From a virus: DNA of 64,000 bases. How positions within the stretch are numbered: the first letter of the stretch is position 1; each line of letters opens with the position of its first letter. The position numbers were made by a program, and so were the translations under genes. This document shows positions 1 through 64,000 of the stretch, in pieces. The notes beneath the pieces are model-generated. The model did not search any database and was not told the DNA's origin. It worked only from the letters and a program-made list of their open reading frames with translations. The stretch spans positions 1 through 64,000 of IMG/VR virus record IMGVR_UViG_3300028045_000010; one strand, written 5' to 3'.

Positions 1-813
1 ACTTTCATTTAACCAAAATGCAATATCTTTATGGCAAGGAGGATATTTTGAATATTCTTGAAATTCTACAATGTCACCAGAATAAAATTGCTTTAAAAAC
101 CTTTCATCCGTTGTCCAAAAATATCTAATGTCTGGTATATTAAACAAAATCATAGCAAGTCTTTCAAGTCCTAAGCCAAAAGCCCATGCTTTTTTATTTT
201 TAAGACCACAATTTTCCATAATTTTACTCTGAACAATTCCTCCTCCCATTATTTCTAGCCAATTACCATTGAATTTAACTTCAATCTCTAAAGATGGGTC
301 TGTAAATGGGAAGTAGTCTTCATTAAATCTATATTCACACCCAGGAAACAAATACTCTACTAGGCCTATTAGTTTTTTTTTAAACTCTTCTTCTACATCT
401 TCACTATCTTCAACTATACAAACTCCTTCCATTTGGTGAAAAACAGGATAATGACAATTATCTATTTCATCTTTTCTATAAACATCACCAGTAACAAGAA
501 ACTTACTATAGCCTTTTAATAAAAGCTCATTTTGATGAGCTGAAGTATGAGTTCTTAAGCATGTGTCTTCATCAAAATAATATGTGTCAGAAAAACTTCT
601 TGCTGGGTGGTTTGGGGGGATTAATAATTTATCAAAATTTTCAACAACATCTACTTTAGAGTTTAAGTCATCAAAAGTTTTAAATTCTTGTCCAAAGTAT
701 TTATAAATTCTTTTTTTAATAATCTCAATAGGATGATTTTTTGTATTATGAATATTTCTATTCATCTTTTCTCTTATTGACTTTGTAATGTTGTAATTTT
801 TTACATTTCCCAT
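1..813 (-). CDS. Single-chain (mitochondrial-type) phenylalanyl-tRNA synthetase, C-terminus cut by window edge
   Basis: The reading frame opens at ATG 813 and runs off the window start (271 codons visible). It should charge tRNA-Phe with phenylalanine. Class II synthetase motif 2 is seen around residues 105-129 (FLVTGDVYRKDEID, then HYPVFHQMEG), the Phe-pocket segment FPFTDPS around 169-174, a GGGIV turn near 190, and motif 3 AFGLGLERLAMILFNIPDIR around 211-230. From about residue 250 (FQEYSKYPPC, HKDIAFWL) it enters the FDX-ACB anticodon-binding domain, which is the fusion order of the monomeric organellar enzyme (human FARS2); bacterial enzymes are alpha2-beta2 with separate PheS and PheT. 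The N-terminus lacks the long coiled arm of bacterial PheS. The phage also encodes tRNA-Phe at 22.4 kb. Alternative: a lone PheS alpha, argued against by the continuing ACB sequence. Confidence 0.88.
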   Translation of the reverse strand, partial: MGNVKNYNITKSIREKMNRNIHNTKNHPIEIIKKRIYKYFGQEFKTFDDLNSKVDVVENFDKLLIPPNHPARSFSDTYYFDEDTCLRTHTSAHQNELLLKGYSKFLVTGDVYRKDEIDNCHYPVFHQMEGVCIVEDSEDVEEEFKKKLIGLVEYLFPGCEYRFNEDYFPFTDPSLEIEVKFNGNWLEIMGGGIVQSKIMENCGLKNKKAWAFGLGLERLAMILFNIPDIRYFWTTDERFLKQFYSGDIVEFQEYSKYPPCHKDIAFWLNES

Positions 814-881
814 TTTACAAGATTTGATTTATTTAATACAAATTTATAAAATTTTTTTTATTATAAAAAAGATTTATTTTT

Positions 882-1556
882 TTATTGAAAATTAAGATTT
901 ATAATATTTAAAATATCTTCATCAAAATCTTCTTCAAATCCACTTGCGTATATTGCAAACTCAGTTATTGCTTTCATATATTCGTTTGATGGATTTTCAT
1001 TTGCCTTTCCTCTAACTTGAGTTACAGAACTTGTTTTTATGTCAACCTCTATAGTTACGTGTGGTTGATTTTTCATGTCTCTCATAGATATTATTAAAGA
1101 ATGACCTTTTAATATTTTTTGTCCATAACTTGAAACACAATTTTTCATAACACTTCCTTCTAAAGCTAATTCAGAAGAGTTTAATAGTTTAAAGAAATAC
1201 TTTTTGTTTTTAGTTGTATATATTATTGTTTCTTCATCTATCTTTTTGTTTGGATGCTTTTTTATATCTTTAAACTCTAGGCTATTATGCCAATCTCTAG
1301 AGTTTTTAAAAGCTTCATTAAATGACAAAGAAAAGATGTCAGGCCTTTCTTTTGTTGCCCAATCTATTATATACTGAAAATCATGAGCCCTATCTAATAG
1401 GTCTAAATTTTTAGAAACTTCTCTGCCAATCCATACATCATATTTATGTGAGCCACAAATTCTACCTATTTCAGAAACTAATTTGGTGGTATGGTGGTCT
1501 AGTCCCATACTTTTCATTATTTCCTTCTCTCTTTTTGTAGCTTTATTTTTTGACAT
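882..1556 (-). CDS. PcfJ-like domain protein
   Basis: A 224-residue protein. The C-terminal half carries the PcfJ-type signature: ELALEGSVMKNCVSSYG at about 130-145, then GHSLIISMRD, VTIEVD and VTQVRGKANENP. PcfJ was named from an enterococcal conjugative plasmid and the domain is common in phages and plasmids; its biochemical function is not established. The N-terminal half is basic and unassigned. The start ATG (1556-1554) overlaps the stop of the upstream gene (TAATG), so the two are translationally coupled. A second, much larger PcfJ-like protein is encoded at 10.5-12.4 kb. Domain assignment is by motif recall, not by search. Confidence 0.7.
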   Translation of the reverse strand: MSKNKATKREKEIMKSMGLDHHTTKLVSEIGRICGSHKYDVWIGREVSKNLDLLDRAHDFQYIIDWATKERPDIFSLSFNEAFKNSRDWHNSLEFKDIKKHPNKKIDEETIIYTTKNKKYFFKLLNSSELALEGSVMKNCVSSYGQKILKGHSLIISMRDMKNQPHVTIEVDIKTSSVTQVRGKANENPSNEYMKAITEFAIYASGFEEDFDEDILNIINLNFQ

Positions 1557-1828
1557 TAAAAAATGTTTATTATTAAAATATATTCTTTATCTTCCTTAAT
1601 ATTAGGATTTTTTTCTAAAGAATAAGAGCCAGAATAATCTTTAGAGTCTTTTAATGTAATTCCTCTTATTTTATTTGTTTTGTTAAAACAAAAAGTAGAA
1701 TTATTTTCATTTATTTGAAAATTTGTTATTGTATAACATTTCATTACAACTCTTAATTTATGTTGTAACGTAGAAGACAATCTTCTTTCAGCGCTTCTGT
1801 TAGATATTTCAAAACTTCTTGTAGTCAA
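1556..1828 (-). CDS. Hypothetical protein, 90 aa
   Basis: Small protein of unknown function, rich in Ser, Asn and Lys, with no transmembrane segment or recognisable motif. Its stop codon shares bases with the start of the PcfJ-like gene downstream (TAATG), which supports it being a real coupled gene. Only 10 bp separate it from the AT-hook gene upstream. The exact start is uncertain; Met at residue 29 (MKCYTITNF) would also be possible. Confidence 0.5.
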   Translation of the reverse strand: MTTRSFEISNRSAERRLSSTLQHKLRVVMKCYTITNFQINENNSTFCFNKTNKIRGITLKDSKDYSGSYSLEKNPNIKEDKEYILIINIF

Positions 1829-1838
1829 AGGTTAACTT

Positions 1839-2339
1839 TTACTTTTTAGTTCTTTTTTTTTGCTTTTTAGTTTTTGGTCTACCTCTTTTAGGTTTGTTTT
1901 TTGAACCTTTTGGTCTACCGCCTTTATTTTTGATTTCCACAGAATCTTCTGGGACTATAACTTCCACTTCTATAGGCTTATCAACATTTAGCTCTTCTTT
2001 TAGTGAGTTATCGTGGATTTCTTCAATAGCAGAAACATCTTCTTCTTTTGTGAAAATCTTAACAACAGTTTTAAGTGTTTTCTTTACTTTTTCAACAATG
2101 CTAATGTTGTTATAGACTTTATAATAAGAATAATTTTTAGGAAGGTCTTCTTGAGTTATTTTTAGTATTCTCTTTTTTTCGTATAATCTTAATATACTAT
2201 TATTGCCTTTATGTTCTATGTAGATGTATTCTCCAGATTTTAGAGTTAAATTGATATTGCTACCATCTTTTTTTAAAAAAGGCAACCTTACATCCTGAGG
2301 TATTGAGCCAGTTTCATTTGTGATATTTGTTACTTTCAT
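1839..2339 (-). CDS. AT-hook protein of unknown function, 166 aa
   Basis: The last 30 residues are strongly basic and contain two AT-hook-like motifs, GGRPKGSKNKPK and RGRPKTKKQK; the GRP core inserts in the minor groove of AT-rich DNA in characterised AT-hook proteins. The N-terminal part (about 1-100) is predicted globular with alternating beta-like segments and a short acidic linker (about 100-135) precedes the hooks. I chose ATG 2339 (MKVTNITNETG) because it follows an A-rich leader; an in-frame ATG 30 bases upstream is possible (176 aa). Inference: a DNA-binding or nucleoid/virion DNA protein suited to this AT-rich genome. Confidence 0.6.
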   Translation of the reverse strand: MKVTNITNETGSIPQDVRLPFLKKDGSNINLTLKSGEYIYIEHKGNNSILRLYEKKRILKITQEDLPKNYSYYKVYNNISIVEKVKKTLKTVVKIFTKEEDVSAIEEIHDNSLKEELNVDKPIEVEVIVPEDSVEIKNKGGRPKGSKNKPKRGRPKTKKQKKRTKK

Positions 2340-2406
2340 AATGTTTTTATTTACTATGCAATATAACAAATAAAAACAAAAAATAAAGTATTATGAAGTG
2401 ATTTAT

Positions 2407-4239
2407 TTATTTACAATTAGGATTTTTTACAAAAACCATAGAATTTAAATCTAATATAAAATTTTTGCTTTCATTTAAAAAGTCTTTTTCGTAAAACTTT
2501 TGAACTATACCAAATACACTACCTGGCCTTTCAACTTCTACTGTTTTTTCTGATTCATTTTCTTTAGACTTAGAAACAGATTCATTAATTGTTTTTTTGT
2601 TGTCTTCAATATAAAAATTACCAGAACCTTCTATGTTTTCAAAAACTTCATTTAATTCTTCAGATTCTTTTATTGTTTCAAACTTATTAAACAAAGAAAG
2701 TTTACTCCATCTTTCTTTTTCGTATTCAGAATTTGTTTTTTCTGTAACAATATATCTCTTATTTACTCCTTTGCTTTTGTTTTCTAATGAAGATGAGAAT
2801 TTTCTTTTGTTAAGCCTTTCTTTTTTAGCACTTTCAGCAAGACCCATTCTTTTCATTTTATCGTGGTCTCTACCTACTCCACTAGTTCTTTCCCACTCCT
2901 CTTTGCTATTAGGCTTTACGAAAGGCATTCCTAATGGATGAGTGTTTGGGTCAACCTTAACAACTTGAGTGTATGGCTTACTTGCATTTGCACTTACATC
3001 TTCTGGTATTACATTGTAGTCTTTGTCCACTTTTGGTCTACTAGAATTTTTTAACTTAGAATAAGAAGTGTTTTTAATAGATTTTTTATTACTTTTTTTA
3101 TTACTTTTTGACTCGTTAAGCTCACCCTCTTCATAAATTGGGTCATTTACTGGGATGTTCCAAGGAGCTCCAGCTTGTGATTTTTTGTCACCTTTAGATT
3201 TATTTGCTTTTTTAGAATATTTTCTTTTTACAGCTTTTGAAAATAGTTTAGTATCGTACCTTCCAGCGCCAGAACCTGCAGGACCAGCCATGCTTATTTC
3301 TTCAATAACTTCATTTTTTAACTCTTCATAAAGCTCTGTAACTTCAGCTGGTGTTAAATCATTAATATTATCAGTACCAAACATATTTTGACACTTTTCC
3401 TTAAACGGCTCTTCATCTTGAACACTGATGATAACATCATCAAAATCTCTTCTAGACTCTTCGTCATCAAACAATAAAAACTTATCATCTTTTAAAGGAA
3501 TCTTATTAAGCTTCTCCTGAGCTGGTATATTTTTTTCGTCATCTGGTAACGTTTCATACTTTTCTCCTTCGTTAATATTTTCGAAGTTTAAATCATCTTT
3601 AAAAAGATTTTTAAGTGTTAAATTTTTCATATCTAAAGTTTCAACTATTGATGTTGTGCTTGCGTCAAGTCTGTCTTCAACGCCTAATTTTGTGTTTGTT
3701 AAAAACCCAACCTCCCTTGTTGCAGCGTTTGCGAATAAATCTGTAAGTGATTTTTTTGCCTTGCTTAATGGTACGGTTAGTCTTTCGTTTACCATATAAG
3801 TTTTTCCGTCTTCATCTACGCCTCTAAAAAATCCAGACTCTGGGCTCTTGTATTGTAAATGTAATGTTTTGTTTCCTATTATTTCATAGTCAATTTGAGA
3901 TTCTACTCTCTTAGCTCCAATAAATATTTGTTTCTCAATAGTTCCAGAATTAGGTCCGTGGTCCATATTTTCTGAACTATCATACTTTCTAGGTCTTCCT
4001 GTTACTATAACGTTGTACTCACCTTCTTCAACACCAGCTCCGTAAGTTGTTCCATCACCATATACTCCAGCAACTTTTTCATTTCTTTTAAAGCCAAGCT
4101 TTTCTTCAATTACTTTAGATGTAGTATCATTAAGGATTTTTTTCATCATACTTAAAGTATCATGAGTTTTTTCGAGTTCTTTAGAGAATTCTTTTTCTCT
4201 TTTTTCTTCTCCGTTATTTATGTTTATCTTTTCGGCCAT
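2407..4239 (-). CDS. Large hydrophilic probable virion protein, 610 aa
   Basis: Unrecognised protein, highly charged and low in hydrophobic stretches. The N-terminal third has beta-rich segments (GVYGDGTTYGAGVEEGEYNV; ESQIDYEIIGNKTLHLQY). Around residues 310-325 it has SMAGPAGSGAGRYDTKLF, followed by a Lys-rich segment; a similar Gly/Ala-then-aromatic-Thr element ends the protein at 13758-14792 (TSAGGFNTPRY). Such elements are frequent in structural or internal virion proteins of marine T4-like phages, which is the only basis for the virion suggestion. Several [LI]xE tripeptides are present that a T4-type prohead protease could cut. It is the first gene of the minus-strand block ending at the AT-hook gene. 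Confidence 0.5.
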   Translation of the reverse strand: MAEKININNGEEKREKEFSKELEKTHDTLSMMKKILNDTTSKVIEEKLGFKRNEKVAGVYGDGTTYGAGVEEGEYNVIVTGRPRKYDSSENMDHGPNSGTIEKQIFIGAKRVESQIDYEIIGNKTLHLQYKSPESGFFRGVDEDGKTYMVNERLTVPLSKAKKSLTDLFANAATREVGFLTNTKLGVEDRLDASTTSIVETLDMKNLTLKNLFKDDLNFENINEGEKYETLPDDEKNIPAQEKLNKIPLKDDKFLLFDDEESRRDFDDVIISVQDEEPFKEKCQNMFGTDNINDLTPAEVTELYEELKNEVIEEISMAGPAGSGAGRYDTKLFSKAVKRKYSKKANKSKGDKKSQAGAPWNIPVNDPIYEEGELNESKSNKKSNKKSIKNTSYSKLKNSSRPKVDKDYNVIPEDVSANASKPYTQVVKVDPNTHPLGMPFVKPNSKEEWERTSGVGRDHDKMKRMGLAESAKKERLNKRKFSSSLENKSKGVNKRYIVTEKTNSEYEKERWSKLSLFNKFETIKESEELNEVFENIEGSGNFYIEDNKKTINESVSKSKENESEKTVEVERPGSVFGIVQKFYEKDFLNESKNFILDLNSMVFVKNPNCK

Positions 4240-4310
4240 TTTAAACCTATTATATTTTGCTTTTCATATAAATATACCTAAAAATTAAAAAACAGAATAT
4301 ATTGTTATAC

Positions 4311-4337
4311 AAAAAAACCCACTGAGTCAGCGGGTCT
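4311..4337 (-). terminator. Rho-independent terminator
   Basis: Read on the minus strand: ACCCGCT, loop GACTC, AGTGGGT, then a run of T. The 7-bp stem includes one G-T pair. It overlaps the last codons of the 89-aa gene and ends that transcript before the 610-aa gene. Confidence 0.75.
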
Positions 4338-4596
4338 TGTTTGTGTAATTTTTTTTTAAAAATTTCCAATCATTTTTTGATGATATTGGCATACCTGGGT
4401 TGTCCTGGTATAGTTTGCCTTTATATTTATATCCTATAAACCTTTTTTTTATTATTTTTTCACGTTTACGTGTTATAGGATTTGTTTTAACAAAAGAATA
4501 GTCAACATAAGTTCTTTTGCATCTAATCCAAAAAGAATAGTTCCATATTATGTTTTTTATATAAAATCTTAATTTTGAATTTTTCCAAAAAATCAT
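4327..4596 (-). CDS. Small basic hypothetical protein, 89 aa
   Basis: Very basic, Tyr/Trp/Lys-rich protein with no recognised domain. The N-terminal region contains IWNYSFWIRCKRTYVDYSF, which is aromatic rather than a clean membrane segment. The stop codon lies inside a transcription terminator, which supports this as the last gene of a small minus-strand group with the membrane protein upstream (13-bp gap). Function unknown. Confidence 0.5.
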   Translation of the reverse strand: MIFWKNSKLRFYIKNIIWNYSFWIRCKRTYVDYSFVKTNPITRKREKIIKKRFIGYKYKGKLYQDNPGMPISSKNDWKFLKKNYTNKTR

Positions 4597-4609
4597 TATA
4601 AATATTAAA

Positions 4610-4849
4610 TTAAATCCAAGTGTCTATTTGAATGTTTGATGAAATGACAATAGAATTGAAAAGTATAAGAAAAATTAAAAATATAGCAACTATTAATATT
4701 AAACCATTTACTAAAACTCTTTCTGCTAAAGAAGTTGATTTTGTTTCTATATCTTTATTAAAAAGCTTATATTCCCTAAATAACAATCTTCCAAAAAATA
4801 GACAACTTAAAGCTATTATTACTAATATTATTTTAAGTGTAATTATCAT
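4610..4849 (-). CDS. Small two-helix membrane protein, 79 aa
   Basis: Two hydrophobic segments are visible: residues about 2-23 (IITLKIILVIIALSCLFF) and about 48-70 (VNGLILIVAIFLIFLILF), separated by a charged loop (REYKLFNKDIETKSTSLAE). Small two-helix proteins of this kind include phage holins, but there is no specific motif, and several others occur in this genome (14.9, 16.2, 18.4, 21.0, 21.2 kb). It is five bases downstream of the 79-aa gene at 4855. Function unknown. Confidence 0.55.
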   Translation of the reverse strand: MIITLKIILVIIALSCLFFGRLLFREYKLFNKDIETKSTSLAERVLVNGLILIVAIFLIFLILFNSIVISSNIQIDTWI

Positions 4850-4854
4850 TTTTT

Positions 4855-5094
4855 TTATTTTTTTGTTTTTTCCTCAACAAGAACAATAGAATTTATGCTT
4901 TTTACCATACTATCAGCTCTCTCTAGGTCTTCAAAAAGTTTAATTATATCATCTGTCGTAGTTGCGTGTCCACCCACTCCAACGGGTCTATTTAGAAATA
5001 TCTCCAAATCTGATAAAGCTCTATCTTTAAGAGCTTGATAATGTGATATTGCTGCCGTAACTGTTGGCGTTAATTGTATTTTTATATCTTCCAT
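4855..5094 (-). CDS. Hypothetical protein, 79 aa
   Basis: Mostly helical-looking soluble protein (AAISHYQALKDRALSDLEIF; IIKLFEDLERADSMVKSINS) with a Gly-rich hinge VGVGGHATTTDD at about 38-49. No family recognised. An A-rich leader precedes the ATG at 5094. Tight spacing with the membrane protein downstream suggests one transcript. Confidence 0.55.
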   Translation of the reverse strand: MEDIKIQLTPTVTAAISHYQALKDRALSDLEIFLNRPVGVGGHATTTDDIIKLFEDLERADSMVKSINSIVLVEEKTKK

Positions 5095-5163
5095 AATGTT
5101 TTTTATAGGGCGTTTTATATTACAAATATATATATTTTTTTTAAAAAAGTAAAGTTAATATGA

Positions 5164-5736
5164 TTAAACAATTTCTTTAAATTGTTTTTTATCTTGTTTT
5201 TTCTTCTCTTTTCTTTCTTCCAAAACTCTTTGACAAGCTAAATCTATCATTTCAGAACTATCTAAAACTTTTTCCGCTCCATAGAATCTTAAATTATCAT
5301 TAAACTCTCTAGTATCTGCTGATTTTTTGCTTAAATTTGGACTTTCTAAAGTTCCCATATCTATCCCACAAAGAGCTTTGTCTAATTGAATTGTTTTATT
5401 TTTTTTATCCAAATCTTTCCATACATCATAAAAAACAGTAATTATATAGTCATACTCATCATTTACTGTCTTTTCGACTTCACTTCTCTTTATGAGAGAT
5501 GCTAATATAAATCTTCCACCTTCTTTTTTGGGGTTTTTTGTGCAGTATAAAAATTTAATTCTATTAGTTTCGATGTCAGCATTATGTACTGTTGTATCTT
5601 TTATTTGCTTTGATATAGGAGCCAACTCTTCATCAGCATCCATATATCCTTCAAAATCTGAAGGTAGTACTGGTGTGTTTTCGAAATTTGTGTTTTCGTT
5701 TAATTCTTCTGGTTTTGCAGTAATTTCTTGTGACAT
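5164..5736 (-). CDS. Putative phage metallopeptidase-fold protein lacking the HExxH-type zinc site
   Basis: 190 residues. The central region (about 58-130) reads like the phage putative-metallopeptidase family (Pfam PhageMetallopep type): RIKFLYCTKN, ASLIKRSEVEK, YDYIITVFYDVWKDL, then QLDKALCGIDMG. In that family the last segment is normally a DHELCH-type zinc-binding helix; here it is DKALCGID, so the two histidines and the acid are replaced. The visible conclusion is a family-like fold with a lost active site, hence perhaps a structural or regulatory derivative. N-terminus is acidic and disordered, C-terminus Lys-rich. Family call is from memory and moderately uncertain. Confidence 0.45.
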   Translation of the reverse strand: MSQEITAKPEELNENTNFENTPVLPSDFEGYMDADEELAPISKQIKDTTVHNADIETNRIKFLYCTKNPKKEGGRFILASLIKRSEVEKTVNDEYDYIITVFYDVWKDLDKKNKTIQLDKALCGIDMGTLESPNLSKKSADTREFNDNLRFYGAEKVLDSSEMIDLACQRVLEERKEKKKQDKKQFKEIV

Positions 5737-5805
5737 AGTTTATTTATTTGTTTATTATTCAATAATTTTAAACAAAAATATAAATAAAACTTTAAATAAT
5801 CAAAT

Positions 5806-6312
5806 TTATTTGTGAATTCTTGTATTTAATGGATTCATTAAATTTTTAGTTCTGATACCAGAAGCTCCTCTCACATTTTTACTAGTGTTGTTTTTGCTGT
5901 GTTTTTGAGAAATGATTTTTTCAGCCCAATTTTTGCCAACATCTCCTCCCCACAAATTCCAAGATTGTAATATTCCTGAATTTTCTACATTTTTACCTTT
6001 TACTTTTTCTGAATTTACCTCATCACAATGATTGTCAAAATAAGCTTTCATTCTTTTGACTTGAGCATGAGTCATAGATTTTTTATCACAAATAGACTTT
6101 GCTTTATTTTTACCAGAACCTTCATTTGGATTGTTATTGTCAATTAAGTTATTTGATGAAATTATTTCTAAAGCTTTTTTAGCTATAGATACCATTTCAT
6201 CTGTTGGGGTGAACTCTCCATTATACATATATCTAAAATCTTCTTTTAAAAGATTTTTAAATTCTTCTCGTATAATTTTTCTAATTTCATTCATTAGATT
6301 AGATTTAGTCAA
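5806..6312 (-). CDS. Probable virion protein with IIREE N-terminal motif and VKRMK/LWGGD domain
   Basis: 168 residues. The N-terminus (LMNEIRKIIREEFKNLLKED) belongs to the short amphipathic 'xIIKEE' segment shared by many proteins in this window. Residues about 78-135 carry MTHAQVKRMKAYFDNH followed by LQSWNLWGGDVGKNWAEKII, a pairing (VKRMK..FxxH...LWGGDxGxxWA) that I recognise as recurrent in tailed-phage proteins of unknown function. The start overlaps the end of the preceding gene by 8 bases, indicating an operon. Inference: an internal or packaged virion protein. Confidence 0.55.
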   Translation of the reverse strand: MTKSNLMNEIRKIIREEFKNLLKEDFRYMYNGEFTPTDEMVSIAKKALEIISSNNLIDNNNPNEGSGKNKAKSICDKKSMTHAQVKRMKAYFDNHCDEVNSEKVKGKNVENSGILQSWNLWGGDVGKNWAEKIISQKHSKNNTSKNVRGASGIRTKNLMNPLNTRIHK

Positions 6313-6835
6313 CTGACGTTTCTACATCTCCACCAACAATTTTAACTAAAGCGCCCTTTATGTCTAATGGTAATTTTGACTCAAACCCTAAGTTGTTAAG
6401 CGTCCAGTTTACCTCATCATAAAATCCCATATTATTAATCGGAGTTCCAGACTCTAATGTTCTTTTAACAGATATCTCAAGAGCCTCTTCTGGTTTTATG
6501 TATGAAAAAGAGTTGTTTCTTGCAGAGTCTGGTATAGTTGGTAAAAATGTACTTACAGTTTCTCCTTGACCAGCCTGTTTCATGCCCTGAAAAGGAATTC
6601 CATCATTTCCATACTCTTTTATAAGTCTATGTTTTGATAGTTTTTTTAATCTTTCAGACTCTTCAGTTAATTTAATACTATCAACTTCTTTTTCTTTTTT
6701 ATTCTTTACAAACTCACCTCTTTTTTGATAAGTTTCATTAAGTTCTTTCATCCTTTCAAGTTGAGTATTCTCTTGAATATTATTCTTTCCATTTTCTTCA
6801 GGAGAAAAATCAAACACTTCTGATAGCTTATACAT
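6305..6835 (-). CDS. Hypothetical protein, 176 aa
   Basis: Unrecognised. N-terminal half is charged and probably coiled (TQLERMKELNETYQKRGEF; KLTEESERLKKLSKHRL); the C-terminal half is globular-looking with EVNWTLNNLGFESKLPLDIKG. The RLKKLSKHRLIKEYGNDG segment resembles the capsid-associated linker-type segments in neighbours. It overlaps the next gene by 8 bases and follows a T/A-rich leader. Function unknown. Confidence 0.55.
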   Translation of the reverse strand: MYKLSEVFDFSPEENGKNNIQENTQLERMKELNETYQKRGEFVKNKKEKEVDSIKLTEESERLKKLSKHRLIKEYGNDGIPFQGMKQAGQGETVSTFLPTIPDSARNNSFSYIKPEEALEISVKRTLESGTPINNMGFYDEVNWTLNNLGFESKLPLDIKGALVKIVGGDVETSVD

Positions 6836-6878
6836 TTTTTTAATATTTTATAATAAATAGTTTATAAAAACAATTTAC

Positions 6879-7361
6879 TTACCAAGTAACGACTCCTAAT
6901 CCTAAATCTCCATAGTAACGTTTACTCTTAGCTATAGTTTGTTTAATTGCTTTTTCTGAGCCGAACTTAGACTTTCCTACCATAGAATTATTTGAATTGT
7001 TTGGCATATCGTCATTTGGCATTATATCCCCATACTCATCAACAATCTCATCTAAAGTGTTTTCACTAAATTCATCTTCAGATTTAGACTTTTGTATAAA
7101 CTCTTTTACAAAATCTATTATATTAGAATTTTGATTAACTTCATCGCCCATCCAATTGTTTATACAATCATTTTTTACTTTCAAATTCATATCTCTTCCG
7201 TCTGTAGTTGAAAAATCTATTATGAATATATCTTTATCTACATCCATATTTGCATTTGCTACAGAGCCAACAATGTCAGGAGCTAAATAATAAAAAGATT
7301 CATCTCTATCATTAAAGCCTTCAATAAGAATGTTTCTTAGCTCTTTTCCTTTACTATACAT
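6879..7361 (-). CDS. Hypothetical protein, 160 aa
   Basis: Acidic protein without recognised family. The N-terminus, MYSKGKELRNILIEGFND, is similar in character to the short N-terminal motifs of other small genes here, and contains LIE, a T4 prohead-protease-like [LI]xE tripeptide. A middle beta-rich part (KDIFIIDFSTTDGRDMNL) precedes an Asn/Asp-rich low-complexity stretch and a C-terminal basic part. Likely co-transcribed with its flanking genes. Function unknown. Confidence 0.5.
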   Translation of the reverse strand: MYSKGKELRNILIEGFNDRDESFYYLAPDIVGSVANANMDVDKDIFIIDFSTTDGRDMNLKVKNDCINNWMGDEVNQNSNIIDFVKEFIQKSKSEDEFSENTLDEIVDEYGDIMPNDDMPNNSNNSMVGKSKFGSEKAIKQTIAKSKRYYGDLGLGVVTW

Positions 7362-7390
7362 CTAATTTATTGTTTTTAAATAAATAGATG

Positions 7391-7909
7391 TTAATTTATA
7401 AAATCAATTAGACTTTTCCATTTCATTAAATTATTATTATCTATTTGTATTTTAAAGTTATATAATTTATCATTTTCTAAAAATAATTGCTTTTTGACTT
7501 TTGGAACATTATAATAGTTGTCACCGTAAATTTCATTCACTACTTCTAAATCGCTTTTTTTATCATAATAAAATTCTGGATGCTTTCTTTCTATATTATC
7601 ATCTTCCTTTTCTTTTTCTTCTGGGTGGTTGGAGTTAATAACATTTTCCCTCTTAACAACAGACATCCAACTTTCCCCAGCCTCAAATCTGTGTCTAAAC
7701 ATTATTGGAGTATCATATTTTACAACATTCTTATCTATGCCGTAATTTTCCACTCTATATATTGTAGAGCCAGTTAAAAAATAATATGACAAAACACCCT
7801 CTTCATTGTAAGGGTTGTTGTTTTTCTCTATTAATAATTCAACTTCACTATTGGTAGATTCTTTGTACTTAAACAAAAATCCTTTTTTATCATATTCAAA
7901 ATAATACAT
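7391..7909 (-). CDS. Hypothetical protein, 172 aa
   Basis: Soluble-looking protein of alternating beta segments (MYYFEYDKKGFLFKYKE; GVLSYYFLTGSTIYRVENYG; TPIMFRHRFEAGESWMSVV). Residues about 24-31 (VELLIEKN) weakly resemble the LLIE tag discussed at 17 kb, but lack the preceding YKR. No family recognised. It heads the minus-strand block running down to the 4.3-kb terminator. Confidence 0.5.
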   Translation of the reverse strand: MYYFEYDKKGFLFKYKESTNSEVELLIEKNNNPYNEEGVLSYYFLTGSTIYRVENYGIDKNVVKYDTPIMFRHRFEAGESWMSVVKRENVINSNHPEEKEKEDDNIERKHPEFYYDKKSDLEVVNEIYGDNYYNVPKVKKQLFLENDKLYNFKIQIDNNNLMKWKSLIDFIN

Positions 7910-8026
7910 TATACAAATTAAAATAAAAAAATCTTTTGTGTAAATAGTAGTATTGTTTTTGTTAATATTTATTATTGATATAATTAAAATAATAATGACA
8001 TATTTATAATATAATTAATAAAGAAT

Positions 8027-10459
8027 ATGGAAGTAATTTTACCAGGAGATACCCCCAATGAGGGGAGAGTTAAAATAAACAGAGCTATAAGCGACCTTTT
8101 AAGTGGTAGTTCAATAACTCAAGGAGGAACAAACATCAATACCGTTTCTGGCACTACTCTGTTAGTCCCTTTGTATACTATAAATCTAGATGATGATATT
8201 TCTCTAAATTCTGTTTCTTCAACTACATTAAGTGGTGGAACACTATATTCTGGTTCAACTGATTTATCTAGTATATTTCTCACAACAGCAGACGGCAACG
8301 ATATTACAAGATTATCAGGTGGCACAAATATATCAACTGGTGGCACTGTAAACAATCCTATTATTAACCTTGATGATGACATTTCATTAAATTCTGTTTC
8401 TGCAACGACGCTAAGTGGCGGAACTATATATTCAGGAGGGACAGACCTTTATAATATTTTCTCAACTAGTGGTGGTGGTGGTGGTGGACTTTGGTCTGCC
8501 AGTACGGGTACCGATGCTATAATTATGCTTAATGGCGGTAGTATAGCTTCAGGAGTATTAGCTGTTGCCGAAGGAACTAACACAACTGCAAGTGGAGATT
8601 ATTCTCATGCTGAAGGGCTTAATACAACTGCAACAGGTTCAACAGCACATGCTGAAGGAACTAACACAACTGCAAGTGGAGATTATTCTCATGCTGAGGG
8701 GAGCAGTTCAACTGCTAGTGGATTCGCTTCTCATGCTGAAGGAAGGACTACAGTTGCAAGTGGATTTTATTCTCATTCAGAAGGTGGTACTACAGTTGCA
8801 AGTGGAGATTATTCTCATGCTGAGGGAAATGACGCATTAGCTTCTGGCGGCACATCTCACGCTGAAGGAAGTGGTACAGTTGCAGGTGGAGACGCTTCTC
8901 ATGCAGAAGGAAAAAGTACAGAAACAATCGGACTCGCTTCTCATGCAGAGGGAGAAAATACAATTGCAAAAGGAACGCATTCTCATGCTGAAGGGGTTGA
9001 CACTAATGCATTTGGAAGCGCCTCCCACGCTGAAGGGAATACGACATCTGCAGATGGGAACGACTCCCATGCCGAAGGGCTTGAAACAACTGCAAGTGGA
9101 AATCAATCTCATGCTGAAGGTTATAATACAAATGCTAACAAAACTTATTCTCACGCTGAAGGGAATACGACAACTGCTAGTGGAATCGCTTCTCATGCAG
9201 AGGGTACTAGTACAATTGCTAGTGGAGCAAATGCTCATGCAGAAGGGCTTGAAACAACTGCAATTGGAGCAAATGCTCATGCTGAGGGGGAAACCACAAA
9301 TGCAAGTGGAGACTCTTCTCATGCTGAAGGGCTTAATACAACTGCAATTGGATTTCCTTCTCATGCAGAGGGGAAAAACACAAATGCAAGTGGAGACGCT
9401 TCTCATGCTGAGGGAAGTGGCACATTAGCTTCTGGCACTACATCTCACGCTGAAGGAAGTGGTACAGTTGCAGGCGGAACATACTCTCACGCTGAGGGAA
9501 GTGGCACATTAGCTTCTGGCAGTACATCTCACGCTGAAGGGCTTAATACAACTGCAGTTGGAGCAAATGCTCATGCTGAGGGAAGTGGCACATTAGCTTC
9601 TGGCAGTACATCTCACGCTGAAGGGCTTAATACAATTGCTAGTGGAGCAAATGCTCATGCAGAAGGGCGCAGTTCAACTGCTAGTGGAGGAGCTTCTCAT
9701 GCAGAGGGGAGTGGTGTGGCAAGTGGAGCAAATGCTCATGCTGAGGGGAGCAACACACTTGCAAGTGGACAGCATTCTCATGCTGAAGGAAGGAGTACAG
9801 TTGCAAGTGGATATTATTCTCATGCTGGTGGTAATAGTACAATTGCAAGCGGAGTGTGTTCTCATGCTGGTGGTAGTGGCTCAACAGTAAGTGGTGAATC
9901 ATCATTTATACATTCTACAAATTCATTAGTAACGGGTGATAGGAGTGCTGTTTTAGGAGGTCAAAACATAACTGGAGCTACTGATGACACAGTTTATGTG
10001 CCAAATTTGTTTTCCGTTGGAAAAATGACTGGGACTTACAATTATGTAACAGTAGACAATTCTATAAGTAGAGAGATAGTTTTAGATGAATCTGTATATC
10101 CTAGTAATACTTTGTTCTATATTGATTTGTCAAATGCTACAAATAATATAACATTTCTTTATGATGGAGTCTTAAAGCCACTAACTTTTGGTACAGAATA
10201 TGTTTTTGTTATAGGAAGTAGTGTTGGCTCAGGAGCTGAACTTTTCTTTGATGTATCTAATGGTGAAAATCCATATTATGGCACTGTTACAGCTAGTGAC
10301 GGCACTAAGGCTATTAGAAATTATAGTACAATAGAATTTAATTATGATGTATCAAATACACATGTAGGAGCAAAAATAACATTACTATCTGTCGCAGAAG
10401 AATATATCAGCTCTATTGTAGATACTACAGGGTTGGTAGCAGGTGTTGTACTTGCTTAA
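8027..10459 (+). CDS. Tail fibre with YadA-head-type repeats, 810 aa
   Basis: Probable trimeric receptor-binding fibre. Residues 1-30 (LPGDTPNEGRVKINRAISDL) match the N-termini of the three fibres at 48-54 kb (GDxxNEGRxKIN), so this is probably a common tail-attachment domain. Two copies of a NLDDDISLNSVS segment lie at about 53 and 112. From about 180 to 622 there are roughly 32 tandem 14-residue units of the form HAEGxxTxASGxxS, the head-domain repeat of trimeric autotransporter adhesins, which folds as a left-handed beta-roll. This ends in RSAVLGGQNITG, and the last 150 residues form a distinct globular tip, the likely receptor-binding part. It lacks the Peptidase_G2 end seen in its relatives. 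It is separated from them by 38 kb. Confidence 0.88.
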   Translation: MEVILPGDTPNEGRVKINRAISDLLSGSSITQGGTNINTVSGTTLLVPLYTINLDDDISLNSVSSTTLSGGTLYSGSTDLSSIFLTTADGNDITRLSGGTNISTGGTVNNPIINLDDDISLNSVSATTLSGGTIYSGGTDLYNIFSTSGGGGGGLWSASTGTDAIIMLNGGSIASGVLAVAEGTNTTASGDYSHAEGLNTTATGSTAHAEGTNTTASGDYSHAEGSSSTASGFASHAEGRTTVASGFYSHSEGGTTVASGDYSHAEGNDALASGGTSHAEGSGTVAGGDASHAEGKSTETIGLASHAEGENTIAKGTHSHAEGVDTNAFGSASHAEGNTTSADGNDSHAEGLETTASGNQSHAEGYNTNANKTYSHAEGNTTTASGIASHAEGTSTIASGANAHAEGLETTAIGANAHAEGETTNASGDSSHAEGLNTTAIGFPSHAEGKNTNASGDASHAEGSGTLASGTTSHAEGSGTVAGGTYSHAEGSGTLASGSTSHAEGLNTTAVGANAHAEGSGTLASGSTSHAEGLNTIASGANAHAEGRSSTASGGASHAEGSGVASGANAHAEGSNTLASGQHSHAEGRSTVASGYYSHAGGNSTIASGVCSHAGGSGSTVSGESSFIHSTNSLVTGDRSAVLGGQNITGATDDTVYVPNLFSVGKMTGTYNYVTVDNSISREIVLDESVYPSNTLFYIDLSNATNNITFLYDGVLKPLTFGTEYVFVIGSSVGSGAELFFDVSNGENPYYGTVTASDGTKAIRNYSTIEFNYDVSNTHVGAKITLLSVAEEYISSIVDTTGLVAGVVLA
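8566..9893 (+). repeat. Tandem 42-bp coding repeats (about 32 units)
   Basis: In-frame degenerate repeats encoding the HAEGxxTxASG units of the fibre. Units near 9400-9640 are nearly identical at base level (alternating SGTLASGSTS and LNTTA/LNTIA units), which points to recent recombination. One unit at about 9711-9750 is three bases shorter. The absence of stops in other frames produces long spurious reading frames on both strands here. Confidence 0.9.
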
Positions 10460-10461
10460 AA

Positions 10462-12402
10462 TTACTCTCGAATAATTTTTAGGTCTCTTACTTCTTTGTA
10501 TGAAATATCTTTATCTTCAAGGTATTTCATTACTTTCTTTTTCTGTCTATCTGATGCAAGTTTATTACACACTCCTTTTAATTGTTCAAACTCTAGCCCA
10601 GATTGGTTAATATTAAATCCAATCATAAATTCTTTTATTTCATCCAAACCTCTTTCGTCGCTTTTGTCGTAAATCATCATTAAAATATATCTTCCTTTAC
10701 TTATTCTCGTTATGTATGAGCCTGCACAATTTTTTAAATCTTTTGCAGCATTTAAAACCATTTTTGGAGTTGATAATAGTTTAATTTTTAAATTACCATC
10801 ATATTCTTCTAGGTATTTAAATTTCTTTGCAAATTTTTTAAATTTTTCATTTTTTTCTTCATCACTTAACATATTATAATGTTCAACTATTTTATCATGA
10901 TAAGAATTAATTTCGGATATTGTTTTTATTTTATTAAACTCTTTATTTCTATCCCAATTTAATCCATTAATCATCCTTATTGAATCATCATAATTATAAA
11001 AGCTAAATTGTTCTAAAAAAGAATAGTTTAATTTAACATCATCTAACTTTATTGATTTATCTTCTAGGATTGCTGGACTTGAATCTTCTAGCGCATCTAT
11101 TCCAGCCAACTCTTTCATTCTGCTTAAAGAATAAGATTCTTGAGATATGTTATGTTTTCTATTTACTAAAAAGTCTAATGTAAGAGGTATTATTTGCCTT
11201 AGACTTATCGTATTAATGTCATCTCTAAATTCTATTAATTTAAAAAGAGATATAATATACTGTATATCATACTTCATCACTAGACTTATAAGCTCTTCAT
11301 AAGTTATAAATTTAGTAAATTTTATCAAATTTTTATAGTCATCAAATTTTTCAATTTTATTAAATATAAATTTTGATACAGATTTGTTTTTCAAATCTTC
11401 TCTAACATTAATTTTACCATCAGATATACTTACCTTACTATCTCCTTTAAATCCCCACCTTTTTAAGTCATAGAATATGCTTTTAGATTTTCCGTCCTTA
11501 GATTTATATATAAACTTTTCATCTTCTAGTGTTTCTGAATCTATTTCTTTTTGTATAACTTCATTTTCTAATGAAACTAAAAAATTAAATATATTAATTG
11601 GTGATGTTACATTTTCATCTGACAAAACGGATACATTAGGTAATTTACAGCTATACATCATATCATATAAAAAAACTGTACCCTTAGTTAATGCTATAGT
11701 GGATAGGTTTGAATAGCAAATTATACCAAAAAATATTGTATTTATTTTCATCATAATATCCAACCCAGGCTTTCCTATCATTTGACTCATTAAACTTTCT
11801 ACAATATCCATATTTTTAGAATCAACAACTAGACCAGCTAAATTATTTAAAAAATAATGTATTTCAACAAGATTATCTAGAACTGACAATTCTTCAGAGT
11901 TATAAAACTTTTCTAATATAAACAATAATTCATCTAAATTAAATTCTACTTTTTTGCTTTTTTCATATGATTTGTAAAAAATAGTTTTTTCTTTTTTGTT
12001 AATTGAAATATAAGATTCTAATTCTTTAAAGTTTACATATCTTGACTTCAAGGTGCAAGATGATTTTATTTTTTTCTTATATAAAATTAACTCATCATCG
12101 TTATTATAACATTTAAAATATCCATAAAAATAAGAGTTTGATTCTTTAATTTTTTTTAGATTCTTAGATTTAGAATAATTTATTTTACACTTTGGGCATA
12201 TAACATTTATTGTAGAATCAAATTTATTCATTATATCCTCATCTAAATCTTCATCTAATTCAATAGTTATTTCATCCTTTTTAGCTTTATTGTTTTCTTT
12301 AGTTATTTTTTTACCACAAGAACAGAAGTAAACTTCGTCTTCACCTTCTAAGTGATGAAAGCAAAAATGTTTTTTAATTTCTTTTAAATCTATATCAATC
12401 AT
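10462..12402 (-). CDS. Large PcfJ-like protein with N-terminal zinc-binding region, 646 aa
   Basis: The C-terminal 150 residues have the PcfJ-type signature: KMVLNAAKDLKNCAGSYITR followed by KGRYILMMIYD and a region ending near LKGVCNKLASDRQKKKV. The N-terminus has Cys/His pairs (CFHHLEGEDEVYFCSCGKK at about 13-31; ICPKCK near 68), probably one zinc ribbon. The middle is helical and unassigned; around residue 424 it contains SLSRMKELAGID, the RMKxLAGI element shared with several small proteins here. It converges on the fibre gene with two bases between stops. Its start overlaps the small 53-aa gene. Role unknown. Confidence 0.65.
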   Translation of the reverse strand: MIDIDLKEIKKHFCFHHLEGEDEVYFCSCGKKITKENNKAKKDEITIELDEDLDEDIMNKFDSTINVICPKCKINYSKSKNLKKIKESNSYFYGYFKCYNNDDELILYKKKIKSSCTLKSRYVNFKELESYISINKKEKTIFYKSYEKSKKVEFNLDELLFILEKFYNSEELSVLDNLVEIHYFLNNLAGLVVDSKNMDIVESLMSQMIGKPGLDIMMKINTIFFGIICYSNLSTIALTKGTVFLYDMMYSCKLPNVSVLSDENVTSPINIFNFLVSLENEVIQKEIDSETLEDEKFIYKSKDGKSKSIFYDLKRWGFKGDSKVSISDGKINVREDLKNKSVSKFIFNKIEKFDDYKNLIKFTKFITYEELISLVMKYDIQYIISLFKLIEFRDDINTISLRQIIPLTLDFLVNRKHNISQESYSLSRMKELAGIDALEDSSPAILEDKSIKLDDVKLNYSFLEQFSFYNYDDSIRMINGLNWDRNKEFNKIKTISEINSYHDKIVEHYNMLSDEEKNEKFKKFAKKFKYLEEYDGNLKIKLLSTPKMVLNAAKDLKNCAGSYITRISKGRYILMMIYDKSDERGLDEIKEFMIGFNINQSGLEFEQLKGVCNKLASDRQKKKVMKYLEDKDISYKEVRDLKIIRE

Positions 12403-12556
12403 ATTTTAAATATTTTTCTATTATAACTTTTTTTCTATATACTTTTTTTTCTCTTTTAATTTTAAGCATCCACAAATACTCCATTTCTCTTGATTGAATC
12501 AGTTCAATATTTGATTCAATCTTTGAATAATTATGATATAATTCTTTATTATCCAT
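12395..12556 (-). CDS. Small basic protein, 53 aa, with LLIE-type tag
   Basis: ATG at 12556, TGA at 12397-12395, overlapping the start of the PcfJ-like gene (ATGATTGA), which is typical of coupled genes. The sequence is helical and charged (NKELYHNYSKIESNIEL; EMEYLWMLKIKREKK). Its C-terminus KVYRKKVIIEKYLKYD aligns with the repeated VYKKILLIEKY tag of the 16.5-17.8 kb cluster. It lies three bases below the HNH-like gene. Function unknown; confidence rests on the overlaps. Confidence 0.5.
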   Translation of the reverse strand: MDNKELYHNYSKIESNIELIQSREMEYLWMLKIKREKKVYRKKVIIEKYLKYD

Positions 12557-12559
12557 AAA

Positions 12560-13087
12560 TCACTTTAATCTATCTTTGGGAAATTTACTTCCAAATATAG
12601 CTTTAATCTTTTTTCTTTTACAGAATACGTCTACTTTTATTTTTTCTGAGTAATTTTTAGGGTCTTGACTTAGTGTCATTATTTCTCCTAAATTTATTTT
12701 TTCCATCAATGAAGAATTTCCAGAACGACATATTTCTATAATTTTTTTCTGGTCGTGTATAGAGTTGCAAAGTTTAATCCACCCCATGTCAGCAGCTATA
12801 TCTATATGTTGCAATGTATGACAAGATTTACATAATAGAACTATTTTATAAGAATCTACATTTTGCACATCACCAGAAACAACATGAATCTCTAAAAACT
12901 CTTTATCAAAAGGTCTTATTCTACATCCTTGACATGTATAGTTTTCCTCTTTCATAATAAAATCTTTTAATTCCTTCCAAGATTCATTACCAAGATAGTT
13001 TCTATATATTTTGTCTGGTTCGGATGTTTCTAAATTTAATTCAAAGTTCTTATCTATTATAGATAATATGTTTTTATTTTTCAGCAA
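12560..13087 (-). CDS. HNH-like zinc protein, 175 aa
   Basis: Residues about 50-95 carry CQGCRIRPFDKEFLEIHVVS and later VLLCKSCHTLQHID, the CxxC...CxxCH arrangement of HNH endonucleases. The usual central His-His/Asp pair (e.g. LEVHHI) is reduced to LEIHVV, so catalysis is uncertain. The protein may be a nuclease, a homing remnant or a zinc-binding derivative. Its start overlaps the upstream gene's end by 14 bases, and a 53-aa gene follows directly. Confidence 0.6.
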   Translation of the reverse strand: MLKNKNILSIIDKNFELNLETSEPDKIYRNYLGNESWKELKDFIMKEENYTCQGCRIRPFDKEFLEIHVVSGDVQNVDSYKIVLLCKSCHTLQHIDIAADMGWIKLCNSIHDQKKIIEICRSGNSSLMEKINLGEIMTLSQDPKNYSEKIKVDVFCKRKKIKAIFGSKFPKDRLK

Positions 13088-13613
13088 ATCCTATTTTTAT
13101 CTTATTGTCTATAGCCATTATATAACAGTTTTTATTTTCTTCAGATTTGTAAGTGTAAAAATTTGTGGATTTTGATTTTGATTTTTCTAAATTTTCCACA
13201 TAATACTCTCCAATGTTTTCATCCTTTATGTTTGATTCAAATTTTTTTCTAGTTATTTTATTTAACTTATCACTATCTTTAAGGTGTTTAAAATATATTT
13301 CATTATCTTTTTCTTCATTATTTAATTTTGAATTATAATCAAATTTATTAATGAAAAATTTAGATAAATATTCTTGATTGTTTTCTAATATTTTCATAAA
13401 TAAATTTATAACTTCATCTTTTGAAATATCACTAGATATCCATTCTATATTTATTTTAATAAATTCTTTATAAATTTTATTATTATTTATAATTCCTTTT
13501 AAAAATTTTTCATCGAATGAAATTCCATTTTCATGAAAATAAATTCTAAATAAATCTAATCCATTATCATTCCTAACAGTATAATGCCCTATGAGGTCTC
13601 CCAAATCTTTCAT
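13074..13613 (-). CDS. Hypothetical protein, 179 aa
   Basis: Lys/Asn/Asp-rich soluble protein with no family recognised. I prefer ATG 13613 (MKDLGDLIGHYTV) over the in-frame ATG 33 bases upstream because the intervening bases form an A-rich leader. The middle is helical (INLFMKILENNQEYLSKFF) and the end beta-like (NCYIMAIDNKIKIGF). It overlaps the HNH-like gene by 14 bases, so the two are one transcript. Confidence 0.5.
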   Translation of the reverse strand: MKDLGDLIGHYTVRNDNGLDLFRIYFHENGISFDEKFLKGIINNNKIYKEFIKINIEWISSDISKDEVINLFMKILENNQEYLSKFFINKFDYNSKLNNEEKDNEIYFKHLKDSDKLNKITRKKFESNIKDENIGEYYVENLEKSKSKSTNFYTYKSEENKNCYIMAIDNKIKIGFAEK

Positions 13614-13757
13614 ATCATGTTTTTTTTTAGTATAGCAAATGTACAAATATTTTGTTTTAGAACAAAATTAAAAACCTTATTTAAAAAAGTCAATTTTTGT
13701 TTTTTTTTTCTATTTATATGTATCAGAAGAAAATATATTAATTAAATATTTAATAAA

Positions 13758-14792
13758 ATGAAAATTACTAAAGACGAGCTTGTTAACATGATTAAGGAAG
13801 AAGCTTCAAAATTGAAACAAAAAACCATACAAGAAGCAGAAGCGATAAGTGCTTCAGTTAACGTATATGATGTTGACATGAATTCGAATGATGAATTAGG
13901 AGATTCAGATAAAGCGCTAGCATATAAAGACCCATCTAAAAAGATAGAAAAATCAGGTGAATCTGCAAAGATGCCAAAAATGAACCAAAAAGATAATGAC
14001 CAAGGTTCTGATAAAAAAGCTGCTGTTGCAGTTAAGGTTGATGCTGGTTCTAAAAAGGGTGGCTCAAGCCACACTGCTGGTCAGGCTAAAGCTAATTTTA
14101 CTTCTAAGAAAGATGTTCAATCAACAAAGGCTTCTGGGCCATTTGATGATAGAGTTAATGATTTAAAAATGAACTCTGAAGATAAGGTTGTAGATAAAGA
14201 AGTTAAGACTTACGTTTCTGCTGGAGCTGAAAAGTCTGGTCACTCTCACACTGCTGGTCAAGCCAAAGCTGAGGTTCATGAAAGAATGCCAGAAAAAGAT
14301 GCTGAAGAGCCAACTGATAGAATCGCTGCTGGAATAGAAATTGATGGAACTAATGTAGATTTAAAAGAGTCTTATACTAAATCTGGATTAAAGTCTTTTA
14401 TATTATCAGAAGCTAAAAAAGCTGCTAAAAACTATTCTGAAAATCAAATTAAAGATGCTAAAAAATTAGAGCTAGAAAAAGAACTCTCTTTGGTTATGGA
14501 AAGCTTAGAAGAGTGTGGCGTATCAATGGAAGAAGGCATTTTTGGAGCTAGCAAAAAAGAGAAAGAGGAAATGAAAAAAACTCTTGAAATAGAGATTGAT
14601 AAACTTCTTGCAGCAAATCCAAATATAGGCAATGAATGGAAAGGTATAATCATGAAGCAAGCAGAAGATTCTGGATATGCAGGTGAAGTTAAGCCTCACG
14701 AAACATCTAAAGGTAAGTATGCGGGACAAAAAATTCTTCACTGGACCAAGTCAGCTACTTCTGCTGGTGGTTTCAATACTCCAAGATATTGA
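13758..14792 (+). CDS. Probable internal virion protein with IKEE N-terminal motif, 344 aa
   Basis: The N-terminus MKITKDELVNMIKEEASKL is the clearest example of the shared motif. Two near-identical SxHTAGQAKA segments lie at about residues 99 and 161, so the middle is a duplicated Ala/Lys/Asp-rich stretch typical of disordered internal or scaffold-like proteins. A second motif-like segment, SGLKSFILSEAKKAAKN, begins near 210. The C-terminus ends TSAGGFNTPRY, recalling the element in the 610-aa protein at 2.4 kb. Inference only: a packaged or head-core protein with prohead-protease sites. It stands alone between terminators, preceded by an A-rich leader. Confidence 0.55.
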   Translation: MKITKDELVNMIKEEASKLKQKTIQEAEAISASVNVYDVDMNSNDELGDSDKALAYKDPSKKIEKSGESAKMPKMNQKDNDQGSDKKAAVAVKVDAGSKKGGSSHTAGQAKANFTSKKDVQSTKASGPFDDRVNDLKMNSEDKVVDKEVKTYVSAGAEKSGHSHTAGQAKAEVHERMPEKDAEEPTDRIAAGIEIDGTNVDLKESYTKSGLKSFILSEAKKAAKNYSENQIKDAKKLELEKELSLVMESLEECGVSMEEGIFGASKKEKEEMKKTLEIEIDKLLAANPNIGNEWKGIIMKQAEDSGYAGEVKPHETSKGKYAGQKILHWTKSATSAGGFNTPRY

Positions 14793-14812
14793 TTTAACAT
14801 AAACACATAAAT

Positions 14813-14843
14813 AAAAAAAGCGACTCAATAGGTCGCTTTTTTT
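14813..14843. terminator. Bidirectional terminator
   Basis: Stem GCGAC / GTCGC with loop TCAATAG, flanked by A-run and T-run, so it works for both the 344-aa gene (plus) and the converging membrane-protein gene (minus). Confidence 0.8.
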
Positions 14844-14858
14844 ATTTATTTATAATTT

Positions 14859-15161
14859 TTATTTAGATTTTATATCTTCAATACTTTTATAAACACTTTC
14901 CATAAACCAATAACTATTTGTGTGAAATTTTAAATAATTATAAGAGAGTATTGTTTGTTGAATAAACACTAATAGTATTAGTCCAAAAAGAATGGGAGGA
15001 ATTATTCCTAAAAGCGGAAGGAAAAATGTATATAATGTAATTGCAAGAAAAAATATTAAACTAATTATAGAGAATTTTAGTTTACTTTTATATTTTAGAA
15101 CTAAATTTATTTTGTCTTGTCTTTGTTCTTTTTTTAATTGTATAGTTTTTAAATTTTCCAT
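14859..15161 (-). CDS. Small two-helix membrane protein, 100 aa
   Basis: A basic N-terminus (KKEQRQDKINLVLKYKSKLK) is followed by two hydrophobic segments, about 31-48 (SIISLIFFLAITLYTFFL) and 52-70 (GIIPPILFGLILLVFI), joined by a tight Pro/Gly turn, then a charged tail. Similar layout to the 112-aa protein at 16.2 kb, suggesting paralogues. Holin-like roles are possible but nothing specific shows it. Confidence 0.55.
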   Translation of the reverse strand: MENLKTIQLKKEQRQDKINLVLKYKSKLKFSIISLIFFLAITLYTFFLPLLGIIPPILFGLILLVFIQQTILSYNYLKFHTNSYWFMESVYKSIEDIKSK

Positions 15162-15297
15162 AATAATATTAATTTAATTTATATGTTATTTTAATAAATA
15201 TATATATTAAACGAATATTAAACAAAAACATTACATAATAATGAAAATAATTTTTTTATAACTATTTAATATTATAAAACATTAAAAATTCATAGAA

Positions 15298-16086
15298 ATG
15301 AAAATTACAACATCTGAATTAAAACAAATAATAAAAGAAGAAGCTGAAAGGTTTGCTAAAATAAAAACTTTATCAATAGAAAAAAATAAAATAGAAAATC
15401 AAATCAATGAAATGTACAATGAAGATGTTGATGAAAATGAATCTGTTGAAGAATCTGTTGAAGAATCTGTTGAAGAATCTATGGAAGAAGGAATTGAAGG
15501 TATGGAGCTAACAGAGCCAGTATCAGTAGAAAGTGGTGAAGAAAGTGGTGAAGATAATGTAGATGAATCTAATAGTATAGAAGAAGGTCAGATTACTGAC
15601 ACTATTAAGGATTGGTTTAGCAAAGAAGGAACTAATGTAGAAGATGCGTTAAAAAAATTACAAGAACATGTAATTAAAATGATAGAATCTCATGACATGC
15701 CAAATGAAGCAAAAGAGAAATTGAAAAAGGGAGCTGAAGGATTGGCTAAGAAATTATATGACAAGGCTTCTGGTGCAATTTATGACTATGAACCATACAT
15801 TCATTATTATCCAGCTAAGAAAGCTGAGGGGAGCCGAAAAGGTAGAGAAGAGCAGTGGCAATTTCGAGTTAGGAAAGCAGAGCCAAAAAGTCCTTGGTTA
15901 AAAGCTTTACAAATTATGGTTGGTGCAGCCTCAGACGACCTTAAAGGTAGGGGTTTGAATTACGCAGAAGGTGTAGAAGAAGGAAATATTCAAGAGGCCG
16001 TTAAGTCAGAAGTTAAAAAAGCAATTAAAGCTGAAAAACTTAAAAGCAGAGCTCAAGAAATTATAAAAGAAATGAAATCTTTATAG
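15298..16086 (+). CDS. Acidic probable virion protein with IIKEE N-terminal motif, 262 aa
   Basis: The N-terminus MKITTSELKQIIKEEAERF is nearly the same as that at 13758. It is followed by a Glu-rich repeat (VEESVEESVEES; four copies of a 12-base unit near 15445-15485) and a second small repeat (VESGEESGEDN). The C-terminal half is folded-looking, with YDYEPYIHYYPAKKAEGS and RGLNYAEGVEEGNIQEA, and ends in a basic helix. Acidic internal repeats behind a cleavable N-terminal signal are reminiscent of T4 internal or scaffold proteins; this is inference. A terminator follows directly. Confidence 0.5.
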   Translation: MKITTSELKQIIKEEAERFAKIKTLSIEKNKIENQINEMYNEDVDENESVEESVEESVEESMEEGIEGMELTEPVSVESGEESGEDNVDESNSIEEGQITDTIKDWFSKEGTNVEDALKKLQEHVIKMIESHDMPNEAKEKLKKGAEGLAKKLYDKASGAIYDYEPYIHYYPAKKAEGSRKGREEQWQFRVRKAEPKSPWLKALQIMVGAASDDLKGRGLNYAEGVEEGNIQEAVKSEVKKAIKAEKLKSRAQEIIKEMKSL

Positions 16087-16105
16087 TACAATCTAAATTA
16101 TAAAT

Positions 16106-16138
16106 AAAAAAGCCCAAATTAATAGTTTGGGCTTTTTT
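16106..16138. terminator. Bidirectional terminator
   Basis: Stem GCCCAAA / TTTGGGC, loop TTAATAG, with A-run before and T-run after. It serves the converging genes at 15298-16086 and 16151-16489. Confidence 0.85.
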
Positions 16139-16150
16139 ATTTATAATTAA

Positions 16151-16489
16151 TTAATCATATTTTTCAATATCTTTTTCCATACTATTAAAAGTTATATTTG
16201 AAATAATTTGCATCTTTTTTTGTATAAAAACTCCTCTACACCATTTTATTGTTAAATATACAAACATTAAAGATATTGGTAATAAAATGTAGAAAGATAC
16301 ATTACATATATTTTCTCCAAAAATATTATGACTAAAGTCTAATGTTGAAGAATAAAGCATAAATGAAAAAAACAATAAATTAATAGAAACTTCCTTTAGA
16401 ATTCTTTTTGCTCTTTTTTCTGAATCTTTAAAAGATGAAATACAATTATCTTTAAATTCTTTTCTTATTTCTTTTTTATCTTTTTCCAT
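16151..16489 (-). CDS. Small two-helix membrane protein, 112 aa
   Basis: Start taken at ATG 16489 (MEKDKKEIRKEFKDN), which follows an A/T leader, rather than the ATG 45 bases upstream. A charged N-terminal helix is followed by hydrophobic segments at about 38-54 (INLLFFSFMLYSS) and 66-86 (VSFYILLPISLMFVYLTI). General plan equals the 100-aa protein at 14.9 kb. Function unknown; a membrane-modifying or holin-like role is only a possibility. Confidence 0.5.
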   Translation of the reverse strand: MEKDKKEIRKEFKDNCISSFKDSEKRAKRILKEVSINLLFFSFMLYSSTLDFSHNIFGENICNVSFYILLPISLMFVYLTIKWCRGVFIQKKMQIISNITFNSMEKDIEKYD

Positions 16490-16539
16490 AATATTATATT
16501 TTATTGTTATAATAAATAAACGTAAATTATACAAAAATA

Positions 16540-16812
16540 TTACAAATCACCGAAAATATTTCTCATTTGTTCTGCACTCTCTATCTGTATAGGCTCACTA
16601 AGTGGACCTACTGCTCTAGAGATGATTCCTATAGTCGCATTATGAGTTGAAGGGCTTACAACTAAATCATAACTTATAACACTAATATCATTTTCTCTAA
16701 TATAAACTCCAGGACTAATAAATTTTTGTGGTGAATATAGTTCAATTAATAACTTCCTTTTATATACTGTTGATTGAAATTTTAAATGTTTTATCATATT
16801 ACTCTTGCTCAT
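16540..16812 (-). CDS. Tagged fragment of contractile tail sheath protein (gp18-like N-terminus), 90 aa
   Basis: Residues 16-24 are the tag VYKRKLLIE. From about 30 on, KFISPGVYIRENDISVI, then ATIGIISRAVGPLSEPIQIE and MRNIFGDL, follow the N-terminus of T4-type tail sheath protein (SPGIELKE..., AGKFQWGPAFQI..., LVNTFG). Full sheath proteins are several hundred residues, so this is only the first 60 or so. It ends with its own stop codon, not at a visible frameshift. It is the last of four tightly packed genes that share the tag; seven bases separate it from the previous one. It may be a functional small protein or a fossil; see findings. Confidence 0.7.
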   Translation of the reverse strand: MSKSNMIKHLKFQSTVYKRKLLIELYSPQKFISPGVYIRENDISVISYDLVVSPSTHNATIGIISRAVGPLSEPIQIESAEQMRNIFGDL

Positions 16813-16819
16813 GGTTCAA

Positions 16820-17161
16820 TCAAATTTTATCTAGAAAAGAATCTTGAAATCTACGTCCACCTCTCCTTCTACTCCTTCTACTCTTAGGTTTTTTATAAGT
16901 TTCAATTAATAACACCCTCTTATATAAATCTTCATGATAATGGAGTATACCAGCTGGCAGTTCCATTGGCTGAACAGAAACTAAATCATTTCCTATAGTA
17001 TTGGCCATCACTCGTCTTGCTACAGGAAATGTAAATGCTCCAACCTCAATGCAAAAGCTTTTCTTTTCAATAAGAAGCTCTCTCTTATATATGTTTTCAT
17101 TTTTTGGATGAACTAATTCATACCACCTAGACAATGCTTTATGTACTGACAAATCACTCAA
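16820..17161 (-). CDS. Tagged fragment of T4 gp23-type major capsid protein, 113 aa
   Basis: Starts with TTG overlapping the upstream stop (TTGA), so translation is probably coupled. Tags IYKRELLIE (24-32) and LYKRVLLIE (79-87) bracket TFPVARRVMANTIGNDLVSV followed by QPMELPAGILHY, which corresponds to the gp23 segment VRRxxPNLxAxDxxGVQPMxGPTGxIF. After the second tag comes an Arg/Lys-rich tail (KSRRSRRRGGRR). The first 20 residues are not recognised. The piece comes from a more N-terminal part of gp23 than the piece in the upstream gene, so the order is shuffled. Confidence 0.65.
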   Translation of the reverse strand: MSDLSVHKALSRWYELVHPKNENIYKRELLIEKKSFCIEVGAFTFPVARRVMANTIGNDLVSVQPMELPAGILHYHEDLYKRVLLIETYKKPKSRRSRRRGGRRFQDSFLDKI

Positions 17162-17427
17162 TTAATTATTTTTATAAGTCCTGATTTTACACATTTTTCT
17201 ATATTTTCAAAAGTCATAAAGTTATATCTATGAGAAACTGGTGGGCTGCTTGTAAACCAGGAATTATAACAACCTTCATTTTCAGGAGGGTTTACATCTT
17301 CACTATAGAAATATACCATATTCCTATTGATTTTCCATATGTAGAATTTTTTATTTAAAATATTATTATAAATTCCACTAAATGTAATAAATGGAAAATA
17401 TTCTATTATTAAATTTCTTTTACTCAT
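17158..17427 (-). CDS. Hypothetical protein with N-terminal LIIE tag, 89 aa
   Basis: Begins MSKRNLIIEYF, a version of the tag at the extreme N-terminus. The rest (NNILNKKFYIWKINRNMVYF; NEGCYNSWFTSSPPVSHRYN; FENIEKCVKSGLIKIIN) is aromatic-rich and not recognised as capsid or sheath. Its start lies within the end of the upstream gene (8-base overlap) and its stop overlaps the TTG of the next gene. This overlap pattern suggests that all four are made from one messenger. Confidence 0.5.
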   Translation of the reverse strand: MSKRNLIIEYFPFITFSGIYNNILNKKFYIWKINRNMVYFYSEDVNPPENEGCYNSWFTSSPPVSHRYNFMTFENIEKCVKSGLIKIIN

Positions 17428-17752
17428 TCTGTAAGTTTATTAAATTACCTAAGATTTCTCTATCAATTTCTTGAGCTAATTGTCTTGATAGCATATCTGT
17501 TAGTTCAGCTTCAACATCAAATGGATTAAATTTTTTTGGTACATACTTTTCAATTAATAATATTTTTTTATATACATTCTCAGGCTCTTCAGGCTCATAA
17601 CTATGAGTATAGTAGTCTAAATCTTGAGCAAGTTCAGGAGTCCAAGAACATCTTAAACGTCTAGTTTCTCCTGTTACTTGAACAGAAGTTAGTTTTAAAG
17701 AAATCTCCCTAACCTTTTCTATTAAAAGATTTCTTTTAAATACAGTATCCAT
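17420..17752 (-). CDS. Two tagged fragments of T4 gp23-type major capsid protein, 110 aa
   Basis: Tag VFKRNLLIE at residues 4-12 is followed by SVQVTGETRRLRCSWTPELA and QDLDYY; tag VYKKILLIEKY at 60-70 is followed by FDVEAELTDMLSRQLAQEID and REIL. In T4 gp23 these correspond to one continuous stretch (AKSRKLKAKYTVELAQDL then DADAELSGILANEVMVELNR), here interrupted by about 26 extra residues holding the tag. The rest of a roughly 500-residue capsid protein is absent. It is the first gene of the four-gene cluster, transcribed divergently from the gene at 17827 out of an A/T-rich spacer. Confidence 0.7.
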   Translation of the reverse strand: MDTVFKRNLLIEKVREISLKLTSVQVTGETRRLRCSWTPELAQDLDYYTHSYEPEEPENVYKKILLIEKYVPKKFNPFDVEAELTDMLSRQLAQEIDREILGNLINLQNE

Positions 17753-17826
17753 TTATGCAATATAGGAAAATAATAATAAATATAAATAACAATTTTTAAT
17801 GATATTTATATATAAATAATATTTAT

Positions 17827-18402
17827 ATGAATTCTTTAGAAATAATAGGAAATGAAATATTTAACAAATTTCCTTTCACAGATTTGCCAGAAACTAGAAA
17901 AGAGGTTGATTGGAGCAATAGAGATGTAAAAGGTTGGGGCAATATTAATGTGCCAAGCATATCTGATGGCGATGCTTCTATGACAATTTTTTCTAAAAAA
18001 GACTTAGAAGATTATATAGAAAATTTTAAAAATAAATTTTCAGAAGAGCCAATATTTTTACTAGACAATGACGCAGATTGGTTTGATAAAGTTAAAATAA
18101 CAAATAACGATTTTAATGAATGGAAGAACAATTACATTAATGCAAAAGGTGAAACTCTTAAAAAGTGGGGAACTACAAACGAAAACTTAGAAATAAGAAA
18201 AGTAGTAAGAGAAGTTATATCAGAAGCTTTTGAAGATTATGACATGTCTTTTTTAGAGAAATTAAAATTAAAACTAAAAGGAGTTTCTGAAGAAAAGTTA
18301 AAATATAATATTGAAAACGATTTACCTTGGGATTGGAAAGGTTCTAAAGAAGGTTTTTACGAAAAAATGGAGCCTAGAAGAAATAATGCTGGCTCTAACT
18401 AA
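17827..18402 (+). CDS. Hypothetical protein, 191 aa, with internal VVREVISEAF segment
   Basis: No family recognised. The first 115 residues are globular-looking and acidic (TRKEVDWSNRDVKGWGNINV; PIFLLDNDADWFDKVKI). Around residues 122-137, LEIRKVVREVISEAFED is the shared 'IRE/IKE' segment normally found at N-termini here, followed by a Lys-rich helix. So the order is domain, motif, tail. A copy of the ATATTTAT element lies at 17802 and another touches the start codon. The next gene starts twelve bases after the stop. Confidence 0.5.
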   Translation: MNSLEIIGNEIFNKFPFTDLPETRKEVDWSNRDVKGWGNINVPSISDGDASMTIFSKKDLEDYIENFKNKFSEEPIFLLDNDADWFDKVKITNNDFNEWKNNYINAKGETLKKWGTTNENLEIRKVVREVISEAFEDYDMSFLEKLKLKLKGVSEEKLKYNIENDLPWDWKGSKEGFYEKMEPRRNNAGSN

Positions 18403-18413
18403 AAAAAGTGTCT

Positions 18414-18686
18414 ATGAAAGATAAAGTTAAACGTATATTTTTACAAACATTTGCAACTCATATAGGCAGAATAATGTTTGGTGCACTATTGTCAATAGTA
18501 GGCGGTATTATGACTCCTAACGGAACTATTGGAGAGTTAATTTACAATTACGATGAGGGTGGATTTTGGAAAGTGCTGTTTTATATAGGAGTGATTTTAT
18601 TTACTGGTGAATGTCTTTTGTTTATAGCGTATGGTCTAATCATAAATCCAATCAAAAGTCTTATAAAGAAAATAAAGAATAAATAA
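18414..18686 (+). CDS. Small two-helix membrane protein, 90 aa
   Basis: I chose ATG 18414 (MKDKVKRIFLQTF) over GTG 18408. Hydrophobic segments at about 14-33 (IGRIMFGALLSIVGGIM) and 49-72 (FWKVLFYIGVILFTGECLLFIAYG, shown in parts) flank a loop with NYDEGGFW; the tail is Lys-rich. It probably sits in the inner membrane with both ends inside. Function unknown. Confidence 0.55.
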   Translation: MKDKVKRIFLQTFATHIGRIMFGALLSIVGGIMTPNGTIGELIYNYDEGGFWKVLFYIGVILFTGECLLFIAYGLIINPIKSLIKKIKNK

Positions 18687-18705
18687 TATACATTTATTTA
18701 ATATT

Positions 18706-18950
18706 TTAAAAAACACCAAAGACGAGCGTAACCCAAATTCTGTTTCAATTTCATCATTTATCTATTGGCCACTTACCCGACCCTTAGCATTGCTCACCTG
18801 CAGGTCTGTTTGTGTTGCATCCTCGGAAGTGCAAACGTGCGCTTATGAACTTAATCACTTGCCCCTCACTCCTTCCTTAAGCAAAGATGTTTGGAGTTTC
18901 CTCTCTTCCCAAATATGGGTTAGAGCGATGAATCCTCTTTCTTTGATGTT
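18706..18950 (-). ncRNA. rnpB: RNase P RNA (compact, phage-encoded)
   Basis: The minus-strand transcript has the conserved 5' element GAGAGGAAACUCC (bacterial consensus GAGGAAAGUCC) and the 3' element AUAGAUAAAUGAU, then ACAGAAUUUGGGUUA (consensus AGAUNAAUGAY...ACAGAAYYCGGCUUA). The universal P4 pairing is present as CCAAA/UUUGG. The ends pair as P1: AACAUCAAAG (18950-18941) with CUUUGGUGUU, followed by a U-run. A CUCU-CCC/GGG-AGAG hairpin fits P3, and GAUGCAACACAAACAGA fits the specificity-domain ACAGA region. At about 239 nt it is much shorter than the E. coli RNA (377 nt). Its 5' end overlaps the last codons of the HTH gene. RNase P trims the 5' ends of tRNAs; the phage has a tRNA cluster 3 kb away. 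Confidence 0.85.
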
Positions 18951-19222
18951 TTTTCTGTTAAAAGTTTTTTTTCATATCTATCATAATGACCTGCAAAAAG
19001 AAGTTCTAATTTGGCCATTTCTTCTATACTAAAATCATAACTGCCAGATAGCATGTGTTTTGATTTACTTTTTGTAAATCCTACTTTTTTAGACAAGTCT
19101 TCTGTTGTCATTTTCTTCTTGGAAAGATATGCCCTTATATTATCAGCAATATTAGCAGAGTAAATGTGAAATCTAACTTGCCAATCAGGTGCTTGATTTA
19201 ATAAGTTTCTATCTTCTTTCAT
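18920..19222 (-). CDS. HTH (Xre/Cro-type) DNA-binding protein, 100 aa
   Basis: Residues about 24-80 read as a helix-turn-helix: IADNIRAYLSKKKMTTEDLS, KKVGFTKSKSKHMLSG, then SIEEMAKLELLF, as in Xre/antitoxin-type repressors. The C-terminal tail is charged. The stop overlaps the 5' end of RNase P RNA, and four bases separate its start from the YqeY-like gene, so all three are probably on one transcript. It may act as a phage transcription regulator. Confidence 0.65.
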   Translation of the reverse strand: MKEDRNLLNQAPDWQVRFHIYSANIADNIRAYLSKKKMTTEDLSKKVGFTKSKSKHMLSGSYDFSIEEMAKLELLFAGHYDRYEKKLLTEKTSKKEDSSL

Positions 19223-19226
19223 TTCA

Positions 19227-19625
19227 TTAGTTTAGAATAGATTTAATAATTTCAGAAACAACTTTATTGTCAGCTTGACCTTTAAAGTTCTTATTAAATT
19301 CTCCCATTATTTGTCCTATGTTATTTAGCCCATTATGCATATAATTAGTTACAATTTCCTTAATTCTTTCTTCATCCATTTGTGCAGGCAAATAAGGAGC
19401 AATATATTCTAATTCTTTCTTAGACTCTTCTGTGCCTGTTTGTTTTAAAGACTTTTCCATTTTCTTTAAAATTTTTAAAACATTTTCATCAGTTGATTCT
19501 GTTCCTCTTCCCTCTTGTAATTGAATTTCTCCCCTTACAACTCCAAGAAAATTTTTTTTATCTAAATTTTTAGCCTTAAAAGCATCCATAAAATCTTTAG
19601 ATATTCTATTTTTTAAATTACTCAT
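19227..19625 (-). CDS. yqeY: GatB/YqeY-domain protein
   Basis: 132 residues, close to the usual stand-alone YqeY length. Family hallmarks: an N-terminal DFMDAFKAKN helix, LGVVRGEIQL, the middle ELEYIAPYLPAQMDEERIKE, and the tail IGQIMGEFNKNFKGQADNKV followed by VSEIIKSIL. The domain is related to the tRNA-binding tail of the GatB subunit of glutamyl/aspartyl-tRNA amidotransferase; the function of YqeY itself is unclear. Its company here, RNase P RNA and a tRNA cluster, fits a role in tRNA handling (inference). Confidence 0.85.
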   Translation of the reverse strand: MSNLKNRISKDFMDAFKAKNLDKKNFLGVVRGEIQLQEGRGTESTDENVLKILKKMEKSLKQTGTEESKKELEYIAPYLPAQMDEERIKEIVTNYMHNGLNNIGQIMGEFNKNFKGQADNKVVSEIIKSILN

Positions 19626-19706
19626 TATTATTTTTTTTCTTTAACGTAATATAATACAAAAAATTACAAATTAAATAAAAAACAAAATATTTTAATATTT
19701 ATTGTT

Positions 19707-20129
19707 ATGAATGAAATAAGACAACTAATAAGAGAAGCTTTAGATTCAAAAGAAGATAGATATGTTACAGAAGACGTTTCTTTAAGTTTGAGTTTAAACA
19801 ATATATTAGGACCAGATGATTATTTTGATGAAAGTAAAGCTTCTATAGAGTGGAGTTTATATACTGATGAAAAAAGCTATGGAATACGTACCATAAAGCC
19901 TATGATACATAAAATAATTTTAAAATCTAAAATATGGAGAGAAGACACAGAGGAGTTAGATGAGTTTGAAAAAGTGTATGATTTTGAACATGGAATTGTA
20001 GATGGAGGTATTTTCGAGGAGTTTAAGATAAACATTGAAAAAAATAATAATGCTGACTCATTTTTTCCAACAGAAATATCAATATATGAAGATTTTAATT
20101 CTATTGACATAGAATTTCAGTATCCGTAA
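19707..20129 (+). CDS. Hypothetical protein with LIREA N-terminal motif, 140 aa
   Basis: N-terminus MNEIRQLIREALDSKEDRY is the shared packaging-like motif. The remainder is acidic and beta-rich (SIEWSLYTDEKSYGIRTIKP; IHKIILKSKIW; EISIYEDFNSIDIEFQY). No family recognised. The ATATTTAT element (19695-19702) lies only a few bases before the ATG, so the messenger could be leaderless or nearly so. Confidence 0.55.
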   Translation: MNEIRQLIREALDSKEDRYVTEDVSLSLSLNNILGPDDYFDESKASIEWSLYTDEKSYGIRTIKPMIHKIILKSKIWREDTEELDEFEKVYDFEHGIVDGGIFEEFKINIEKNNNADSFFPTEISIYEDFNSIDIEFQYP

Positions 20130-20143
20130 ATAAAATTTATAAA

Positions 20144-20242
20144 ATGAAATTAGTAAAAGCCAACTATAAAGACCCCAATTCTGACCATAATGATGACGAA
20201 TGGGACGATGAAGACTGGTTTAATGAACATCCGATATTTTAA
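20144..20242 (+). CDS. Very small acidic protein, 32 aa
   Basis: ATG at 20144 after an A-rich leader (TTTATAAAATG), TAA at 20240. Asp-rich (SDHNDDEWDDEDWFNE). It sits between the 140-aa gene and a strong terminator, which is the main support. It could alternatively be non-coding leader for the terminator. Confidence 0.4.
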   Translation: MKLVKANYKDPNSDHNDDEWDDEDWFNEHPIF

Positions 20243-20280
20243 AATACGGTTAGGACCCGTTATAGTTTAGGCTATATTTG

Positions 20281-20315
20281 CCATCCAAAATTCGCTACTT
20301 TGGATGGTTTTTTTG
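20281..20315 (+). terminator. Rho-independent terminator
   Basis: Nine-bp perfect stem CCATCCAAA / TTTGGATGG, loop ATTCGCTAC, followed by seven T. It closes the plus-strand transcript with the genes at 19707 and 20144. The bases from 20316 to 20476 are an A/T-rich leader of the next gene in which I see no gene. Confidence 0.9.
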
Positions 20316-20476
20316 TTTAAAAAACTTTATATATCAACAAAAAGCACAATCTTATTAACATAAAATCAATATAAAACTTCCATATAGAGTCTGTGTAAAA
20401 GATTGTTTAAAAGTGTAAATTGTATAAATATTTTCGTCAATTATTTATTACATAAAACAATTAAAAACTAAAAATT

Positions 20477-20878
20477 ATGAAAAAATTTATTTTAACATTT
20501 GCTATTGCAACTATAGCCTTATGTGGATTCTCTCAAGATAAGGGAGTTACTCAATTAAGCGTATTACACGTATCATCATCAGATGTTACCATCAACGTTT
20601 CTTCACCTTCATTAACTTATTATTTTATAGATAATATGGGTCTTACTTTAGGTATTGCAAACTTTAATGATATCAACTTAGGTGCACGATACTATGTAAA
20701 AGACAACAATTTTGCCTATGCTGGTTATGGGACAAATTCTGAATCTTTGAATTTAGGATTAGGAAAATCTTTTGGATGGGGAGACCATATACAAATAGAG
20801 CCTAGACTTAATTTTACTGACGTTATCAGTGATGACAGAAACCTAAATTTAAGCGTTCATTTAAATATGAAATTTTAA
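20477..20878 (+). CDS. Secreted outer-membrane beta-barrel-like protein, 133 aa
   Basis: A clear Sec signal peptide, MKKFILTFAIATIALCGFSQ, with cleavage probably after the Ser or Gln before DKGV. The mature part alternates polar and aromatic residues as in porin-like beta strands (VSSPSLTYYFIDNMGLTLGI; INLGARYYVKDNNFAYAGYG; GLGKSFGWGDHIQIEPRLNF) and ends in a terminal Phe (LNLSVHLNMKF), the classical outer-membrane assembly signal. At about 113 mature residues it would form a small barrel of roughly eight strands. Secretion of such a protein by a phage could mask a receptor or aid lysis; this is inference. It lies between two terminators and has its own leader. Confidence 0.7.
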   Translation: MKKFILTFAIATIALCGFSQDKGVTQLSVLHVSSSDVTINVSSPSLTYYFIDNMGLTLGIANFNDINLGARYYVKDNNFAYAGYGTNSESLNLGLGKSFGWGDHIQIEPRLNFTDVISDDRNLNLSVHLNMKF

Positions 20879-20892
20879 TTAAATACAATTTT

Positions 20893-20930
20893 ATAAAACC
20901 ACTTAAAAATAAATTTTGGGTGGTTTTATT
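20893..20930 (+). terminator. Rho-independent terminator
   Basis: Stem AAAACCAC / GTGGTTTT with a 17-base A/T loop directly after the outer-membrane protein gene. Moderately strong. Confidence 0.7.
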
Positions 20931-20977
20931 TAAAAGTTTAATATTTATTACAAACTAACAATTAAAAATAAAAAACA

Positions 20978-21196
20978 ATGAAAAAATTTATTTCAGATTT
21001 ATTTAAAGAATCTACAGATGGAAAAACATCTTCAAAAAAGTTTTGGGGAAATGTGTTTTTAACACTATGCGGTCTAACTTATGTATTAGACGGATTTCAC
21101 TTCTATGCAGTAAGTATGGATTTATTTAACCCAACATTAATCGCAGGATGTGCCTTAATAGGATTAAGAACTGTCGGAGGAATGTTTAAAAGTTAA
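20978..21196 (+). CDS. Small membrane protein, holin candidate, 72 aa
   Basis: N-terminus KKFISDLFKESTDGKTSSKK is charged and cytoplasmic-looking; hydrophobic segments follow at about 25-42 (VFLTLCGLTYVLDGF) and 52-66 (PTLIAGCALIGLRTVGG). The protein resembles small two-helix proteins of Bacteroidota phages that are often proposed as holins, but I see no diagnostic motif. The endolysin is 8 kb away on the other strand. ATATTTAT element at 20940, 30 bases upstream of the A-rich leader. Confidence 0.5.
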   Translation: MKKFISDLFKESTDGKTSSKKFWGNVFLTLCGLTYVLDGFHFYAVSMDLFNPTLIAGCALIGLRTVGGMFKS

Positions 21197-21229
21197 TAAT
21201 TTAACACAAAACAATAAACAAAAAACAAC

Positions 21230-21451
21230 ATGGAAATTTTAAACACAGTAAAATCCTGGGTAACAGGAATCAGTCAAGTATTAGTAGCCTTAGTAGGTTT
21301 GGCAGTTTTAGCAGAAATTGCTTTCGGCCAATTCTTAGGTGAAGTAAGCGTAATTAACAACATTATTGATGTTGTATCAAGATTTGGAGAAAGAGGATTT
21401 GTAGGACTAGTAGCTCTATTTGTCGTTTTTCACTTTACTAACAAAAAGTAA
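21230..21451 (+). CDS. Small two-helix membrane protein, 73 aa
   Basis: Hydrophobic segments about 12-31 (TGISQVLVALVGLAVLAEIA) and 53-69 (GERGFVGLVALFVVFHF) with a polar loop VSVINNIIDVVSRF. It is 33 bases downstream of the previous small membrane gene, shares its style, and is followed by a terminator, so the two form a unit. A holin/antiholin-like pair is a possibility, not shown by the sequence. Confidence 0.5.
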   Translation: MEILNTVKSWVTGISQVLVALVGLAVLAEIAFGQFLGEVSVINNIIDVVSRFGERGFVGLVALFVVFHFTNKK

Positions 21452-21464
21452 TAAACAATTAAAA

Positions 21465-21500
21465 TAAAAGGAACCGTAATTATAGTTCCTTTTATTTTTT
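21465..21500 (+). terminator. Rho-independent terminator
   Basis: Stem AAAAGGAAC / GTTCCTTTT with loop CGTAATTATA, then T-rich bases. It ends the unit of two small membrane genes and lies just before the converging HNH gene. Confidence 0.8.
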
Positions 21501-21518
21501 TTATATTTTCATATAGAC

Positions 21519-22013
21519 TTATGTTACTATTCCAACATAAACATTCCAAGATTCATGAACTTTTTTAAATTTTTCAACAAAATATAAATAAGTTGGTCTA
21601 AAAGGCTCATGACTCATATTCATACCAGCTTCTTCTGGTGTCTTGTTGTCTTTTTTTGTATTACAAGAACTACAGCAACTAACTAAATTAATCCACCTAT
21701 TTTTCCCTCCTCTAGACTTAGGCATAACATGGTCAATGGTTAAATTTTCTTTATCACCACAATATATACACTTATAATCATCTCTTCTAAAAATGTTTTC
21801 TCTAGATAGATTAACTTTTCTAAAAGGAACAGAAATGTATCTTAATAACCTTATTACAGTAGGTCTTTTATAATTTTTTCTAGAAGTAACTATAGGCATT
21901 TCAGATAAGTGCTCTACTATTTCTGCCTTACCTTTAAACACTAAATTAAATCCTCTTATTAAAGTTGTAACGTTTATCGGCTGATAAGCGTTGTTCAATA
22001 CCAATACTTGCAT
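21519..22013 (-). CDS. HNH endonuclease, 164 aa
   Basis: Complete HNH domain of the IMG-type group: SRENIFRRDDYKCIYCGDKE at about 69-88, LTIDHVMPKSRGGKNRWINL, then CSSCNTKKDNKTPEEAGM. The catalytic IDHV His and downstream Asn are present, as are both CxxC zinc pairs. The N-terminus (QVLVLNNAYQPINVTT) is that of the common stand-alone bacterial and phage HNH family. Such genes are frequent next to phage tRNA clusters; role could be DNA degradation, packaging or homing. An ATATTTATA element lies 17 bases upstream of the start. Confidence 0.85.
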   Translation of the reverse strand: MQVLVLNNAYQPINVTTLIRGFNLVFKGKAEIVEHLSEMPIVTSRKNYKRPTVIRLLRYISVPFRKVNLSRENIFRRDDYKCIYCGDKENLTIDHVMPKSRGGKNRWINLVSCCSSCNTKKDNKTPEEAGMNMSHEPFRPTYLYFVEKFKKVHESWNVYVGIVT

Positions 22014-22067
22014 ACCTAATCTTTTTTATAAATATAACTTACTTTTTACTGTTTTAAAAATTTTTTG

Positions 22068-22146
22068 TTGCGATTTCAAGATTCGAACTTGACAGGGGGA
22101 TATCTCCCAAAAAGGCTCATGAGACCTTCCTTACACCATTATCGCA
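22068..22146 (-). tRNA. Atypical tRNA-like gene with CAT anticodon loop and long variable arm
   Basis: Acceptor arms TGCGAT / ATCGCA, T-arm TCAAG-TTCGAAT-CTTGA and anticodon stem AAGGT-CTCATGA-GCCTT are clear. Two things are odd: only about 12 bases lie between acceptor and anticodon stem, so no normal D-arm can form, and the variable region is long with a GGGA/TCCC hairpin although CAT is normally read by class I Met/Ile tRNAs. It may be a degenerate gene or a special RNA. The acceptor nearly equals that of the tRNA at 22242. Confidence 0.5.
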
Positions 22147-22153
22147 ATTTTAG

Positions 22154-22226
<73 letters not shown>

Positions 22227-22241
22227 ATATATTTTACACTG

Positions 22242-22315
22242 TTGCGATGGAGAGAATTGAACTCCCAGCCTCAGGGTTATGATTCCTGCGCTCTAACCAA
22301 TTGAGCTACATCGCA
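22242..22315 (-). tRNA. tRNA with CAT anticodon (Met, or Ile if lysidine-modified)
   Basis: Acceptor TGCGATG / CATCGCA, D-arm GCTCAATTGGTTAGAGC, anticodon loop ATCATAA, T-arm GGGAG-TTCAATT-CTCTC, discriminator A. The base pair next to the anticodon loop is A-C. Sequence alone does not separate elongator Met from Ile (CAU). Confidence 0.85.
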
Positions 22316-22323
22316 ATAAAGTA

Positions 22324-22409
22324 ATGCTATGTGTGGCTCCATCGGTCTCTGCTCCTTTACCGCAGATTTAAATAACTGGGGCAGACATTGTACCACATAC
22401 ATATAGCAT
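22324..22409 (-). ncRNA. Unassigned structured RNA in tRNA cluster
   Basis: An 86-nt element of tRNA size with closing stem ATGCTAT / ATAGCAT and a second stem TGTGG / CCACA inside it, then GT..CTGC / GCAG..AC and a hairpin CC-CAG / CTG-CGG with A/T loop. There is no T-loop (TTCRA) or D-arm, so it is not a normal tRNA. Strand assumed from its neighbours. It may be a tRNA relic or a separate stable RNA like T4 RNAs C and D. Confidence 0.5.
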
Positions 22410-22415
22410 CACTAG

Positions 22416-22488
22416 TGGGAATGGATGGAATCGAACCATCGACACATGGATTTTCAGTCCATTGCTCTACCAACTGAGCTACATCCCC
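22416..22488 (-). tRNA. tRNA-Phe (GAA)
   Basis: Acceptor GGGGATG / CATTCCC, D-arm GCTCAGTTGGTAGAGC, anticodon loop CTGAAAA in stem ATGGA/TCCAT, T-arm GATGG-TTCGATT-CCATC, discriminator A. It is the cognate substrate of the phage PheRS at 1-813. Confidence 0.95.
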
Positions 22489-22493
22489 ATTTG

Positions 22494-22580
22494 TAGGAGT
22501 AGAGGGATTCGAACCCACGTTAACCAATAAAGGCCTCTTGCATGTAAAACAAGCGCTCTAACCAACTGAGCTATACTCCT
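22494..22580 (-). tRNA. tRNA-Val (TAC) with unusually long variable region
   Basis: Acceptor AGGAGTA / TACTCCT, D-arm GCTCAGTTGGTTAGAGC, anticodon loop TTTACAT in stem CTTGT/GCAAG, T-loop TTCGAAT, discriminator A. The variable region has about 18 bases (with a weak GGCC/GGTT pairing) instead of the usual 5 for Val, as if about 13 bases were inserted. One T-stem pair is T-T. Confidence 0.85.
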
Positions 22581-22584
22581 ATTG

Positions 22585-22657
22585 CGCTCCCTCTTGGATT
22601 TGAACCAAGGACCCCTCGCTTAACAGGCGAACGCTCTAACCACTGAGCTAAAGAAGC
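22585..22657 (-). tRNA. tRNA-Asn (GTT)
   Basis: Acceptor GCTTCTT / AGGGAGC with two or three G-T pairs, D-arm GCTCAGTGGTTAGAGC, anticodon loop CTGTTAA in stem TCGC/GCGA, T-arm CTTGG-TTCAAAT-CCAAG, discriminator G as expected for Asn. Confidence 0.93.
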
Positions 22658-22661
22658 ATGG

Positions 22662-22733
22662 CGGACGGTGGGGGATTTGAACCCCGACCTTTTGCGTGAC
22701 AGGCAAATATGCAACCATTACACCACACCATCC
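22662..22733 (-). tRNA. tRNA-Asp (GTC)
   Basis: Acceptor GGATGGT / ACCGTCC, short D-arm with TGTAATGGTTGCA, anticodon loop CTGTCAC in stem TTTGC/GCAAA, T-arm CGGGG-TTCAAAT-CCCCC, discriminator G as expected for Asp. Confidence 0.93.
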
Positions 22734-22740
22734 ATAATTG

Positions 22741-22815
22741 GGTAGGAAATGAGATTCGAACTCACGACCCTCGACACCACAAATCGATGCTCTAACCAAC
22801 TGAGCTATTCCTACC
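22741..22815 (-). tRNA. tRNA-His (GTG)
   Basis: Acceptor GTAGGAA / TTCCTAC with the extra G at -1 opposite C73, the identity feature of tRNA-His. D-arm GCTCAGTTGGTTAGAGC, anticodon loop TTGTGGT in stem TCGAT/GTCGA, T-arm GTGAG-TTCGAAT-CTCAT. Confidence 0.93.
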
Positions 22816-22820
22816 ATATA

Positions 22821-23041
22821 TGTCTACGGAAATTATACTAGTAATTTCGTGCTCTACCAATTGAGCTATCTCCCCATTTTATATGCATTCACGTATGTAT
22901 AATATACCCGTTTGGGTATAATTTTATATGCATTCACGTATAATATACCCGTTTGGGTATATTTTGTGGGGAGAGTAGGATTCGAACCTACACACCGTCG
23001 TTTACAGCGAATAGAAGTATCTAAATATATAGCCGTAGACA
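22821..23041 (-). tRNA. Circularly permuted tRNA-Tyr (GTA): 3' half precedes 5' half
   Basis: In minus-strand order, 23010-22967 encodes the tRNA 3' half (TCG-CTGTAAA-CGACG anticodon arm, T-arm GTAGG-TTCGAAT-CCTAC, acceptor TCTCCCC, A73), and 22875-22848 encodes the 5' half (acceptor GGGGAGA, D-arm GCTCAATTGGTAGAGC, A, CG). Joined between positions 28 and 29 they give a 72-nt cloverleaf with perfect 7-bp acceptor and perfect anticodon stem CGTCG/CGACG, anticodon GTA. Neither half has a partner in normal order. The extensions beyond the two halves are complementary (CCGTAGACA at 22829-22821 with TGTCTACGG at 23041-23033, plus AGTAT/ATACT), so they would hold the ends together for joining. Class I variable loop, unlike usual bacterial tRNA-Tyr. 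Confidence 0.85.
22876..22966 (-). repeat. Two direct repeats with hairpins between the halves of the permuted tRNA
   Basis: Two copies of about 41-45 bases. Each has a hairpin TATACCC-AAAC-GGGTATA followed by TTATACGTGAATGCATATAAAA. They fill the spacer between A73 of the 3' half and G1 of the 5' half and differ mainly by a 4-base insertion. They may help the end processing that opens the circle, or be a recent duplication. Confidence 0.8.
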
Positions 23042-23075
23042 ATATTTTAATTTCAAAGAACGTTTTCTTTTTCTG

Positions 23076-23148
23076 TCCCCCCGACAAGATTCGAACTTGT
23101 GACTTTCCGCTTAAAAGGCGGAAGCTCTACCAGCTGAGCTACGAGGGA
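23076..23148 (-). tRNA. tRNA-Lys (TTT)
   Basis: Acceptor TCCCTCG / CGGGGGG (G-T pairs at 1-72 and 5-68), D-arm GCTCAGCTGGTAGAGC, anticodon loop CTTTTAA in stem TCCGC/GCGGA, T-arm ACAAG-TTCGAAT-CTTGT, discriminator A. Confidence 0.92.
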
Positions 23149-23154
23149 ATGTTG

Positions 23155-23237
23155 AGGAGAAAGAGAGATTCGAACTCTCGCAACATTTCTGTCGTACACC
23201 TTAGCAGGGTGCTGCATTACCGCTCTGCCACTTCTCC
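23155..23237 (-). tRNA. tRNA-Ser (GCT)
   Basis: Acceptor GGAGAAG / TTTCTCC, anticodon loop CTGCTAA in stem GCACC/GGTGT, class II variable arm (ACGACAGAAATGTTGCG), T-arm GAGAG-TTCGAAT-CTCTC. Base 73 is T rather than the G usual for Ser. Confidence 0.9.
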
Positions 23238-23239
23238 AA

Positions 23240-23452
23240 CTATATTACCAAATTTATTAATACATAAACGTTAACATATTTTCCTTCTGTTATAAATTTT
23301 AATTCATTATTATCATATCCTTTTTTTATAGCCATTTGTTCTAATATATAATAGTAATCATCAAAAAATTCTTCAAAATCTTCTCTGACAATTCTTTTTA
23401 AAAAGATTAATCTTTCTTCATCTGGTATTTCATTTATTTTCACTTTAGTCAT
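23240..23452 (-). CDS. Small acidic hypothetical protein, 70 aa
   Basis: Starts MTKVKINEIPDEERLIF; helical and acidic in the middle (VREDFEEFFDDYYYILEQM). No family recognised. It lies between two tRNA genes, with its stop three bases before tRNA-Ser(GCT), and has the ATATTTAT-like element (AATAAATATTTG) just upstream of the ATG. Function unknown. Confidence 0.5.
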   Translation of the reverse strand: MTKVKINEIPDEERLIFLKRIVREDFEEFFDDYYYILEQMAIKKGYDNNELKFITEGKYVNVYVLINLVI

Positions 23453-23472
23453 AACAAATATTTATTTAGTTC

Positions 23473-23563
23473 TGGCGGAAAGTGGAGGAACCGACCCCCA
23501 GACAACTTAATGCCCTACAGTTTTCAAGACTGCCCGCCCTCCAATAGAGCTGCTTCACTTTCC
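23473..23563 (-). tRNA. tRNA-Ser (TGA), with encoded CCA and unusual T-loop
   Basis: Acceptor GGAAAGTG / CACTTTCC (8 bp possible), G73 and an encoded CCA, the only one in the cluster. Anticodon loop CTTGAAA in stem GCAGT/ACTGT gives TGA. A long variable arm GGCA/TGTC fits Ser. The T-arm GGGGG-TCGGTT-CCTCC has a 6-base loop without the TTCRA consensus. The 8-bp acceptor recalls tRNA-Sec, but that would need anticodon TCA. Confidence 0.75.
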
Positions 23564-23588
23564 GTATTTTAATATTTTAAATAACACT

Positions 23589-24107
23589 TTATTCTTTTTT
23601 CACTTTCCACATTGGAACAAATCCTGCATATCCTTCATCTATAACATTTGCCCAATGGTCAAGATATCCATCTGCTCCAAATTGTTGTTGGCCTGGAGCT
23701 CGGAACTCTTGTCTTTTTTCATTCCACTGTGCTATTCCACCAAATCTTGCAACATTTTTTGCACCTTCTTCACAATCGTACCAAGCTCCATCTTCTAACT
23801 CTTCTTTTGGAATTGCTTTTTTTAATAATTCCAAATCTCTCTCTCTAGTCCATTCGATACCTTTTATTCTCTCTTCACCGTTATACCTTTTTCTTTCATA
23901 CTCTAAGATTTTATCAATCTTATCTTTATCTTTTATATCCTTTTCAAGCTTTTCTCTTTTATTTTTCCAAAACTCTTCTTCTTCCCACTCAATATAAAGT
24001 TTTACTAGTTTTACAATTCTTTCATTTTGTTCTTTACCGTATCTAGCTCCATAATTTGCTTTTACTAATCTATCGTACCAATCTTTATATTTTCCTTTAA
24101 ATTCCAT
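23589..24107 (-). CDS. Hypothetical protein, 172 aa, behind an attenuator-like leader
   Basis: Charged, Trp- and Tyr-rich soluble protein; N-terminal helical coiled-type region (VKLVKLYIEWEEEEFWKNKR) and a C-terminal globular part with GAWYDCEEGAKNVARFGGIA and FVPMWKVKKE. No family recognised. The start lies about 20 bases after a strong hairpin terminator (24126-24158), so expression probably depends on read-through of it. Confidence 0.55.
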   Translation of the reverse strand: MEFKGKYKDWYDRLVKANYGARYGKEQNERIVKLVKLYIEWEEEEFWKNKREKLEKDIKDKDKIDKILEYERKRYNGEERIKGIEWTRERDLELLKKAIPKEELEDGAWYDCEEGAKNVARFGGIAQWNEKRQEFRAPGQQQFGADGYLDHWANVIDEGYAGFVPMWKVKKE

Positions 24108-24125
24108 TTTTCAATTTTTAAGCAT

Positions 24126-24158
24126 AAAAAAACCCGAATCATTTTAAGTGATTCGGGT
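24126..24158 (-). terminator. Strong terminator or attenuator ahead of the 172-aa gene
   Basis: Minus strand: CCCGAATCA, loop CTTAAAA, TGATTCGGG, then seven T; nine perfect pairs. Its CCC is also part of an alternative upstream stem (see next entry). Confidence 0.88.
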
Positions 24159-24320
24159 GTGTATAACGTTAGTTATTTTATGCGCTTAACTTACATCATA
24201 GCACACCCTTTTAAATCTTGATTTATTATCATCATGACTCATCGTTATGTTTCCAAAGACTTTCGAATTGGAACAATAATTTGCGATATGTGTACTTGTA
24301 AGTTGCAAAAGTTTTTAATT
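24133..24320 (-). ncRNA. Structured leader or small RNA upstream of the terminator
   Basis: The gene-free stretch 24108-24439 contains, on the minus strand, a TTCCAA...TTTGGAA hairpin near 24250-24280, and GGGTGTG (24208-24202) pairing with CACACCC (24161-24155), which shares CCC with the terminator stem. The two folds exclude each other, as in attenuators or riboswitches. Bases 24320-24439 are A/T-rich, presumably promoter. Alternatively the element is a free small RNA ended by the terminator. No known class recognised. Confidence 0.4.
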
Positions 24321-24439
24321 TTTATTATTACTAAATATATTCTATTTTTCTAAATCTGATACAAATATAAAATTTTATTTTTAATATTCAATAATTATAA
24401 CGTTTTATTTTTTGAAATGTTACAGTTTTTTAAAAAAAC

Positions 24440-24826
24440 TTATTCTATTGCTGAACTTTGTAATTTAGTTTCAGTTTTTTGTCCCAATTTATTTGGATAA
24501 GCCAATTCATCAAGAGATTTATGTGGGTCTAATATTCTTGCGTTACCATAATGAAGAGCTTCCATTGCCTCATGTCTTAAAATTAAATCTATTGCAAGCC
24601 ATGCAGTCATTACTATAAACTTTTCTGTTGAACCATCAGGAACAAACCATTCTCTCCCATACCCAGTTCCAACTACTCCAGTGTTTGTGTCTGGTCTTCT
24701 AAATGATAAAGCAAAAGTGTTTCCATATTTTCCCAAGCTTGTAACTCTCCAATTCCATCCCATATCTATACAGGATGGTGCCATTGAAATTTTTGATAAT
24801 ATCTTTTCTATATTTTCTTTTTTCAT
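24440..24826 (-). CDS. Conserved phage hypothetical protein, 128 aa
   Basis: Contains GYGREWFVPDGSTEKFIVMT followed by a helix with ILRHEAMEALHYGNARILDP and HKSLDELA. This arrangement (WF...TE...HE.....Y....I.(D/N)PH) is one I recognise in small proteins of many tailed phages, without known function. The HE pair is suggestive of metal binding but not proof. Preceded by an A/T leader; divergent from the gene at 24878. Confidence 0.5.
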   Translation of the reverse strand: MKKENIEKILSKISMAPSCIDMGWNWRVTSLGKYGNTFALSFRRPDTNTGVVGTGYGREWFVPDGSTEKFIVMTAWLAIDLILRHEAMEALHYGNARILDPHKSLDELAYPNKLGQKTETKLQSSAIE

Positions 24827-24877
24827 AATGCAAATATAATAAAAATTTGAATATTTATTAGAATAAACATATTTTTA

Positions 24878-25360
24878 ATGAATAAAAGAGATTTAATACA
24901 TCTAGTTAAAGAAATTATACAAGAGGCCTATGGTAATGTTGAAGAAGCTGGCGGGAGTCATTCTGATGCCAAAGATATGAGAAAAGCTGTTAAGTGGATT
25001 GAAAACAACTTAGAAGGAATTAGAATAGAAGACGTTAAGGATGGCCAAAAAATATGCCCACCAAAAGAAAGGTCTTCAGAATGTTATACAATACACAAGG
25101 GAGGTAAGGGAAGATTTGATTTGTATAGATTTTTATCAAAAGCATATGAAGTAAGTAAGCATGAAATAGAGAATGCTATAAGTTCAAATAGACCTCTTAA
25201 TTTATTGGGTATAAGTTTGCCTAAAATAAAATTAGGAAAAAAAATATGGATTATAGATGCAGAAAATGAAGAGATAATTCTTGATAGAAATAAAAAAAAT
25301 AGAATGTCATTTTATGATTTAGATGACAAGGTGTTGGATGATATTATTGAATTAATATAA
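24878..25360 (+). CDS. Hypothetical protein with VKEIIQEA N-terminal motif, 160 aa
   Basis: N-terminus MNKRDLIHLVKEIIQEAYGN is the shared motif. It is followed by a Gly/Ser hinge and a helical region (AKDMRKAVKWIENNLEG), then a basic, beta-rich half (YTIHKGGKGRFDLYRFLSKA; KIKLGKKIWIIDAENEEIIL). No family recognised. ATATTTATT element at 24851, about 20 bases upstream of the ATG. Possibly packaged, by analogy with other carriers of the motif. Confidence 0.5.
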   Translation: MNKRDLIHLVKEIIQEAYGNVEEAGGSHSDAKDMRKAVKWIENNLEGIRIEDVKDGQKICPPKERSSECYTIHKGGKGRFDLYRFLSKAYEVSKHEIENAISSNRPLNLLGISLPKIKLGKKIWIIDAENEEIILDRNKKNRMSFYDLDDKVLDDIIELI

Positions 25361-25416
25361 ACTAACATTAACATCAAATAGGCACACTTAAATGTTGATA
25401 GATTTGAGCGGACTTA

Positions 25417-27312
25417 TTAGTTATATAACAAATTCACCAAGTTACTAAATATATTTCCGTCTTTAACTTCAACATGTTGTTCAAATTCTTTTCCATCTAA
25501 AACTTTAGAAAGTATAGATGATTTTTGATTTAAAAGATTATCTATATCTTCATCAATGGTATCTTGACATATTAATCTTATTATTTGAATTTTATCTGAA
25601 GCTGAAGATGCTCTATGTATTCTATCTTCCGCCTGCTCTCTGTCAGCTGAAGTCCAAGGTTGGTCTATAAATATAGCTATACTAGCAGAAGTTAGCGTAA
25701 TACCAACTCCAGCAGCTCCTATAGTTCCAGAAAAAACTTTTATTTTTTCATTATCCATAAAATCTTCAACAGCTTTGTTTTTTTGTTCTATATTTTTATC
25801 TCCATTAAAAATAACTGAAACGTCTTTAAACTGTTCTGCGATATCATATGAAACTTTTTTATATTGACTAAAAACAACGACCTTTTCACCTCCATCAACT
25901 ATGTCTTTTATAAAATCAAATGCTCTTTTCATTTTTAGTTCAGAAGTAAATTGTTTAAGCTTTTGTATTCTAGTTAAATGATTCATTCTATTATCTGAAT
26001 CCAATTCATCTTTACTTCTATCTTCTTTGATTCCTTTTTTTATTTTATTATACTCTCTCACTTCTATGTCTGAAAGTTCTATCGGAATAGATGTGTATGT
26101 TTTTGGTGGCAACTGTTTTAATATGTCTTTTTTTAACCTCCTTAAGAAGAATGGTGAGATTTTTTCAAATAACTCATCTAAATTAGAGGCTCCACTATAA
26201 TCCCATCCAAAATTATTTTTTTCTGCTGCACAATATTTTACTCCAAAAGAATGTTGATTAGTCCACTCTTCTGGGTACATGAAGTTTAATAAAGAAAAAA
26301 ATTCATATGGTCTACTTTTTATAGCAGTACCAGTCAACAGAAGTCTTTGTGGTATATTTTTTAATACTTTTTTTACTATTTTTGTTCTATCTGCAGAGTT
26401 ATTTTTTATATAATGAGCTTCATCCATTATTAATATCTCATAATCTTCTGGGATTAATTTGGTTCCTAATTTATCTTCTGTAAAAACAATATCTTTAGTT
26501 ACTCTAGAATTTACTACAGCTCTTACTCCGCAATTAGGACAAACTTTATTTTTATATCTTTTTTTGTCATTTTTCTCTTTCCATCCACAAAAAACATTTT
26601 TACAAGTATGTGACATAATTAGTTTTATATATGAATCTAAAGAACTGTAGCTTATAATATGAAACAGAGACTCTTCTTTGCTGTAATTAACCTTACCAGA
26701 CTTTTTAGTTGGCTTCCACTTGTATACAAAAGCTTTTTCGTTTGTAAATTTTAATATTTCACTTCTCCAATTCAGCCTTAAGTTGGCTGGGCATATTATT
26801 ATAGTTTTTTTATTTTTCCAACAAGAATAAGTCATTGCTGCTGCCGTTTTCCCTACTCCTGGCTGGTCTCCTAGCAAAGCTCTTCCTCCACAAGCATCAA
26901 AGAATATAGCGGCTTGCTTTTGATATTCGTAAGGCTCCTTTTTCATAAAAGAAAAATCTACATGAGAGGTTTTTATGTTTTTAGACTTTAAATAAAGAGA
27001 TTCAACAAGCCTTTGTTGCCTTTCTGTAAACTCTCTCTTAAGCTCTTCGACTTCTTCGTCTGATAAGTTGGTAAAACTAAATGGAATTCCATTATCTTTT
27101 ATGAAAGATATTACTTTACCTATATAGTTTTTAGAAACTAGTCTATACCAGTCTTCATATGAAGATTCGTCTGGATTTTGTATACGGTCTACCTTGACTT
27201 GCCTTTGCTCTTCGGGAAATCCTTTTATAAAATCACTTAATTTTTTTCTGTAATTATATTTTATTTTATAATTACTCTTCAACTTTGTGATTATAACCTT
27301 GTTGTTTGACAT
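25417..27312 (-). CDS. SNF2-family DNA helicase/translocase, 631 aa
   Basis: Helicase motif I LLGDQPGVGKTAAA is near residue 150, motif Ia TIIICPANLRLNWRSE, motif II IMDEAHYIKN near 297, motif III LLLTGTAIKSRP, motif V GAAGVGITLTSASIAIF and motif VI DREQAEDRIHRA. An insertion between Ia and II holds four cysteines (TCKNVFCGW...VCPNCG), probably a zinc knuckle. Length and layout match SMARCAL1/UvsW-like phage SNF2 helicases, acting in replication fork repair or recombination. It would fit with the SbcD/SbcC fusion, primase and RuvC-like protein further along the same strand. Confidence 0.9.
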   Translation of the reverse strand: MSNNKVIITKLKSNYKIKYNYRKKLSDFIKGFPEEQRQVKVDRIQNPDESSYEDWYRLVSKNYIGKVISFIKDNGIPFSFTNLSDEEVEELKREFTERQQRLVESLYLKSKNIKTSHVDFSFMKKEPYEYQKQAAIFFDACGGRALLGDQPGVGKTAAAMTYSCWKNKKTIIICPANLRLNWRSEILKFTNEKAFVYKWKPTKKSGKVNYSKEESLFHIISYSSLDSYIKLIMSHTCKNVFCGWKEKNDKKRYKNKVCPNCGVRAVVNSRVTKDIVFTEDKLGTKLIPEDYEILIMDEAHYIKNNSADRTKIVKKVLKNIPQRLLLTGTAIKSRPYEFFSLLNFMYPEEWTNQHSFGVKYCAAEKNNFGWDYSGASNLDELFEKISPFFLRRLKKDILKQLPPKTYTSIPIELSDIEVREYNKIKKGIKEDRSKDELDSDNRMNHLTRIQKLKQFTSELKMKRAFDFIKDIVDGGEKVVVFSQYKKVSYDIAEQFKDVSVIFNGDKNIEQKNKAVEDFMDNEKIKVFSGTIGAAGVGITLTSASIAIFIDQPWTSADREQAEDRIHRASSASDKIQIIRLICQDTIDEDIDNLLNQKSSILSKVLDGKEFEQHVEVKDGNIFSNLVNLLYN

Positions 27313-27374
27313 AATAATTGCAATTTAAGTTAAAAAAATAAAAAAAGCTAATATTTATTATAAAATGTTTCAAA

Positions 27375-27803
27375 ATGAAAGTAACTAAATCTCAACTTAA
27401 AAATCTTATAAAAGAATCTATAAAGACTCACATTAAAAAAGAGGGCTTAAAAAATAGACTAAATACCATTAGCGAAGAGTTAAATAAGTTAAATGAAGAT
27501 GAAGAGATGGAAGTTATGACACCAGAAGTTTCAGAATCTTCAGAAACTATTTTTGATGCCAAACCTGGTGAGATATTAATATTAAACTTTGAAGGAAGAA
27601 CTTTGAAGCTTAGAAGAGTTTGGGATGCTTTATTTCTTGTTACGGATGGATTTGAAAGTACTCATTTAAATACTGGTGACTATGTAGAGTTGCAGGGAAA
27701 TCCAGACTTAACACATGGTAGAGAATATACTTTTAAAGTTTACAAACCAACAAGAGACGTTGAAAGTAGTGCTTTACAGAGTTGGAAAATAGCTAAGAAT
27801 TAG
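27375..27803 (+). CDS. Hypothetical protein with LIKES N-terminal motif, 142 aa
   Basis: N-terminus MKVTKSQLKNLIKESIKTH is the shared motif; an acidic linker (NEDEEMEVMTPEVSESSE) precedes a compact beta-rich domain (PGEILILNFEGRTLKLRRVW; YVELQGNPDLTHGREYTFKV). No family recognised. ATATTTATT at 27352 lies 14 bases before the start. A weak hairpin (AGCAATAA/TTATTGCT) near 27850 may end the transcript. Confidence 0.5.
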   Translation: MKVTKSQLKNLIKESIKTHIKKEGLKNRLNTISEELNKLNEDEEMEVMTPEVSESSETIFDAKPGEILILNFEGRTLKLRRVWDALFLVTDGFESTHLNTGDYVELQGNPDLTHGREYTFKVYKPTRDVESSALQSWKIAKN

Positions 27804-27874
27804 TATTGTTTTTCTACAATTACAGTCCTATATAGGTAAAATAAAGAGCAATAACCTATTGTTTATTGCTTATA

Positions 27875-28402
27875 TTAACTTAAACCAGCTAATTTCTTCA
27901 TTCTTTCACTGCTTTCTTTTATGATTTTTTCTCTTCCTGATTTTATTATAGATTCAGATATTGGACCCTCTTCCTCTTCGGTACCTCCTTCTATCTCTTC
28001 TTCAGCATCTCCTAATTCACCAGTCTCATTAGAAACAAGTTCTTCGCCTCCTAATTCTGAACTTCCATCTTCATCTGCTGTGATGTATTTATTTAAATTT
28101 TCATACCAAATATTATAAACATTATTTATCATATTTATAATATTTTGATTTTCATCATTTACTTGAAATATAGATTCCAAAACTTTAAATCCATTAATTA
28201 AAGAAAATGACCACTTAACAAAATAATCTTTTTCTAAAACAACCTGACCTGACCAAAAAGCATCTTTAACAGGGTTGTCCCACGCTTTAAATGTTTCTTC
28301 ACCATTTTCATCCTTGTCAAAAATAACGGTATATTTTCCTATTTTTTCTTCGAATTGTTTTTTTAATTCATTTATTTCCGCTTGTGTTATCTGTGCTGCC
28401 AT
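27875..28402 (-). CDS. Hypothetical protein with C-terminal RMKKLAGL motif, 175 aa
   Basis: Start taken at ATG 28402 (MAAQITQAEINELKKQFEEK), one base after the upstream stop. The body is helical/beta mixed (GKYTVIFDKDENGEETFKAW; ALVLEKDYFVKW-type segment), then an extremely acidic Gly/Glu linker. The C-terminus SGREKIIKESSERMKKLAGL carries both the KE-type and the RMKxLAG-type elements seen across the window. No family recognised; probable virion-associated protein by analogy. Confidence 0.5.
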   Translation of the reverse strand: MAAQITQAEINELKKQFEEKIGKYTVIFDKDENGEETFKAWDNPVKDAFWSGQVVLEKDYFVKWSFSLINGFKVLESIFQVNDENQNIINMINNVYNIWYENLNKYITADEDGSSELGGEELVSNETGELGDAEEEIEGGTEEEEGPISESIIKSGREKIIKESSERMKKLAGLS

Positions 28403-28403
28403 T

Positions 28404-28613
28404 TTATTTAAATTTTGATTTTGTTCCAAACAATATTTCATCTAACTCATCTTCTGATAGGCCACTTTGTCTCATAGGCTTTTCTGATAAGCTCTTTTGT
28501 TTAATAGGCTTTTCATCTTCTTTAGCTTTTTCTTCTAACTCTTTTAAGGGTTCATTTGAAAATACTTTTGAAACTTCAATGTCTATTAATTTTTCTAAAT
28601 CTGTTTTATTCAT
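28404..28613 (-). CDS. Small charged protein, 69 aa
   Basis: Highly charged and probably disordered. It contains two similar segments, KPIKQKSLSEKP and KPMRQSGLSEDE, a short internal duplication. No family recognised. It lies between two equally small genes with one-base gaps, so it is part of an operon that ends at 27875. Confidence 0.5.
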   Translation of the reverse strand: MNKTDLEKLIDIEVSKVFSNEPLKELEEKAKEDEKPIKQKSLSEKPMRQSGLSEDELDEILFGTKSKFK

Positions 28614-28614
28614 C

Positions 28615-28818
28615 TTAAATATTATTTACCCAAAAACTTTTTTTCTCCCAAAAAAACTTATATTGCTTAATCATCATATCTCTTACAATATCTCTAACAT
28701 CATCTTTATCTAGTGTTTTTTTCATAGCTTTTTCTATCTCATCTTTAACTATTTTTTTCACCTGAGTTTTAGTTAGTTCCTTTCCAGAAGATTCTGATAT
28801 AACAATAAATTCTTTCAT
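28615..28818 (-). CDS. Small charged protein, 67 aa
   Basis: Start taken at ATG 28818 (MKEFIVISESSGKELTKTQV) because the in-frame ATG upstream would add a hydrophobic stretch coming from A/T leader. The middle is a helix of alternating charges (VKKIVKDEIEKAMKKTLDKD). ATATTTATTATAT occurs on the coding strand just upstream. No family recognised. Confidence 0.5.
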   Translation of the reverse strand: MKEFIVISESSGKELTKTQVKKIVKDEIEKAMKKTLDKDDVRDIVRDMMIKQYKFFWEKKSFWVNNI

Positions 28819-28854
28819 ATATAATAAATATGAAATAAAAAAAAGAAGTAACAA

Positions 28855-30066
28855 TTAAAGGTTAATTAGCATTTCCACTAACATAGGACAGGGATACATA
28901 TCAAATTTGTCTTTTCTTACACTTGTATGAGAGTATAATCCTTTTATTTTGCCATAATAAGCGTCTTCATTAAAGTCGAAAGCATCTTTAGGGCTCATTC
29001 CATCTTTTAATAGTTTTGGAATACCTGCAGTCATATCTATTTTTGGATATATTTTTGCAACATGCTTTATTAGCAATCTTAAAGACTCTATTTGCTCTGG
29101 AGTGTATGCGTGCCAATATTGATGCCCTCTAAATTCATAACCTAAATCACAAACCATATTTTCTGGGACTTCGCTATTAACATAAGTATAATATTTACCA
29201 TTTTTCTTAGTTACATACCCAAAATTATTAACCTCTACAGCCGAAGAGTATTTAGACATATTAAAATTACCAACTTTACCTAGATGCCAACCGATATAAT
29301 TATCAGGAAAGCACTCCACAACTTGTCCATTGTACTTGTCATCACCGTAACTTCCTATTTTAATACTTGTGCCACCAATACAATATTGTGTCGCTACACG
29401 CCCTCTATCATCCTTATTCCAACTGTTAATGGTATTATAAGGGTTATTCCACCCAGCAGTATGGTGAATAAAGAAATTCTCTGGTTGTATCTCTCCATAA
29501 TCTTTAACATATTCATCTCCATCTAAATAAGCTCTATCTATTTCTAGCCCATCTTCTGTGGTATAAGAACCTAAATAATTTAACTTATCATCCCTATCGT
29601 CAGAATCGTCAAATCCAGTTCTATCTGTATCTATATCTTCATCATTATCAAAATCAATACCCATAGTCTCATTTACCAATGTTTCATATGTTTTTGACCC
29701 TACAATACCATCTGATACCAATCCTTTATCTGACTGAAATTTCTTTACTGATGATTCTGTGCCAGAACCGAATATTCCATCATCATTAATTCCTAACATT
29801 TGTTGCACTTCCTTAACTTGTGAACCACTATCTCCTTTTTTTAACATAATATTATATTTTACACCGTCTATTAAATAGCTGTAAGTTGTATCTCCAACTA
29901 AGCCGTCTACTGTTGTTTTTTTTGCTGATTGGAAATTCTTAACTGCTGTTTCAGTTATGTCTCCAAAGTAATCTGTAATCGTGTGATATGTCCAAAAGCC
30001 ATTACTATCTAATAGTGACTGTAACTCTTTTACATCTGAACCGCTATCTCCATTTTTTAGTAACAC
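28855..30066 (-). CDS. Endolysin: two peptidoglycan-binding domains and N-acetylmuramoyl-L-alanine amidase, 403 aa
   Basis: Cuts the amide bond between muramic acid and the stem peptide to release phage. Two PG_binding_1 repeats: 1-65 (LLKNGDSGSDVKELQSLLDS ... FGDITETAVKNFQ) and 74-135 (LKKGDSGSQVKEVQQMLG ... GIFGSGTESSVKKFQ). An Asp-rich linker (about 136-165; NDEDIDTDRTGFDDSDDRDD) may bind calcium. The Amidase_2 domain follows from about 190, with zinc ligand region IHHTAG near 200, SAVEVNNFGY, and HTSVRKDKFDMYPCP near 375-390. There is no signal peptide, so a holin is needed. Confidence 0.9.
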   Translation of the reverse strand: MLLKNGDSGSDVKELQSLLDSNGFWTYHTITDYFGDITETAVKNFQSAKKTTVDGLVGDTTYSYLIDGVKYNIMLKKGDSGSQVKEVQQMLGINDDGIFGSGTESSVKKFQSDKGLVSDGIVGSKTYETLVNETMGIDFDNDEDIDTDRTGFDDSDDRDDKLNYLGSYTTEDGLEIDRAYLDGDEYVKDYGEIQPENFFIHHTAGWNNPYNTINSWNKDDRGRVATQYCIGGTSIKIGSYGDDKYNGQVVECFPDNYIGWHLGKVGNFNMSKYSSAVEVNNFGYVTKKNGKYYTYVNSEVPENMVCDLGYEFRGHQYWHAYTPEQIESLRLLIKHVAKIYPKIDMTAGIPKLLKDGMSPKDAFDFNEDAYYGKIKGLYSHTSVRKDKFDMYPCPMLVEMLINL

Positions 30067-30067
30067 T

Positions 30068-30493
30068 TTATCTTAAGTTTTTATTTATTTTATTAATACC
30101 AGCCATTCCTTTTAATTTATCTTTATATCCTTCAAAAATTTTACCATCAGAAATCATTGATGAATCACACTTAACAATAAATTCAGATAATTCTTTTGTA
30201 AAATCTTCTAAATTATTTTTTTTGAAATCTTCAATAAAATCATAGTTATTTACTCCACTAGAAAGCTCGTTAATGAATGTGCTTGTTTTACAGTCATTTG
30301 TAGCGTAAAAAGAAGCTTCATTTAATGTGTTTTCTTTATTTTTAATAAAAGTAAAATTAATTCTACTTTCATTTAAGTGGCCTGTTAATATGTATTTATC
30401 GTTAGAAAAACTGTCTTTATATGACATCTCAACAGTAATAAATGGCTTATCTTTTACTATTTCAGTCTTTATGTTGTATTTAGATTTTCTCAT
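30068..30493 (-). CDS. Hypothetical protein with C-terminal KLKGMAGI motif, 141 aa
   Basis: Beta-rich N-terminal part (KDKPFITVEMSYKDSFSNDK; YILTGHLNESRINFTFI) and a helical second half. The C-terminus FEGYKDKLKGMAGINKINK carries the RxKxLAGI-type element. Its start overlaps the stop of the gene upstream by one base. No family recognised. Immediately before the endolysin in the same operon. Confidence 0.5.
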   Translation of the reverse strand: MRKSKYNIKTEIVKDKPFITVEMSYKDSFSNDKYILTGHLNESRINFTFIKNKENTLNEASFYATNDCKTSTFINELSSGVNNYDFIEDFKKNNLEDFTKELSEFIVKCDSSMISDGKIFEGYKDKLKGMAGINKINKNLR

Positions 30494-31188
30494 TATTTAT
30501 CTAATGTTAATTTGTAAATTTTTCCACCTATCTTCACTTTATTTTTTGCTACTATTTCAGCTTTTTTAACATTTTTACTTTCTACTATTAATCCTCCACT
30601 TGATTTTGACATTTCTAATAAAACAGATTTTATCATTTTTTTAGAAATGGATTTTGATATATTTGTTATTTTTTCATTCAATTCAGCTTCAGTCAAATTA
30701 ATACTAACAACTTTTTCATTATTAAGACTAACATCTTGAGACTCTTCTTGCTTTTGTTTAAGTCTAGCTTGTAATATAGATTTTGTATCAAGATTTGACG
30801 GTCCAAAATTCTCAATTTCAGAACTTTGTGAATAATTACTAGCTTTAATAGAATCTCCATACATAATGTCGTCAATCATAGATGCTTCAGAATTAGATTT
30901 TGGGGCAAAAGAATTTAACTTAGGTGCATTTTTAGATTTTTCATTAGGACTTTTACCAACTTTAGGTACAGGTATTGCAACTGGTCCTGTTGATGTTTTT
31001 TCAGATTTTTCTATAAATTTTGCAAAACTATTCTTTAATCCACCATTTCTTATTTCATCAATTCTACTGCTCTTTTCTGGGTCATTTGATTTAGATTTTG
31101 GATTTACTATAGGCTTCATTGGAACTGGTATTCCCATACCTTTAAATCTGTCCAACATTTCTTTTTTACTATTTCCTTTTTCACTCAT
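30493..31188 (-). CDS. Low-complexity Ser/Lys/Pro-rich protein, 231 aa
   Basis: The first two thirds are disordered-looking (KGMGIPVPMKPIVNPKSKSN; GPVAIPVPKVGKSPNEKSKN), with paired IPVP elements. The end is a helix (KITNISKSISKKMIKSVLLE) followed by a basic beta segment (VKKAEIVAKNKVKIGGKIYK). The plan is similar to phage internal or scaffold-type proteins, but nothing specific is recognised. Co-transcribed with the endolysin operon. Confidence 0.5.
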   Translation of the reverse strand: MSEKGNSKKEMLDRFKGMGIPVPMKPIVNPKSKSNDPEKSSRIDEIRNGGLKNSFAKFIEKSEKTSTGPVAIPVPKVGKSPNEKSKNAPKLNSFAPKSNSEASMIDDIMYGDSIKASNYSQSSEIENFGPSNLDTKSILQARLKQKQEESQDVSLNNEKVVSINLTEAELNEKITNISKSISKKMIKSVLLEMSKSSGGLIVESKNVKKAEIVAKNKVKIGGKIYKLTLDK

Positions 31189-31200
31189 AACAATTATTTT

Positions 31201-31641
31201 TTAATATAAATCTTCTTCTGTATTTATATTTTCAATTTCTTCTTTAATAATAATTTCACCTTCTCCCCCACTTTCACTCTCGCCCTCAAAAACGCTCTCT
31301 TCTAGATTGTCATTTTCATTAGTTATTAAAGTAACATCCTTAACTATCCAACCATAAATAGTCTCAATCTTATTATTATTGATTAAGTTTTCAAATATTT
31401 CTATTTCCGAATCATACATATAAGCTTTTAGGGTTAATATAGGTCCCATTCTTCCATATTTTCTAAATTTTATTTTTTTATTAATATTGTCAAACATTAT
31501 ATTTTTAAATTCTATATAACTCTGTTGCTCAAGTTCTTGATATGTTATATTGTACCCATAAAATTCTTCAAATTCATTTGAGGAACCTTTATAAGCAAGG
31601 TCTATTAATATTTTTTTTGTATTTTTTCTATCTGGTTTCAT
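31201..31641 (-). CDS. Hypothetical protein, 146 aa
   Basis: Soluble alpha/beta protein with acidic tail (ESGGEGEIIIKEEIENINTE). A central segment RKYGRMGPILTLKAYMYDSE looks like a folded core. No family recognised. It overlaps its upstream neighbour by 14 bases, so the two are coupled. Confidence 0.5.
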   Translation of the reverse strand: MKPDRKNTKKILIDLAYKGSSNEFEEFYGYNITYQELEQQSYIEFKNIMFDNINKKIKFRKYGRMGPILTLKAYMYDSEIEIFENLINNNKIETIYGWIVKDVTLITNENDNLEESVFEGESESGGEGEIIIKEEIENINTEEDLY

Positions 31642-31918
31642 ATAATAATATTTCTACTTTTTCATTTTCCACATCCCACCAAGCGTAAAATTTTGGATAT
31701 ATATTTTTTTCATTTATAAAAAATGCACTTATTTCCTTTTCTATTTTTATTTTTTCAAATCTTTTTTCTAAACTTTTCTTTTCATTTAATATAAAAATAT
31801 CTTTTGTTTCAATTTCTTCCAATTCTTTTTTAGAATTAAAAAACTCTTTCTTTAAATCCTTTTTTATATTATAAGAAAATTCTTTTTGATTTTTTATTAT
31901 TTCAACTCTAGAGTGCAT
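31628..31918 (-). CDS. Hypothetical protein, 96 aa
   Basis: Starts MHSRVEIIKNQKEFSYN; Lys/Glu-rich helices (KKELEEIETKDIFILNEKKS) followed by a short beta end (IYPKFYAWWDVENEKVEILL). No family recognised. First gene of the minus-strand operon that leads to the endolysin; an A/T-rich 76-base spacer separates it from the divergent gene at 31995. Confidence 0.5.
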   Translation of the reverse strand: MHSRVEIIKNQKEFSYNIKKDLKKEFFNSKKELEEIETKDIFILNEKKSLEKRFEKIKIEKEISAFFINEKNIYPKFYAWWDVENEKVEILLYETR

Positions 31919-31994
31919 TTGTATTACAATTTAATTTAATAATGATAAAAGTAAAGTTTATTAATATTTATATTAAACATATAAATTAAATAGT

Positions 31995-32387
31995 TTGAAT
32001 TTATCTGAAACATACAAAGTTAGACTTAAGGGATTGGCTGGTATTTTAGAAGAAAAAAAATCTAAAATAGAATACGAATATCAAGTCAGAGATATTGGTG
32101 GCGATGTTTATTATAAAAGAAAAAACAACTCTAAAGAATGGGAATTTACAAATGAGTTAGATTTTTTTAAAAACTCTAAAAAATCAAATGTTGTAAAATG
32201 GGAAAAATTAAAAGATAAAAATGCACCAAAAATAAGGCAAATAGAGGTGGAACAAGATTTAAATTATAAAAAATATCCATTAGAAACTTATAAGAGATAT
32301 TTAGAAAATATATGTCCTTCTAACTTTAATATAGAAATAAAAGATGGTTACATTAAAATTTTTGACAAAATAAATGAAAGAAATTAG
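31995..32387 (+). CDS. Hypothetical protein with N-terminal YKVRLKGLAGI motif, 130 aa, TTG start
   Basis: Opens with TTG; the first residues LSETYKVRLKGLAGILEEKK match those of the gene at 33872 (ISESYKNRLKELAGLISEE), which fixes the start. The rest is Lys/Glu/Tyr-rich with a beta core (IEYEYQVRDIGGDVYYKRKN; KDGYIKIFDKINER). ATATTTATA element at 31967. It overlaps the following gene by 14 bases. Function unknown. Confidence 0.5.
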   Translation: MNLSETYKVRLKGLAGILEEKKSKIEYEYQVRDIGGDVYYKRKNNSKEWEFTNELDFFKNSKKSNVVKWEKLKDKNAPKIRQIEVEQDLNYKKYPLETYKRYLENICPSNFNIEIKDGYIKIFDKINERN

Positions 32388-32685
32388 AAAAATAATAAGA
32401 GAAGTATTGAGTGAAGTTTTCATTAAGGAAAATGTTGGCCCTGGACTAGGTGGCTCAGCTAAGGCTTCAACTATATATACAGATATATTTGATAGATTAT
32501 TCCAAAACCCAGACTTTAATAAAGAGTATGACCCAGATAATGGAGTCTTTTGGTTTGATGATGATTATGAAAATAATGTTGGAAATATATTAACTCCTAG
32601 TAATATAACGAAAAAATCAAAAGGTTATAGAAAAATGAAAAAGTTGCAAAATTGGAAAAACTTTAAAGGAAACGCAAGACTATAA
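32374..32685 (+). CDS. Hypothetical protein with IIREV N-terminal motif, 103 aa
   Basis: N-terminus MKEIRKIIREVLSEVFIKEN is the shared motif; then a Gly-rich hinge VGPGLGGSAKASTIYTDIF and an acidic region ending basic (SKGYRKMKKLQNWKNFKGNA). No family recognised. Starts inside the end of the previous gene, so coupled. By analogy possibly a packaged protein. Confidence 0.5.
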   Translation: MKEIRKIIREVLSEVFIKENVGPGLGGSAKASTIYTDIFDRLFQNPDFNKEYDPDNGVFWFDDDYENNVGNILTPSNITKKSKGYRKMKKLQNWKNFKGNARL

Positions 32686-32721
32686 GTATATTATTAAACT
32701 ATTTATATTAAAATTTATATT

Positions 32722-33342
32722 TTGAAAAACTTTATTAAAAAAATACTTTTATCTGAGCTTTATGAAACTGGCATAATGAAAAAGTCTAACACTTTAATTA
32801 GTGATAACTTAAAATATCATTTAGACAACAAAATAAGTATATGTAATAGCGTTTTTAGATATTCTTCAAAAAGTCATTTAGATATAATTAATGAAGTAAG
32901 AGATTTATTTAATAAAGAACTTATTTATTTATGCAAAAATGATGAAGAGATAATCAATTCTGATGCTGGTCAATTTGGTATATATGAAAATAAAACAGTT
33001 TTTTTAGAACTACCATTCCCAGAGTTTGAAGAAAGTATTAATGAAGCAAAGTATAAGGGTAAAGACGTAAAGTTAGGAAAGCCAAAAAGAGGAGGTTCTA
33101 AAAAGTTTTATGTTTATGTTAAAAACCCTAAAACAAAAAAAGTAATTAAAGTTTCTTTTGGAGCTAAAGATGGAGGTGGTAATCTGGCCGTGAAACTTAA
33201 AGACCCAAAGGCAAGAAAAAGGTTTGCTGATAGACATAAGTGTGAAACTAAAAACGACAAAACAACACCAGGGTACTGGTCTTGTAGGTTGCCAAGATAT
33301 GCAAAAATGCTAGGCTTAAGTGGTGGTGGAAAATGGTGGTAA
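32722..33342 (+). CDS. Phage protein with conserved basic C-terminal domain, 206 aa, TTG start
   Basis: TTG start (KNFIKKILLSELYETG) after an A/T leader; the beginning resembles the shared N-terminal motif. The C-terminal 90 residues are conserved in many marine phage proteins as I recall them: KPKRGGSKKFYVYVKNPKTK, IKVSFGAKDGGGNLAVKLKD, ARKRFADRHKCETKND and GYWSCRLPRYAKMLGL. Function of this domain is unknown; two Cys and one or two His could bind a metal. It overlaps the next gene by 10 bases. Confidence 0.6.
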   Translation: MKNFIKKILLSELYETGIMKKSNTLISDNLKYHLDNKISICNSVFRYSSKSHLDIINEVRDLFNKELIYLCKNDEEIINSDAGQFGIYENKTVFLELPFPEFEESINEAKYKGKDVKLGKPKRGGSKKFYVYVKNPKTKKVIKVSFGAKDGGGNLAVKLKDPKARKRFADRHKCETKNDKTTPGYWSCRLPRYAKMLGLSGGGKWW

Positions 33343-33872
33343 AAAAAATGAATATTAATAAAGAAATAAAGTGTCCTAATTGTAGTTGGGAGTGGAATTT
33401 AGAAGTTGATGATAAAAATCCACACCTATGTCACAAATGTGGTTATGATTCAATTTTGAAGGATTTTGATATGCTTTCCTTAAAAAAATGGCAAGAAAAA
33501 AATGACCACCCCTTTGATGAGCACATTAAGGAAGGCTTACATATTAGGACGTTTCGTGAAGATGTTAATAAAGAAGAGCTAGTTTGGCATAGAGACAGAG
33601 AGGATAGAATAGTTTTTCCAATAAACGAAACTGATTGGAAGATTCAATTTGACAATCAAATCCCAATTAATATAGAGCCAAAAAACCCTATATTCATAGA
33701 GTCAGGAAAATATCATAGATTAATTAAAGGAACAAAAGATTTAAATTTTAAAATTTATAAAACGAATTTTGATGATAAGTCTAACATGAAGAATACAATA
33801 TACGAAACCTTTAAGGTTTTTTTAGAGAATGATTTTTTTCTAATTGATAATAAAAAAAATAATAAAAAATAA
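33333..33872 (+). CDS. Zinc-ribbon plus cupin-like phage protein, 179 aa
   Basis: N-terminal ribbon at about 13-40: IKCPNCSWEWNLEVDD then HLCHKCGYDS. The C-terminal part from about 85 is a cupin-like small barrel: EELVWHRDREDRIVFPINET, DWKIQFDNQIPINIEPKNPI and FIESGKYHRLIKGTKDLNFK; the WHRD and YHR histidines are in cupin metal-ligand positions. I recognise this composite from marine phages, function unknown. An in-frame ATG at 33348 is a possible start. Overlaps both neighbours (10 bases and ATG/TAATG). Confidence 0.6.
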   Translation: MVVKKMNINKEIKCPNCSWEWNLEVDDKNPHLCHKCGYDSILKDFDMLSLKKWQEKNDHPFDEHIKEGLHIRTFREDVNKEELVWHRDREDRIVFPINETDWKIQFDNQIPINIEPKNPIFIESGKYHRLIKGTKDLNFKIYKTNFDDKSNMKNTIYETFKVFLENDFFLIDNKKNNKK

Positions 33873-34507
33873 TGTTAATTTCAGAGTCATATAAAAATAG
33901 ACTTAAAGAATTAGCTGGACTGATTTCTGAAGAAGTTGATGTAAATAGCGCACTTGCTCTTAGTGACTCTAGAACTGCTTTTAATTTAGATTTAATGACT
34001 CAAGCTATAGAAGAGGGTAGAGAAGTTGGAATTTTATATAAAGGAGACGAGATGAGAGCTCCTTCTGGTAAGTATAGATTAATTTATCCTGTTGCCATGG
34101 GAGTTTCAAAGGCTGGGAATAGGGTCATTAGAGCTATACATAAGCATGGTCAATCTGAATCTAAGGCAAAGGAAACTGGCATTCGTAGTTCAGAAGCCAA
34201 AAACGTTTGGAGATTATTTAAAACAAGTAACATTAAAGGCATGTGGTTGACTGGGAACTTTTTTCAAGGCCCAATAAATGGCTATAACCCTAATGATAAA
34301 GGTATGCTTACTGTTGAAATTTCTACGGATTTATCAAAAGTAAAAACATTCCAGGAAGAATTGTTTAAAAAACAAAAAGAAGAAGGTGAGCAGCAGTCAA
34401 AATTAAAAAGATTTAAAGACACAGGAGAAAGACCTTTGGAGCAACCCATTAATAATCCAGAAACTAGAATTGGTTCAGATTTAGAAAATAATAACGAAGA
34501 ACTTTAA
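33872..34507 (+). CDS. Phage protein with RLKELAGL N-terminus and WYL-like domain, 211 aa
   Basis: Starts LISESYKNRLKELAGLISEE, the clearest example of that element. Residues about 45-130 (EEGREVGILYKGDEMRAPSG; YRLIYPVAMGVSKAGNRVIR; IHKHGQSESKAKETG; WRLFKTSNIKGMWLTG) resemble the WYL fold common in phage and bacterial regulators, with the R.I.P...G....G...RA pattern. The C-terminus is disordered and charged. It converges on the SbcD/SbcC fusion gene with a 4-base overlap. WYL assignment is by eye. Confidence 0.5.
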   Translation: MLISESYKNRLKELAGLISEEVDVNSALALSDSRTAFNLDLMTQAIEEGREVGILYKGDEMRAPSGKYRLIYPVAMGVSKAGNRVIRAIHKHGQSESKAKETGIRSSEAKNVWRLFKTSNIKGMWLTGNFFQGPINGYNPNDKGMLTVEISTDLSKVKTFQEELFKKQKEEGEQQSKLKRFKDTGERPLEQPINNPETRIGSDLENNNEEL

Positions 34508-37500
34508 TAAGATACGCTAAACATAGAAACTCCTCCTTTTGGATTTTCTTTTATCTGCTCATCAGTAAGGCTTTTTGTTTCTTTAGAAACTTGAATTATA
34601 TTATCAACAAAATCTTTAATTTCATTTTTATGAGTTATAATTAAAACATTTTGATACTTGTTTTTAAGATATTCAAATACATTTTCCATATCCATTGTAA
34701 GCTCATCATCTAAAGAACCAAACCCTTCATCAATAATACACAAAGAAGGCTTTGTAAGAGAGCTGACGAAGTGTAAAGAATCTCTAATTGCAACACTTCC
34801 TACAAAAACTTGTGAACCTGAGGCTTGCGACATTGGAAGAGCATCTTTCTCTGGTGAGTTGAAATAAAATATTTCTCTTATGTCTCCATTTGTTTTTATC
34901 TGCATCTCTATTTTAAAATCAACAAGATTTTTCAATATTGAATTTATTCTATGATTTATAATGGGAAGTTTATTTCTTATAATTCTAGCTGGTATTCCAT
35001 CTCTATGAATTGCCTGAAGGTATATTGCATATTTACCATAATTCTTTTCTGCTTCAGTAATTTTGTTTAAATTTTCTTTAAAATTTATAATATTATTTTT
35101 AGCAATACTTATTTTTAATTTAGATTCTGTAATTTTTTCATTTAATTGATATACCCTAAGTTTACATCCCTTTTTTTGAAAGTTAAATTCTTCTATTTCT
35201 TTTTCTAAAATTAAATTTATTTCAATAGCATCTTTATTTTTACTGATTAAAACTATCTCATTTTCCAGTCTTTCATTATGCTTTTCACTTTCAGACAAAA
35301 CTCCTCTCAAAGACTCAAGTTTTTTTGAATTATTTTCAACAGAAATATTATGCTCTTTTATTTTTGATATATTTTTAGACACTTCTAAGTCTTTGTTAAA
35401 GTTTTCTATTTGACTTTTAATAGATATTAATGAGTTTTTTAATGAATCAAATTTGTTTTTACTTTTATCAAATTCATTATTATTTTTTAGTATATTATTT
35501 GCCTTTTTTAACTTTTCTTTTGTGTTTGATAACACACCTTCTCCTCTCAATAAATCTTCTTCACATTTTTTTTGAATTTCTTGGTCTGCCTTTTTTTCTA
35601 CATTTCCACATGTGGGACATTTTTTTCCTTTTGAAACCTCTAGATTATTTCTTAATTTTAATAGTGCAGATTCTATTTTAATAACTTCATCATTTATTAA
35701 TTCTATATTTTCTTCTTTTTGTTTTGGGTTTTCCTTAATCCAAACCTCTAAAGCAATATACTCATTTCTAAGGTTTTTAAATTTATTTCTTTCAGATTTT
35801 ATATTACTTTCAATTTCAGAAAAAGATAAAACATTTTTATTTGGCACTTCTTTTTTGAAATTCTTAGAAATCCAATCCTCTAAATTTTTAATTAGCTCTT
35901 TTGTTTTTTCATTATTAATATTTAATTTAGAAATTGCTAAATTTATCTCATCTACAGTTTTATGTTCAGTTTTTTCAACTTTTATTAAAGACTTAGTTTT
36001 ATCTAAAATATTTTTATCATAATCTTCTTGTTCTTTTTCTACTTCTAAAATTTCTTTCTTATAAGTTTCTATTATTTGCTCATTACTTTTTAATAATTTC
36101 TCCTCACTTTCTATATTTAACTTATAATCTTTTGGGTTTCCAAGAACTTTTTGTCTAGCTTTTATTTCATTGAATTTATTTTTTGCAAAATCATATCTAT
36201 CTCTGAAAATTTCAAGACCTAAGTATTTATTTATTAAATCATTTTTAGGCTGTTGACTCATACTTACATAGTTTCCTTCTCCATTTTGAGCTTGAAGAAC
36301 AATTTTTGTAAAATCATCAAACTTACCAACAGATTTTACTATAACATTATCTCTCTCCGTCTTTTCTGTAGCGCTAGTTTCTGAATCTACATTCTCCCAC
36401 TTATATGAACCATCTTCCTTAAGTGTATATTTTTTATATTGTATTCCGTATGATACATCTGGCGTTCCGTCTCTCTTCTCTTTTACGGTTACAGTTCTTT
36501 CGATATAATATTTTTGAGAGGCTATAGTTAAATAAACTCTACCTCCACCTTTGTTGTCAGAAGTGTACATATTAACAAGTCTATAACTGTCACCACCACC
36601 CAGCATTTTTTTATATAAAATCCAAACTAAAACTCTTATTAAATTTGATTTTCCATTAAAGTTTTTACCAAAAATACCAGTCACTCCTTTAAGTCTATTA
36701 AAAGTAAATTCAGTTTTTTCTTCAGGAAATGAATATAAGTTCCAAACTTCCATTTTATCCAGAAACCATTTTTGTCCTTTTTCAGAAATGTAATTAAGCT
36801 CCTTGTCTATTTTTTTAGACAACTCTACAACCTCTTCTTCATTATCATATTCGCTATTTTCTACAAACTCTTTTAGCAGCTTAATAAATTCATCTGAATT
36901 AGAGTAGTCAACCTCTTCATCAATAGAAACATTTAATTCTTCATCTTTTTTTATAAAGCTACATTCTACTGATACTTTATCACAGCCATATTTTGTTTTT
37001 ACAATTTTTTCTATTTGTTTTTCTTTTTCTACAGAATAATTTTCCTCATAATCTTCCCAGACTATCTCAACCCTTGTTTTTTTTGGGTCATTTGATAAGA
37101 TTAATTCATCAACTCTCTCTTCAACCAACTCTCCTTTTGATATGTGTAATTTAGAAAATCCTACATCATTAAGTATAGTTTTCATTTTAAAAGTACTACT
37201 GTTTAAATTCCACATTAAATAACCTTTTTCCATAGATTCTCCAAAACCTTGTTGAATTAAACTCCCACTATAAGCAATACTTTCATTTTTAGAGCCTTTT
37301 GGACAAAACGCTTGATGCTCATGTATATCTCCAAGCATTACTATATCAAAATTGTCAAAAGTAGAAAGTCGCATTAAATCATCTCCCTTAATTTCATATC
37401 CATTATCTCCTCTACATCCATATACAGGCCCGTGATATAGAGCTATGTATTTTTTGTTGGGGTCCTTTTTGGTTAAGTTTAATATTTCATTATCTATGCA

Positions 37501-37959
37501 AGAATATATTCCATAAACAATACCATCTTCTACTTCATAAAATCCACTTTCTTTAAAGAAGTAAATTCCAAAATCTTTACCTGTATGCTCAGTTAGAGTA
37601 GGATTTTCTTTAGTTATATAATATCCATTATTAAGAAGTTTTATAATTGGGTCTAAAGCATTTCCTTGAGATAAAGACTGTAAATTTAGGTCATGATTTC
37701 CAAGGAGAATATCTACAGGAGCTATTTTAGAAAGCTCTTCCATAAGCCACCCAGCTAAAACCATTGAATTTGGAGATAGAGTAATTTTAATGTGAAACAA
37801 ATCTCCTGTTAATACAATTCTTTTAGGCTTTTCTATTTTTAAGTCATCAATAGTTCTTTGGAAAACTTCCTTATACTCTTCGTGTCTACTTCCATATCTA
37901 ATGTGAATATCAGATATGTGTGCTATAGAATTATTTATATCTACTTTAACTTTATCCAT
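34504..37959 (-). CDS. SbcD-SbcC (Mre11-Rad50, gp47-gp46-like) fusion protein, 1151 aa
   Basis: Recombination nuclease and its SMC-type ATPase in one chain. Residues 1-330: metallophosphoesterase with DIHIRYG (D/H), TGDLFH, GNHDLN and YHGPVYG-type motifs. Residues from about 410: Rad50 ATPase with Walker A GIFGKNFNGKSN near 433, a long coiled coil (about 560-980) carrying a zinc hook KKCPTCGN near 781, a signature region SQASGSQ near 1045, and Walker B LCIIDEGFGSLDDE near 1075, then VLIITHK. In T4 and bacteria these are separate genes (47/46, sbcD/sbcC). Acts in end resection for recombination-dependent replication. The start overlaps the end of the primase gene. Confidence 0.92.
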   Translation of the reverse strand: MDKVKVDINNSIAHISDIHIRYGSRHEEYKEVFQRTIDDLKIEKPKRIVLTGDLFHIKITLSPNSMVLAGWLMEELSKIAPVDILLGNHDLNLQSLSQGNALDPIIKLLNNGYYITKENPTLTEHTGKDFGIYFFKESGFYEVEDGIVYGIYSCIDNEILNLTKKDPNKKYIALYHGPVYGCRGDNGYEIKGDDLMRLSTFDNFDIVMLGDIHEHQAFCPKGSKNESIAYSGSLIQQGFGESMEKGYLMWNLNSSTFKMKTILNDVGFSKLHISKGELVEERVDELILSNDPKKTRVEIVWEDYEENYSVEKEKQIEKIVKTKYGCDKVSVECSFIKKDEELNVSIDEEVDYSNSDEFIKLLKEFVENSEYDNEEEVVELSKKIDKELNYISEKGQKWFLDKMEVWNLYSFPEEKTEFTFNRLKGVTGIFGKNFNGKSNLIRVLVWILYKKMLGGGDSYRLVNMYTSDNKGGGRVYLTIASQKYYIERTVTVKEKRDGTPDVSYGIQYKKYTLKEDGSYKWENVDSETSATEKTERDNVIVKSVGKFDDFTKIVLQAQNGEGNYVSMSQQPKNDLINKYLGLEIFRDRYDFAKNKFNEIKARQKVLGNPKDYKLNIESEEKLLKSNEQIIETYKKEILEVEKEQEDYDKNILDKTKSLIKVEKTEHKTVDEINLAISKLNINNEKTKELIKNLEDWISKNFKKEVPNKNVLSFSEIESNIKSERNKFKNLRNEYIALEVWIKENPKQKEENIELINDEVIKIESALLKLRNNLEVSKGKKCPTCGNVEKKADQEIQKKCEEDLLRGEGVLSNTKEKLKKANNILKNNNEFDKSKNKFDSLKNSLISIKSQIENFNKDLEVSKNISKIKEHNISVENNSKKLESLRGVLSESEKHNERLENEIVLISKNKDAIEINLILEKEIEEFNFQKKGCKLRVYQLNEKITESKLKISIAKNNIINFKENLNKITEAEKNYGKYAIYLQAIHRDGIPARIIRNKLPIINHRINSILKNLVDFKIEMQIKTNGDIREIFYFNSPEKDALPMSQASGSQVFVGSVAIRDSLHFVSSLTKPSLCIIDEGFGSLDDELTMDMENVFEYLKNKYQNVLIITHKNEIKDFVDNIIQVSKETKSLTDEQIKENPKGGVSMFSVSY

Positions 37960-39022
37960 TTTGGTCTTTTAATATTTCTTTTTTCATTTGTTCCCAATCT
38001 TCTTTTAGCTTTTTTTCATCTACATAATGTGATTTTTTACCTTTTTCTTTAAGTGCTAATTTTTGAAACATATATTGGAAATCAATTTTTCTACAAGTTC
38101 TTAGAAGTTCTACTGTAGCATTCTTTCCATTTTTCTTAACAAACTCATCTATATCATCTTTTATTTCAACAAAATACACATCTAAACCATAAGACGTTAG
38201 CTCATTATATAAAGATATACTGTCATATAGAGCATCTTCATCTAAGCAGAGTATAACTCTACTTTTGTGTTCCTTTAATTTTTTTACTATAAACTCTGAA
38301 GGAACTTTCCCTAACATTGGAATTGCGTTATAAAGGTGAATCATATCAAAAACTCCCTCAACTAAAATTATTGGTAAATCAAAGTTTATATTTTTAGAAT
38401 TAAATATAATCTCTGTTCTAGCCACCTCTTCTTTTGGCGGTCCCATGTAATTTGGTTTTATAAAATCATAATAAGAACGTCCAACATAATAGTTAACTTG
38501 TCCATATTCATTATATGATGGAAAAATTATTCTATATTTTCTATTGCCTTTATTTTCCGTATATCCTATATTATATTTCTTAATCAAATCCCAACTTAAA
38601 GCTCTTTGGCCCTTCTTTTTTCCTGTAATATACATTACAGCAGATTTATAGTATTTACTATCACTTTTTTTAGTGAGAGGATTAAATCCTTCTGGAAGTT
38701 GGCAAACTATAAGCTCATTATACTCTTTAGTTTTTTGATTATTTTTTATGTAATTCTTCTTAGGTAGTACAGAGCTTATTCTTTCTAAGTCATCTTTATT
38801 TCCATAGTCTTCAGCTATCCTATGTGCGGTGCCACTATATTTACACTTCCAACAGTGGAAGATGTTGTTTTTAGAATTATAAGCAAGATTATACTTTTCA
38901 TCGTGCCTACAAATTTTTGATTTACAATTAAATTCATACTCCTTAAGGTTTATAGACTCTTTTTTAGGAGCTCCTAAAATCTTAATTAAGATGTTTAATA
39001 TTATTTGAGAAGTATTGTTCAC
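37952..39022 (-). CDS. DnaG-type DNA primase (zinc finger plus TOPRIM), 356 aa
   Basis: Residues about 29-60 hold the CHC2-like zinc finger: CKSKICRHDEKYNLAY then FHCWKCKYSG. The TOPRIM core follows: RIIFPSYNEYGQVNYYVGRS, ILVEGVFDMIHLYNA near 225 (catalytic Glu) and VILCLDEDALYDS near 255 (DxD). The last 60 residues are charged helices, perhaps for helicase contact. Makes RNA primers at the phage fork. It precedes the SbcD/SbcC fusion with an 8-base overlap, and follows an 84-base gap from the RuvC-like gene. Confidence 0.85.
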   Translation of the reverse strand: MNNTSQIILNILIKILGAPKKESINLKEYEFNCKSKICRHDEKYNLAYNSKNNIFHCWKCKYSGTAHRIAEDYGNKDDLERISSVLPKKNYIKNNQKTKEYNELIVCQLPEGFNPLTKKSDSKYYKSAVMYITGKKKGQRALSWDLIKKYNIGYTENKGNRKYRIIFPSYNEYGQVNYYVGRSYYDFIKPNYMGPPKEEVARTEIIFNSKNINFDLPIILVEGVFDMIHLYNAIPMLGKVPSEFIVKKLKEHKSRVILCLDEDALYDSISLYNELTSYGLDVYFVEIKDDIDEFVKKNGKNATVELLRTCRKIDFQYMFQKLALKEKGKKSHYVDEKKLKEDWEQMKKEILKDQNG

Positions 39023-39106
39023 TTATTTGTATTTATATGTACAAATATAAAAAAATAAGAGATATTTTACAATTATTTGTTATAATAAATTAATTATTGT
39101 TAACAA

Positions 39107-39679
39107 TTAATCTTTAGAAATATTTTTTTGAGTTTTTTCTCTTGTAATTATATCGCATAAACCACAAACATAAGCGTCTGACATATCAAAATTCTCTTTC
39201 ATTAATTTATGTGTTCTTTTTGAATATTTCCAGTTAATTTGAGGTTCTCTTTCTACAACGTTTTCCCAAATGATATATTTTTTATTTGGTGCACTTTGTG
39301 GAATTTTTAAATCTGGGAAGGCTGTCTTTCTTGCTGTATTTACATTATAATATCTAGGTACTGTTCCAAATTTTCTATATAAATATCCACTAATCATAGC
39401 GTTCATAAAAGTTAACTTTTGTATAGTATCTGCATTTGAAAATCTGCCTTTAAATTTCTTTAAAGGCTCTTCTATTGATATGTGTTCAATTTTATGTTCT
39501 GAATTTTCCAACCCAAGAGCAGAGCTTAATGTGTCCATGTATTTAATGAAGTCGTCTAACCTTTCAAATAAAGTTGTTTTTTCTTTAAATTTAATATACT
39601 CTAAACTACAAATTTGATTTTCGCTATCAAATAAAGATATTCCTACTACAGTTGTCGATATGTCTAATCCTAATGTCAT
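39107..39679 (-). CDS. RuvC-like Holliday-junction resolvase/RNase H-fold nuclease, 190 aa
   Basis: The N-terminus MTLGLDISTTVVGISLFDSE has the first catalytic Asp of the RuvC fold in the DxS/T context; a second acidic site is ISIEEPLKKFKGRF near 70, and the third DMSDAYVCGL near 168. Length equals RuvC. Phage relatives act on branched DNA in packaging or recombination. Position beside primase and SbcD/SbcC agrees. The ATG follows T/A-rich leader bases. Confidence 0.8.
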   Translation of the reverse strand: MTLGLDISTTVVGISLFDSENQICSLEYIKFKEKTTLFERLDDFIKYMDTLSSALGLENSEHKIEHISIEEPLKKFKGRFSNADTIQKLTFMNAMISGYLYRKFGTVPRYYNVNTARKTAFPDLKIPQSAPNKKYIIWENVVEREPQINWKYSKRTHKLMKENFDMSDAYVCGLCDIITREKTQKNISKD

Positions 39680-39723
39680 TTTTTTTACTTTTTTATAAAA
39701 TACATTTATTTAAAAAAAAGTAA

Positions 39724-39754
39724 ACAAAAAAGCCTGAACATTTAATCCAGGCCT
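39724..39754 (-). terminator. Rho-independent terminator
   Basis: Minus strand: GCCTG, loop GATTAAATGTT, CAGGC, then six T. It ends the baseplate operon (39776-44161) before the RuvC-like gene. Confidence 0.8.
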
Positions 39755-39775
39755 TCAATGTTTAATTATAAAAAT

Positions 39776-40936
39776 TTACATTTCTAAATTTATTTCAAAA
39801 GTTATAGCGTTAACATAATTTTTTTCAACTGGTTCGCTTAGTTTTGCGACAGCTATAAGTTCTCCAAGAGGATTGTATAGACCAACTTCAGTTACATATA
39901 TAGAGTCAAAATTAACAAAACCTTCTTCACTGTTTATTTGTGCCAAAGCCTTATCTGAGTCCCAAGTTTTATTATTAGATATATAAAATTGCTGAGGAAG
40001 CGCTAAGCACACCGAAGTCATTTTAAATGAAGTGTCTATATCTTTAAATGACAATAAAGAACCTTCAGAACTTGCATCTGATAAATTACTCCCAGTAAAG
40101 TGTATTTTAGTTTTACTTCCAACATTAAAGTCATCAGTATATGCAGAGCCGTCTGAAGTGAATCCAGATGTCCAGGGAAAATTATTTACAATTTGTGGGT
40201 GAGTTATGACCATATAGCCTTTATCTAAAACTGCAAAACCACAAGGTATGTCATAATTATAACCATCTCTACCGTTAGGATATCCAGCATCAACTGCTAC
40301 TGCATAATTTATACTAGAAGATGGTCTTTGGTCTGTATTATAAAAATCTCTTATTTCTGTGTTAGAAACTGCGCCTACCCTATCTTTATAGTCACCAGTT
40401 GGGTCCCAAGATGTTACGGTAGAGTTATTTATAGCATCATCTAACTCGTTTCTTGTTTTTCCAGTGTAAGGTAGATTTATATCGTCAGAAAATAAAAATA
40501 CTACATTATCTCCTAATAATATGTTTGATTCAGACTTTAAAGCATTTGACGAGCTGTATGTACTAGATATCAAAGTAACTCCTGACAATTCATTAGGAGT
40601 TGCACTTCCGCTAACAGGAACTCTAAAGTTAATAGTTTTTCCATCTATAAATTCACTATACTCACTTGCTGGTATAGGTGTTATTATAATTTGGTCAACA
40701 TTTAACTGTTGAAGTTCTGGGAATATTTTTGACATATCGCTAGTAGTAGGTAAAGCTCCGCTTTTATATGGCAAATTAAAAGACATAAAATAATTGCCTT
40801 TTTTGTCGGTAATATTATCTCTATCACATAGAGTGTATGTTAATTCAGTTTCAAATAAGCTCTTTATTTGAGAAGACTCCCTTTGAAGTGCTATATATGA
40901 ATCTACTTTTTTTGTAAATCTAGAATCTGCAATCAT
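39776..40936 (-). CDS. Tail/baseplate structural protein, 386 aa
   Basis: C-terminus VTEVGLYNPLGELIAVAKLS then FEINLEM matches that of the 680-aa protein at 42119 (ITEVGILDNAGNLVAAGKP ... FQLQIDF), so the two share a C-terminal domain. The N-terminus is helical (KKVDSYIALQRESSQIKSLF). The middle is beta-rich and Ser/Thr/Gly-rich like phage tail proteins. Specific role unclear; the operon and the TEVGxY end, seen in baseplate and fibre-connector proteins of other phages, point to the tail. Preceded by an A/T leader with repeated AAAT units. Confidence 0.6.
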   Translation of the reverse strand: MIADSRFTKKVDSYIALQRESSQIKSLFETELTYTLCDRDNITDKKGNYFMSFNLPYKSGALPTTSDMSKIFPELQQLNVDQIIITPIPASEYSEFIDGKTINFRVPVSGSATPNELSGVTLISSTYSSSNALKSESNILLGDNVVFLFSDDINLPYTGKTRNELDDAINNSTVTSWDPTGDYKDRVGAVSNTEIRDFYNTDQRPSSSINYAVAVDAGYPNGRDGYNYDIPCGFAVLDKGYMVITHPQIVNNFPWTSGFTSDGSAYTDDFNVGSKTKIHFTGSNLSDASSEGSLLSFKDIDTSFKMTSVCLALPQQFYISNNKTWDSDKALAQINSEEGFVNFDSIYVTEVGLYNPLGELIAVAKLSEPVEKNYVNAITFEINLEM

Positions 40937-40962
40937 TTTATTTATTTATTTAATTAATTTAT

Positions 40963-41376
40963 TTATCTTTTAAGTACAGGAAATGCTCCAGGTACAGTAG
41001 AAAATGTTCTAACAACGCTTTTAGTATATTTAAAAGATAAAGAAAACGTTCCAATATCTCCATTTCCTACCATAACATTTGAAGGGTTACCATAGAATTG
41101 AAAATTAATAGTTTTACTCCTAGTTGAACCTGATGAATCTAGAACTACCGAACCTTCTTTTGTTGTGTTTACCCAACCTATAAGAGCTTGCCTTAGTCCT
41201 TCGTCAAAATTACTCATCACACCCCAATCATTATATATTACATTTTGATTTGAATCAAAAACAACTTGTTCAATTGGAGTTTTTGATTCAGTCTGTGGTG
41301 CTGGGCCTAATCTTTTCGTTCTTGGGACTGGGCTATAGTCTTTGGAAACTTTTCTTGGTGGTGATACGCTTTTCAT
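40963..41376 (-). CDS. Small tail structural protein, 137 aa
   Basis: Pro/Lys/Arg-rich N-terminal arm (SVSPPRKVSKDYSPVPRTKR) followed by a beta-rich domain (FDEGLRQALIGWVNTTKEGS; IGTFSLSFKYTKSVVRTFST). The arm-plus-beta plan is usual for phage tail adaptor proteins. It lies five bases from the 238-aa gene and in the same operon. No family recognised. Confidence 0.5.
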   Translation of the reverse strand: MKSVSPPRKVSKDYSPVPRTKRLGPAPQTESKTPIEQVVFDSNQNVIYNDWGVMSNFDEGLRQALIGWVNTTKEGSVVLDSSGSTRSKTINFQFYGNPSNVMVGNGDIGTFSLSFKYTKSVVRTFSTVPGAFPVLKR

Positions 41377-41381
41377 AATTT

Positions 41382-42098
41382 TTAATTTGTTGTGTTATTT
41401 GGGTTTGGAACTGATTTACTGCCAAATTTACTTGGAGAAATCTTTTTAGATATCATTTGATAATCTTTCAACTTAACAGTTTTTGCTGTAGCCGTTTCAA
41501 ATTGTATTGTAACTATATTACTATCTTCTTCAATACTTGGATAGATAATTCTCATTCTATATCCAGGATTTCCTCCTGATGGCTCTAAAAGATTTATTAC
41601 CAATTCATTATCTTTCATTACTAAGTCTCCAAAAACTTTTGGAAGAACATCATAAGTAGCTTCTAAAGTAGCTTCTTGATTAATTAAAGTTATTAATTCT
41701 TGTGTTATAACAGTTTCTAATTTAGATAAATCTTTATTTAAATCCATCACTATGTCTTTTTTACTTGTTATATACTCTAAAGTATCAAGTTCAGTTGCGA
41801 GAGACGCATCTTGTGGACTAATTAAGTTTGTTAAAGTTCTACCCTTAGCTCCAGTTATATTCCCTTCATTCTCTCCAGATAAATCAGGAATATCACCAGA
41901 AGTTAATAGGTCTGGTAATTTATAATTTACATCTGGGTCTCCTAAGGAAAATCTTTCCACTTGTAATCTATCCACCTGAGTTCCGTCTGATAGTTCGACA
42001 AACCTAGGGTTGTTTTCGTCTTGAAATAAGTATTTTCTTCCTATCTCTGTCAGATAAGCTGTTGCATATACTGTAGTTGCTGATGTTATTGCTCCCAT
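41382..42098 (-). CDS. Tail/baseplate structural protein, 238 aa
   Basis: Starts MGAITSATTVYATAYLTEIGRKYLF; the LTxxGRxxL element is shared with the 680-aa protein (VKLTDAGRRQLSLGS) and is common at N-termini of phage tail proteins. RFSLGDPDVNYKL corresponds to VLSDREVNYGI in that protein, so the two have related N-terminal domains. The rest is helical then beta (YRMRIIYPSIEEDSNIVTIQ). Part of the operon ended by the 39.7-kb terminator. Confidence 0.6.
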   Translation of the reverse strand: MGAITSATTVYATAYLTEIGRKYLFQDENNPRFVELSDGTQVDRLQVERFSLGDPDVNYKLPDLLTSGDIPDLSGENEGNITGAKGRTLTNLISPQDASLATELDTLEYITSKKDIVMDLNKDLSKLETVITQELITLINQEATLEATYDVLPKVFGDLVMKDNELVINLLEPSGGNPGYRMRIIYPSIEEDSNIVTIQFETATAKTVKLKDYQMISKKISPSKFGSKSVPNPNNTTN

Positions 42099-42118
42099 TT
42101 TTTATTTAATTTATTATT

Positions 42119-44161
42119 TTAAAAATCTATTTGTAATTGAAAAGTTAAAAATCTTCCTTCGTTTTTCTTTATTGGATATGTAGGCTTTCCTGCTGCTACC
42201 AAATTCCCAGCATTATCTAATATCCCAACTTCTGTTATATATGTATTATTGTCTAAGCTACTAAAAGTAAAGTTGTTAGAAGAGTTGAAAGAATCATTTT
42301 TAGCAAATGTTGTTATTACGGTTTTGTATGTTGTGGACAAAATATCAGCATCCACATTTCCAAACAAAAACGATTCGTCTCCAAAAGTAAGTCCAGTTAA
42401 ACTGTGGTCATCATTATTAGTAAATATACTATCTAAAGAATAAGTTGTTCCACTATCATAGTCTTCTTGAGATATTATAAATTGATATCCATTAAGTTTG
42501 TTTGGCTCTATTGTTAAATCACTAGTATCGCCAGTATATATTCCATTTCCAACTACTGATGATATTAATTTCCAATCTGTTGATGGAATATCTGACAAAG
42601 TCGTTATTTCAGAAGATGTACCAATATCTTGTTCGCTAACTAGTAGTTGAACTTTGTTGGCGTTCCATCCTGTTCCAGAAAAAGGAGATGTTGCATCCAT
42701 ATTTATGCTACTTCTTAAGTACGGAAAAGAGTTTGTTGGAAATGTAGCTGTTAAAAATTGATTATTTCCATTGCTATCAGTTTCTCCATCTATTTGCTGC
42801 ACATATCCACAATGTAAAGCTTGAGGATAGCCAAAAGTCGAACCTGATGAATATGTTGAGTCGCTTTCTGTTATATAAGTGGCAAAATAAGTTTTTCCAG
42901 ATTTACATAATCCAGTTGCTTGAACTGTTGTTAAAGGATATTTAGGCGTAGATGCTAAATTTAAATTTAATTCAGGTAATGTATAGTTTCTATTTGACTT
43001 ATAAGTCATTGCTGTTAACATTTCAGCATCTGTTATTATTATTAATTTAAGCTTATGATAAACTCTACCAACTATTTTACTTGTACTAGAAACTCCATCT
43101 CGCAAATCTCTATAAGTACTATTGGATACAGTATCAGTATTCGTTATTCCTTGAACATCATAAAGAGTTACTCCAAACTCTAAACCTCCACCATTATCTT
43201 CGGTAGAATTATGCCACATTATATAAGGCAAATCTACTCTTACACTTGTCTCTACAAACTGTTCCGCATAAGTATTTCCAGTATACTCATTTGTATAGTG
43301 CAATATTCCTATAGCAACTGTGTTTTTATCAAATCCTAAATAGGCTTTAGTGCCATTATAATCTATAGAACCATAAGATGTATATCCGCTAGTTGCGTCT
43401 GTCACTCCTTCTACACTTTGAGTTCTTATTATATTCATATTCCAAACTTCTGGGTTGATAGTTGCTCCTGTTCCGTAATATGTTTCAACTCCATTATATG
43501 GATAAAAATAAGTATTTATAGTCTGAGCATTTGTTGATGATGCAAAGTCTGGGGTTGGTCTGTCTAAATTTATTGTGTCAGAACCGTTTGTAGCCGTTAC
43601 TCTGTACCATAAAGAAACTGTTGGATTGCCAGAAGGCACTAAGACGTCTGTATATGTAGCACCACTATTTTGTATTGGCTCCCAAGGTATAAACACTAAA
43701 TCTCCTGCATTAGGAAAGTAAGAGCCTCCAGGGTTATCAAGCAAAACAGATGTTCCTCCACCTAATGGAGATGTGGTATACGTAATTGTATTAAAATTTC
43801 CTAATAATTTTGTTGTATCTATTGCTGTAGATGCACTACTTATTGTCGACCCAGTAAACATTCCATAACTTCCTGTAGCTCCTGTTGCAAATTGTTTTGC
43901 AGAAACTAATTGATTTCCCTCTAAAGGGATTGCATTAGTTGAGTCAAAGTTTATAGAAAAACCAGGCTCTGTATCTACTGGTGATATTATTCTATTGTTA
44001 GTTATATCATACTTCTCAGTTCTATCTATTCCGTAATTTACTTCTCTATCAGAAAGAACTGCACTAGTAAAGTTAAGACTTCCCAAAGAAAGCTGTCTTC
44101 TGCCTGCATCAGTTAATTTAACATTAATAAATGTTTTAGGTTCGTTTAAAATATATCCCAT
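42119..44161 (-). CDS. Large tail/baseplate structural protein, 680 aa
   Basis: N-terminal domain with KTFINVKLTDAGRRQLSLGS and SDREVNYGID as in the 238-aa protein; C-terminal domain ITEVGILDNAGNLVAAGKPT as in the 386-aa protein. Between them 550 residues of Ser/Thr/Asn/Gly-rich beta structure (GPVSTAYLGFDKNTVAIG-like strands and YNGVETYYGTGATINPEVWN). It is therefore a long version joining both modules, probably forming an outer part of the baseplate. First gene of the operon; divergent from the 843-aa gene over a 181-base A/T spacer. Confidence 0.6.
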   Translation of the reverse strand: MGYILNEPKTFINVKLTDAGRRQLSLGSLNFTSAVLSDREVNYGIDRTEKYDITNNRIISPVDTEPGFSINFDSTNAIPLEGNQLVSAKQFATGATGSYGMFTGSTISSASTAIDTTKLLGNFNTITYTTSPLGGGTSVLLDNPGGSYFPNAGDLVFIPWEPIQNSGATYTDVLVPSGNPTVSLWYRVTATNGSDTINLDRPTPDFASSTNAQTINTYFYPYNGVETYYGTGATINPEVWNMNIIRTQSVEGVTDATSGYTSYGSIDYNGTKAYLGFDKNTVAIGILHYTNEYTGNTYAEQFVETSVRVDLPYIMWHNSTEDNGGGLEFGVTLYDVQGITNTDTVSNSTYRDLRDGVSSTSKIVGRVYHKLKLIIITDAEMLTAMTYKSNRNYTLPELNLNLASTPKYPLTTVQATGLCKSGKTYFATYITESDSTYSSGSTFGYPQALHCGYVQQIDGETDSNGNNQFLTATFPTNSFPYLRSSINMDATSPFSGTGWNANKVQLLVSEQDIGTSSEITTLSDIPSTDWKLISSVVGNGIYTGDTSDLTIEPNKLNGYQFIISQEDYDSGTTYSLDSIFTNNDDHSLTGLTFGDESFLFGNVDADILSTTYKTVITTFAKNDSFNSSNNFTFSSLDNNTYITEVGILDNAGNLVAAGKPTYPIKKNEGRFLTFQLQIDF

Positions 44162-44342
44162 TTTCTATTTACTCTTTTAAAGAATTTAGTATAATATAAT
44201 TTTTAAAATATTAAAGTAAACTTTTGATTACTTTAATATTTTAAAAAAATAGTTTCCTTAGCAATAAATAGATTATAAAAAAAAATAGAAATAATTTTAT
44301 AAGTTTTTTTGCTGTGATATTTATTAATAAACAATTTTATAA
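44162..44342. promoter_or_regulatory. Divergent promoter spacer with ATATTTAT element
   Basis: Non-coding A/T-rich spacer between two tail operons. GATATTTATTAATAA (44318-44332) ends ten bases before the plus-strand ATG; the same element precedes many genes in the window. I see no other feature. Confidence 0.4.
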
Positions 44343-46874
44343 ATGACATCTATAAATACGGGTACAACTTTGGATGTAAATCCTACGCCTGGTAGAGACG
44401 TAAGGTTCGCTGCGACAAGCTCTGAATCGGTTTTTACTTTTGGAAATTTCAGATTAGAAAGAGATAGAGAAGAAAATCTCTTAGATAATACTGGTTCTCA
44501 AATCTCTTTCACTTCATATTATAATATAAACAATTCAGATTCTAATGATTTTGATGTATTAAAAATTATTAATACAAAAGAAAATGAATTAAACTTAAAC
44601 CCAGAAGAGCCAACTAGTTATGCTTATTTTGGCTCTTTTTATACTAAAGTTGCTAATTCAATAAATAAAATAGTAGATAATTTTCCTTATCCATTCTTAT
44701 CTCATCCTATTAGTGGCGGAATAACAATTTACGATTATTCTCACGATATAATACAAAACTATTCATCTTTTAAAGTAGCTTTTTCTTCTATTACAAATCA
44801 AGGAAATATTATATATGTTTCTGGTCGTACAGAACAGAGTGATTTGGAAATAGATTTATTTAATGATACTAATAAATTTTCTATTCAATTAAGTGGAGAG
44901 TCTCAAAGTACAATTACTGGAGACACTTTTGTTAACACAATACATAAGATAATTTCTTATAATTATTCTATTAATAATTATTTTGAGTTTAACATAGAAG
45001 GCATATTGTTACCACAAGCGTCTACAACTGCAACCACTTTTAACTATCCTTTATATATAAGGCCTACAAGAAAAAGATATGGTCAATATAAAAAAACAAT
45101 ATCTAACCTAGAAGACCAACTGCTTAATAGTGGAAATTTTTTAATGCCAAACCTAGATACTGAAACTTATGAGAGAGTTACTTTTACTTGGCCTAGAACA
45201 ATAGATGGATTTTCTCCCAATAGTTATGGTTCTGAATTTGAAAACTATGCAACATCTATATTAAATTCATCAAGAAGTGTTGATGAAGAAAAAACTAATA
45301 TAATGCTTAGGACAATGCTTCCTGAGAATTATATTAATTTAGATTCAGAAAATGATATATACAGAAAACTAACAACAACTTATTCAGAAGAATTTGATAA
45401 AATTAAACAATACATAGATGGATTGGCCTATGCTCACTCAATTAGTTATGACGGCTCTGAAAGTGTGCCTAATAAATTTATAGTAAGATTAGCAAATCTT
45501 TTGGGAGCCAAATTACCTAATGCATTTGTTGCAGAAAATATAGTAGACTATCTGTCTGGTGAGATTGATAATACTGGTAATTCTTACGAAGATTATAATT
45601 TAGAGCTTTGGAGAAGAATGTTAAGCAACATAGTTTGGTTATACAAAAAAAGAGGAACTAGAGATGCTTTAACTTTTATTTTTAAACTTTTAGGAGCTCC
45701 AGATTGTTTGTTTAATTTAGAAGAATTTATTTATGATGTAAAAAAAGTAGAAGAAACCATAACTACAGATGCTACAAATTCTCTATTAGAAGATGCTGGT
45801 GGAGGTGTTGATGGTAGTGGTAGTGTTGTTTCAGTCCTAAATTTAGATAATAGTGCAACAGATGACCTTGGAAATCCAATAGATGGACTTTCTGAAAAAC
45901 AAGATGGATATCCAGATGTAAATGCTACATTATTTCAAGCTGGTGGTGGAGGAAGAGGTGATGGCCAAGCGTTTATTCAAAGTTTGGGAGATGTTTATGA
46001 GCCAACAATTCGTGTTGATAATTTAAAAATAAAGACAGGAAATACAAGAAATATAGTAAACACAAAAGAAATTAACGTAGACCTTAGACCCTCTAGAGCA
46101 ATAGAGTGCGATGTGATGGATTGGTATGAAATTGGATATGGATGGTGGGGATGGGGAAGTCTTTCTCCTGTATTTTCCGCTATGACCGTTCCTTTTGAGT
46201 GGCAAGTAGAAGAGCTTGATTCTGTTATTCCTCCAAATATGAGCGCAATGACCATTCAAGAGTGGGTAGAATATATATATACTGCTAATGTAGACCCAAG
46301 AAATAGAAAAACTCTAGGCTGGCAACAAGGCCATACGGGAATATATTTGGATTTGAAAAAGATATACATAACGTATATGCTATTAAATGCAAATATGTCC
46401 AACAGGCTAACGTTTAAAAAGTTAGAGAAATTTTTAAACTTATTAGAAAGAAACTTTGAGGACCTAGTTCCGTTTTTCACTCCTGCAACAAGTATATTAA
46501 ATTCATATGGTACAGTATATGCAAATACCGCATTTAATAGACATAGATTTATATATAGACCAGGTATAAATGATGGTTCAGAATTTAAAATAAAATTACC
46601 TCTTGTTTTTGAGCCAACTATACAAGCTGTAGACTTTACCGTAAGTATAGAAAATAACTTTGACAAAGATATAAATGCACATAATTTAACGGCAACAATA
46701 CCAAAAAGTCCAGAAGGAAATGTTGACATTTCCAATTTTGAAGTTACATTACCTACATCATTAAATCCTAATACAAATGTGGCAAACTACGCAGCTAGCA
46801 TATTTAAAGAAGATTTAAATTTAGAACCATATGCAGACCCTCAAAAACTTACACCAATAACTTATCCAGAATAA
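44343..46874 (+). CDS. Baseplate/tail protein with RGTRxALxF motif, 843 aa
   Basis: Large protein that starts the plus-strand tail block. Residues about 320-460 read like tail-protein-I-type baseplate components: TMLPENYINLDSENDIYRKL, SVPNKFIVRLANLLGAKLPN, WRRMLSNIVWLYKKRGTRDA and LTFIFKLLGAPDCLFNLEE. The second half has a Gly-rich segment (DAGGGVDGSGSVVSVLN; LFQAGGGGRGDGQAF), a Trp/Gly run MDWYEIGYGWWGWGSLSPVF and a helical domain. The end is repetitive (PTIQAVDFTVSIENNFDKDI). Probably a wedge or fibre-attachment component. One base separates it from the next gene. Confidence 0.65.
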   Translation: MTSINTGTTLDVNPTPGRDVRFAATSSESVFTFGNFRLERDREENLLDNTGSQISFTSYYNINNSDSNDFDVLKIINTKENELNLNPEEPTSYAYFGSFYTKVANSINKIVDNFPYPFLSHPISGGITIYDYSHDIIQNYSSFKVAFSSITNQGNIIYVSGRTEQSDLEIDLFNDTNKFSIQLSGESQSTITGDTFVNTIHKIISYNYSINNYFEFNIEGILLPQASTTATTFNYPLYIRPTRKRYGQYKKTISNLEDQLLNSGNFLMPNLDTETYERVTFTWPRTIDGFSPNSYGSEFENYATSILNSSRSVDEEKTNIMLRTMLPENYINLDSENDIYRKLTTTYSEEFDKIKQYIDGLAYAHSISYDGSESVPNKFIVRLANLLGAKLPNAFVAENIVDYLSGEIDNTGNSYEDYNLELWRRMLSNIVWLYKKRGTRDALTFIFKLLGAPDCLFNLEEFIYDVKKVEETITTDATNSLLEDAGGGVDGSGSVVSVLNLDNSATDDLGNPIDGLSEKQDGYPDVNATLFQAGGGGRGDGQAFIQSLGDVYEPTIRVDNLKIKTGNTRNIVNTKEINVDLRPSRAIECDVMDWYEIGYGWWGWGSLSPVFSAMTVPFEWQVEELDSVIPPNMSAMTIQEWVEYIYTANVDPRNRKTLGWQQGHTGIYLDLKKIYITYMLLNANMSNRLTFKKLEKFLNLLERNFEDLVPFFTPATSILNSYGTVYANTAFNRHRFIYRPGINDGSEFKIKLPLVFEPTIQAVDFTVSIENNFDKDINAHNLTATIPKSPEGNVDISNFEVTLPTSLNPNTNVANYAASIFKEDLNLEPYADPQKLTPITYPE

Positions 46875-46875
46875 T

Positions 46876-48357
46876 ATGCCTATAAATAAAATTATAACAT
46901 CTAGGACAATTGGTGAAAGCGATGGTATTTCTCAAGTATTTATACAAAATAATATACCTAAAATATTAGAACCATTAGTTGAGCCTAAAATATTTAATTT
47001 ACCTCTTTATAACTTAGAGGGAGCTACTTTTAAATATTATCAACAAGTAGTTGATGGTATTTCTGTAAATGTAAATAATGAAAAAACATTAACATATGAC
47101 TATACGGCAAACACAACTTCCTTTAGTTCTATTACTAATGTTATTTATGATATTTATAGAGTAGATTTTCCTACATACGATGCAGTTTCAAACGACTTAA
47201 ATGAAAATAGTCTTACAGGTTCTACTGGATTTACTCCCACATTAGAGACTATATCATCTCTGTTGGCAACTCCTTTAGCTACTATTTATGAAACTGGTGA
47301 TACAATATCTACCCCTACTCACATTGTTTCGCTTCCTGAAATTATAAAGCCAATAGGTGGTTTTGCTGAACAATTACTCTTAGATAAAGCACAATATTTT
47401 ATAGATACAAGATATGAATTTATTCAAGAAAGAGATAAGACACTAGGTGGATTTGAGACGTTTAGTGGAGGTTCAGTTGTTGATTTTTCATATTCTGGTC
47501 TTAATTCAGATGGAAACTTTTTAATTACAACACAAAAAGATGAAACGATAATTAGTGGAGGAACATATTCTGGCTTAACTACCAATGGAGCTATATTTAC
47601 TTATTTTTCAGCGCCGCAAAAACCAAATATAGACGTAATAGATGATGCGCCAACTGTAATTGGACAATTAGATACTTTTTCACCTATTTTTAGTTTTAAC
47701 AACGTTTCTGATGGTGATTACTATAAGCTTCAAGTTACTTACGACTTATCAGATGCTACATTTTTAAGCGCATTTACTTTTAATATAGACCGCCAACCTG
47801 GTATAGCTGATTTTATAAGAACGCACTCTGTAACATTGTCTCCAGACTCTTCTTTTTTATATAGATTTGGCAATACTAAAGAGGTTATAAATGTATTTGG
47901 AGTAAAGCAAAATGTAACTAACTGGGGCAGAAGCGAAACTGCTATAACAGATACAGACGGAATTTATACAGTGCAAGGAACTGTTTATCAAGATTATAAT
48001 TATGGGTGTCCAGTTTCTGGGGCGACTGTTGTATTTACAGTCTCATTAACTACAGCAACATTAGAGGTTGGAGTTGATACAACAACTGATATTTCAATTG
48101 CTGCAGGAACTAATGAGCCTATAGGTGGAGGTGTTGGTACGAGCTTTTCTGCTTTAACAGATTCTAGTGGTAATTATACTGTTAGCAATGTTGCTGGCGG
48201 TAGTGGAATAGTTACTGTTACAAAGTTCGGGTATGATGATACTCCTCAACCTTATGATATAGATGGAGATACTGTAGGTCTTGACTTAACAATAAACCTA
48301 CTATGGAGTAGTACAGGTACAACATTTGCAGATGTAGGAGAATGTATTTTTGTATAA
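46876..48357 (+). CDS. Tail protein with carboxypeptidase-regulatory-like domain, 493 aa
   Basis: N-terminal 350 residues are beta-rich and unassigned (RTIGESDGISQVFIQNNIPK; PIGGFAEQLLLDKAQYFIDT). The C-terminus from about 370 is an Ig/transthyretin-like domain: GIYTVQGTVYQDYNYGCPVS, GATVVF, TDSSGNYTVSNVAGGSGIVT and VTKFGYDD, typical of CarboxypepD_reg repeats used for carbohydrate or surface contacts. It links the baseplate protein and the fibre genes in one transcript, so probably a fibre base or adaptor. Confidence 0.6.
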   Translation: MPINKIITSRTIGESDGISQVFIQNNIPKILEPLVEPKIFNLPLYNLEGATFKYYQQVVDGISVNVNNEKTLTYDYTANTTSFSSITNVIYDIYRVDFPTYDAVSNDLNENSLTGSTGFTPTLETISSLLATPLATIYETGDTISTPTHIVSLPEIIKPIGGFAEQLLLDKAQYFIDTRYEFIQERDKTLGGFETFSGGSVVDFSYSGLNSDGNFLITTQKDETIISGGTYSGLTTNGAIFTYFSAPQKPNIDVIDDAPTVIGQLDTFSPIFSFNNVSDGDYYKLQVTYDLSDATFLSAFTFNIDRQPGIADFIRTHSVTLSPDSSFLYRFGNTKEVINVFGVKQNVTNWGRSETAITDTDGIYTVQGTVYQDYNYGCPVSGATVVFTVSLTTATLEVGVDTTTDISIAAGTNEPIGGGVGTSFSALTDSSGNYTVSNVAGGSGIVTVTKFGYDDTPQPYDIDGDTVGLDLTINLLWSSTGTTFADVGECIFV

Positions 48358-48433
48358 TGATTTACATTTTTAATTAAATAAATAAATTAACACAATAAAA
48401 ATAGATAGTAATATTTATAAAAAAAGAAAATAA

Positions 48434-50452
48434 ATGTCAGACATAATATTAACTGGTGATAACGTAAATGAAGGTAGGATTAAAATTAATTCTGCTCTTG
48501 ATGCTCTTGACATTTTATGGTCTGGTGATGTGGGCAATTATTCTATACAATCTATTAGTGGAACTAGTAGCTTATCAGATACAGATGGAGATTATTCTAT
48601 AAACTTTATTAAAGGAACTTCTGACAATGATGTATTAGGAGATTATTCACATGGTGAAGGATATAATAATTTTATATGGGGTGGTTCTGATTATTCACAT
48701 GTTCAAAATTTTGACAATACAATTGGAAAACTAGCAGGAGATGCTTCATTTTCACATGTAGGTGGTAAAAGCAATGTTGTACTTAGACCTTTTGGGTTTA
48801 TCCATACCAATGGGAATGATAGCCAAAAATCTTTATTTTCTTCTTATTCTTCTATTTTAGGAGGGTTTGACGGACAAATTGGAGAAGAGTTAGGTTCTGA
48901 CAACAATACTAGCTCTGGTATTTTAGGTGGGTATGAACCTAAAATCGTTCAAAATACATATTCAAACCTTTCTGCAAATACAATATTAGGAGGCTCGTTT
49001 AATTCGATTGAAGACTGTTCTAAAAGCTCTATAATTGGTGGCTATGGATTTCCAAGAGATGGAGAGCCATTTGGACTTCTTGATGGTCAAAATCTTATGT
49101 ACCGAAGTAATTCTTCTGCAATTATATTAGGAAGGTCTCAAATTTATGATTCATTTGGGTCTATAATTATTGGAGGAGATTATTATAAACAATCAGCTCC
49201 ACTTGCTAGTCAAAATCCAAACAAAATAAGCGCATCAACAACTTCTTCGATTATAAGCTCATATAATAGTACTATAAATCGTGGAGGAATCTCAACTATA
49301 ATAGGAGGTGATGATAATAATATTCTTTTTTCTTCTGAGACTCCATACGTTTTTACTACTTTGACTTCTGGCATTATTGGTGGTGAAGAAAATGTTTTAG
49401 GTACAGCATTTGAACCATTGTCGCAACCAGATGTACTTACTTATAATTCTTTTGCTGTAGCAAGTAAAGGTTCTACAATTACTGCATCAAGAAATTGTAT
49501 TATTTTAGGGAGTGAAGATTGTGGAATGACCACACGTCCAACAGGTAATGTTAAAAATAATGTTATTATTGGCACTAATACTTCTGCAATTGTATCGTTT
49601 TCCCAGACTATAAAAAACAATGCAATAATAGGGGGGGTTAAGAATAATATTTTTTTACAAGACATTAAAGATACTGTCATTATGGGTACTGGGGTAATAA
49701 ACTCTATTCCTTCAACTTATGGCGCCAGCTGGCAATTAGGGTGGGGTGGGGCATCTCCTGCAGTGGCAAGCTTTGCTAATAGAACAATAGTATTTGATTT
49801 TGTAAATGGTAATGGGATGTGGGACGGCACAGCTACTTTAAGTCCCGCTGATTATGCTGAATACTTTGAATGGAATGATGGCAATCTATTAAATGAGGAT
49901 AGGGTGGGGTATTTTGCTTCTTTAGTTGTCGAAAAAGTTGAAATAGGGAATCAAAATATAGTTGGAATAGTTTCATCAAATCCAGCTTTAATTGGTAATT
50001 CTGCAGAATTAAAATGGAATAAAGTATACTTAACAGATGAGTGGGGAATAAAAATTTATAATACTTACAAGAAATATAGTTTATATGATAATTATATATA
50101 CATAGATGAAGATGATAAAATTTATGCAGACCCACCAAATTCTCATAATATTTTAGGAACATTATTTATTGGAGAAACTAATGATAAAGTGTTTGTAGAA
50201 GATATAAAAATTGAAAAAATAAACCCAGATTTTGATATAAATTCATCATATGAACCTAGAAGTTCAAGAAAAGAATGGTCTCCAATTGGAATGTTAGGAA
50301 AGTTACACGTTAGAACTGCAGAACAAATAACAGGTAACACAATTAGTGCAGACTCTAATGGAATGGCTATAAATGGAAATGATTATCATGTTTTAGAAAA
50401 CAAAAAATCTTATGATGGAAATTATGGAATTGTTAAAATATTATTTAAATAA
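48434..50452 (+). CDS. Tail fibre/spike with Peptidase_G2-type C-terminal chaperone, 672 aa
   Basis: N-terminal attachment domain GDNVNEGRIKINSALDALDI shared with three other fibres. The shaft has many IIGGxxN / ILGGxxS-type turns (SSILGGFDGQIG; SSIIGGYGFPRDG; IIGGVKNNIF) and a DYSHGEGYN unit, which suggests a trimeric beta-helix. The C-terminal domain from about 465 starts PADYAEYFEWNDGNLLNEDR and includes IVGIVSSNPALIGNSA; it is the Peptidase_G2 intramolecular chaperone known from the phi29-family neck appendage protein, which cuts itself off after trimerisation. It ends YDGNYGIVKILFK like its two neighbours. Confidence 0.82.
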   Translation: MSDIILTGDNVNEGRIKINSALDALDILWSGDVGNYSIQSISGTSSLSDTDGDYSINFIKGTSDNDVLGDYSHGEGYNNFIWGGSDYSHVQNFDNTIGKLAGDASFSHVGGKSNVVLRPFGFIHTNGNDSQKSLFSSYSSILGGFDGQIGEELGSDNNTSSGILGGYEPKIVQNTYSNLSANTILGGSFNSIEDCSKSSIIGGYGFPRDGEPFGLLDGQNLMYRSNSSAIILGRSQIYDSFGSIIIGGDYYKQSAPLASQNPNKISASTTSSIISSYNSTINRGGISTIIGGDDNNILFSSETPYVFTTLTSGIIGGEENVLGTAFEPLSQPDVLTYNSFAVASKGSTITASRNCIILGSEDCGMTTRPTGNVKNNVIIGTNTSAIVSFSQTIKNNAIIGGVKNNIFLQDIKDTVIMGTGVINSIPSTYGASWQLGWGGASPAVASFANRTIVFDFVNGNGMWDGTATLSPADYAEYFEWNDGNLLNEDRVGYFASLVVEKVEIGNQNIVGIVSSNPALIGNSAELKWNKVYLTDEWGIKIYNTYKKYSLYDNYIYIDEDDKIYADPPNSHNILGTLFIGETNDKVFVEDIKIEKINPDFDINSSYEPRSSRKEWSPIGMLGKLHVRTAEQITGNTISADSNGMAINGNDYHVLENKKSYDGNYGIVKILFK

Positions 50453-50458
50453 AATAAA

Positions 50459-52372
50459 ATGGCAGATTTAATACTTACAAGTAATACTACATATGAAGCT
50501 GTTGATTTAATTAATGGTGCACTTTCTGGTTTGACAAATTTATGGTCTGCTAGTACTGGTGACAATTCTTTAATAGCGTTAAACGATTCTGGGAATTTGG
50601 CTTCTGAAAATTCAGCCTATGCAGAAGGTTATGCTACAACCTCTAGTGGCTTCGCCTCTCATTCTGAAGGTTATATGACAGTTGCTAGCGGTAACTACTC
50701 TCATACAGAAGGGTATAAAAATACAGCTCTTGGAATCGCTTCATTTGCTGGCGGTAGCGGCTCTACAGCTGACGGTAATCAATCTTTTGTTTTTGGAAAA
50801 AACAATTCATCTACGATAGACAATAGTGCTGTGATGGGTGGTTATGAAAATGTGGTGTCAGGTAGCTCTGGTAGTAATTCAACAATATTTGCAGGCTATA
50901 AAAACAAAATTAACCTTACTGGCAACAGTACTGATACATCAACAATTGTCGGTGGAATAGAAGGTTGTATTGCAGGAAATAATGACATGACAGGAATTTT
51001 TGGAGGATTTAGAAATGCAATTTCTTCAACAACTAGTAACAACAGTGTTATAATAGGTGGTGAATATAATGTTATGAATGGTGATAATATTAAATCTTGC
51101 GTTATTTTAGGAGGTCACTCTGGGTCTACTGAAGGTAATAATATATCAAATTCATTTGATACTTCAATTATAACTAGTAGAAATTCATCTATAAATTTTG
51201 ATAACAATGGTGCTGGAGAGGGTAATCAAATAATATCTAGTTGGAATAGCTCAATTGATGATTCGTTAGTTAGCTTTATTCATAATGTTAATTATTGCTC
51301 TATTTTAGGAGGGTATAATAACAATATAAGACCAACATTGCAATTTCCGCCAGGTAATTTAATAAAAAATATTGTAATTATTGGAGGTGAAGATAATGAG
51401 TCTGGTGGAGGTGTTGGAGCTTTAGGTAATGGTAATAATTCTGTTACATTAGCAGGTTCTGGCAATACTAATTGGGGTAAAAATTGTGTTATAGCTGGTG
51501 GTGATAACAATCTTATAGGAACTGGTATCGCTGGAAGCCCTATTGAAAATTGTGTAATATTTGGAAGTTATAATAAAAATACAAACTCCTTACATGATGA
51601 TTGCATTCAAATGGGAAACTCTTCAGTTCCAAGGTCTGCACACACAATAACTATGGGCTATAATGCCACACCAACAGCAGGAAGTCCTGTTAACAATAGA
51701 ATAGCTTTTAATATGGAATTTGGTTCTGGTATTTTTGAAGGAAGTATTGATGCTGGTCCCGCTGATTATGCAGAGTTTTTTGAGTGGAATGATAGCAATC
51801 TATTAGATGAGGATAGAGTAGGATATGCCGTTTCTTTGGTTGGTGATAAAATTGAAAAAGGAAATAATAATATAATAGGAATTACATCTGCAACTCCTGG
51901 CTTTACTTGTGACTCAGCGTCTTTAGCTTGGGATAAATTATTTTTAAGAGATGAATTTGGAAGAAAAATAGAAGAGGAATATGATTTATATTTAATAAAT
52001 AGTGGACAAACAGAAATTTATATAGATAATAAAAATAACACTTTTAAAGAACCGCCTAACCCAGAAAATATGGTTGGGGAGCTTTGTGAAGAAAATATAG
52101 ATGATAAAGTTTTTAAAAAGAAAGTTAGACAATATAAAATTAATCATGACTTCGATAAAAATCAAAATTACACAACAAGAGCTGATAGAAAAGAGTGGAT
52201 TGAAGTTGGTTTACTTGGCAAATTAGATATTAGAACTTCAGAACAAATAACAGGAAATAAAATTAGTATAGACTCTAGTGGGATGGCAATAAATGGAACT
52301 GATTATTATATTTTAGAAAAAACAAAAGATTATGATGGGGACTATGGTATTGTTCAAATATTATTTAAATAA
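50459..52372 (+). CDS. Tail fibre/spike with Peptidase_G2-type C-terminal chaperone, 637 aa
   Basis: N-terminus LTSNTTYEAVDLINGALSGL is a diverged version of the shared attachment domain. YadA-like units SGFASHSEGYMTVASGNYSH are followed by IIGG/ILGG turn repeats (SVIIGGEYNVMNG; ILGGYNNNIRPT; VIIGGEDNESGG). The C-terminal chaperone starts PADYAEFFEWNDSNLLDEDR near residue 434 and ends YDGDYGIVQILFK. Six bases after the previous fibre gene. It is likely an alternative or co-assembled fibre with a different receptor specificity. Confidence 0.82.
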   Translation: MADLILTSNTTYEAVDLINGALSGLTNLWSASTGDNSLIALNDSGNLASENSAYAEGYATTSSGFASHSEGYMTVASGNYSHTEGYKNTALGIASFAGGSGSTADGNQSFVFGKNNSSTIDNSAVMGGYENVVSGSSGSNSTIFAGYKNKINLTGNSTDTSTIVGGIEGCIAGNNDMTGIFGGFRNAISSTTSNNSVIIGGEYNVMNGDNIKSCVILGGHSGSTEGNNISNSFDTSIITSRNSSINFDNNGAGEGNQIISSWNSSIDDSLVSFIHNVNYCSILGGYNNNIRPTLQFPPGNLIKNIVIIGGEDNESGGGVGALGNGNNSVTLAGSGNTNWGKNCVIAGGDNNLIGTGIAGSPIENCVIFGSYNKNTNSLHDDCIQMGNSSVPRSAHTITMGYNATPTAGSPVNNRIAFNMEFGSGIFEGSIDAGPADYAEFFEWNDSNLLDEDRVGYAVSLVGDKIEKGNNNIIGITSATPGFTCDSASLAWDKLFLRDEFGRKIEEEYDLYLINSGQTEIYIDNKNNTFKEPPNPENMVGELCEENIDDKVFKKKVRQYKINHDFDKNQNYTTRADRKEWIEVGLLGKLDIRTSEQITGNKISIDSSGMAINGTDYYILEKTKDYDGDYGIVQILFK

Positions 52373-52389
52373 TTATAAAAGAAAAAGAA

Positions 52390-54666
52390 ATGGCTTTTGA
52401 AAACATACTTACTGGGGACACTTTTAATGAAGGTAGAATTAAAATAAATGAAGGTTTTAATGAGTTTGATTTATGGGATGGAACTTCTTATGGAAATACT
52501 GTTTTTATTAATAGTCAATATCCGAATTCCACAACCTCTGAACAAACACCTTCAGAAGGTTATAATACAGTGTTCGGAGCCAATAATATTGCAGTAGAAG
52601 TTAATCCAATTTTTAATGGCACATCTAATGTAGTTATAGGATATTCAAACATATCTAAAGGAAACGTGTCTCATGCCGAGGGATATTTAACAACTACTCT
52701 TGGTAACTATTGTCACTCTGGTGGGTTTAATACTACAGTTAGCGGCTCTTCATCTTTTATACACTCTAAAAAACAATCTAGTACAATAGCTTCTGGAGTT
52801 GATTCTGCGGTGCTATTTCAATATGATTCTGCAATATTAGGAGGTAGTGACAGTTCTATTATAAACTATAGAGACGCTTATGCGTCATATGATGATGGTG
52901 AAATTGCGGGAAATAATTTTATACTAGGTTCTAAAGAAGTTTATATAACAGCGCAAGATGACCCAGACGATGGGAATGGGAATCCAGAGGGTCAAGCAGG
53001 TTATAGCGTTATTGTTGGCTGTAGGTCAGATGTAATAAATCCCAATTCAGAAATATATAACGAAGGAGTGTATGGCTCAGCTTTAATAAACACTTCTTTT
53101 TCTTATGTAAAACAAAATGGAGATAATGATTTTGGTGTTCCTATTTCTACAAGCAATGCAATAATTGGAGGTAGAAGAGGTCAAATTGAAAATTCAGATT
53201 CTTCTACAATAATTGGTTCTGGTGGGGCTGGTTTGGGTTCTACTCCTTATAATTTTATTAAAAAAGCTAAAGTTTCATCTATTATAAGTAGCTTAAATTC
53301 TAACATTGATAACGATTCGGCAATTTATTCATCTATTAAAAATTCAGTAATTTCTGGTGGTGAGGGGGATTTAATTACGATAGATATAGGTACTGGGGGT
53401 CAATCTGACTCGACTGTGGATACTATATTAAATTCAGTAATTATTGGTGGAAATGGAAATACTATTGCTAAATATTTTGAATCTTATGCTAATGACAACG
53501 CGAATCCTACTAAAAATTGTGCAATAATTGGCGGAGAAAATAATGGAATTTTAGGAGCAAATATTAATCAATGTGTTATAGTTGGAGGAAATGAAAACAA
53601 ACATCAAGCCACTAACGCATACTACGCCTTTAATCCTCAAAATAACGTTATTTTAGGAGGTGAAAATAATATTGTTAGTACTGGATATTTTGGAGCTGTA
53701 AATAATTGTGTTCTCTTAGGAGGTAAAAACAACAGACTTCAAAAAGACTCTGCTACTAGTCTTAATGTGTCTTCAGTAATTGCAGGCCAAGGATTGTGGA
53801 GTAGCTCTATAGTGGCAGCGAGAACAAACTCATTTCAAGCAGGATATAGTTTATCAACCACTCCAAGTACTAGTGTTCGCACAATTTATTTGGACATGGA
53901 AAATGGAGACGGTCATTGGGATGGAGGTCTTAGTGTTGGCACAGCAGATTATGCTGAATATTTTGAATGGCAAGATGGAAATTTAAATGATGAAAAAAGA
54001 TATGGTTATTTCGTTTCTTTAATTGGAGATAAAATAGAAATAGGAAATTCAGATATAGTTGGAATTGTATCCCCAACCCCAGGATTTATAGGAGATTCGG
54101 CATCATTAAAGTGGAAAGATTTTCATTTAAAAGATGAATTTAGAAGAAAATTAAAAATTGAATATAAAAAATATATAATATCTGGGCAGACGTCTGTAAA
54201 TAATATAGTTGAACCTTATGAAATTATTGACTTTAAAAATTTAGACAAACTTAATAAGCTTTCATATACTGGTAGTACATCAAATGTTTATGATAGTGAA
54301 ATTGTAGAGTTTTATATAGACGAAGATGATAATATATATAAAAACTATCCAAGCGCTGGTAATTTAGAAGGAATCTTATATACAGGAAGTACTGAAGATA
54401 AAATTTATATTGGAAATATTTTTGAAAATAAAATAAATCCAAATTATAATAAAGACCAAGAGTATTTATCTAGAAAAGAAAGAAAAGAGTGGTCACCAAT
54501 TGGAATGTTAGGGAAATTACATGTTAGAACTTCTGAACAAATAACTTCAGATAAAATTAGTGTTGATTCTAATGGTGAAGCTATAAACGGAACTGATTAT
54601 CATGTATTAAAACCAATAAAAGACTATGATGGAGATTATGGTATTGTTCAAATATTATTTAAATAA
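52390..54666 (+). CDS. Tail fibre/spike with Peptidase_G2-type C-terminal chaperone, 758 aa
   Basis: N-terminus TGDTFNEGRIKINEGFNEFD again matches the shared attachment domain. Shaft with SHAEGYLTTTLGNYCHSGG units and IIGG turns (AIIGGRRGQIEN; VIIGGNGNTIAK; VILGGENNIVST). Chaperone domain starts TADYAEYFEWQDGNLNDEKR near residue 518; it is longer than in the others because of an insertion after KIEYKKYIISG (about 70 residues). Ends YDGDYGIVQILFK. The strong C-terminal identity among the three genes contrasts with divergent shafts. Confidence 0.82.
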   Translation: MAFENILTGDTFNEGRIKINEGFNEFDLWDGTSYGNTVFINSQYPNSTTSEQTPSEGYNTVFGANNIAVEVNPIFNGTSNVVIGYSNISKGNVSHAEGYLTTTLGNYCHSGGFNTTVSGSSSFIHSKKQSSTIASGVDSAVLFQYDSAILGGSDSSIINYRDAYASYDDGEIAGNNFILGSKEVYITAQDDPDDGNGNPEGQAGYSVIVGCRSDVINPNSEIYNEGVYGSALINTSFSYVKQNGDNDFGVPISTSNAIIGGRRGQIENSDSSTIIGSGGAGLGSTPYNFIKKAKVSSIISSLNSNIDNDSAIYSSIKNSVISGGEGDLITIDIGTGGQSDSTVDTILNSVIIGGNGNTIAKYFESYANDNANPTKNCAIIGGENNGILGANINQCVIVGGNENKHQATNAYYAFNPQNNVILGGENNIVSTGYFGAVNNCVLLGGKNNRLQKDSATSLNVSSVIAGQGLWSSSIVAARTNSFQAGYSLSTTPSTSVRTIYLDMENGDGHWDGGLSVGTADYAEYFEWQDGNLNDEKRYGYFVSLIGDKIEIGNSDIVGIVSPTPGFIGDSASLKWKDFHLKDEFRRKLKIEYKKYIISGQTSVNNIVEPYEIIDFKNLDKLNKLSYTGSTSNVYDSEIVEFYIDEDDNIYKNYPSAGNLEGILYTGSTEDKIYIGNIFENKINPNYNKDQEYLSRKERKEWSPIGMLGKLHVRTSEQITSDKISVDSNGEAINGTDYHVLKPIKDYDGDYGIVQILFK

Positions 54667-54668
54667 TT

Positions 54669-55322
54669 ATGCCTAGAATAGATTTCGATAATAATAGAGG
54701 AGAAAATTTAGCAGACCCCAAATATGATAAGGACGCTGTTAATAAAAGAACTTTAAGGAGAGGTGTAAAAACTATTGAAGACTCTTTTTTAGCTCTTACT
54801 GGAGGTACTGTAAATGGTAATGTTACTATAACTGGTGACACAATAGTAAGTGGAAACACTACAATAGGTGGAAACACTACAATAGAAGGTAGTTTAATTG
54901 TAAGTGGTAGTACAACAACTGTTGGTGCTAGATTTAAAAAGGTTAGAGAGATTACGATAACCGATGGTAGTTGGTCTGGTGCTGGCGAACCTGAACCAAT
55001 TAATGGAGACGATGAAATAGTTTTCGTTACCGACAACACAGTGGGTGGAATTCCGATTGACGAATTTAATATTGATTTAAGTAATGTTATAAATTCAAGC
55101 CCTGTTGGTAGGGTTATTGAGATAGTTAACGTAGATTCAGGTTCAGCAGGTTTAATAATTGGTGCATATGCACTAGCTATTATTGGAGGAGGTTTTACCA
55201 CATATACAATTAATGGAGTTACAGGTACGCCTAAAGTGGGCATTTGTGGTACAGTATATCAATCTATAACAATCGTTAAAAGAGCCGATTTTGAAATTGT
55301 ATATTATGGAACAGGTTTATAA
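54669..55322 (+). CDS. Short tail fibre protein, 217 aa
   Basis: N-terminus ENLADPKYDKDAVNKRTLRR has the 'DP...DAVNKRTL' form of T4-like fibre proteins. A shaft of repeating strands follows (VNGNVTITGDTIVSGNTTIG; GNTTIEGSLIVSGSTTTVGA), then a C-terminal tip (KVREITITDGSWSGAG; YTINGVTGTPKVGICGTVYQ). Two bases after the 758-aa fibre and last of the plus-strand block; its stop abuts the stop of the converging gene. Likely assembled with the large fibres. Confidence 0.65.
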   Translation: MPRIDFDNNRGENLADPKYDKDAVNKRTLRRGVKTIEDSFLALTGGTVNGNVTITGDTIVSGNTTIGGNTTIEGSLIVSGSTTTVGARFKKVREITITDGSWSGAGEPEPINGDDEIVFVTDNTVGGIPIDEFNIDLSNVINSSPVGRVIEIVNVDSGSAGLIIGAYALAIIGGGFTTYTINGVTGTPKVGICGTVYQSITIVKRADFEIVYYGTGL

Positions 55323-56207
55323 TTAACTATTAAGACCTTTAGAAATGTTGTTAAAATCTTGGTTTACATTGATGTTATTTCTAATTTGTCTAATATCTAC
55401 ACTTCCTTGATTAAAATCTTTCTTTCTAGTATATAAATTATACTGTCTATATATGTTTCCGTTTTCATCGAAATAAGTCAATATACCAGTAGAATTATCT
55501 CTTGTTGTATTTCCATATAGAGCGTATGACAAAGTTTTTACATCATGCTCTACCATTTCAACTTCTATATGAACTGGGTCGAAGTACGTATTAGTTAAAA
55601 ATATTTCTTGTCCTGCAGAACCTATATTTCCTCCGCCTTTACCAGAAACTAAACTTCCTTCATCAGGACTTACTGTCAAAAAGAGAGCGTTACCTGAAGA
55701 GTCTAAAATATAGCTAATTGCCCCTCTATTTATAGTGTTGTTATTTGTTGCTGGGGACACTAGGTCACTACTTGTTATTATTTTATTAGAATTTTTTATT
55801 TTTATACCTGTATTTTTATCAATATATTCAACCGACCAACCTACTAAGCTATTTGTTTTTTTAAATTGAGATGATGGTATTACTATTCCTTTTTTTGAAA
55901 TTTGAACTCCAATTTCATCTTCTGTAACTACTACTGAACAATCTGAAATTGTCAGCCTGAAAGTTTTAGGTTTTATTAGTACTGAATAAAATCCAAGTTC
56001 TGTAAAGACATTTGCTGGCAATCTTAATTTATACATGCCGTCTGCTCCTAGCATTTTTAACAAATCACTTTCGCTAATAGTGTCATATAGAGGTTTAAAA
56101 GCAATTTCTCCTGTAGATTCTCTATCTGGTGAGAACGCATACAAAACATCTACTTCATCAGCAGTAACATCTGCCAGTTTTTTTGTACCATATATACCTA
56201 CACTCAT
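55323..56207 (-). CDS. Probable baseplate/tail protein, 294 aa
   Basis: Starts MSVGIYGTKKLADVTADEVD; beta-rich throughout (KLRLPANVFTELGFYSVLIK; RLTISDCSVVVTEDEIGVQI), with a Gly turn VSGKGGGNIGSAG and an Asn-rich tail (IRNNINVNQDFNNISKGLN). I recognise no family. Placement between fibres and other tail genes supports a tail role. ATATTTATATAAA precedes it on the coding strand. Confidence 0.5.
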   Translation of the reverse strand: MSVGIYGTKKLADVTADEVDVLYAFSPDRESTGEIAFKPLYDTISESDLLKMLGADGMYKLRLPANVFTELGFYSVLIKPKTFRLTISDCSVVVTEDEIGVQISKKGIVIPSSQFKKTNSLVGWSVEYIDKNTGIKIKNSNKIITSSDLVSPATNNNTINRGAISYILDSSGNALFLTVSPDEGSLVSGKGGGNIGSAGQEIFLTNTYFDPVHIEVEMVEHDVKTLSYALYGNTTRDNSTGILTYFDENGNIYRQYNLYTRKKDFNQGSVDIRQIRNNINVNQDFNNISKGLNS

Positions 56208-56300
56208 AGTAATGTTTTATTTATATAAATATAGTGAATTAAAAATATTTTGAAAGTATTAAATTGTTTATTTTTTATTTCTTAAAGATTTTATAATATT

Positions 56301-57410
<1,110 letters not shown>

Positions 57411-57449
57411 ATAAATGTGTTCATATATAAATATTATTATTTAAATATT

Positions 57450-60443
57450 TTAAGTAATTCCACTAAAAGAAGGGTTTCCACCAAAATCACCAGCTGGGTT
57501 TGGGTATGATTCTATTGGTATTAAAGAATTATTTAAAAAGCTTCCATTACATGTTACATAGTTTATTTCATATGGAGTAAATGCTCTTGTTACTTTTGTA
57601 TAAGAGTTGCTTCCACCACCTCCGAAATTACTAAATCCACCAGTTGTAGTTTCAAATATTTCATTTAAAAATATAGTACCATTCATTTCTACTACTTTTG
57701 GACCATTTCCTGTAATATTATCTTTAAAAGTATCAGGAAAAACAAATTTTGCTTGTATATTTCTATTTTTAACTAATTGAACTTCGTTAAATGTTAATTC
57801 AGACTCTAAAAACTCTAAGTTTTTGGAAGACACTCCTGCAATTGTTAGTTGTTTATTTTCATCTATTAATATGCCAAGTTTGCTTGAATAATATCTTATT
57901 TTTTTACCTGCAGTAAAACCATCAACAATGAAGTCTCCGCCATCAACTCTTTCAAGTTCTTTTTTATTTTTTACATCTGATTTTATAACAAATGATTCAT
58001 TAGAAAGTATTCTGCTTTTTACATTTTCAATTCGGCTAGTTAGAAAGTATTTAGAGTTTTCTGGGTTTGCCGTTGCCTTTATCGCTTCACTCTGCATTGG
58101 TATTATTACTTTAGGAAATATTCTAGACTTTATTTCTTCGATAGAGTTTCCATTATTCCCATAATTAAAAGAGTTTTGTGGGCTAGATATGTTGCTTGCT
58201 TTTATTCTAAATTCATATCTTGACTTTAAAAATTGATTTAATTGTTTTTTTAGACCATAATTAGATGGTAAATCTATTATTACTTCCCTAAACCCTGATG
58301 GTTTTGATACTGTGAATTTAGCGACAACTTCATCTGTCTTTACAGTCTTGTAACCTTTTTCAAATGAAATAAATAATTTTGATGGAGTATCTTCTTCTCC
58401 CACACCTTCAACAAATATTTGTTCGCCTTTATTTATTATTTCTATTGTATATTCAAAATCATCAGTAAAACTCTTGAAATCGCCATTTCCATTACCAACT
58501 TTCAGTCTTAACTCTTTTTTTTCTGTTACCAACGAATCGTTCATTCTAAACATTCCGTACCCTTTATTAAAATTGCCAGGCATTATATATCTAGTAAAAT
58601 TAGGTATCATACTATCTTTAATTGTTATAATATGTTCATTAACTTCATCATTAGATATGATAACATTTTGAGATGGATTTTTTAATTTAAGATTTATATT
58701 TAAGTCGTTGGCATATTGAAAATCGTTTAATATTTCAACGTCAAACTTAGCACTTGAAACTCCTTCTGTAAGTAATATTGTCTTTTCAAATGCTCCAACA
58801 ATCTCTGTTTCAAAATTATAAACAAATTTTGCTTGTATATTTCTATTGTTTCTATCGCGGTTATTGTCAAAACTTAATGGCGAACCCAAAAGAAGTAGTT
58901 TGGTGTTAGTGACTTGTAAAATTAGTATTGTTTTATTTACATCTATGTCTTTACCCCTTCTTCTTGAAGAGTAATTTAAGTTTTTGCCTGAAATAAAACC
59001 ATCAGCTATAAAACTTCCTCCATCAGTTCTTTTAATTACACCACCCTTACTATTTCCTCCTGGTAGATTTATGCCTTGTGTCTTAATTTCTAAATCTTCG
59101 ACAACATATTCTATTTTATCACTACTTGTTGTTATTGTAGTGGTGTCAGTTCCTAAAAAGTTTTTGCCTAATATAGCTGTAGAATTTATTAAATCTGCAT
59201 ATACTACTACTGTTTGGTTTGGTACATTCATCGGCCTATCAAGAAACAACTCTACAGATACAGTAGTTGCACTTTCAATTATTTCTTTTGATGGCACTGC
59301 AAAACTTATAGGTATAGGCTTATCTTTATCTTCTATTGTCAAAAAGAATTCATTATTTTTTTCGTTTTCTTCTAAAAATTTAAAATTATTAAATCCGAAA
59401 GAAACTTTTTCTGTATTTTCTACATATAAATCATCTAACAATTCTACTTCTACTTTTTTATACTGTTCACCTATTTCCCATTTTAACGTTTTTGTTTTTA
59501 ATAAAAAATCTTGATTGGGATTTCTTGTCGTTTCATCATTTTTAACATAAACACCTACCTCTTCTATTCCATATATACTGGGGTAATCTAATTTTGCAAA
59601 AAATTCAAATTTACCAAAACTCTCATCTACTGTGGCATTGTTTATGTTTGTTGAGCCAAAAGAAGAGTTTATTGATGAGTTTAATGAATCAATAACTTGT
59701 TTAGAAGTATTTTCAATTTCAGAATTTTCTATTAATGACTTTGTGTTATTTATAAATTCATTATCTAAAGAGTTTAAAAAAGAAACTTTTGGAGCTCTAT
59801 ATAAATTTAAATCAGACTTAATCCAATGTGTATCATAAAGAAATTTAAAATCATTCTCTACTATTGTCTCATTTCCTTTTAGGTCTATTTCTAAAGTTTC
59901 AGTTCCAAAAGGTATTTTAGTTCCTTGTGAATTATAATATATAAATGGCACTTTTATTTTAGCATAAAGTTTTTTTTCGCTACTTTTTATTGTTAAAATT
60001 AACTCTTTATTTTCACCTATTCTTCTATTTCTAATGGGACTAATTTCAAATATAAAATAATATGAACTCTTTTTTTTCCAAAATATATTTTTACTTAAAC
60101 TCCCACCGCTAGAAAGAGGTATTGTATTTATTTTATGATAAGGTTTTGGTGTTATATTTGTACTAAACTTAGGAGAATATAGTGAATCTTCATGATTTGT
60201 TGATATTTCTATTTGTAAATTTTCAGTATCAGAAAAATTAGACTCGCAAGTTCCATATACACAAAACTTTAAAGACTTTTCTCTTTCTTTTGTAAATTGT
60301 TCCTTTAAATTAAAATTATTATTTATTATTTCATTAACTAATTCATCAGAATCTCTAGAAAGTTCTAAGTTTACAAAAACATCCTCATTTTTATATGGGA
60401 ATAAATCTTTTTTTCCTAATACTATTTTTAACTTTTCTTTCAT
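57450..60443 (-). CDS. Large tail protein with Calx-beta-like and duplicated modules, 997 aa
   Basis: Beta-rich. Calx-beta-like segments: VSFGFNNFKFLEENEKNNEF then FLTIEDKDKPIPISFAVPS and TTVSVELFLDRPMNVPNQTV, and again around residues 560-620. An internal module of about 75 residues occurs twice, at about 475-550 and 830-905: DGGSFIADGFISGKNLNYSS ... RNNRNIQAKFVY and DGGDFIVDGFTAGKKIRYYS ... KNRNIQAKFVF. Calx-beta domains bind calcium and are frequent in adhesive tail proteins. Two bases from the upstream 1016-aa gene. Probably a baseplate-attached adhesin or long tail structure. Confidence 0.65.
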   Translation of the reverse strand: MKEKLKIVLGKKDLFPYKNEDVFVNLELSRDSDELVNEIINNNFNLKEQFTKEREKSLKFCVYGTCESNFSDTENLQIEISTNHEDSLYSPKFSTNITPKPYHKINTIPLSSGGSLSKNIFWKKKSSYYFIFEISPIRNRRIGENKELILTIKSSEKKLYAKIKVPFIYYNSQGTKIPFGTETLEIDLKGNETIVENDFKFLYDTHWIKSDLNLYRAPKVSFLNSLDNEFINNTKSLIENSEIENTSKQVIDSLNSSINSSFGSTNINNATVDESFGKFEFFAKLDYPSIYGIEEVGVYVKNDETTRNPNQDFLLKTKTLKWEIGEQYKKVEVELLDDLYVENTEKVSFGFNNFKFLEENEKNNEFFLTIEDKDKPIPISFAVPSKEIIESATTVSVELFLDRPMNVPNQTVVVYADLINSTAILGKNFLGTDTTTITTSSDKIEYVVEDLEIKTQGINLPGGNSKGGVIKRTDGGSFIADGFISGKNLNYSSRRRGKDIDVNKTILILQVTNTKLLLLGSPLSFDNNRDRNNRNIQAKFVYNFETEIVGAFEKTILLTEGVSSAKFDVEILNDFQYANDLNINLKLKNPSQNVIISNDEVNEHIITIKDSMIPNFTRYIMPGNFNKGYGMFRMNDSLVTEKKELRLKVGNGNGDFKSFTDDFEYTIEIINKGEQIFVEGVGEEDTPSKLFISFEKGYKTVKTDEVVAKFTVSKPSGFREVIIDLPSNYGLKKQLNQFLKSRYEFRIKASNISSPQNSFNYGNNGNSIEEIKSRIFPKVIIPMQSEAIKATANPENSKYFLTSRIENVKSRILSNESFVIKSDVKNKKELERVDGGDFIVDGFTAGKKIRYYSSKLGILIDENKQLTIAGVSSKNLEFLESELTFNEVQLVKNRNIQAKFVFPDTFKDNITGNGPKVVEMNGTIFLNEIFETTTGGFSNFGGGGSNSYTKVTRAFTPYEINYVTCNGSFLNNSLIPIESYPNPAGDFGGNPSFSGIT

Positions 60444-60444
60444 T

Positions 60445-63400
60445 TTATTCGGATGGGGCTGTTACTGTTCGAAATACTACATATCCTCCGTTGCTACAGC
60501 TTGCAAAAGTAGAAGCTGCTGAATATTTTGAACTATTAATTTCGAAGGTTGGGGCTGAATTGCTTTGGACAACTAAAACTCCATTAATATAATGTGTCGA
60601 TGTATTGTTGTGGTCATTGTCACATTTTTGAAATTGATTTTTCTTTTTTCCTGAAGTATAAATGTTCACACTACTCTGACTGTTTGCTATTGATGAGCGT
60701 ATATAATATGTTGGCACTTCTGCTTTAGGGAAGCCTCCTAATACAAATGAATAGTAATTTGACTTCTTCAGACCAACCTTTTTCATTTCACCAGTTTCAA
60801 AATAGATTTGATATTTACAATCATTGTAAGTGTTTTCTAATTCATCAAAAAGACTATTTGTTTGAAATTCAATAATTCCTCCTGTTGCTATAGGAAATTC
60901 TACCGATTTGCCCACCTCTACATCTTTGGAAGTTCCATTTACTTTAACTGCTCTCTGTATACTTCCATCATTTCTTATGTAAACTTTCATTGCTGTCGCA
61001 AATTGTGTTGAATTGTTTTTGTCAGTCCTGATTCTTAATTTGGTTTTATCTTTATTTTCTTTATCAACCCCAGCCAACACATCTCCAACATTTAGTTTAA
61101 AATATTTAAAAACCTCAGGAGGCCTTGGTACTATTAAATCATCTACAGTATCATCTATTACTCTATATATATCTAAAGAACCTGCTCTAAGCCAAATTGG
61201 TAAAGTAGAATCTAAGCTTAGCCATATTTGTTCACCCTTTCTAAACATGCCACTGTCTAAATAGGTTTTTGGAATAAATCGTAATTCTCCACTATCTGCA
61301 GGTGGCGTATATTTTGAGTTTATATCTGATTCTAACATAATGTCGCCCCAACTTCGACTGTCAATTCTTCCCCAACCTTCTGGTTTTAGCCAATATGAAA
61401 ATCCTGACTCAACTCTTTGATATCTCTCTCCATCTTTTATGGTGTAGTTTTCCGTAAAGCTATCTTGATGATATTTCGGCCTAAAACCATTAGACCACTC
61501 ATCATCCCATCTTGAACCTTGTTCGTACTTATATATTCTATATCTAGTAATAACTGTTCCAAACCTATTAAAAATACTCTCACCAGACTCAAAACCTTTC
61601 ATTGAAGAATATCCATGCCCTACGTTGTCATCTTCATCAGGATATACAAAAAGGCCTGGCATGTCTCCGTCTACATATCTAGGTTGCAACTTTATATTTT
61701 GGTCTCTATTTTTTGTACTAACTTTAGGAGTTCTTGGTATTTTATATTTATTTGGGTAATTTATTGTCCAAGGCCTTTCATAAGGAAAAACATTTGAAGA
61801 ACTTCCAGGCGGTTCACCAGTCGCATCGGCTATTGAATTGCCAGGACCTCTATTAATGTCAAAGTGACTAGATTTTTGTTGAAAATCTGCTCTTGCTGTG
61901 ATTGCTCTTCTTATAAATCCTGTAGCTCTATATAATGGCGTTTCGACATCGCCTCCATATAACATTTTCATTTCATAACAAGATAACCAAACTCCTTTTT
62001 TGTTGCTTAGACTTTTTCTCTCAGAATTAAGAGAAGCTCGTCCATTTGGGTCATATAAGTTTGCTGGCAATTTAAATGCTTGAAATCCATCCCCTCTATA
62101 TTGTGCTTTATATTTAGATGTTTTAACTTCAGTAGACCACCCAACCCTTTCAGTTTCATCTCTACTATATATATCTAAAACTTCAACAAGCTCATTAGTT
62201 AATGGGTAACCTTCTTTTGTCATGTCTTTTACTAAGACATTTAACGACTGAAAGTCGCCTCCTGCTAATAGTTCTGAAAGATTTTCTTGATTTCTTGAAA
62301 TAGGAGATATGTAATAAGTACTCCATTTTCTCATATCTACATTTGCAACTATATCTACTTGAGTGTATCCAGTTTGAAAAGAGCCCCAAGAAGGACCTAC
62401 TCCTACTGGTATTTGTCTAAAGTAAAAATGAGGAACGCTATCAACATTTGGACTTGTTGAAGTTGGGTATGGAAAAAAATTTAACCTAACTTCATCTTTT
62501 GTCATCCCTTGTTTTAGTAGGTCAACTTCAAACATTAATATTCTATCACCAGTTGGAACATTTTCTATTATAAATTCTCCATTTTGGTCTGTTATGGTAG
62601 AGTATAAATATTGTTCTGGCACATTTAATGAGTTAACACCTTTTAGTATAGGGTTAACATTTTCAATACCTTCTGAATTAAGGTTTCCTTGATATTTTTT
62701 AGCTGCTTTTGAGCCAACATCAGTAACCCAAGAATGTTCATCTGAATAATCCCATCTATTTGAGTTTTCTAAAATATTAAGAGATATTCTATTTCCATCA
62801 TCATCAGTAGATGATGTTGTTGGAAATTTATCTGACGGATTAAATATTACAACTGGTACGTTTCCTAGTGGTATTTTTATTCGCTCTCCATTTTCGTCTA
62901 TTAACTTTTGTCTTGCATATAAAGTACCCATTACAACACCTGTACTAGATTCTTGATTAGGAAATTCTGATAGTGGATTATTTTTTACACTTAAAGTATC
63001 TAAAGTATCAACACTTCTTATGAGAGATATGTCAACATTATAATCTTGTTTTTTCTCCTTTTTAAAAAACACACCAGTATAAGAACTTGAACCAGACACT
63101 GCATCGCCCTCCCTTTTAAAAAAAGATTTAGCATTTATTTGGTTTTCATCTAATACTGAGTCTTCATAATTTATAGAATATTTTTTTCCTTTTATAACAT
63201 TTTTAGACTCTTCTTCGGTTAAAAATTCATATTCTGTACTTAAAGGCTTTCTCCTAAAGTAAGAGCCATCTATCTTTTCAAGTAATTCAATTATTTCATT
63301 ATCATTTCCAATTAAACCGTAAGACTCTTCTTCTTCTTTAAACAATTGATTCCAAGGCCCTGTTACTGGGAATGAATCTCCGTTAGATGTGAAAATTTGG

Positions 63401-63495
63401 TTAATACGAGATATATTTGCATCTACATTTGTGAAATACACACCTATATTAATATCTTTTTCAACTGTTATTTTTTTAATACTTTCTGACATCAA
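60445..63495 (-). CDS. Large baseplate/tail protein with carboxypeptidase-regulatory-like segment, 1016 aa
   Basis: Two adjacent ATGs; the second (63492) may be the start. Segments: VMGTLYARQKLIDENGERIK and LGNVPVVIFNPSDKFPTTSS (an Ig-like CarboxypepD_reg start at about 190), then LYSTITDQNGEFIIENVPTG, DRILMFEVDLLKQGMTKDEV, typical of the same fold. The central part has VGPSWGSFQTGYTQVDIVAN and a Trp/Tyr-rich GWSTEVKTSKYKAQYRGDGF. C-terminus ends in a beta domain with YFRTVT-type strands. Function not recognised beyond structural; its size and the neighbours point to the baseplate. Confidence 0.55.
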   Translation of the reverse strand: MMSESIKKITVEKDINIGVYFTNVDANISRINQIFTSNGDSFPVTGPWNQLFKEEEESYGLIGNDNEIIELLEKIDGSYFRRKPLSTEYEFLTEEESKNVIKGKKYSINYEDSVLDENQINAKSFFKREGDAVSGSSSYTGVFFKKEKKQDYNVDISLIRSVDTLDTLSVKNNPLSEFPNQESSTGVVMGTLYARQKLIDENGERIKIPLGNVPVVIFNPSDKFPTTSSTDDDGNRISLNILENSNRWDYSDEHSWVTDVGSKAAKKYQGNLNSEGIENVNPILKGVNSLNVPEQYLYSTITDQNGEFIIENVPTGDRILMFEVDLLKQGMTKDEVRLNFFPYPTSTSPNVDSVPHFYFRQIPVGVGPSWGSFQTGYTQVDIVANVDMRKWSTYYISPISRNQENLSELLAGGDFQSLNVLVKDMTKEGYPLTNELVEVLDIYSRDETERVGWSTEVKTSKYKAQYRGDGFQAFKLPANLYDPNGRASLNSERKSLSNKKGVWLSCYEMKMLYGGDVETPLYRATGFIRRAITARADFQQKSSHFDINRGPGNSIADATGEPPGSSSNVFPYERPWTINYPNKYKIPRTPKVSTKNRDQNIKLQPRYVDGDMPGLFVYPDEDDNVGHGYSSMKGFESGESIFNRFGTVITRYRIYKYEQGSRWDDEWSNGFRPKYHQDSFTENYTIKDGERYQRVESGFSYWLKPEGWGRIDSRSWGDIMLESDINSKYTPPADSGELRFIPKTYLDSGMFRKGEQIWLSLDSTLPIWLRAGSLDIYRVIDDTVDDLIVPRPPEVFKYFKLNVGDVLAGVDKENKDKTKLRIRTDKNNSTQFATAMKVYIRNDGSIQRAVKVNGTSKDVEVGKSVEFPIATGGIIEFQTNSLFDELENTYNDCKYQIYFETGEMKKVGLKKSNYYSFVLGGFPKAEVPTYYIRSSIANSQSSVNIYTSGKKKNQFQKCDNDHNNTSTHYINGVLVVQSNSAPTFEINSSKYSAASTFASCSNGGYVVFRTVTAPSE

Positions 63496-63548
63496 ACTTG
63501 TTTAATTCTATACTTAATAGATAGTTAAATTTAAAAAAAAGTCAACTT

Positions 63549-64000
63549 TTAATCTATTTCAATAGAGAAATATAAGTCTTCTTTTAGTATTTTTTTTGTG
63601 CCCAACTCATTAACTCTAAGTTCTATTTTATAATTTTGATTAGATAATAGCCATGAAGTATCTATATCTATAAATGATTTAGAGCAATTATCTATTACAA
63701 TAGTATTAAATTTTGACCAAGGTATAATTTCTGTTATTTGATTTTCAACAAGTCTATATTCTAGTCCATAATATTCATTTGGAGATTTTGTACTATAATT
63801 AATTCTAGTGTCAGCATAAACTCTTATAATTTCACCTTTTTTAATTATAGAATTATTAGATATACCATATAAATCAACAACATAATCGTTAGTTTCTTTT
63901 GGATAATTATTATAATAACTTCCTAGGATTTGAAATGTTTGTTCAAAATTTTGCTTATCTACTCCTGGGTTGAATGTTACATCATTCCAAACATCTTTAT
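63549..64000 (-). CDS. Structural-region protein, N-terminus beyond window edge
   Basis: Open frame entering from the window end and stopping at TAA 63551-63549; about 150 codons visible. Beta-rich (SYYNNYPKETNDYVVDLYGI; GEIIRVYADTRINYSTKSPN; KFNTIVIDNCSKSFIDIDTS; SIEID end). No family recognised. Spaced 53 bases from the 1016-aa gene and on the same strand, so a further tail component is likely. Confidence 0.6.
   Translation of the reverse strand, partial: KDVWNDVTFNPGVDKQNFEQTFQILGSYYNNYPKETNDYVVDLYGISNNSIIKKGEIIRVYADTRINYSTKSPNEYYGLEYRLVENQITEIIPWSKFNTIVIDNCSKSFIDIDTSWLLSNQNYKIELRVNELGTKKILKEDLYFSIEID

What the first reader, a model, noticed from the sequence alone, without database searches (positions are those of the whole stretch)
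22821..23041. Circularly permuted tRNA-Tyr gene in a phage
The 3' half of a tRNA (anticodon arm, T-arm, 3' acceptor) is encoded upstream of its 5' half (5' acceptor, D-arm). Neither half has a partner in the normal order, yet together they give a perfect cloverleaf: acceptor GGGGAGA/TCTCCCC and anticodon stem CGTCG/CGACG with the joint between bases 28 and 29. The flanking extensions pair over 9 bp (CCGTAGACA/TGTCTACGG) plus AGTAT/ATACT, which would hold the ends to be joined. Permuted tRNA genes are known from some algal nuclei and an archaeon; I know of none in a bacteriophage. Maturation would need cutting of the extensions, ligation at 28/29, and opening of the circle by RNase P and a 3' nuclease. 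It also has a short variable loop although bacterial tRNA-Tyr is class II.
Basis: partly seen in the sequence, partly recalled or inferred. Interest (0 to 1): 0.97.

Follow-up and report, generated by a model that had tools for sequence, protein, structure and literature searches.

The report
Phage RNA with permuted tRNA body
In this virus of bacteria the two halves of a tRNA-like RNA are encoded in swapped order; many other phages carry RNAs with the same layout, most of them beside a gene for the RNA-binding protein Ro60, so this is more likely a tRNA-mimicking regulatory RNA of the Y-RNA kind, with an unusually complete tRNA body, than an ordinary tRNA gene waiting to be re-joined.

Summary
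On the minus strand, inside a tRNA array, the 3' half of a tRNA (23010-22965) precedes its 5' half (22875-22848). Joined at 28/29 they give a perfect tRNA-Tyr(GUA) cloverleaf, and the flanks pair over 9 bp. It is absent from two close relatives (91%/85% DNA identity on either side). It is not unique. A purpose-built search of phage contigs found about 57 similar loci, also in isolated Caulobacter phages. Most share a flanking stem, [P1a]-UAGURA-[P1b]-UUACUUCG ... [P1b']-AAUUUUCU-[P1a']. Of 23 contigs with this type, 21 encode Ro60 (TROVE), often within a few kb; controls 2 of 10. RNA ligases are not enriched. One Ro60 locus also holds the stem without a tRNA body. Many copies duplicate a normal tRNA; some have unusable anticodon loops. 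These are therefore Y RNAs of the YrlA kind (tRNA mimics), unusual in keeping an anticodon arm. The window element has the same architecture and weak motif matches (p about 0.03 each), but no Ro60 in its 72-kb record and a longer linker. Best reading: Y-RNA-like tRNA mimic (0.5). A genuine permuted tRNA matured by ligation remains possible (0.24).

The parts
22965..23010 (-). 3' half of the tRNA body: positions 29-31, anticodon loop CTGTAAA (GTA), 39-43, 4-nt variable loop, T-arm, 3' acceptor strand TCTCCCC, A73, CA
22848..22875 (-). 5' half of the tRNA body: 5' acceptor strand GGGGAGA, T8 A9, D-arm with GG, A26, C27 G28
22876..22964 (-). linker closing the acceptor stem: two near-identical repeats, each with hairpin ATATACCC-AAAC-GGGTATAT and GTGAATGCATAT; much longer than in the other permuted loci (0-27 nt)
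23033..23041 (-). 5' strand of the terminal stem (TGTCTACGG)
   Evidence: pairs with 22821-22829
22821..22829 (-). 3' strand of the terminal stem (CCGTAGACA)
23013..23019 (-). UACUUCU, partial match to the conserved UUACUUCG just before the 3' half in related loci
   Evidence: p = 0.028 against shuffles
22828..22835 (-). UAAUUUCC directly before stem strand GUAGACA, partial match to the conserved AAUUUUCU of related loci
   Evidence: p = 0.039
22835..22839 (-).
   Evidence: sequence; the MFE fold prefers a local hairpin of the 3' flank
23075..23148 (-). tRNA-Lys(TTT), normal neighbour upstream
22740..22814 (-). tRNA-His(GTG), normal neighbour downstream

Best explanation
The block encodes a non-coding RNA of Y-RNA (YrlA-like) architecture: its two ends pair into a terminal stem, and the loop of that stem is a tRNA body whose opening lies in the anticodon stem and whose acceptor stem is closed by a linker. 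Seen as a tRNA gene it is circularly permuted; seen as a Y RNA it is a tRNA-mimic domain held out by a protein-binding stem. It most likely acts uncut at the anticodon, as a tether or decoy that looks like tRNA to tRNA-binding enzymes while the stem binds a Ro60-type or other RNA-binding protein. Shown: the layout, the pairing, the recurrence in other phages, the association of that recurrence with Ro60. Inferred: that the window copy belongs to this kind, and its partner protein, which is not in the 72-kb record (a host protein or the unsequenced rest of the genome).
For: Same architecture in about 57 phage loci; own flanks pair better than swapped flanks (0 of 100,000 permutations, partly GC-driven; longest helix 7.6 vs 6.2 in shuffles, Fisher 7e-8). 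Conserved stem UAGURA / UUACUUCG / AAUUUUCU emerges around independently found helices. Ro60/TROVE in 21 of 23 contigs with the UUACUUCG type against 2 of 10 controls; permuted element on the same strand within about 4 kb of TROVE in 13 of 17 loci; CcrColossus carries two directly upstream of its TROVE-like gene gp139. The stem also occurs without a tRNA body beside a Ro60 gene (L606). Rfam YrlA matches the tRNA bodies below threshold. YrlA in the literature: stem from both ends plus tRNA-like domain, bound by Rsr/Ro60 (PMC8394870). Redundancy with normal isoacceptors in G034, G053, G030, G033; 8-nt or U33-less anticodon loops in L507, L522. Window: both motif remnants and the stem in the right places; class I body, while the close relative has a normal class II tRNA-Tyr in its second array.
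Against: No TROVE gene in the window's 72-kb record, in G001 (79 kb), in G006 (217 kb) or in about 20 other relatives. Motif matches in the window are weak (p 0.028 and 0.039). Its linker is 85-89 nt against 0-27 nt elsewhere. Its anticodon arm is perfect, which a mere mimic would not need; the YrlA consensus lacks an anticodon hairpin. It lies in a tRNA array, not next to a Ro60 gene.
Confidence: 0.5

Rival explanations
1. A genuine circularly permuted tRNA-Tyr(GUA) gene. The flanks pair, the extensions are cut off, the ends 28 and 29 are ligated, and RNase P and a 3' nuclease open the circle at the acceptor stem to give a decoding tRNA.
For: Perfect joined cloverleaf with all invariant bases; the halves of related loci also fit (acceptor 7/7 in 52 of 57 own pairs, 46 of 3192 swapped pairs; anticodon arm perfect in 29 of 57 against 22% swapped); RNA ligase PF09414 in 17 of 37 and RtcB in 6 of 37 such contigs; some permuted tRNAs have no normal twin in the fetched sequence (Ile TAT in G026, Arg CCT in G043). 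Architecture equals that of algal and archaeal permuted genes (PMC3978253).
Against: Ligase is as common in control phages (8 of 17) and none is in the window record; many permuted copies duplicate a normal tRNA; some cannot decode; association is with Ro60 instead; class I body for Tyr; no bulge-helix-bulge motif was established; bacteria lack the tRNA-splicing endonuclease.
Confidence: 0.24
2. A relic: a tandemly duplicated tRNA gene lost its outer halves, and the flank pairing is coincidence or a trace of an insertion (the inverted repeats as ends of an inserted block).
For: The block 22821-23045 is an insertion or replacement relative to G001/G025, ending at the inverted repeats; that spacer holds what looks like a homing-endonuclease remnant in the relatives, so it is a rearrangement site.
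Against: Both breakpoints fall exactly at 28/29, every tRNA pair is intact, and the same layout recurs with pairing flanks in many unrelated phages.
Confidence: 0.15
3. A two-piece tRNA: RNase P and 3' processing remove the linker and the two halves work nicked at 28/29, held together by the 9-bp flank stem, as in two-piece tmRNA.
For: Needs only host RNase P and 3' processing; the flank stem would hold the pieces; permuted tmRNA is a known precedent (established knowledge).
Against: An extra helix at 28/29 in the anticodon stem should hinder use in the ribosome; nothing here tests it.
Confidence: 0.07
4. Assembly artefact that swapped the halves of a normal tRNA.
For: Single metagenomic record; reads not available.
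Against: Flanks pair exactly, the linker carries its own repeats, and the layout recurs in isolated, completely sequenced phages.
Confidence: 0.03

Closest known systems
YrlA, bacterial Y RNA (Rfam RF02553), partner of Ro60/Rsr
   Same: Ends pair into a long stem; tRNA-like domain with D-arm, T-arm and acceptor closed by a loop, order permuted so that the opening lies at the anticodon stem; found next to Ro60 genes (literature, PMC8394870; tested here for the phage loci).
   Different: YrlA consensus has no anticodon hairpin; the window and many of the phage loci do. Sub-threshold Rfam scores, flanks do not match RF02553. Window has no Ro60 gene in the available sequence and an 89-nt linker.
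Circularly permuted tRNA genes of Cyanidioschyzon, prasinophyte algae, a nucleomorph and Thermofilum pendens
   Same: 3' half before 5' half, pairing flanks, intact cloverleaf after joining.
   Different: Junctions there are at 20/21, 37/38, 50/51, 59/60 or 15/16 with a BHB motif for the splicing endonuclease (PMC3978253); here 28/29, no BHB motif established, and bacteria lack that enzyme. Linker 1-74 bp there, 89 here.
Permuted (two-piece) tmRNA, Rfam RF04321
   Same: Permuted tRNA-like ends joined by a removable loop.
   Different: No tag-peptide frame seen; only chance-level match in related loci.
Permuted group I or II introns (PIE)
   Same: Would place exon halves in reversed order.
   Different: Flanks of 55 and 33 nt are far too short for an intron core.

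Membership tests
YrlA / bacterial Y RNA | 5' and 3' ends pair into a stem carrying the Ro60-binding sequence | tested here: inconclusive
   9-bp stem present; UACUUCU and UAAUUUCC only partly match UUACUUCG and AAUUUUCU, p 0.028 and 0.039
YrlA / bacterial Y RNA | tRNA-like domain with D-, T- and acceptor arms, permuted | tested here: met
YrlA / bacterial Y RNA | gene for Ro60/Rsr (TROVE, PF05731) nearby | tested here: not met
   absent from G000 and its relatives; the record is a fragment
YrlA / bacterial Y RNA | match to Rfam RF02553 above gathering score 69 | tested here: not met
   no match at the window element; related phage loci 26-38 bits
YrlA / bacterial Y RNA | RNA is bound by Ro60 | not testable with these tools
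   needs pull-down
Circularly permuted tRNA gene | 3' half upstream of 5' half; joined cloverleaf intact | tested here: met
Circularly permuted tRNA gene | BHB motif at the junction | not tested
   no dedicated BHB search was run; the folded precursor shows no obvious one
Circularly permuted tRNA gene | circular intermediate and mature joined tRNA | not testable with these tools
   needs RNA from infected cells
Circularly permuted tRNA gene | ligase available | tested here: inconclusive
   none (PF09414) in the 72-kb record; frequent in related phages but equally in controls; host enzymes unknown

The most novel reading that the evidence does not exclude
Phages encode functional circularly permuted tRNAs that are cut out, ligated near 28/29 and opened to decoding tRNAs, the flanking Y-RNA-like stem being the processing signal; Ro60-bound Y RNAs would then have descended from, or still be, permuted tRNA precursors.
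Probability: 0.2. Interest if true: 0.93.

Novelty: new variant of a known kind. Interest (0 to 1): 0.72.

Why it matters
It links two things not connected in the papers I could read: permuted tRNA genes and the tRNA-mimicking Y RNAs of Ro60. The phage set gives dozens of Y-RNA-like RNAs, many of whose tRNA bodies still have an anticodon arm, several per genome, some in isolated phages such as CcrColossus, so whether Y RNAs arose by permutation of tRNA genes, and whether any is still matured into tRNA, becomes testable in a laboratory phage. A second set beside an unrelated conserved 667-aa protein suggests another RNP built on the same RNA plan.

Tried and rejected
Close relatives by helicase protein and by exact 3'-half pattern: none in IMG/VR. 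Blast of the locus and of three other permuted loci against named phages: no order-preserving hit. Group I/II permuted intron: flanks too short. RNA ligase as the shared partner: rejected as explanation because controls have it as often (8 of 17 against 17 of 37). Candidates discarded by eye: L272 (a normal tRNA missed by ARAGORN), L197, L179, L251 and low-scoring chance pairs. Megaphages LR756501/LR756508: lone T-arm hits but no convincing permuted pair. Structure of the type A neighbour protein: mean pLDDT 64, no significant PDB match; NCBIfam match to MXAN_6230/SCO0854 family, far below its cut-off. Covariance model not built: linker and stem lengths vary too much for a MAFFT alignment.

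Full report
What is there. The window is 64 kb of a 72,059-bp viral metagenome record (G000), a myovirus fragment whose nearest annotated relatives are phages of Flavobacterium and Microcystis and two megaphages, all at 27-29% protein identity. Between normal tRNA-Lys (23148-23075) and tRNA-His (22814-22740) on the minus strand lie the two halves of a tRNA in swapped order: 3' half 23010-22965, linker, 5' half 22875-22848. Joined at 28/29 they make a 73-nt tRNA-Tyr(GTA) with 7, 4, 5 and 5 perfect pairs, U8, G18G19, U33, A37 and T-loop TTCGAAT. The flanks pair over 9 bp. Two of 150 shuffled windows held any equally good permuted pair; given its place in the tRNA array this is no accident.

Comparison with close relatives. 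An alignment of SbcC-like proteins brought in phages with 40-64% identity there. Two of them, G001 and G025, align with the window array at 91% and 85% DNA identity on the two sides, but in place of 22821-23045 they have 62 nt. Read by eye in the printed DNA, that stretch ends in FENKYGVSDNAVRKWCKKYNILK-stop, the look of an HNH homing-endonuclease tail (the one frame I translated with a tool was not this one). G001 has a normal class II tRNA-Tyr in a second array. The permuted block is thus a recent insertion or replacement, and the class I 'Tyr' is not the lineage's usual tRNA-Tyr.

Survey. I wrote a finder for orphan 3' halves followed by orphan 5' halves with pairing acceptors. In 80 loci of relatives chosen by protein it found none. 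In two sets of about 120 phage loci each, chosen only for a common D-arm sequence, it found about 14 convincing permuted pairs. Their flanks pointed to a conserved motif, and two motif scans brought about 45 more. In all 57 loci passed manual screening. Own acceptor strands pair 7/7 in 52 of 57, swapped ones in 46 of 3192. Own flanks form better duplexes than swapped ones (0 of 100,000 permutations; part of this is shared GC content), and longer helices than shuffled ones (7.6 against 6.2, Fisher 7e-8). These numbers come from a set enriched by motif and are not a census.

Three kinds of flank. Type B (45 elements, 34 contigs): [P1a]-UAGURA or GCAG-[P1b]-UUACUUCG-3' half ... 5' half-[P1b']-AAUUUUCU-[P1a']. 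Type A: GCCAA-u-GC-UUAUUUCU ... GC-UUGGC, several copies per phage. Others, including TTACAGCAA elements in L193. Junctions are mostly 28/29, also 29/30, in the anticodon loop or in the variable region.

What type B is. Rfam's YrlA, a bacterial Y RNA with a tRNA-like domain, matches these tRNA bodies with 26-38 bits (cut-off 69) but not their stems, and its consensus has no anticodon hairpin. Caulobacter phages CcrColossus and CcrPW carry two such elements immediately upstream of a TROVE-like (Ro60) gene. TROVE is in 21 of 23 contigs with type B elements (one of them below the curated cut-off), 0 of 8 with type A, 2 of 10 control tRNA-rich phages. In one of those two controls the same stem lies beside TROVE without any tRNA body, as a Y RNA may (L606). 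In 13 of 17 TROVE loci a permuted element lies on the same strand within the fetched region, mostly within about 1.5 kb. RNA ligase PF09414 is in 17 of 37 permuted-tRNA contigs and in 8 of 17 controls, so it is not the partner. From the literature, YrlA is a stem of paired ends plus a tRNA-like domain, bound by Rsr/Ro60 and tethering PNPase (PMC8394870); I recall, without being able to read it here, that Chen et al. 2014 reported Y RNAs near Ro60 in bacterial and phage species. Type B elements are therefore best read as Y RNAs.

Do they decode? In G034, G053, G030 and G033 the permuted anticodon duplicates a normal tRNA of the same phage; in G026 (Ile TAT) and G043 (Arg CCT) it does not. Some bodies cannot decode: L507 has an 8-nt loop CTGGTTAA, L522 lacks U33. 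But 29 of 57 own pairs give a perfect anticodon arm against 22% of swapped pairs. So the anticodon arm is often kept, not always, and decoding is not the common denominator.

Type A. All type A phages examined carry, just upstream of the elements, a conserved 667-aa protein (48-81% identity) without Pfam match, with a partial match to NCBIfam MXAN_6230/SCO0854. The predicted model is of moderate confidence (pLDDT 64): helical repeats followed by a beta domain; no PDB match is significant. It may be another RNP partner; this is inference.

The window element. It shares architecture and junction with the phage set. UACUUCU lies where UUACUUCG is expected and UAAUUUCC directly before the stem strand GUAGACA (p 0.028 and 0.039), and the 9-bp stem has p 0.03 alone. 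It differs by a linker of 85-89 nt with two hairpin repeats (others 0-27 nt) and by the absence of TROVE, of the 667-aa protein and of RNA ligase PF09414 (the 667-aa protein was looked for in the window only); its relatives lack TROVE too. I therefore hold 'Y-RNA-like tRNA mimic' at 0.5, 'permuted tRNA gene' at 0.24, relic at 0.15.

Novelty. I found no report of permuted tRNA genes in phages or bacteria in the open papers I could search; the review lists algae and one archaeon (PMC3978253). As Y RNAs the class is known; bodies with a full acceptor and an anticodon arm, in many copies across phages and also without Ro60, are to my knowledge a new variant.

Noticed in passing
L532:8162-10165 and orthologs in L529, L530, L531, L533-L535, L539, L540, L296, L370: Conserved 667-aa protein directly upstream of type A permuted elements; no Pfam hit, weak NCBIfam MXAN_6230/SCO0854 match.
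   Followed up: partly
L606:5311-5400: Y-RNA-like stem (UAGUUGCGAUGCGGUGUAAUCGGUUACUUCG) without tRNA body beside a TROVE gene.
   Followed up: partly
L559 (CcrColossus JX100810) 5630-6300: Two permuted tRNA-like elements before gp139 (TROVE-like); the first is partly annotated as a 68-nt tRNA-Gln, the second not at all.
   Followed up: partly
L545, L558, L542 (Chitinophaga spp. genomes): Bacterial loci with the same UAGUAA..UUACUUCG element and YrlA-like short acceptor stems; the genomes also have TROVE genes.
   Followed up: partly
L193 minus strand 1577-1710: Two stand-alone stem elements (GGTTAGT-TCCAGCAAA..ACTAACC, GGATGC-ATACAGCAAA..GCATCC) with the motif seen before permuted halves in the same phage.
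   Followed up: no
L158 about 1430-1710 (G001 47929-48209): tRNA gene interrupted by a group I-like intron of about 220 nt in the close relative.
   Followed up: no
window 22320-22414, minus strand: Conserved sequence between tRNA-Phe and tRNA-Met that can form a long hairpin (ATGCTATATGTATGTGG..CCACACATAGCAT), also in G001/G025, no Rfam match.
   Followed up: no
window 22064-22143, minus strand: tRNA-like sequence (TTGCGAT..ATCGCAA) missed by the standard call, conserved in G001; odd D-arm and anticodon arm.
   Followed up: no
window 23477-23563, minus strand: Probable tRNA-Ser(TGA) ending in GCCA, not called by ARAGORN; weak Rfam tRNA-Sec hit.
   Followed up: no
window 8027-10459: Fibre-like protein with many HAEG repeats.
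   Followed up: no
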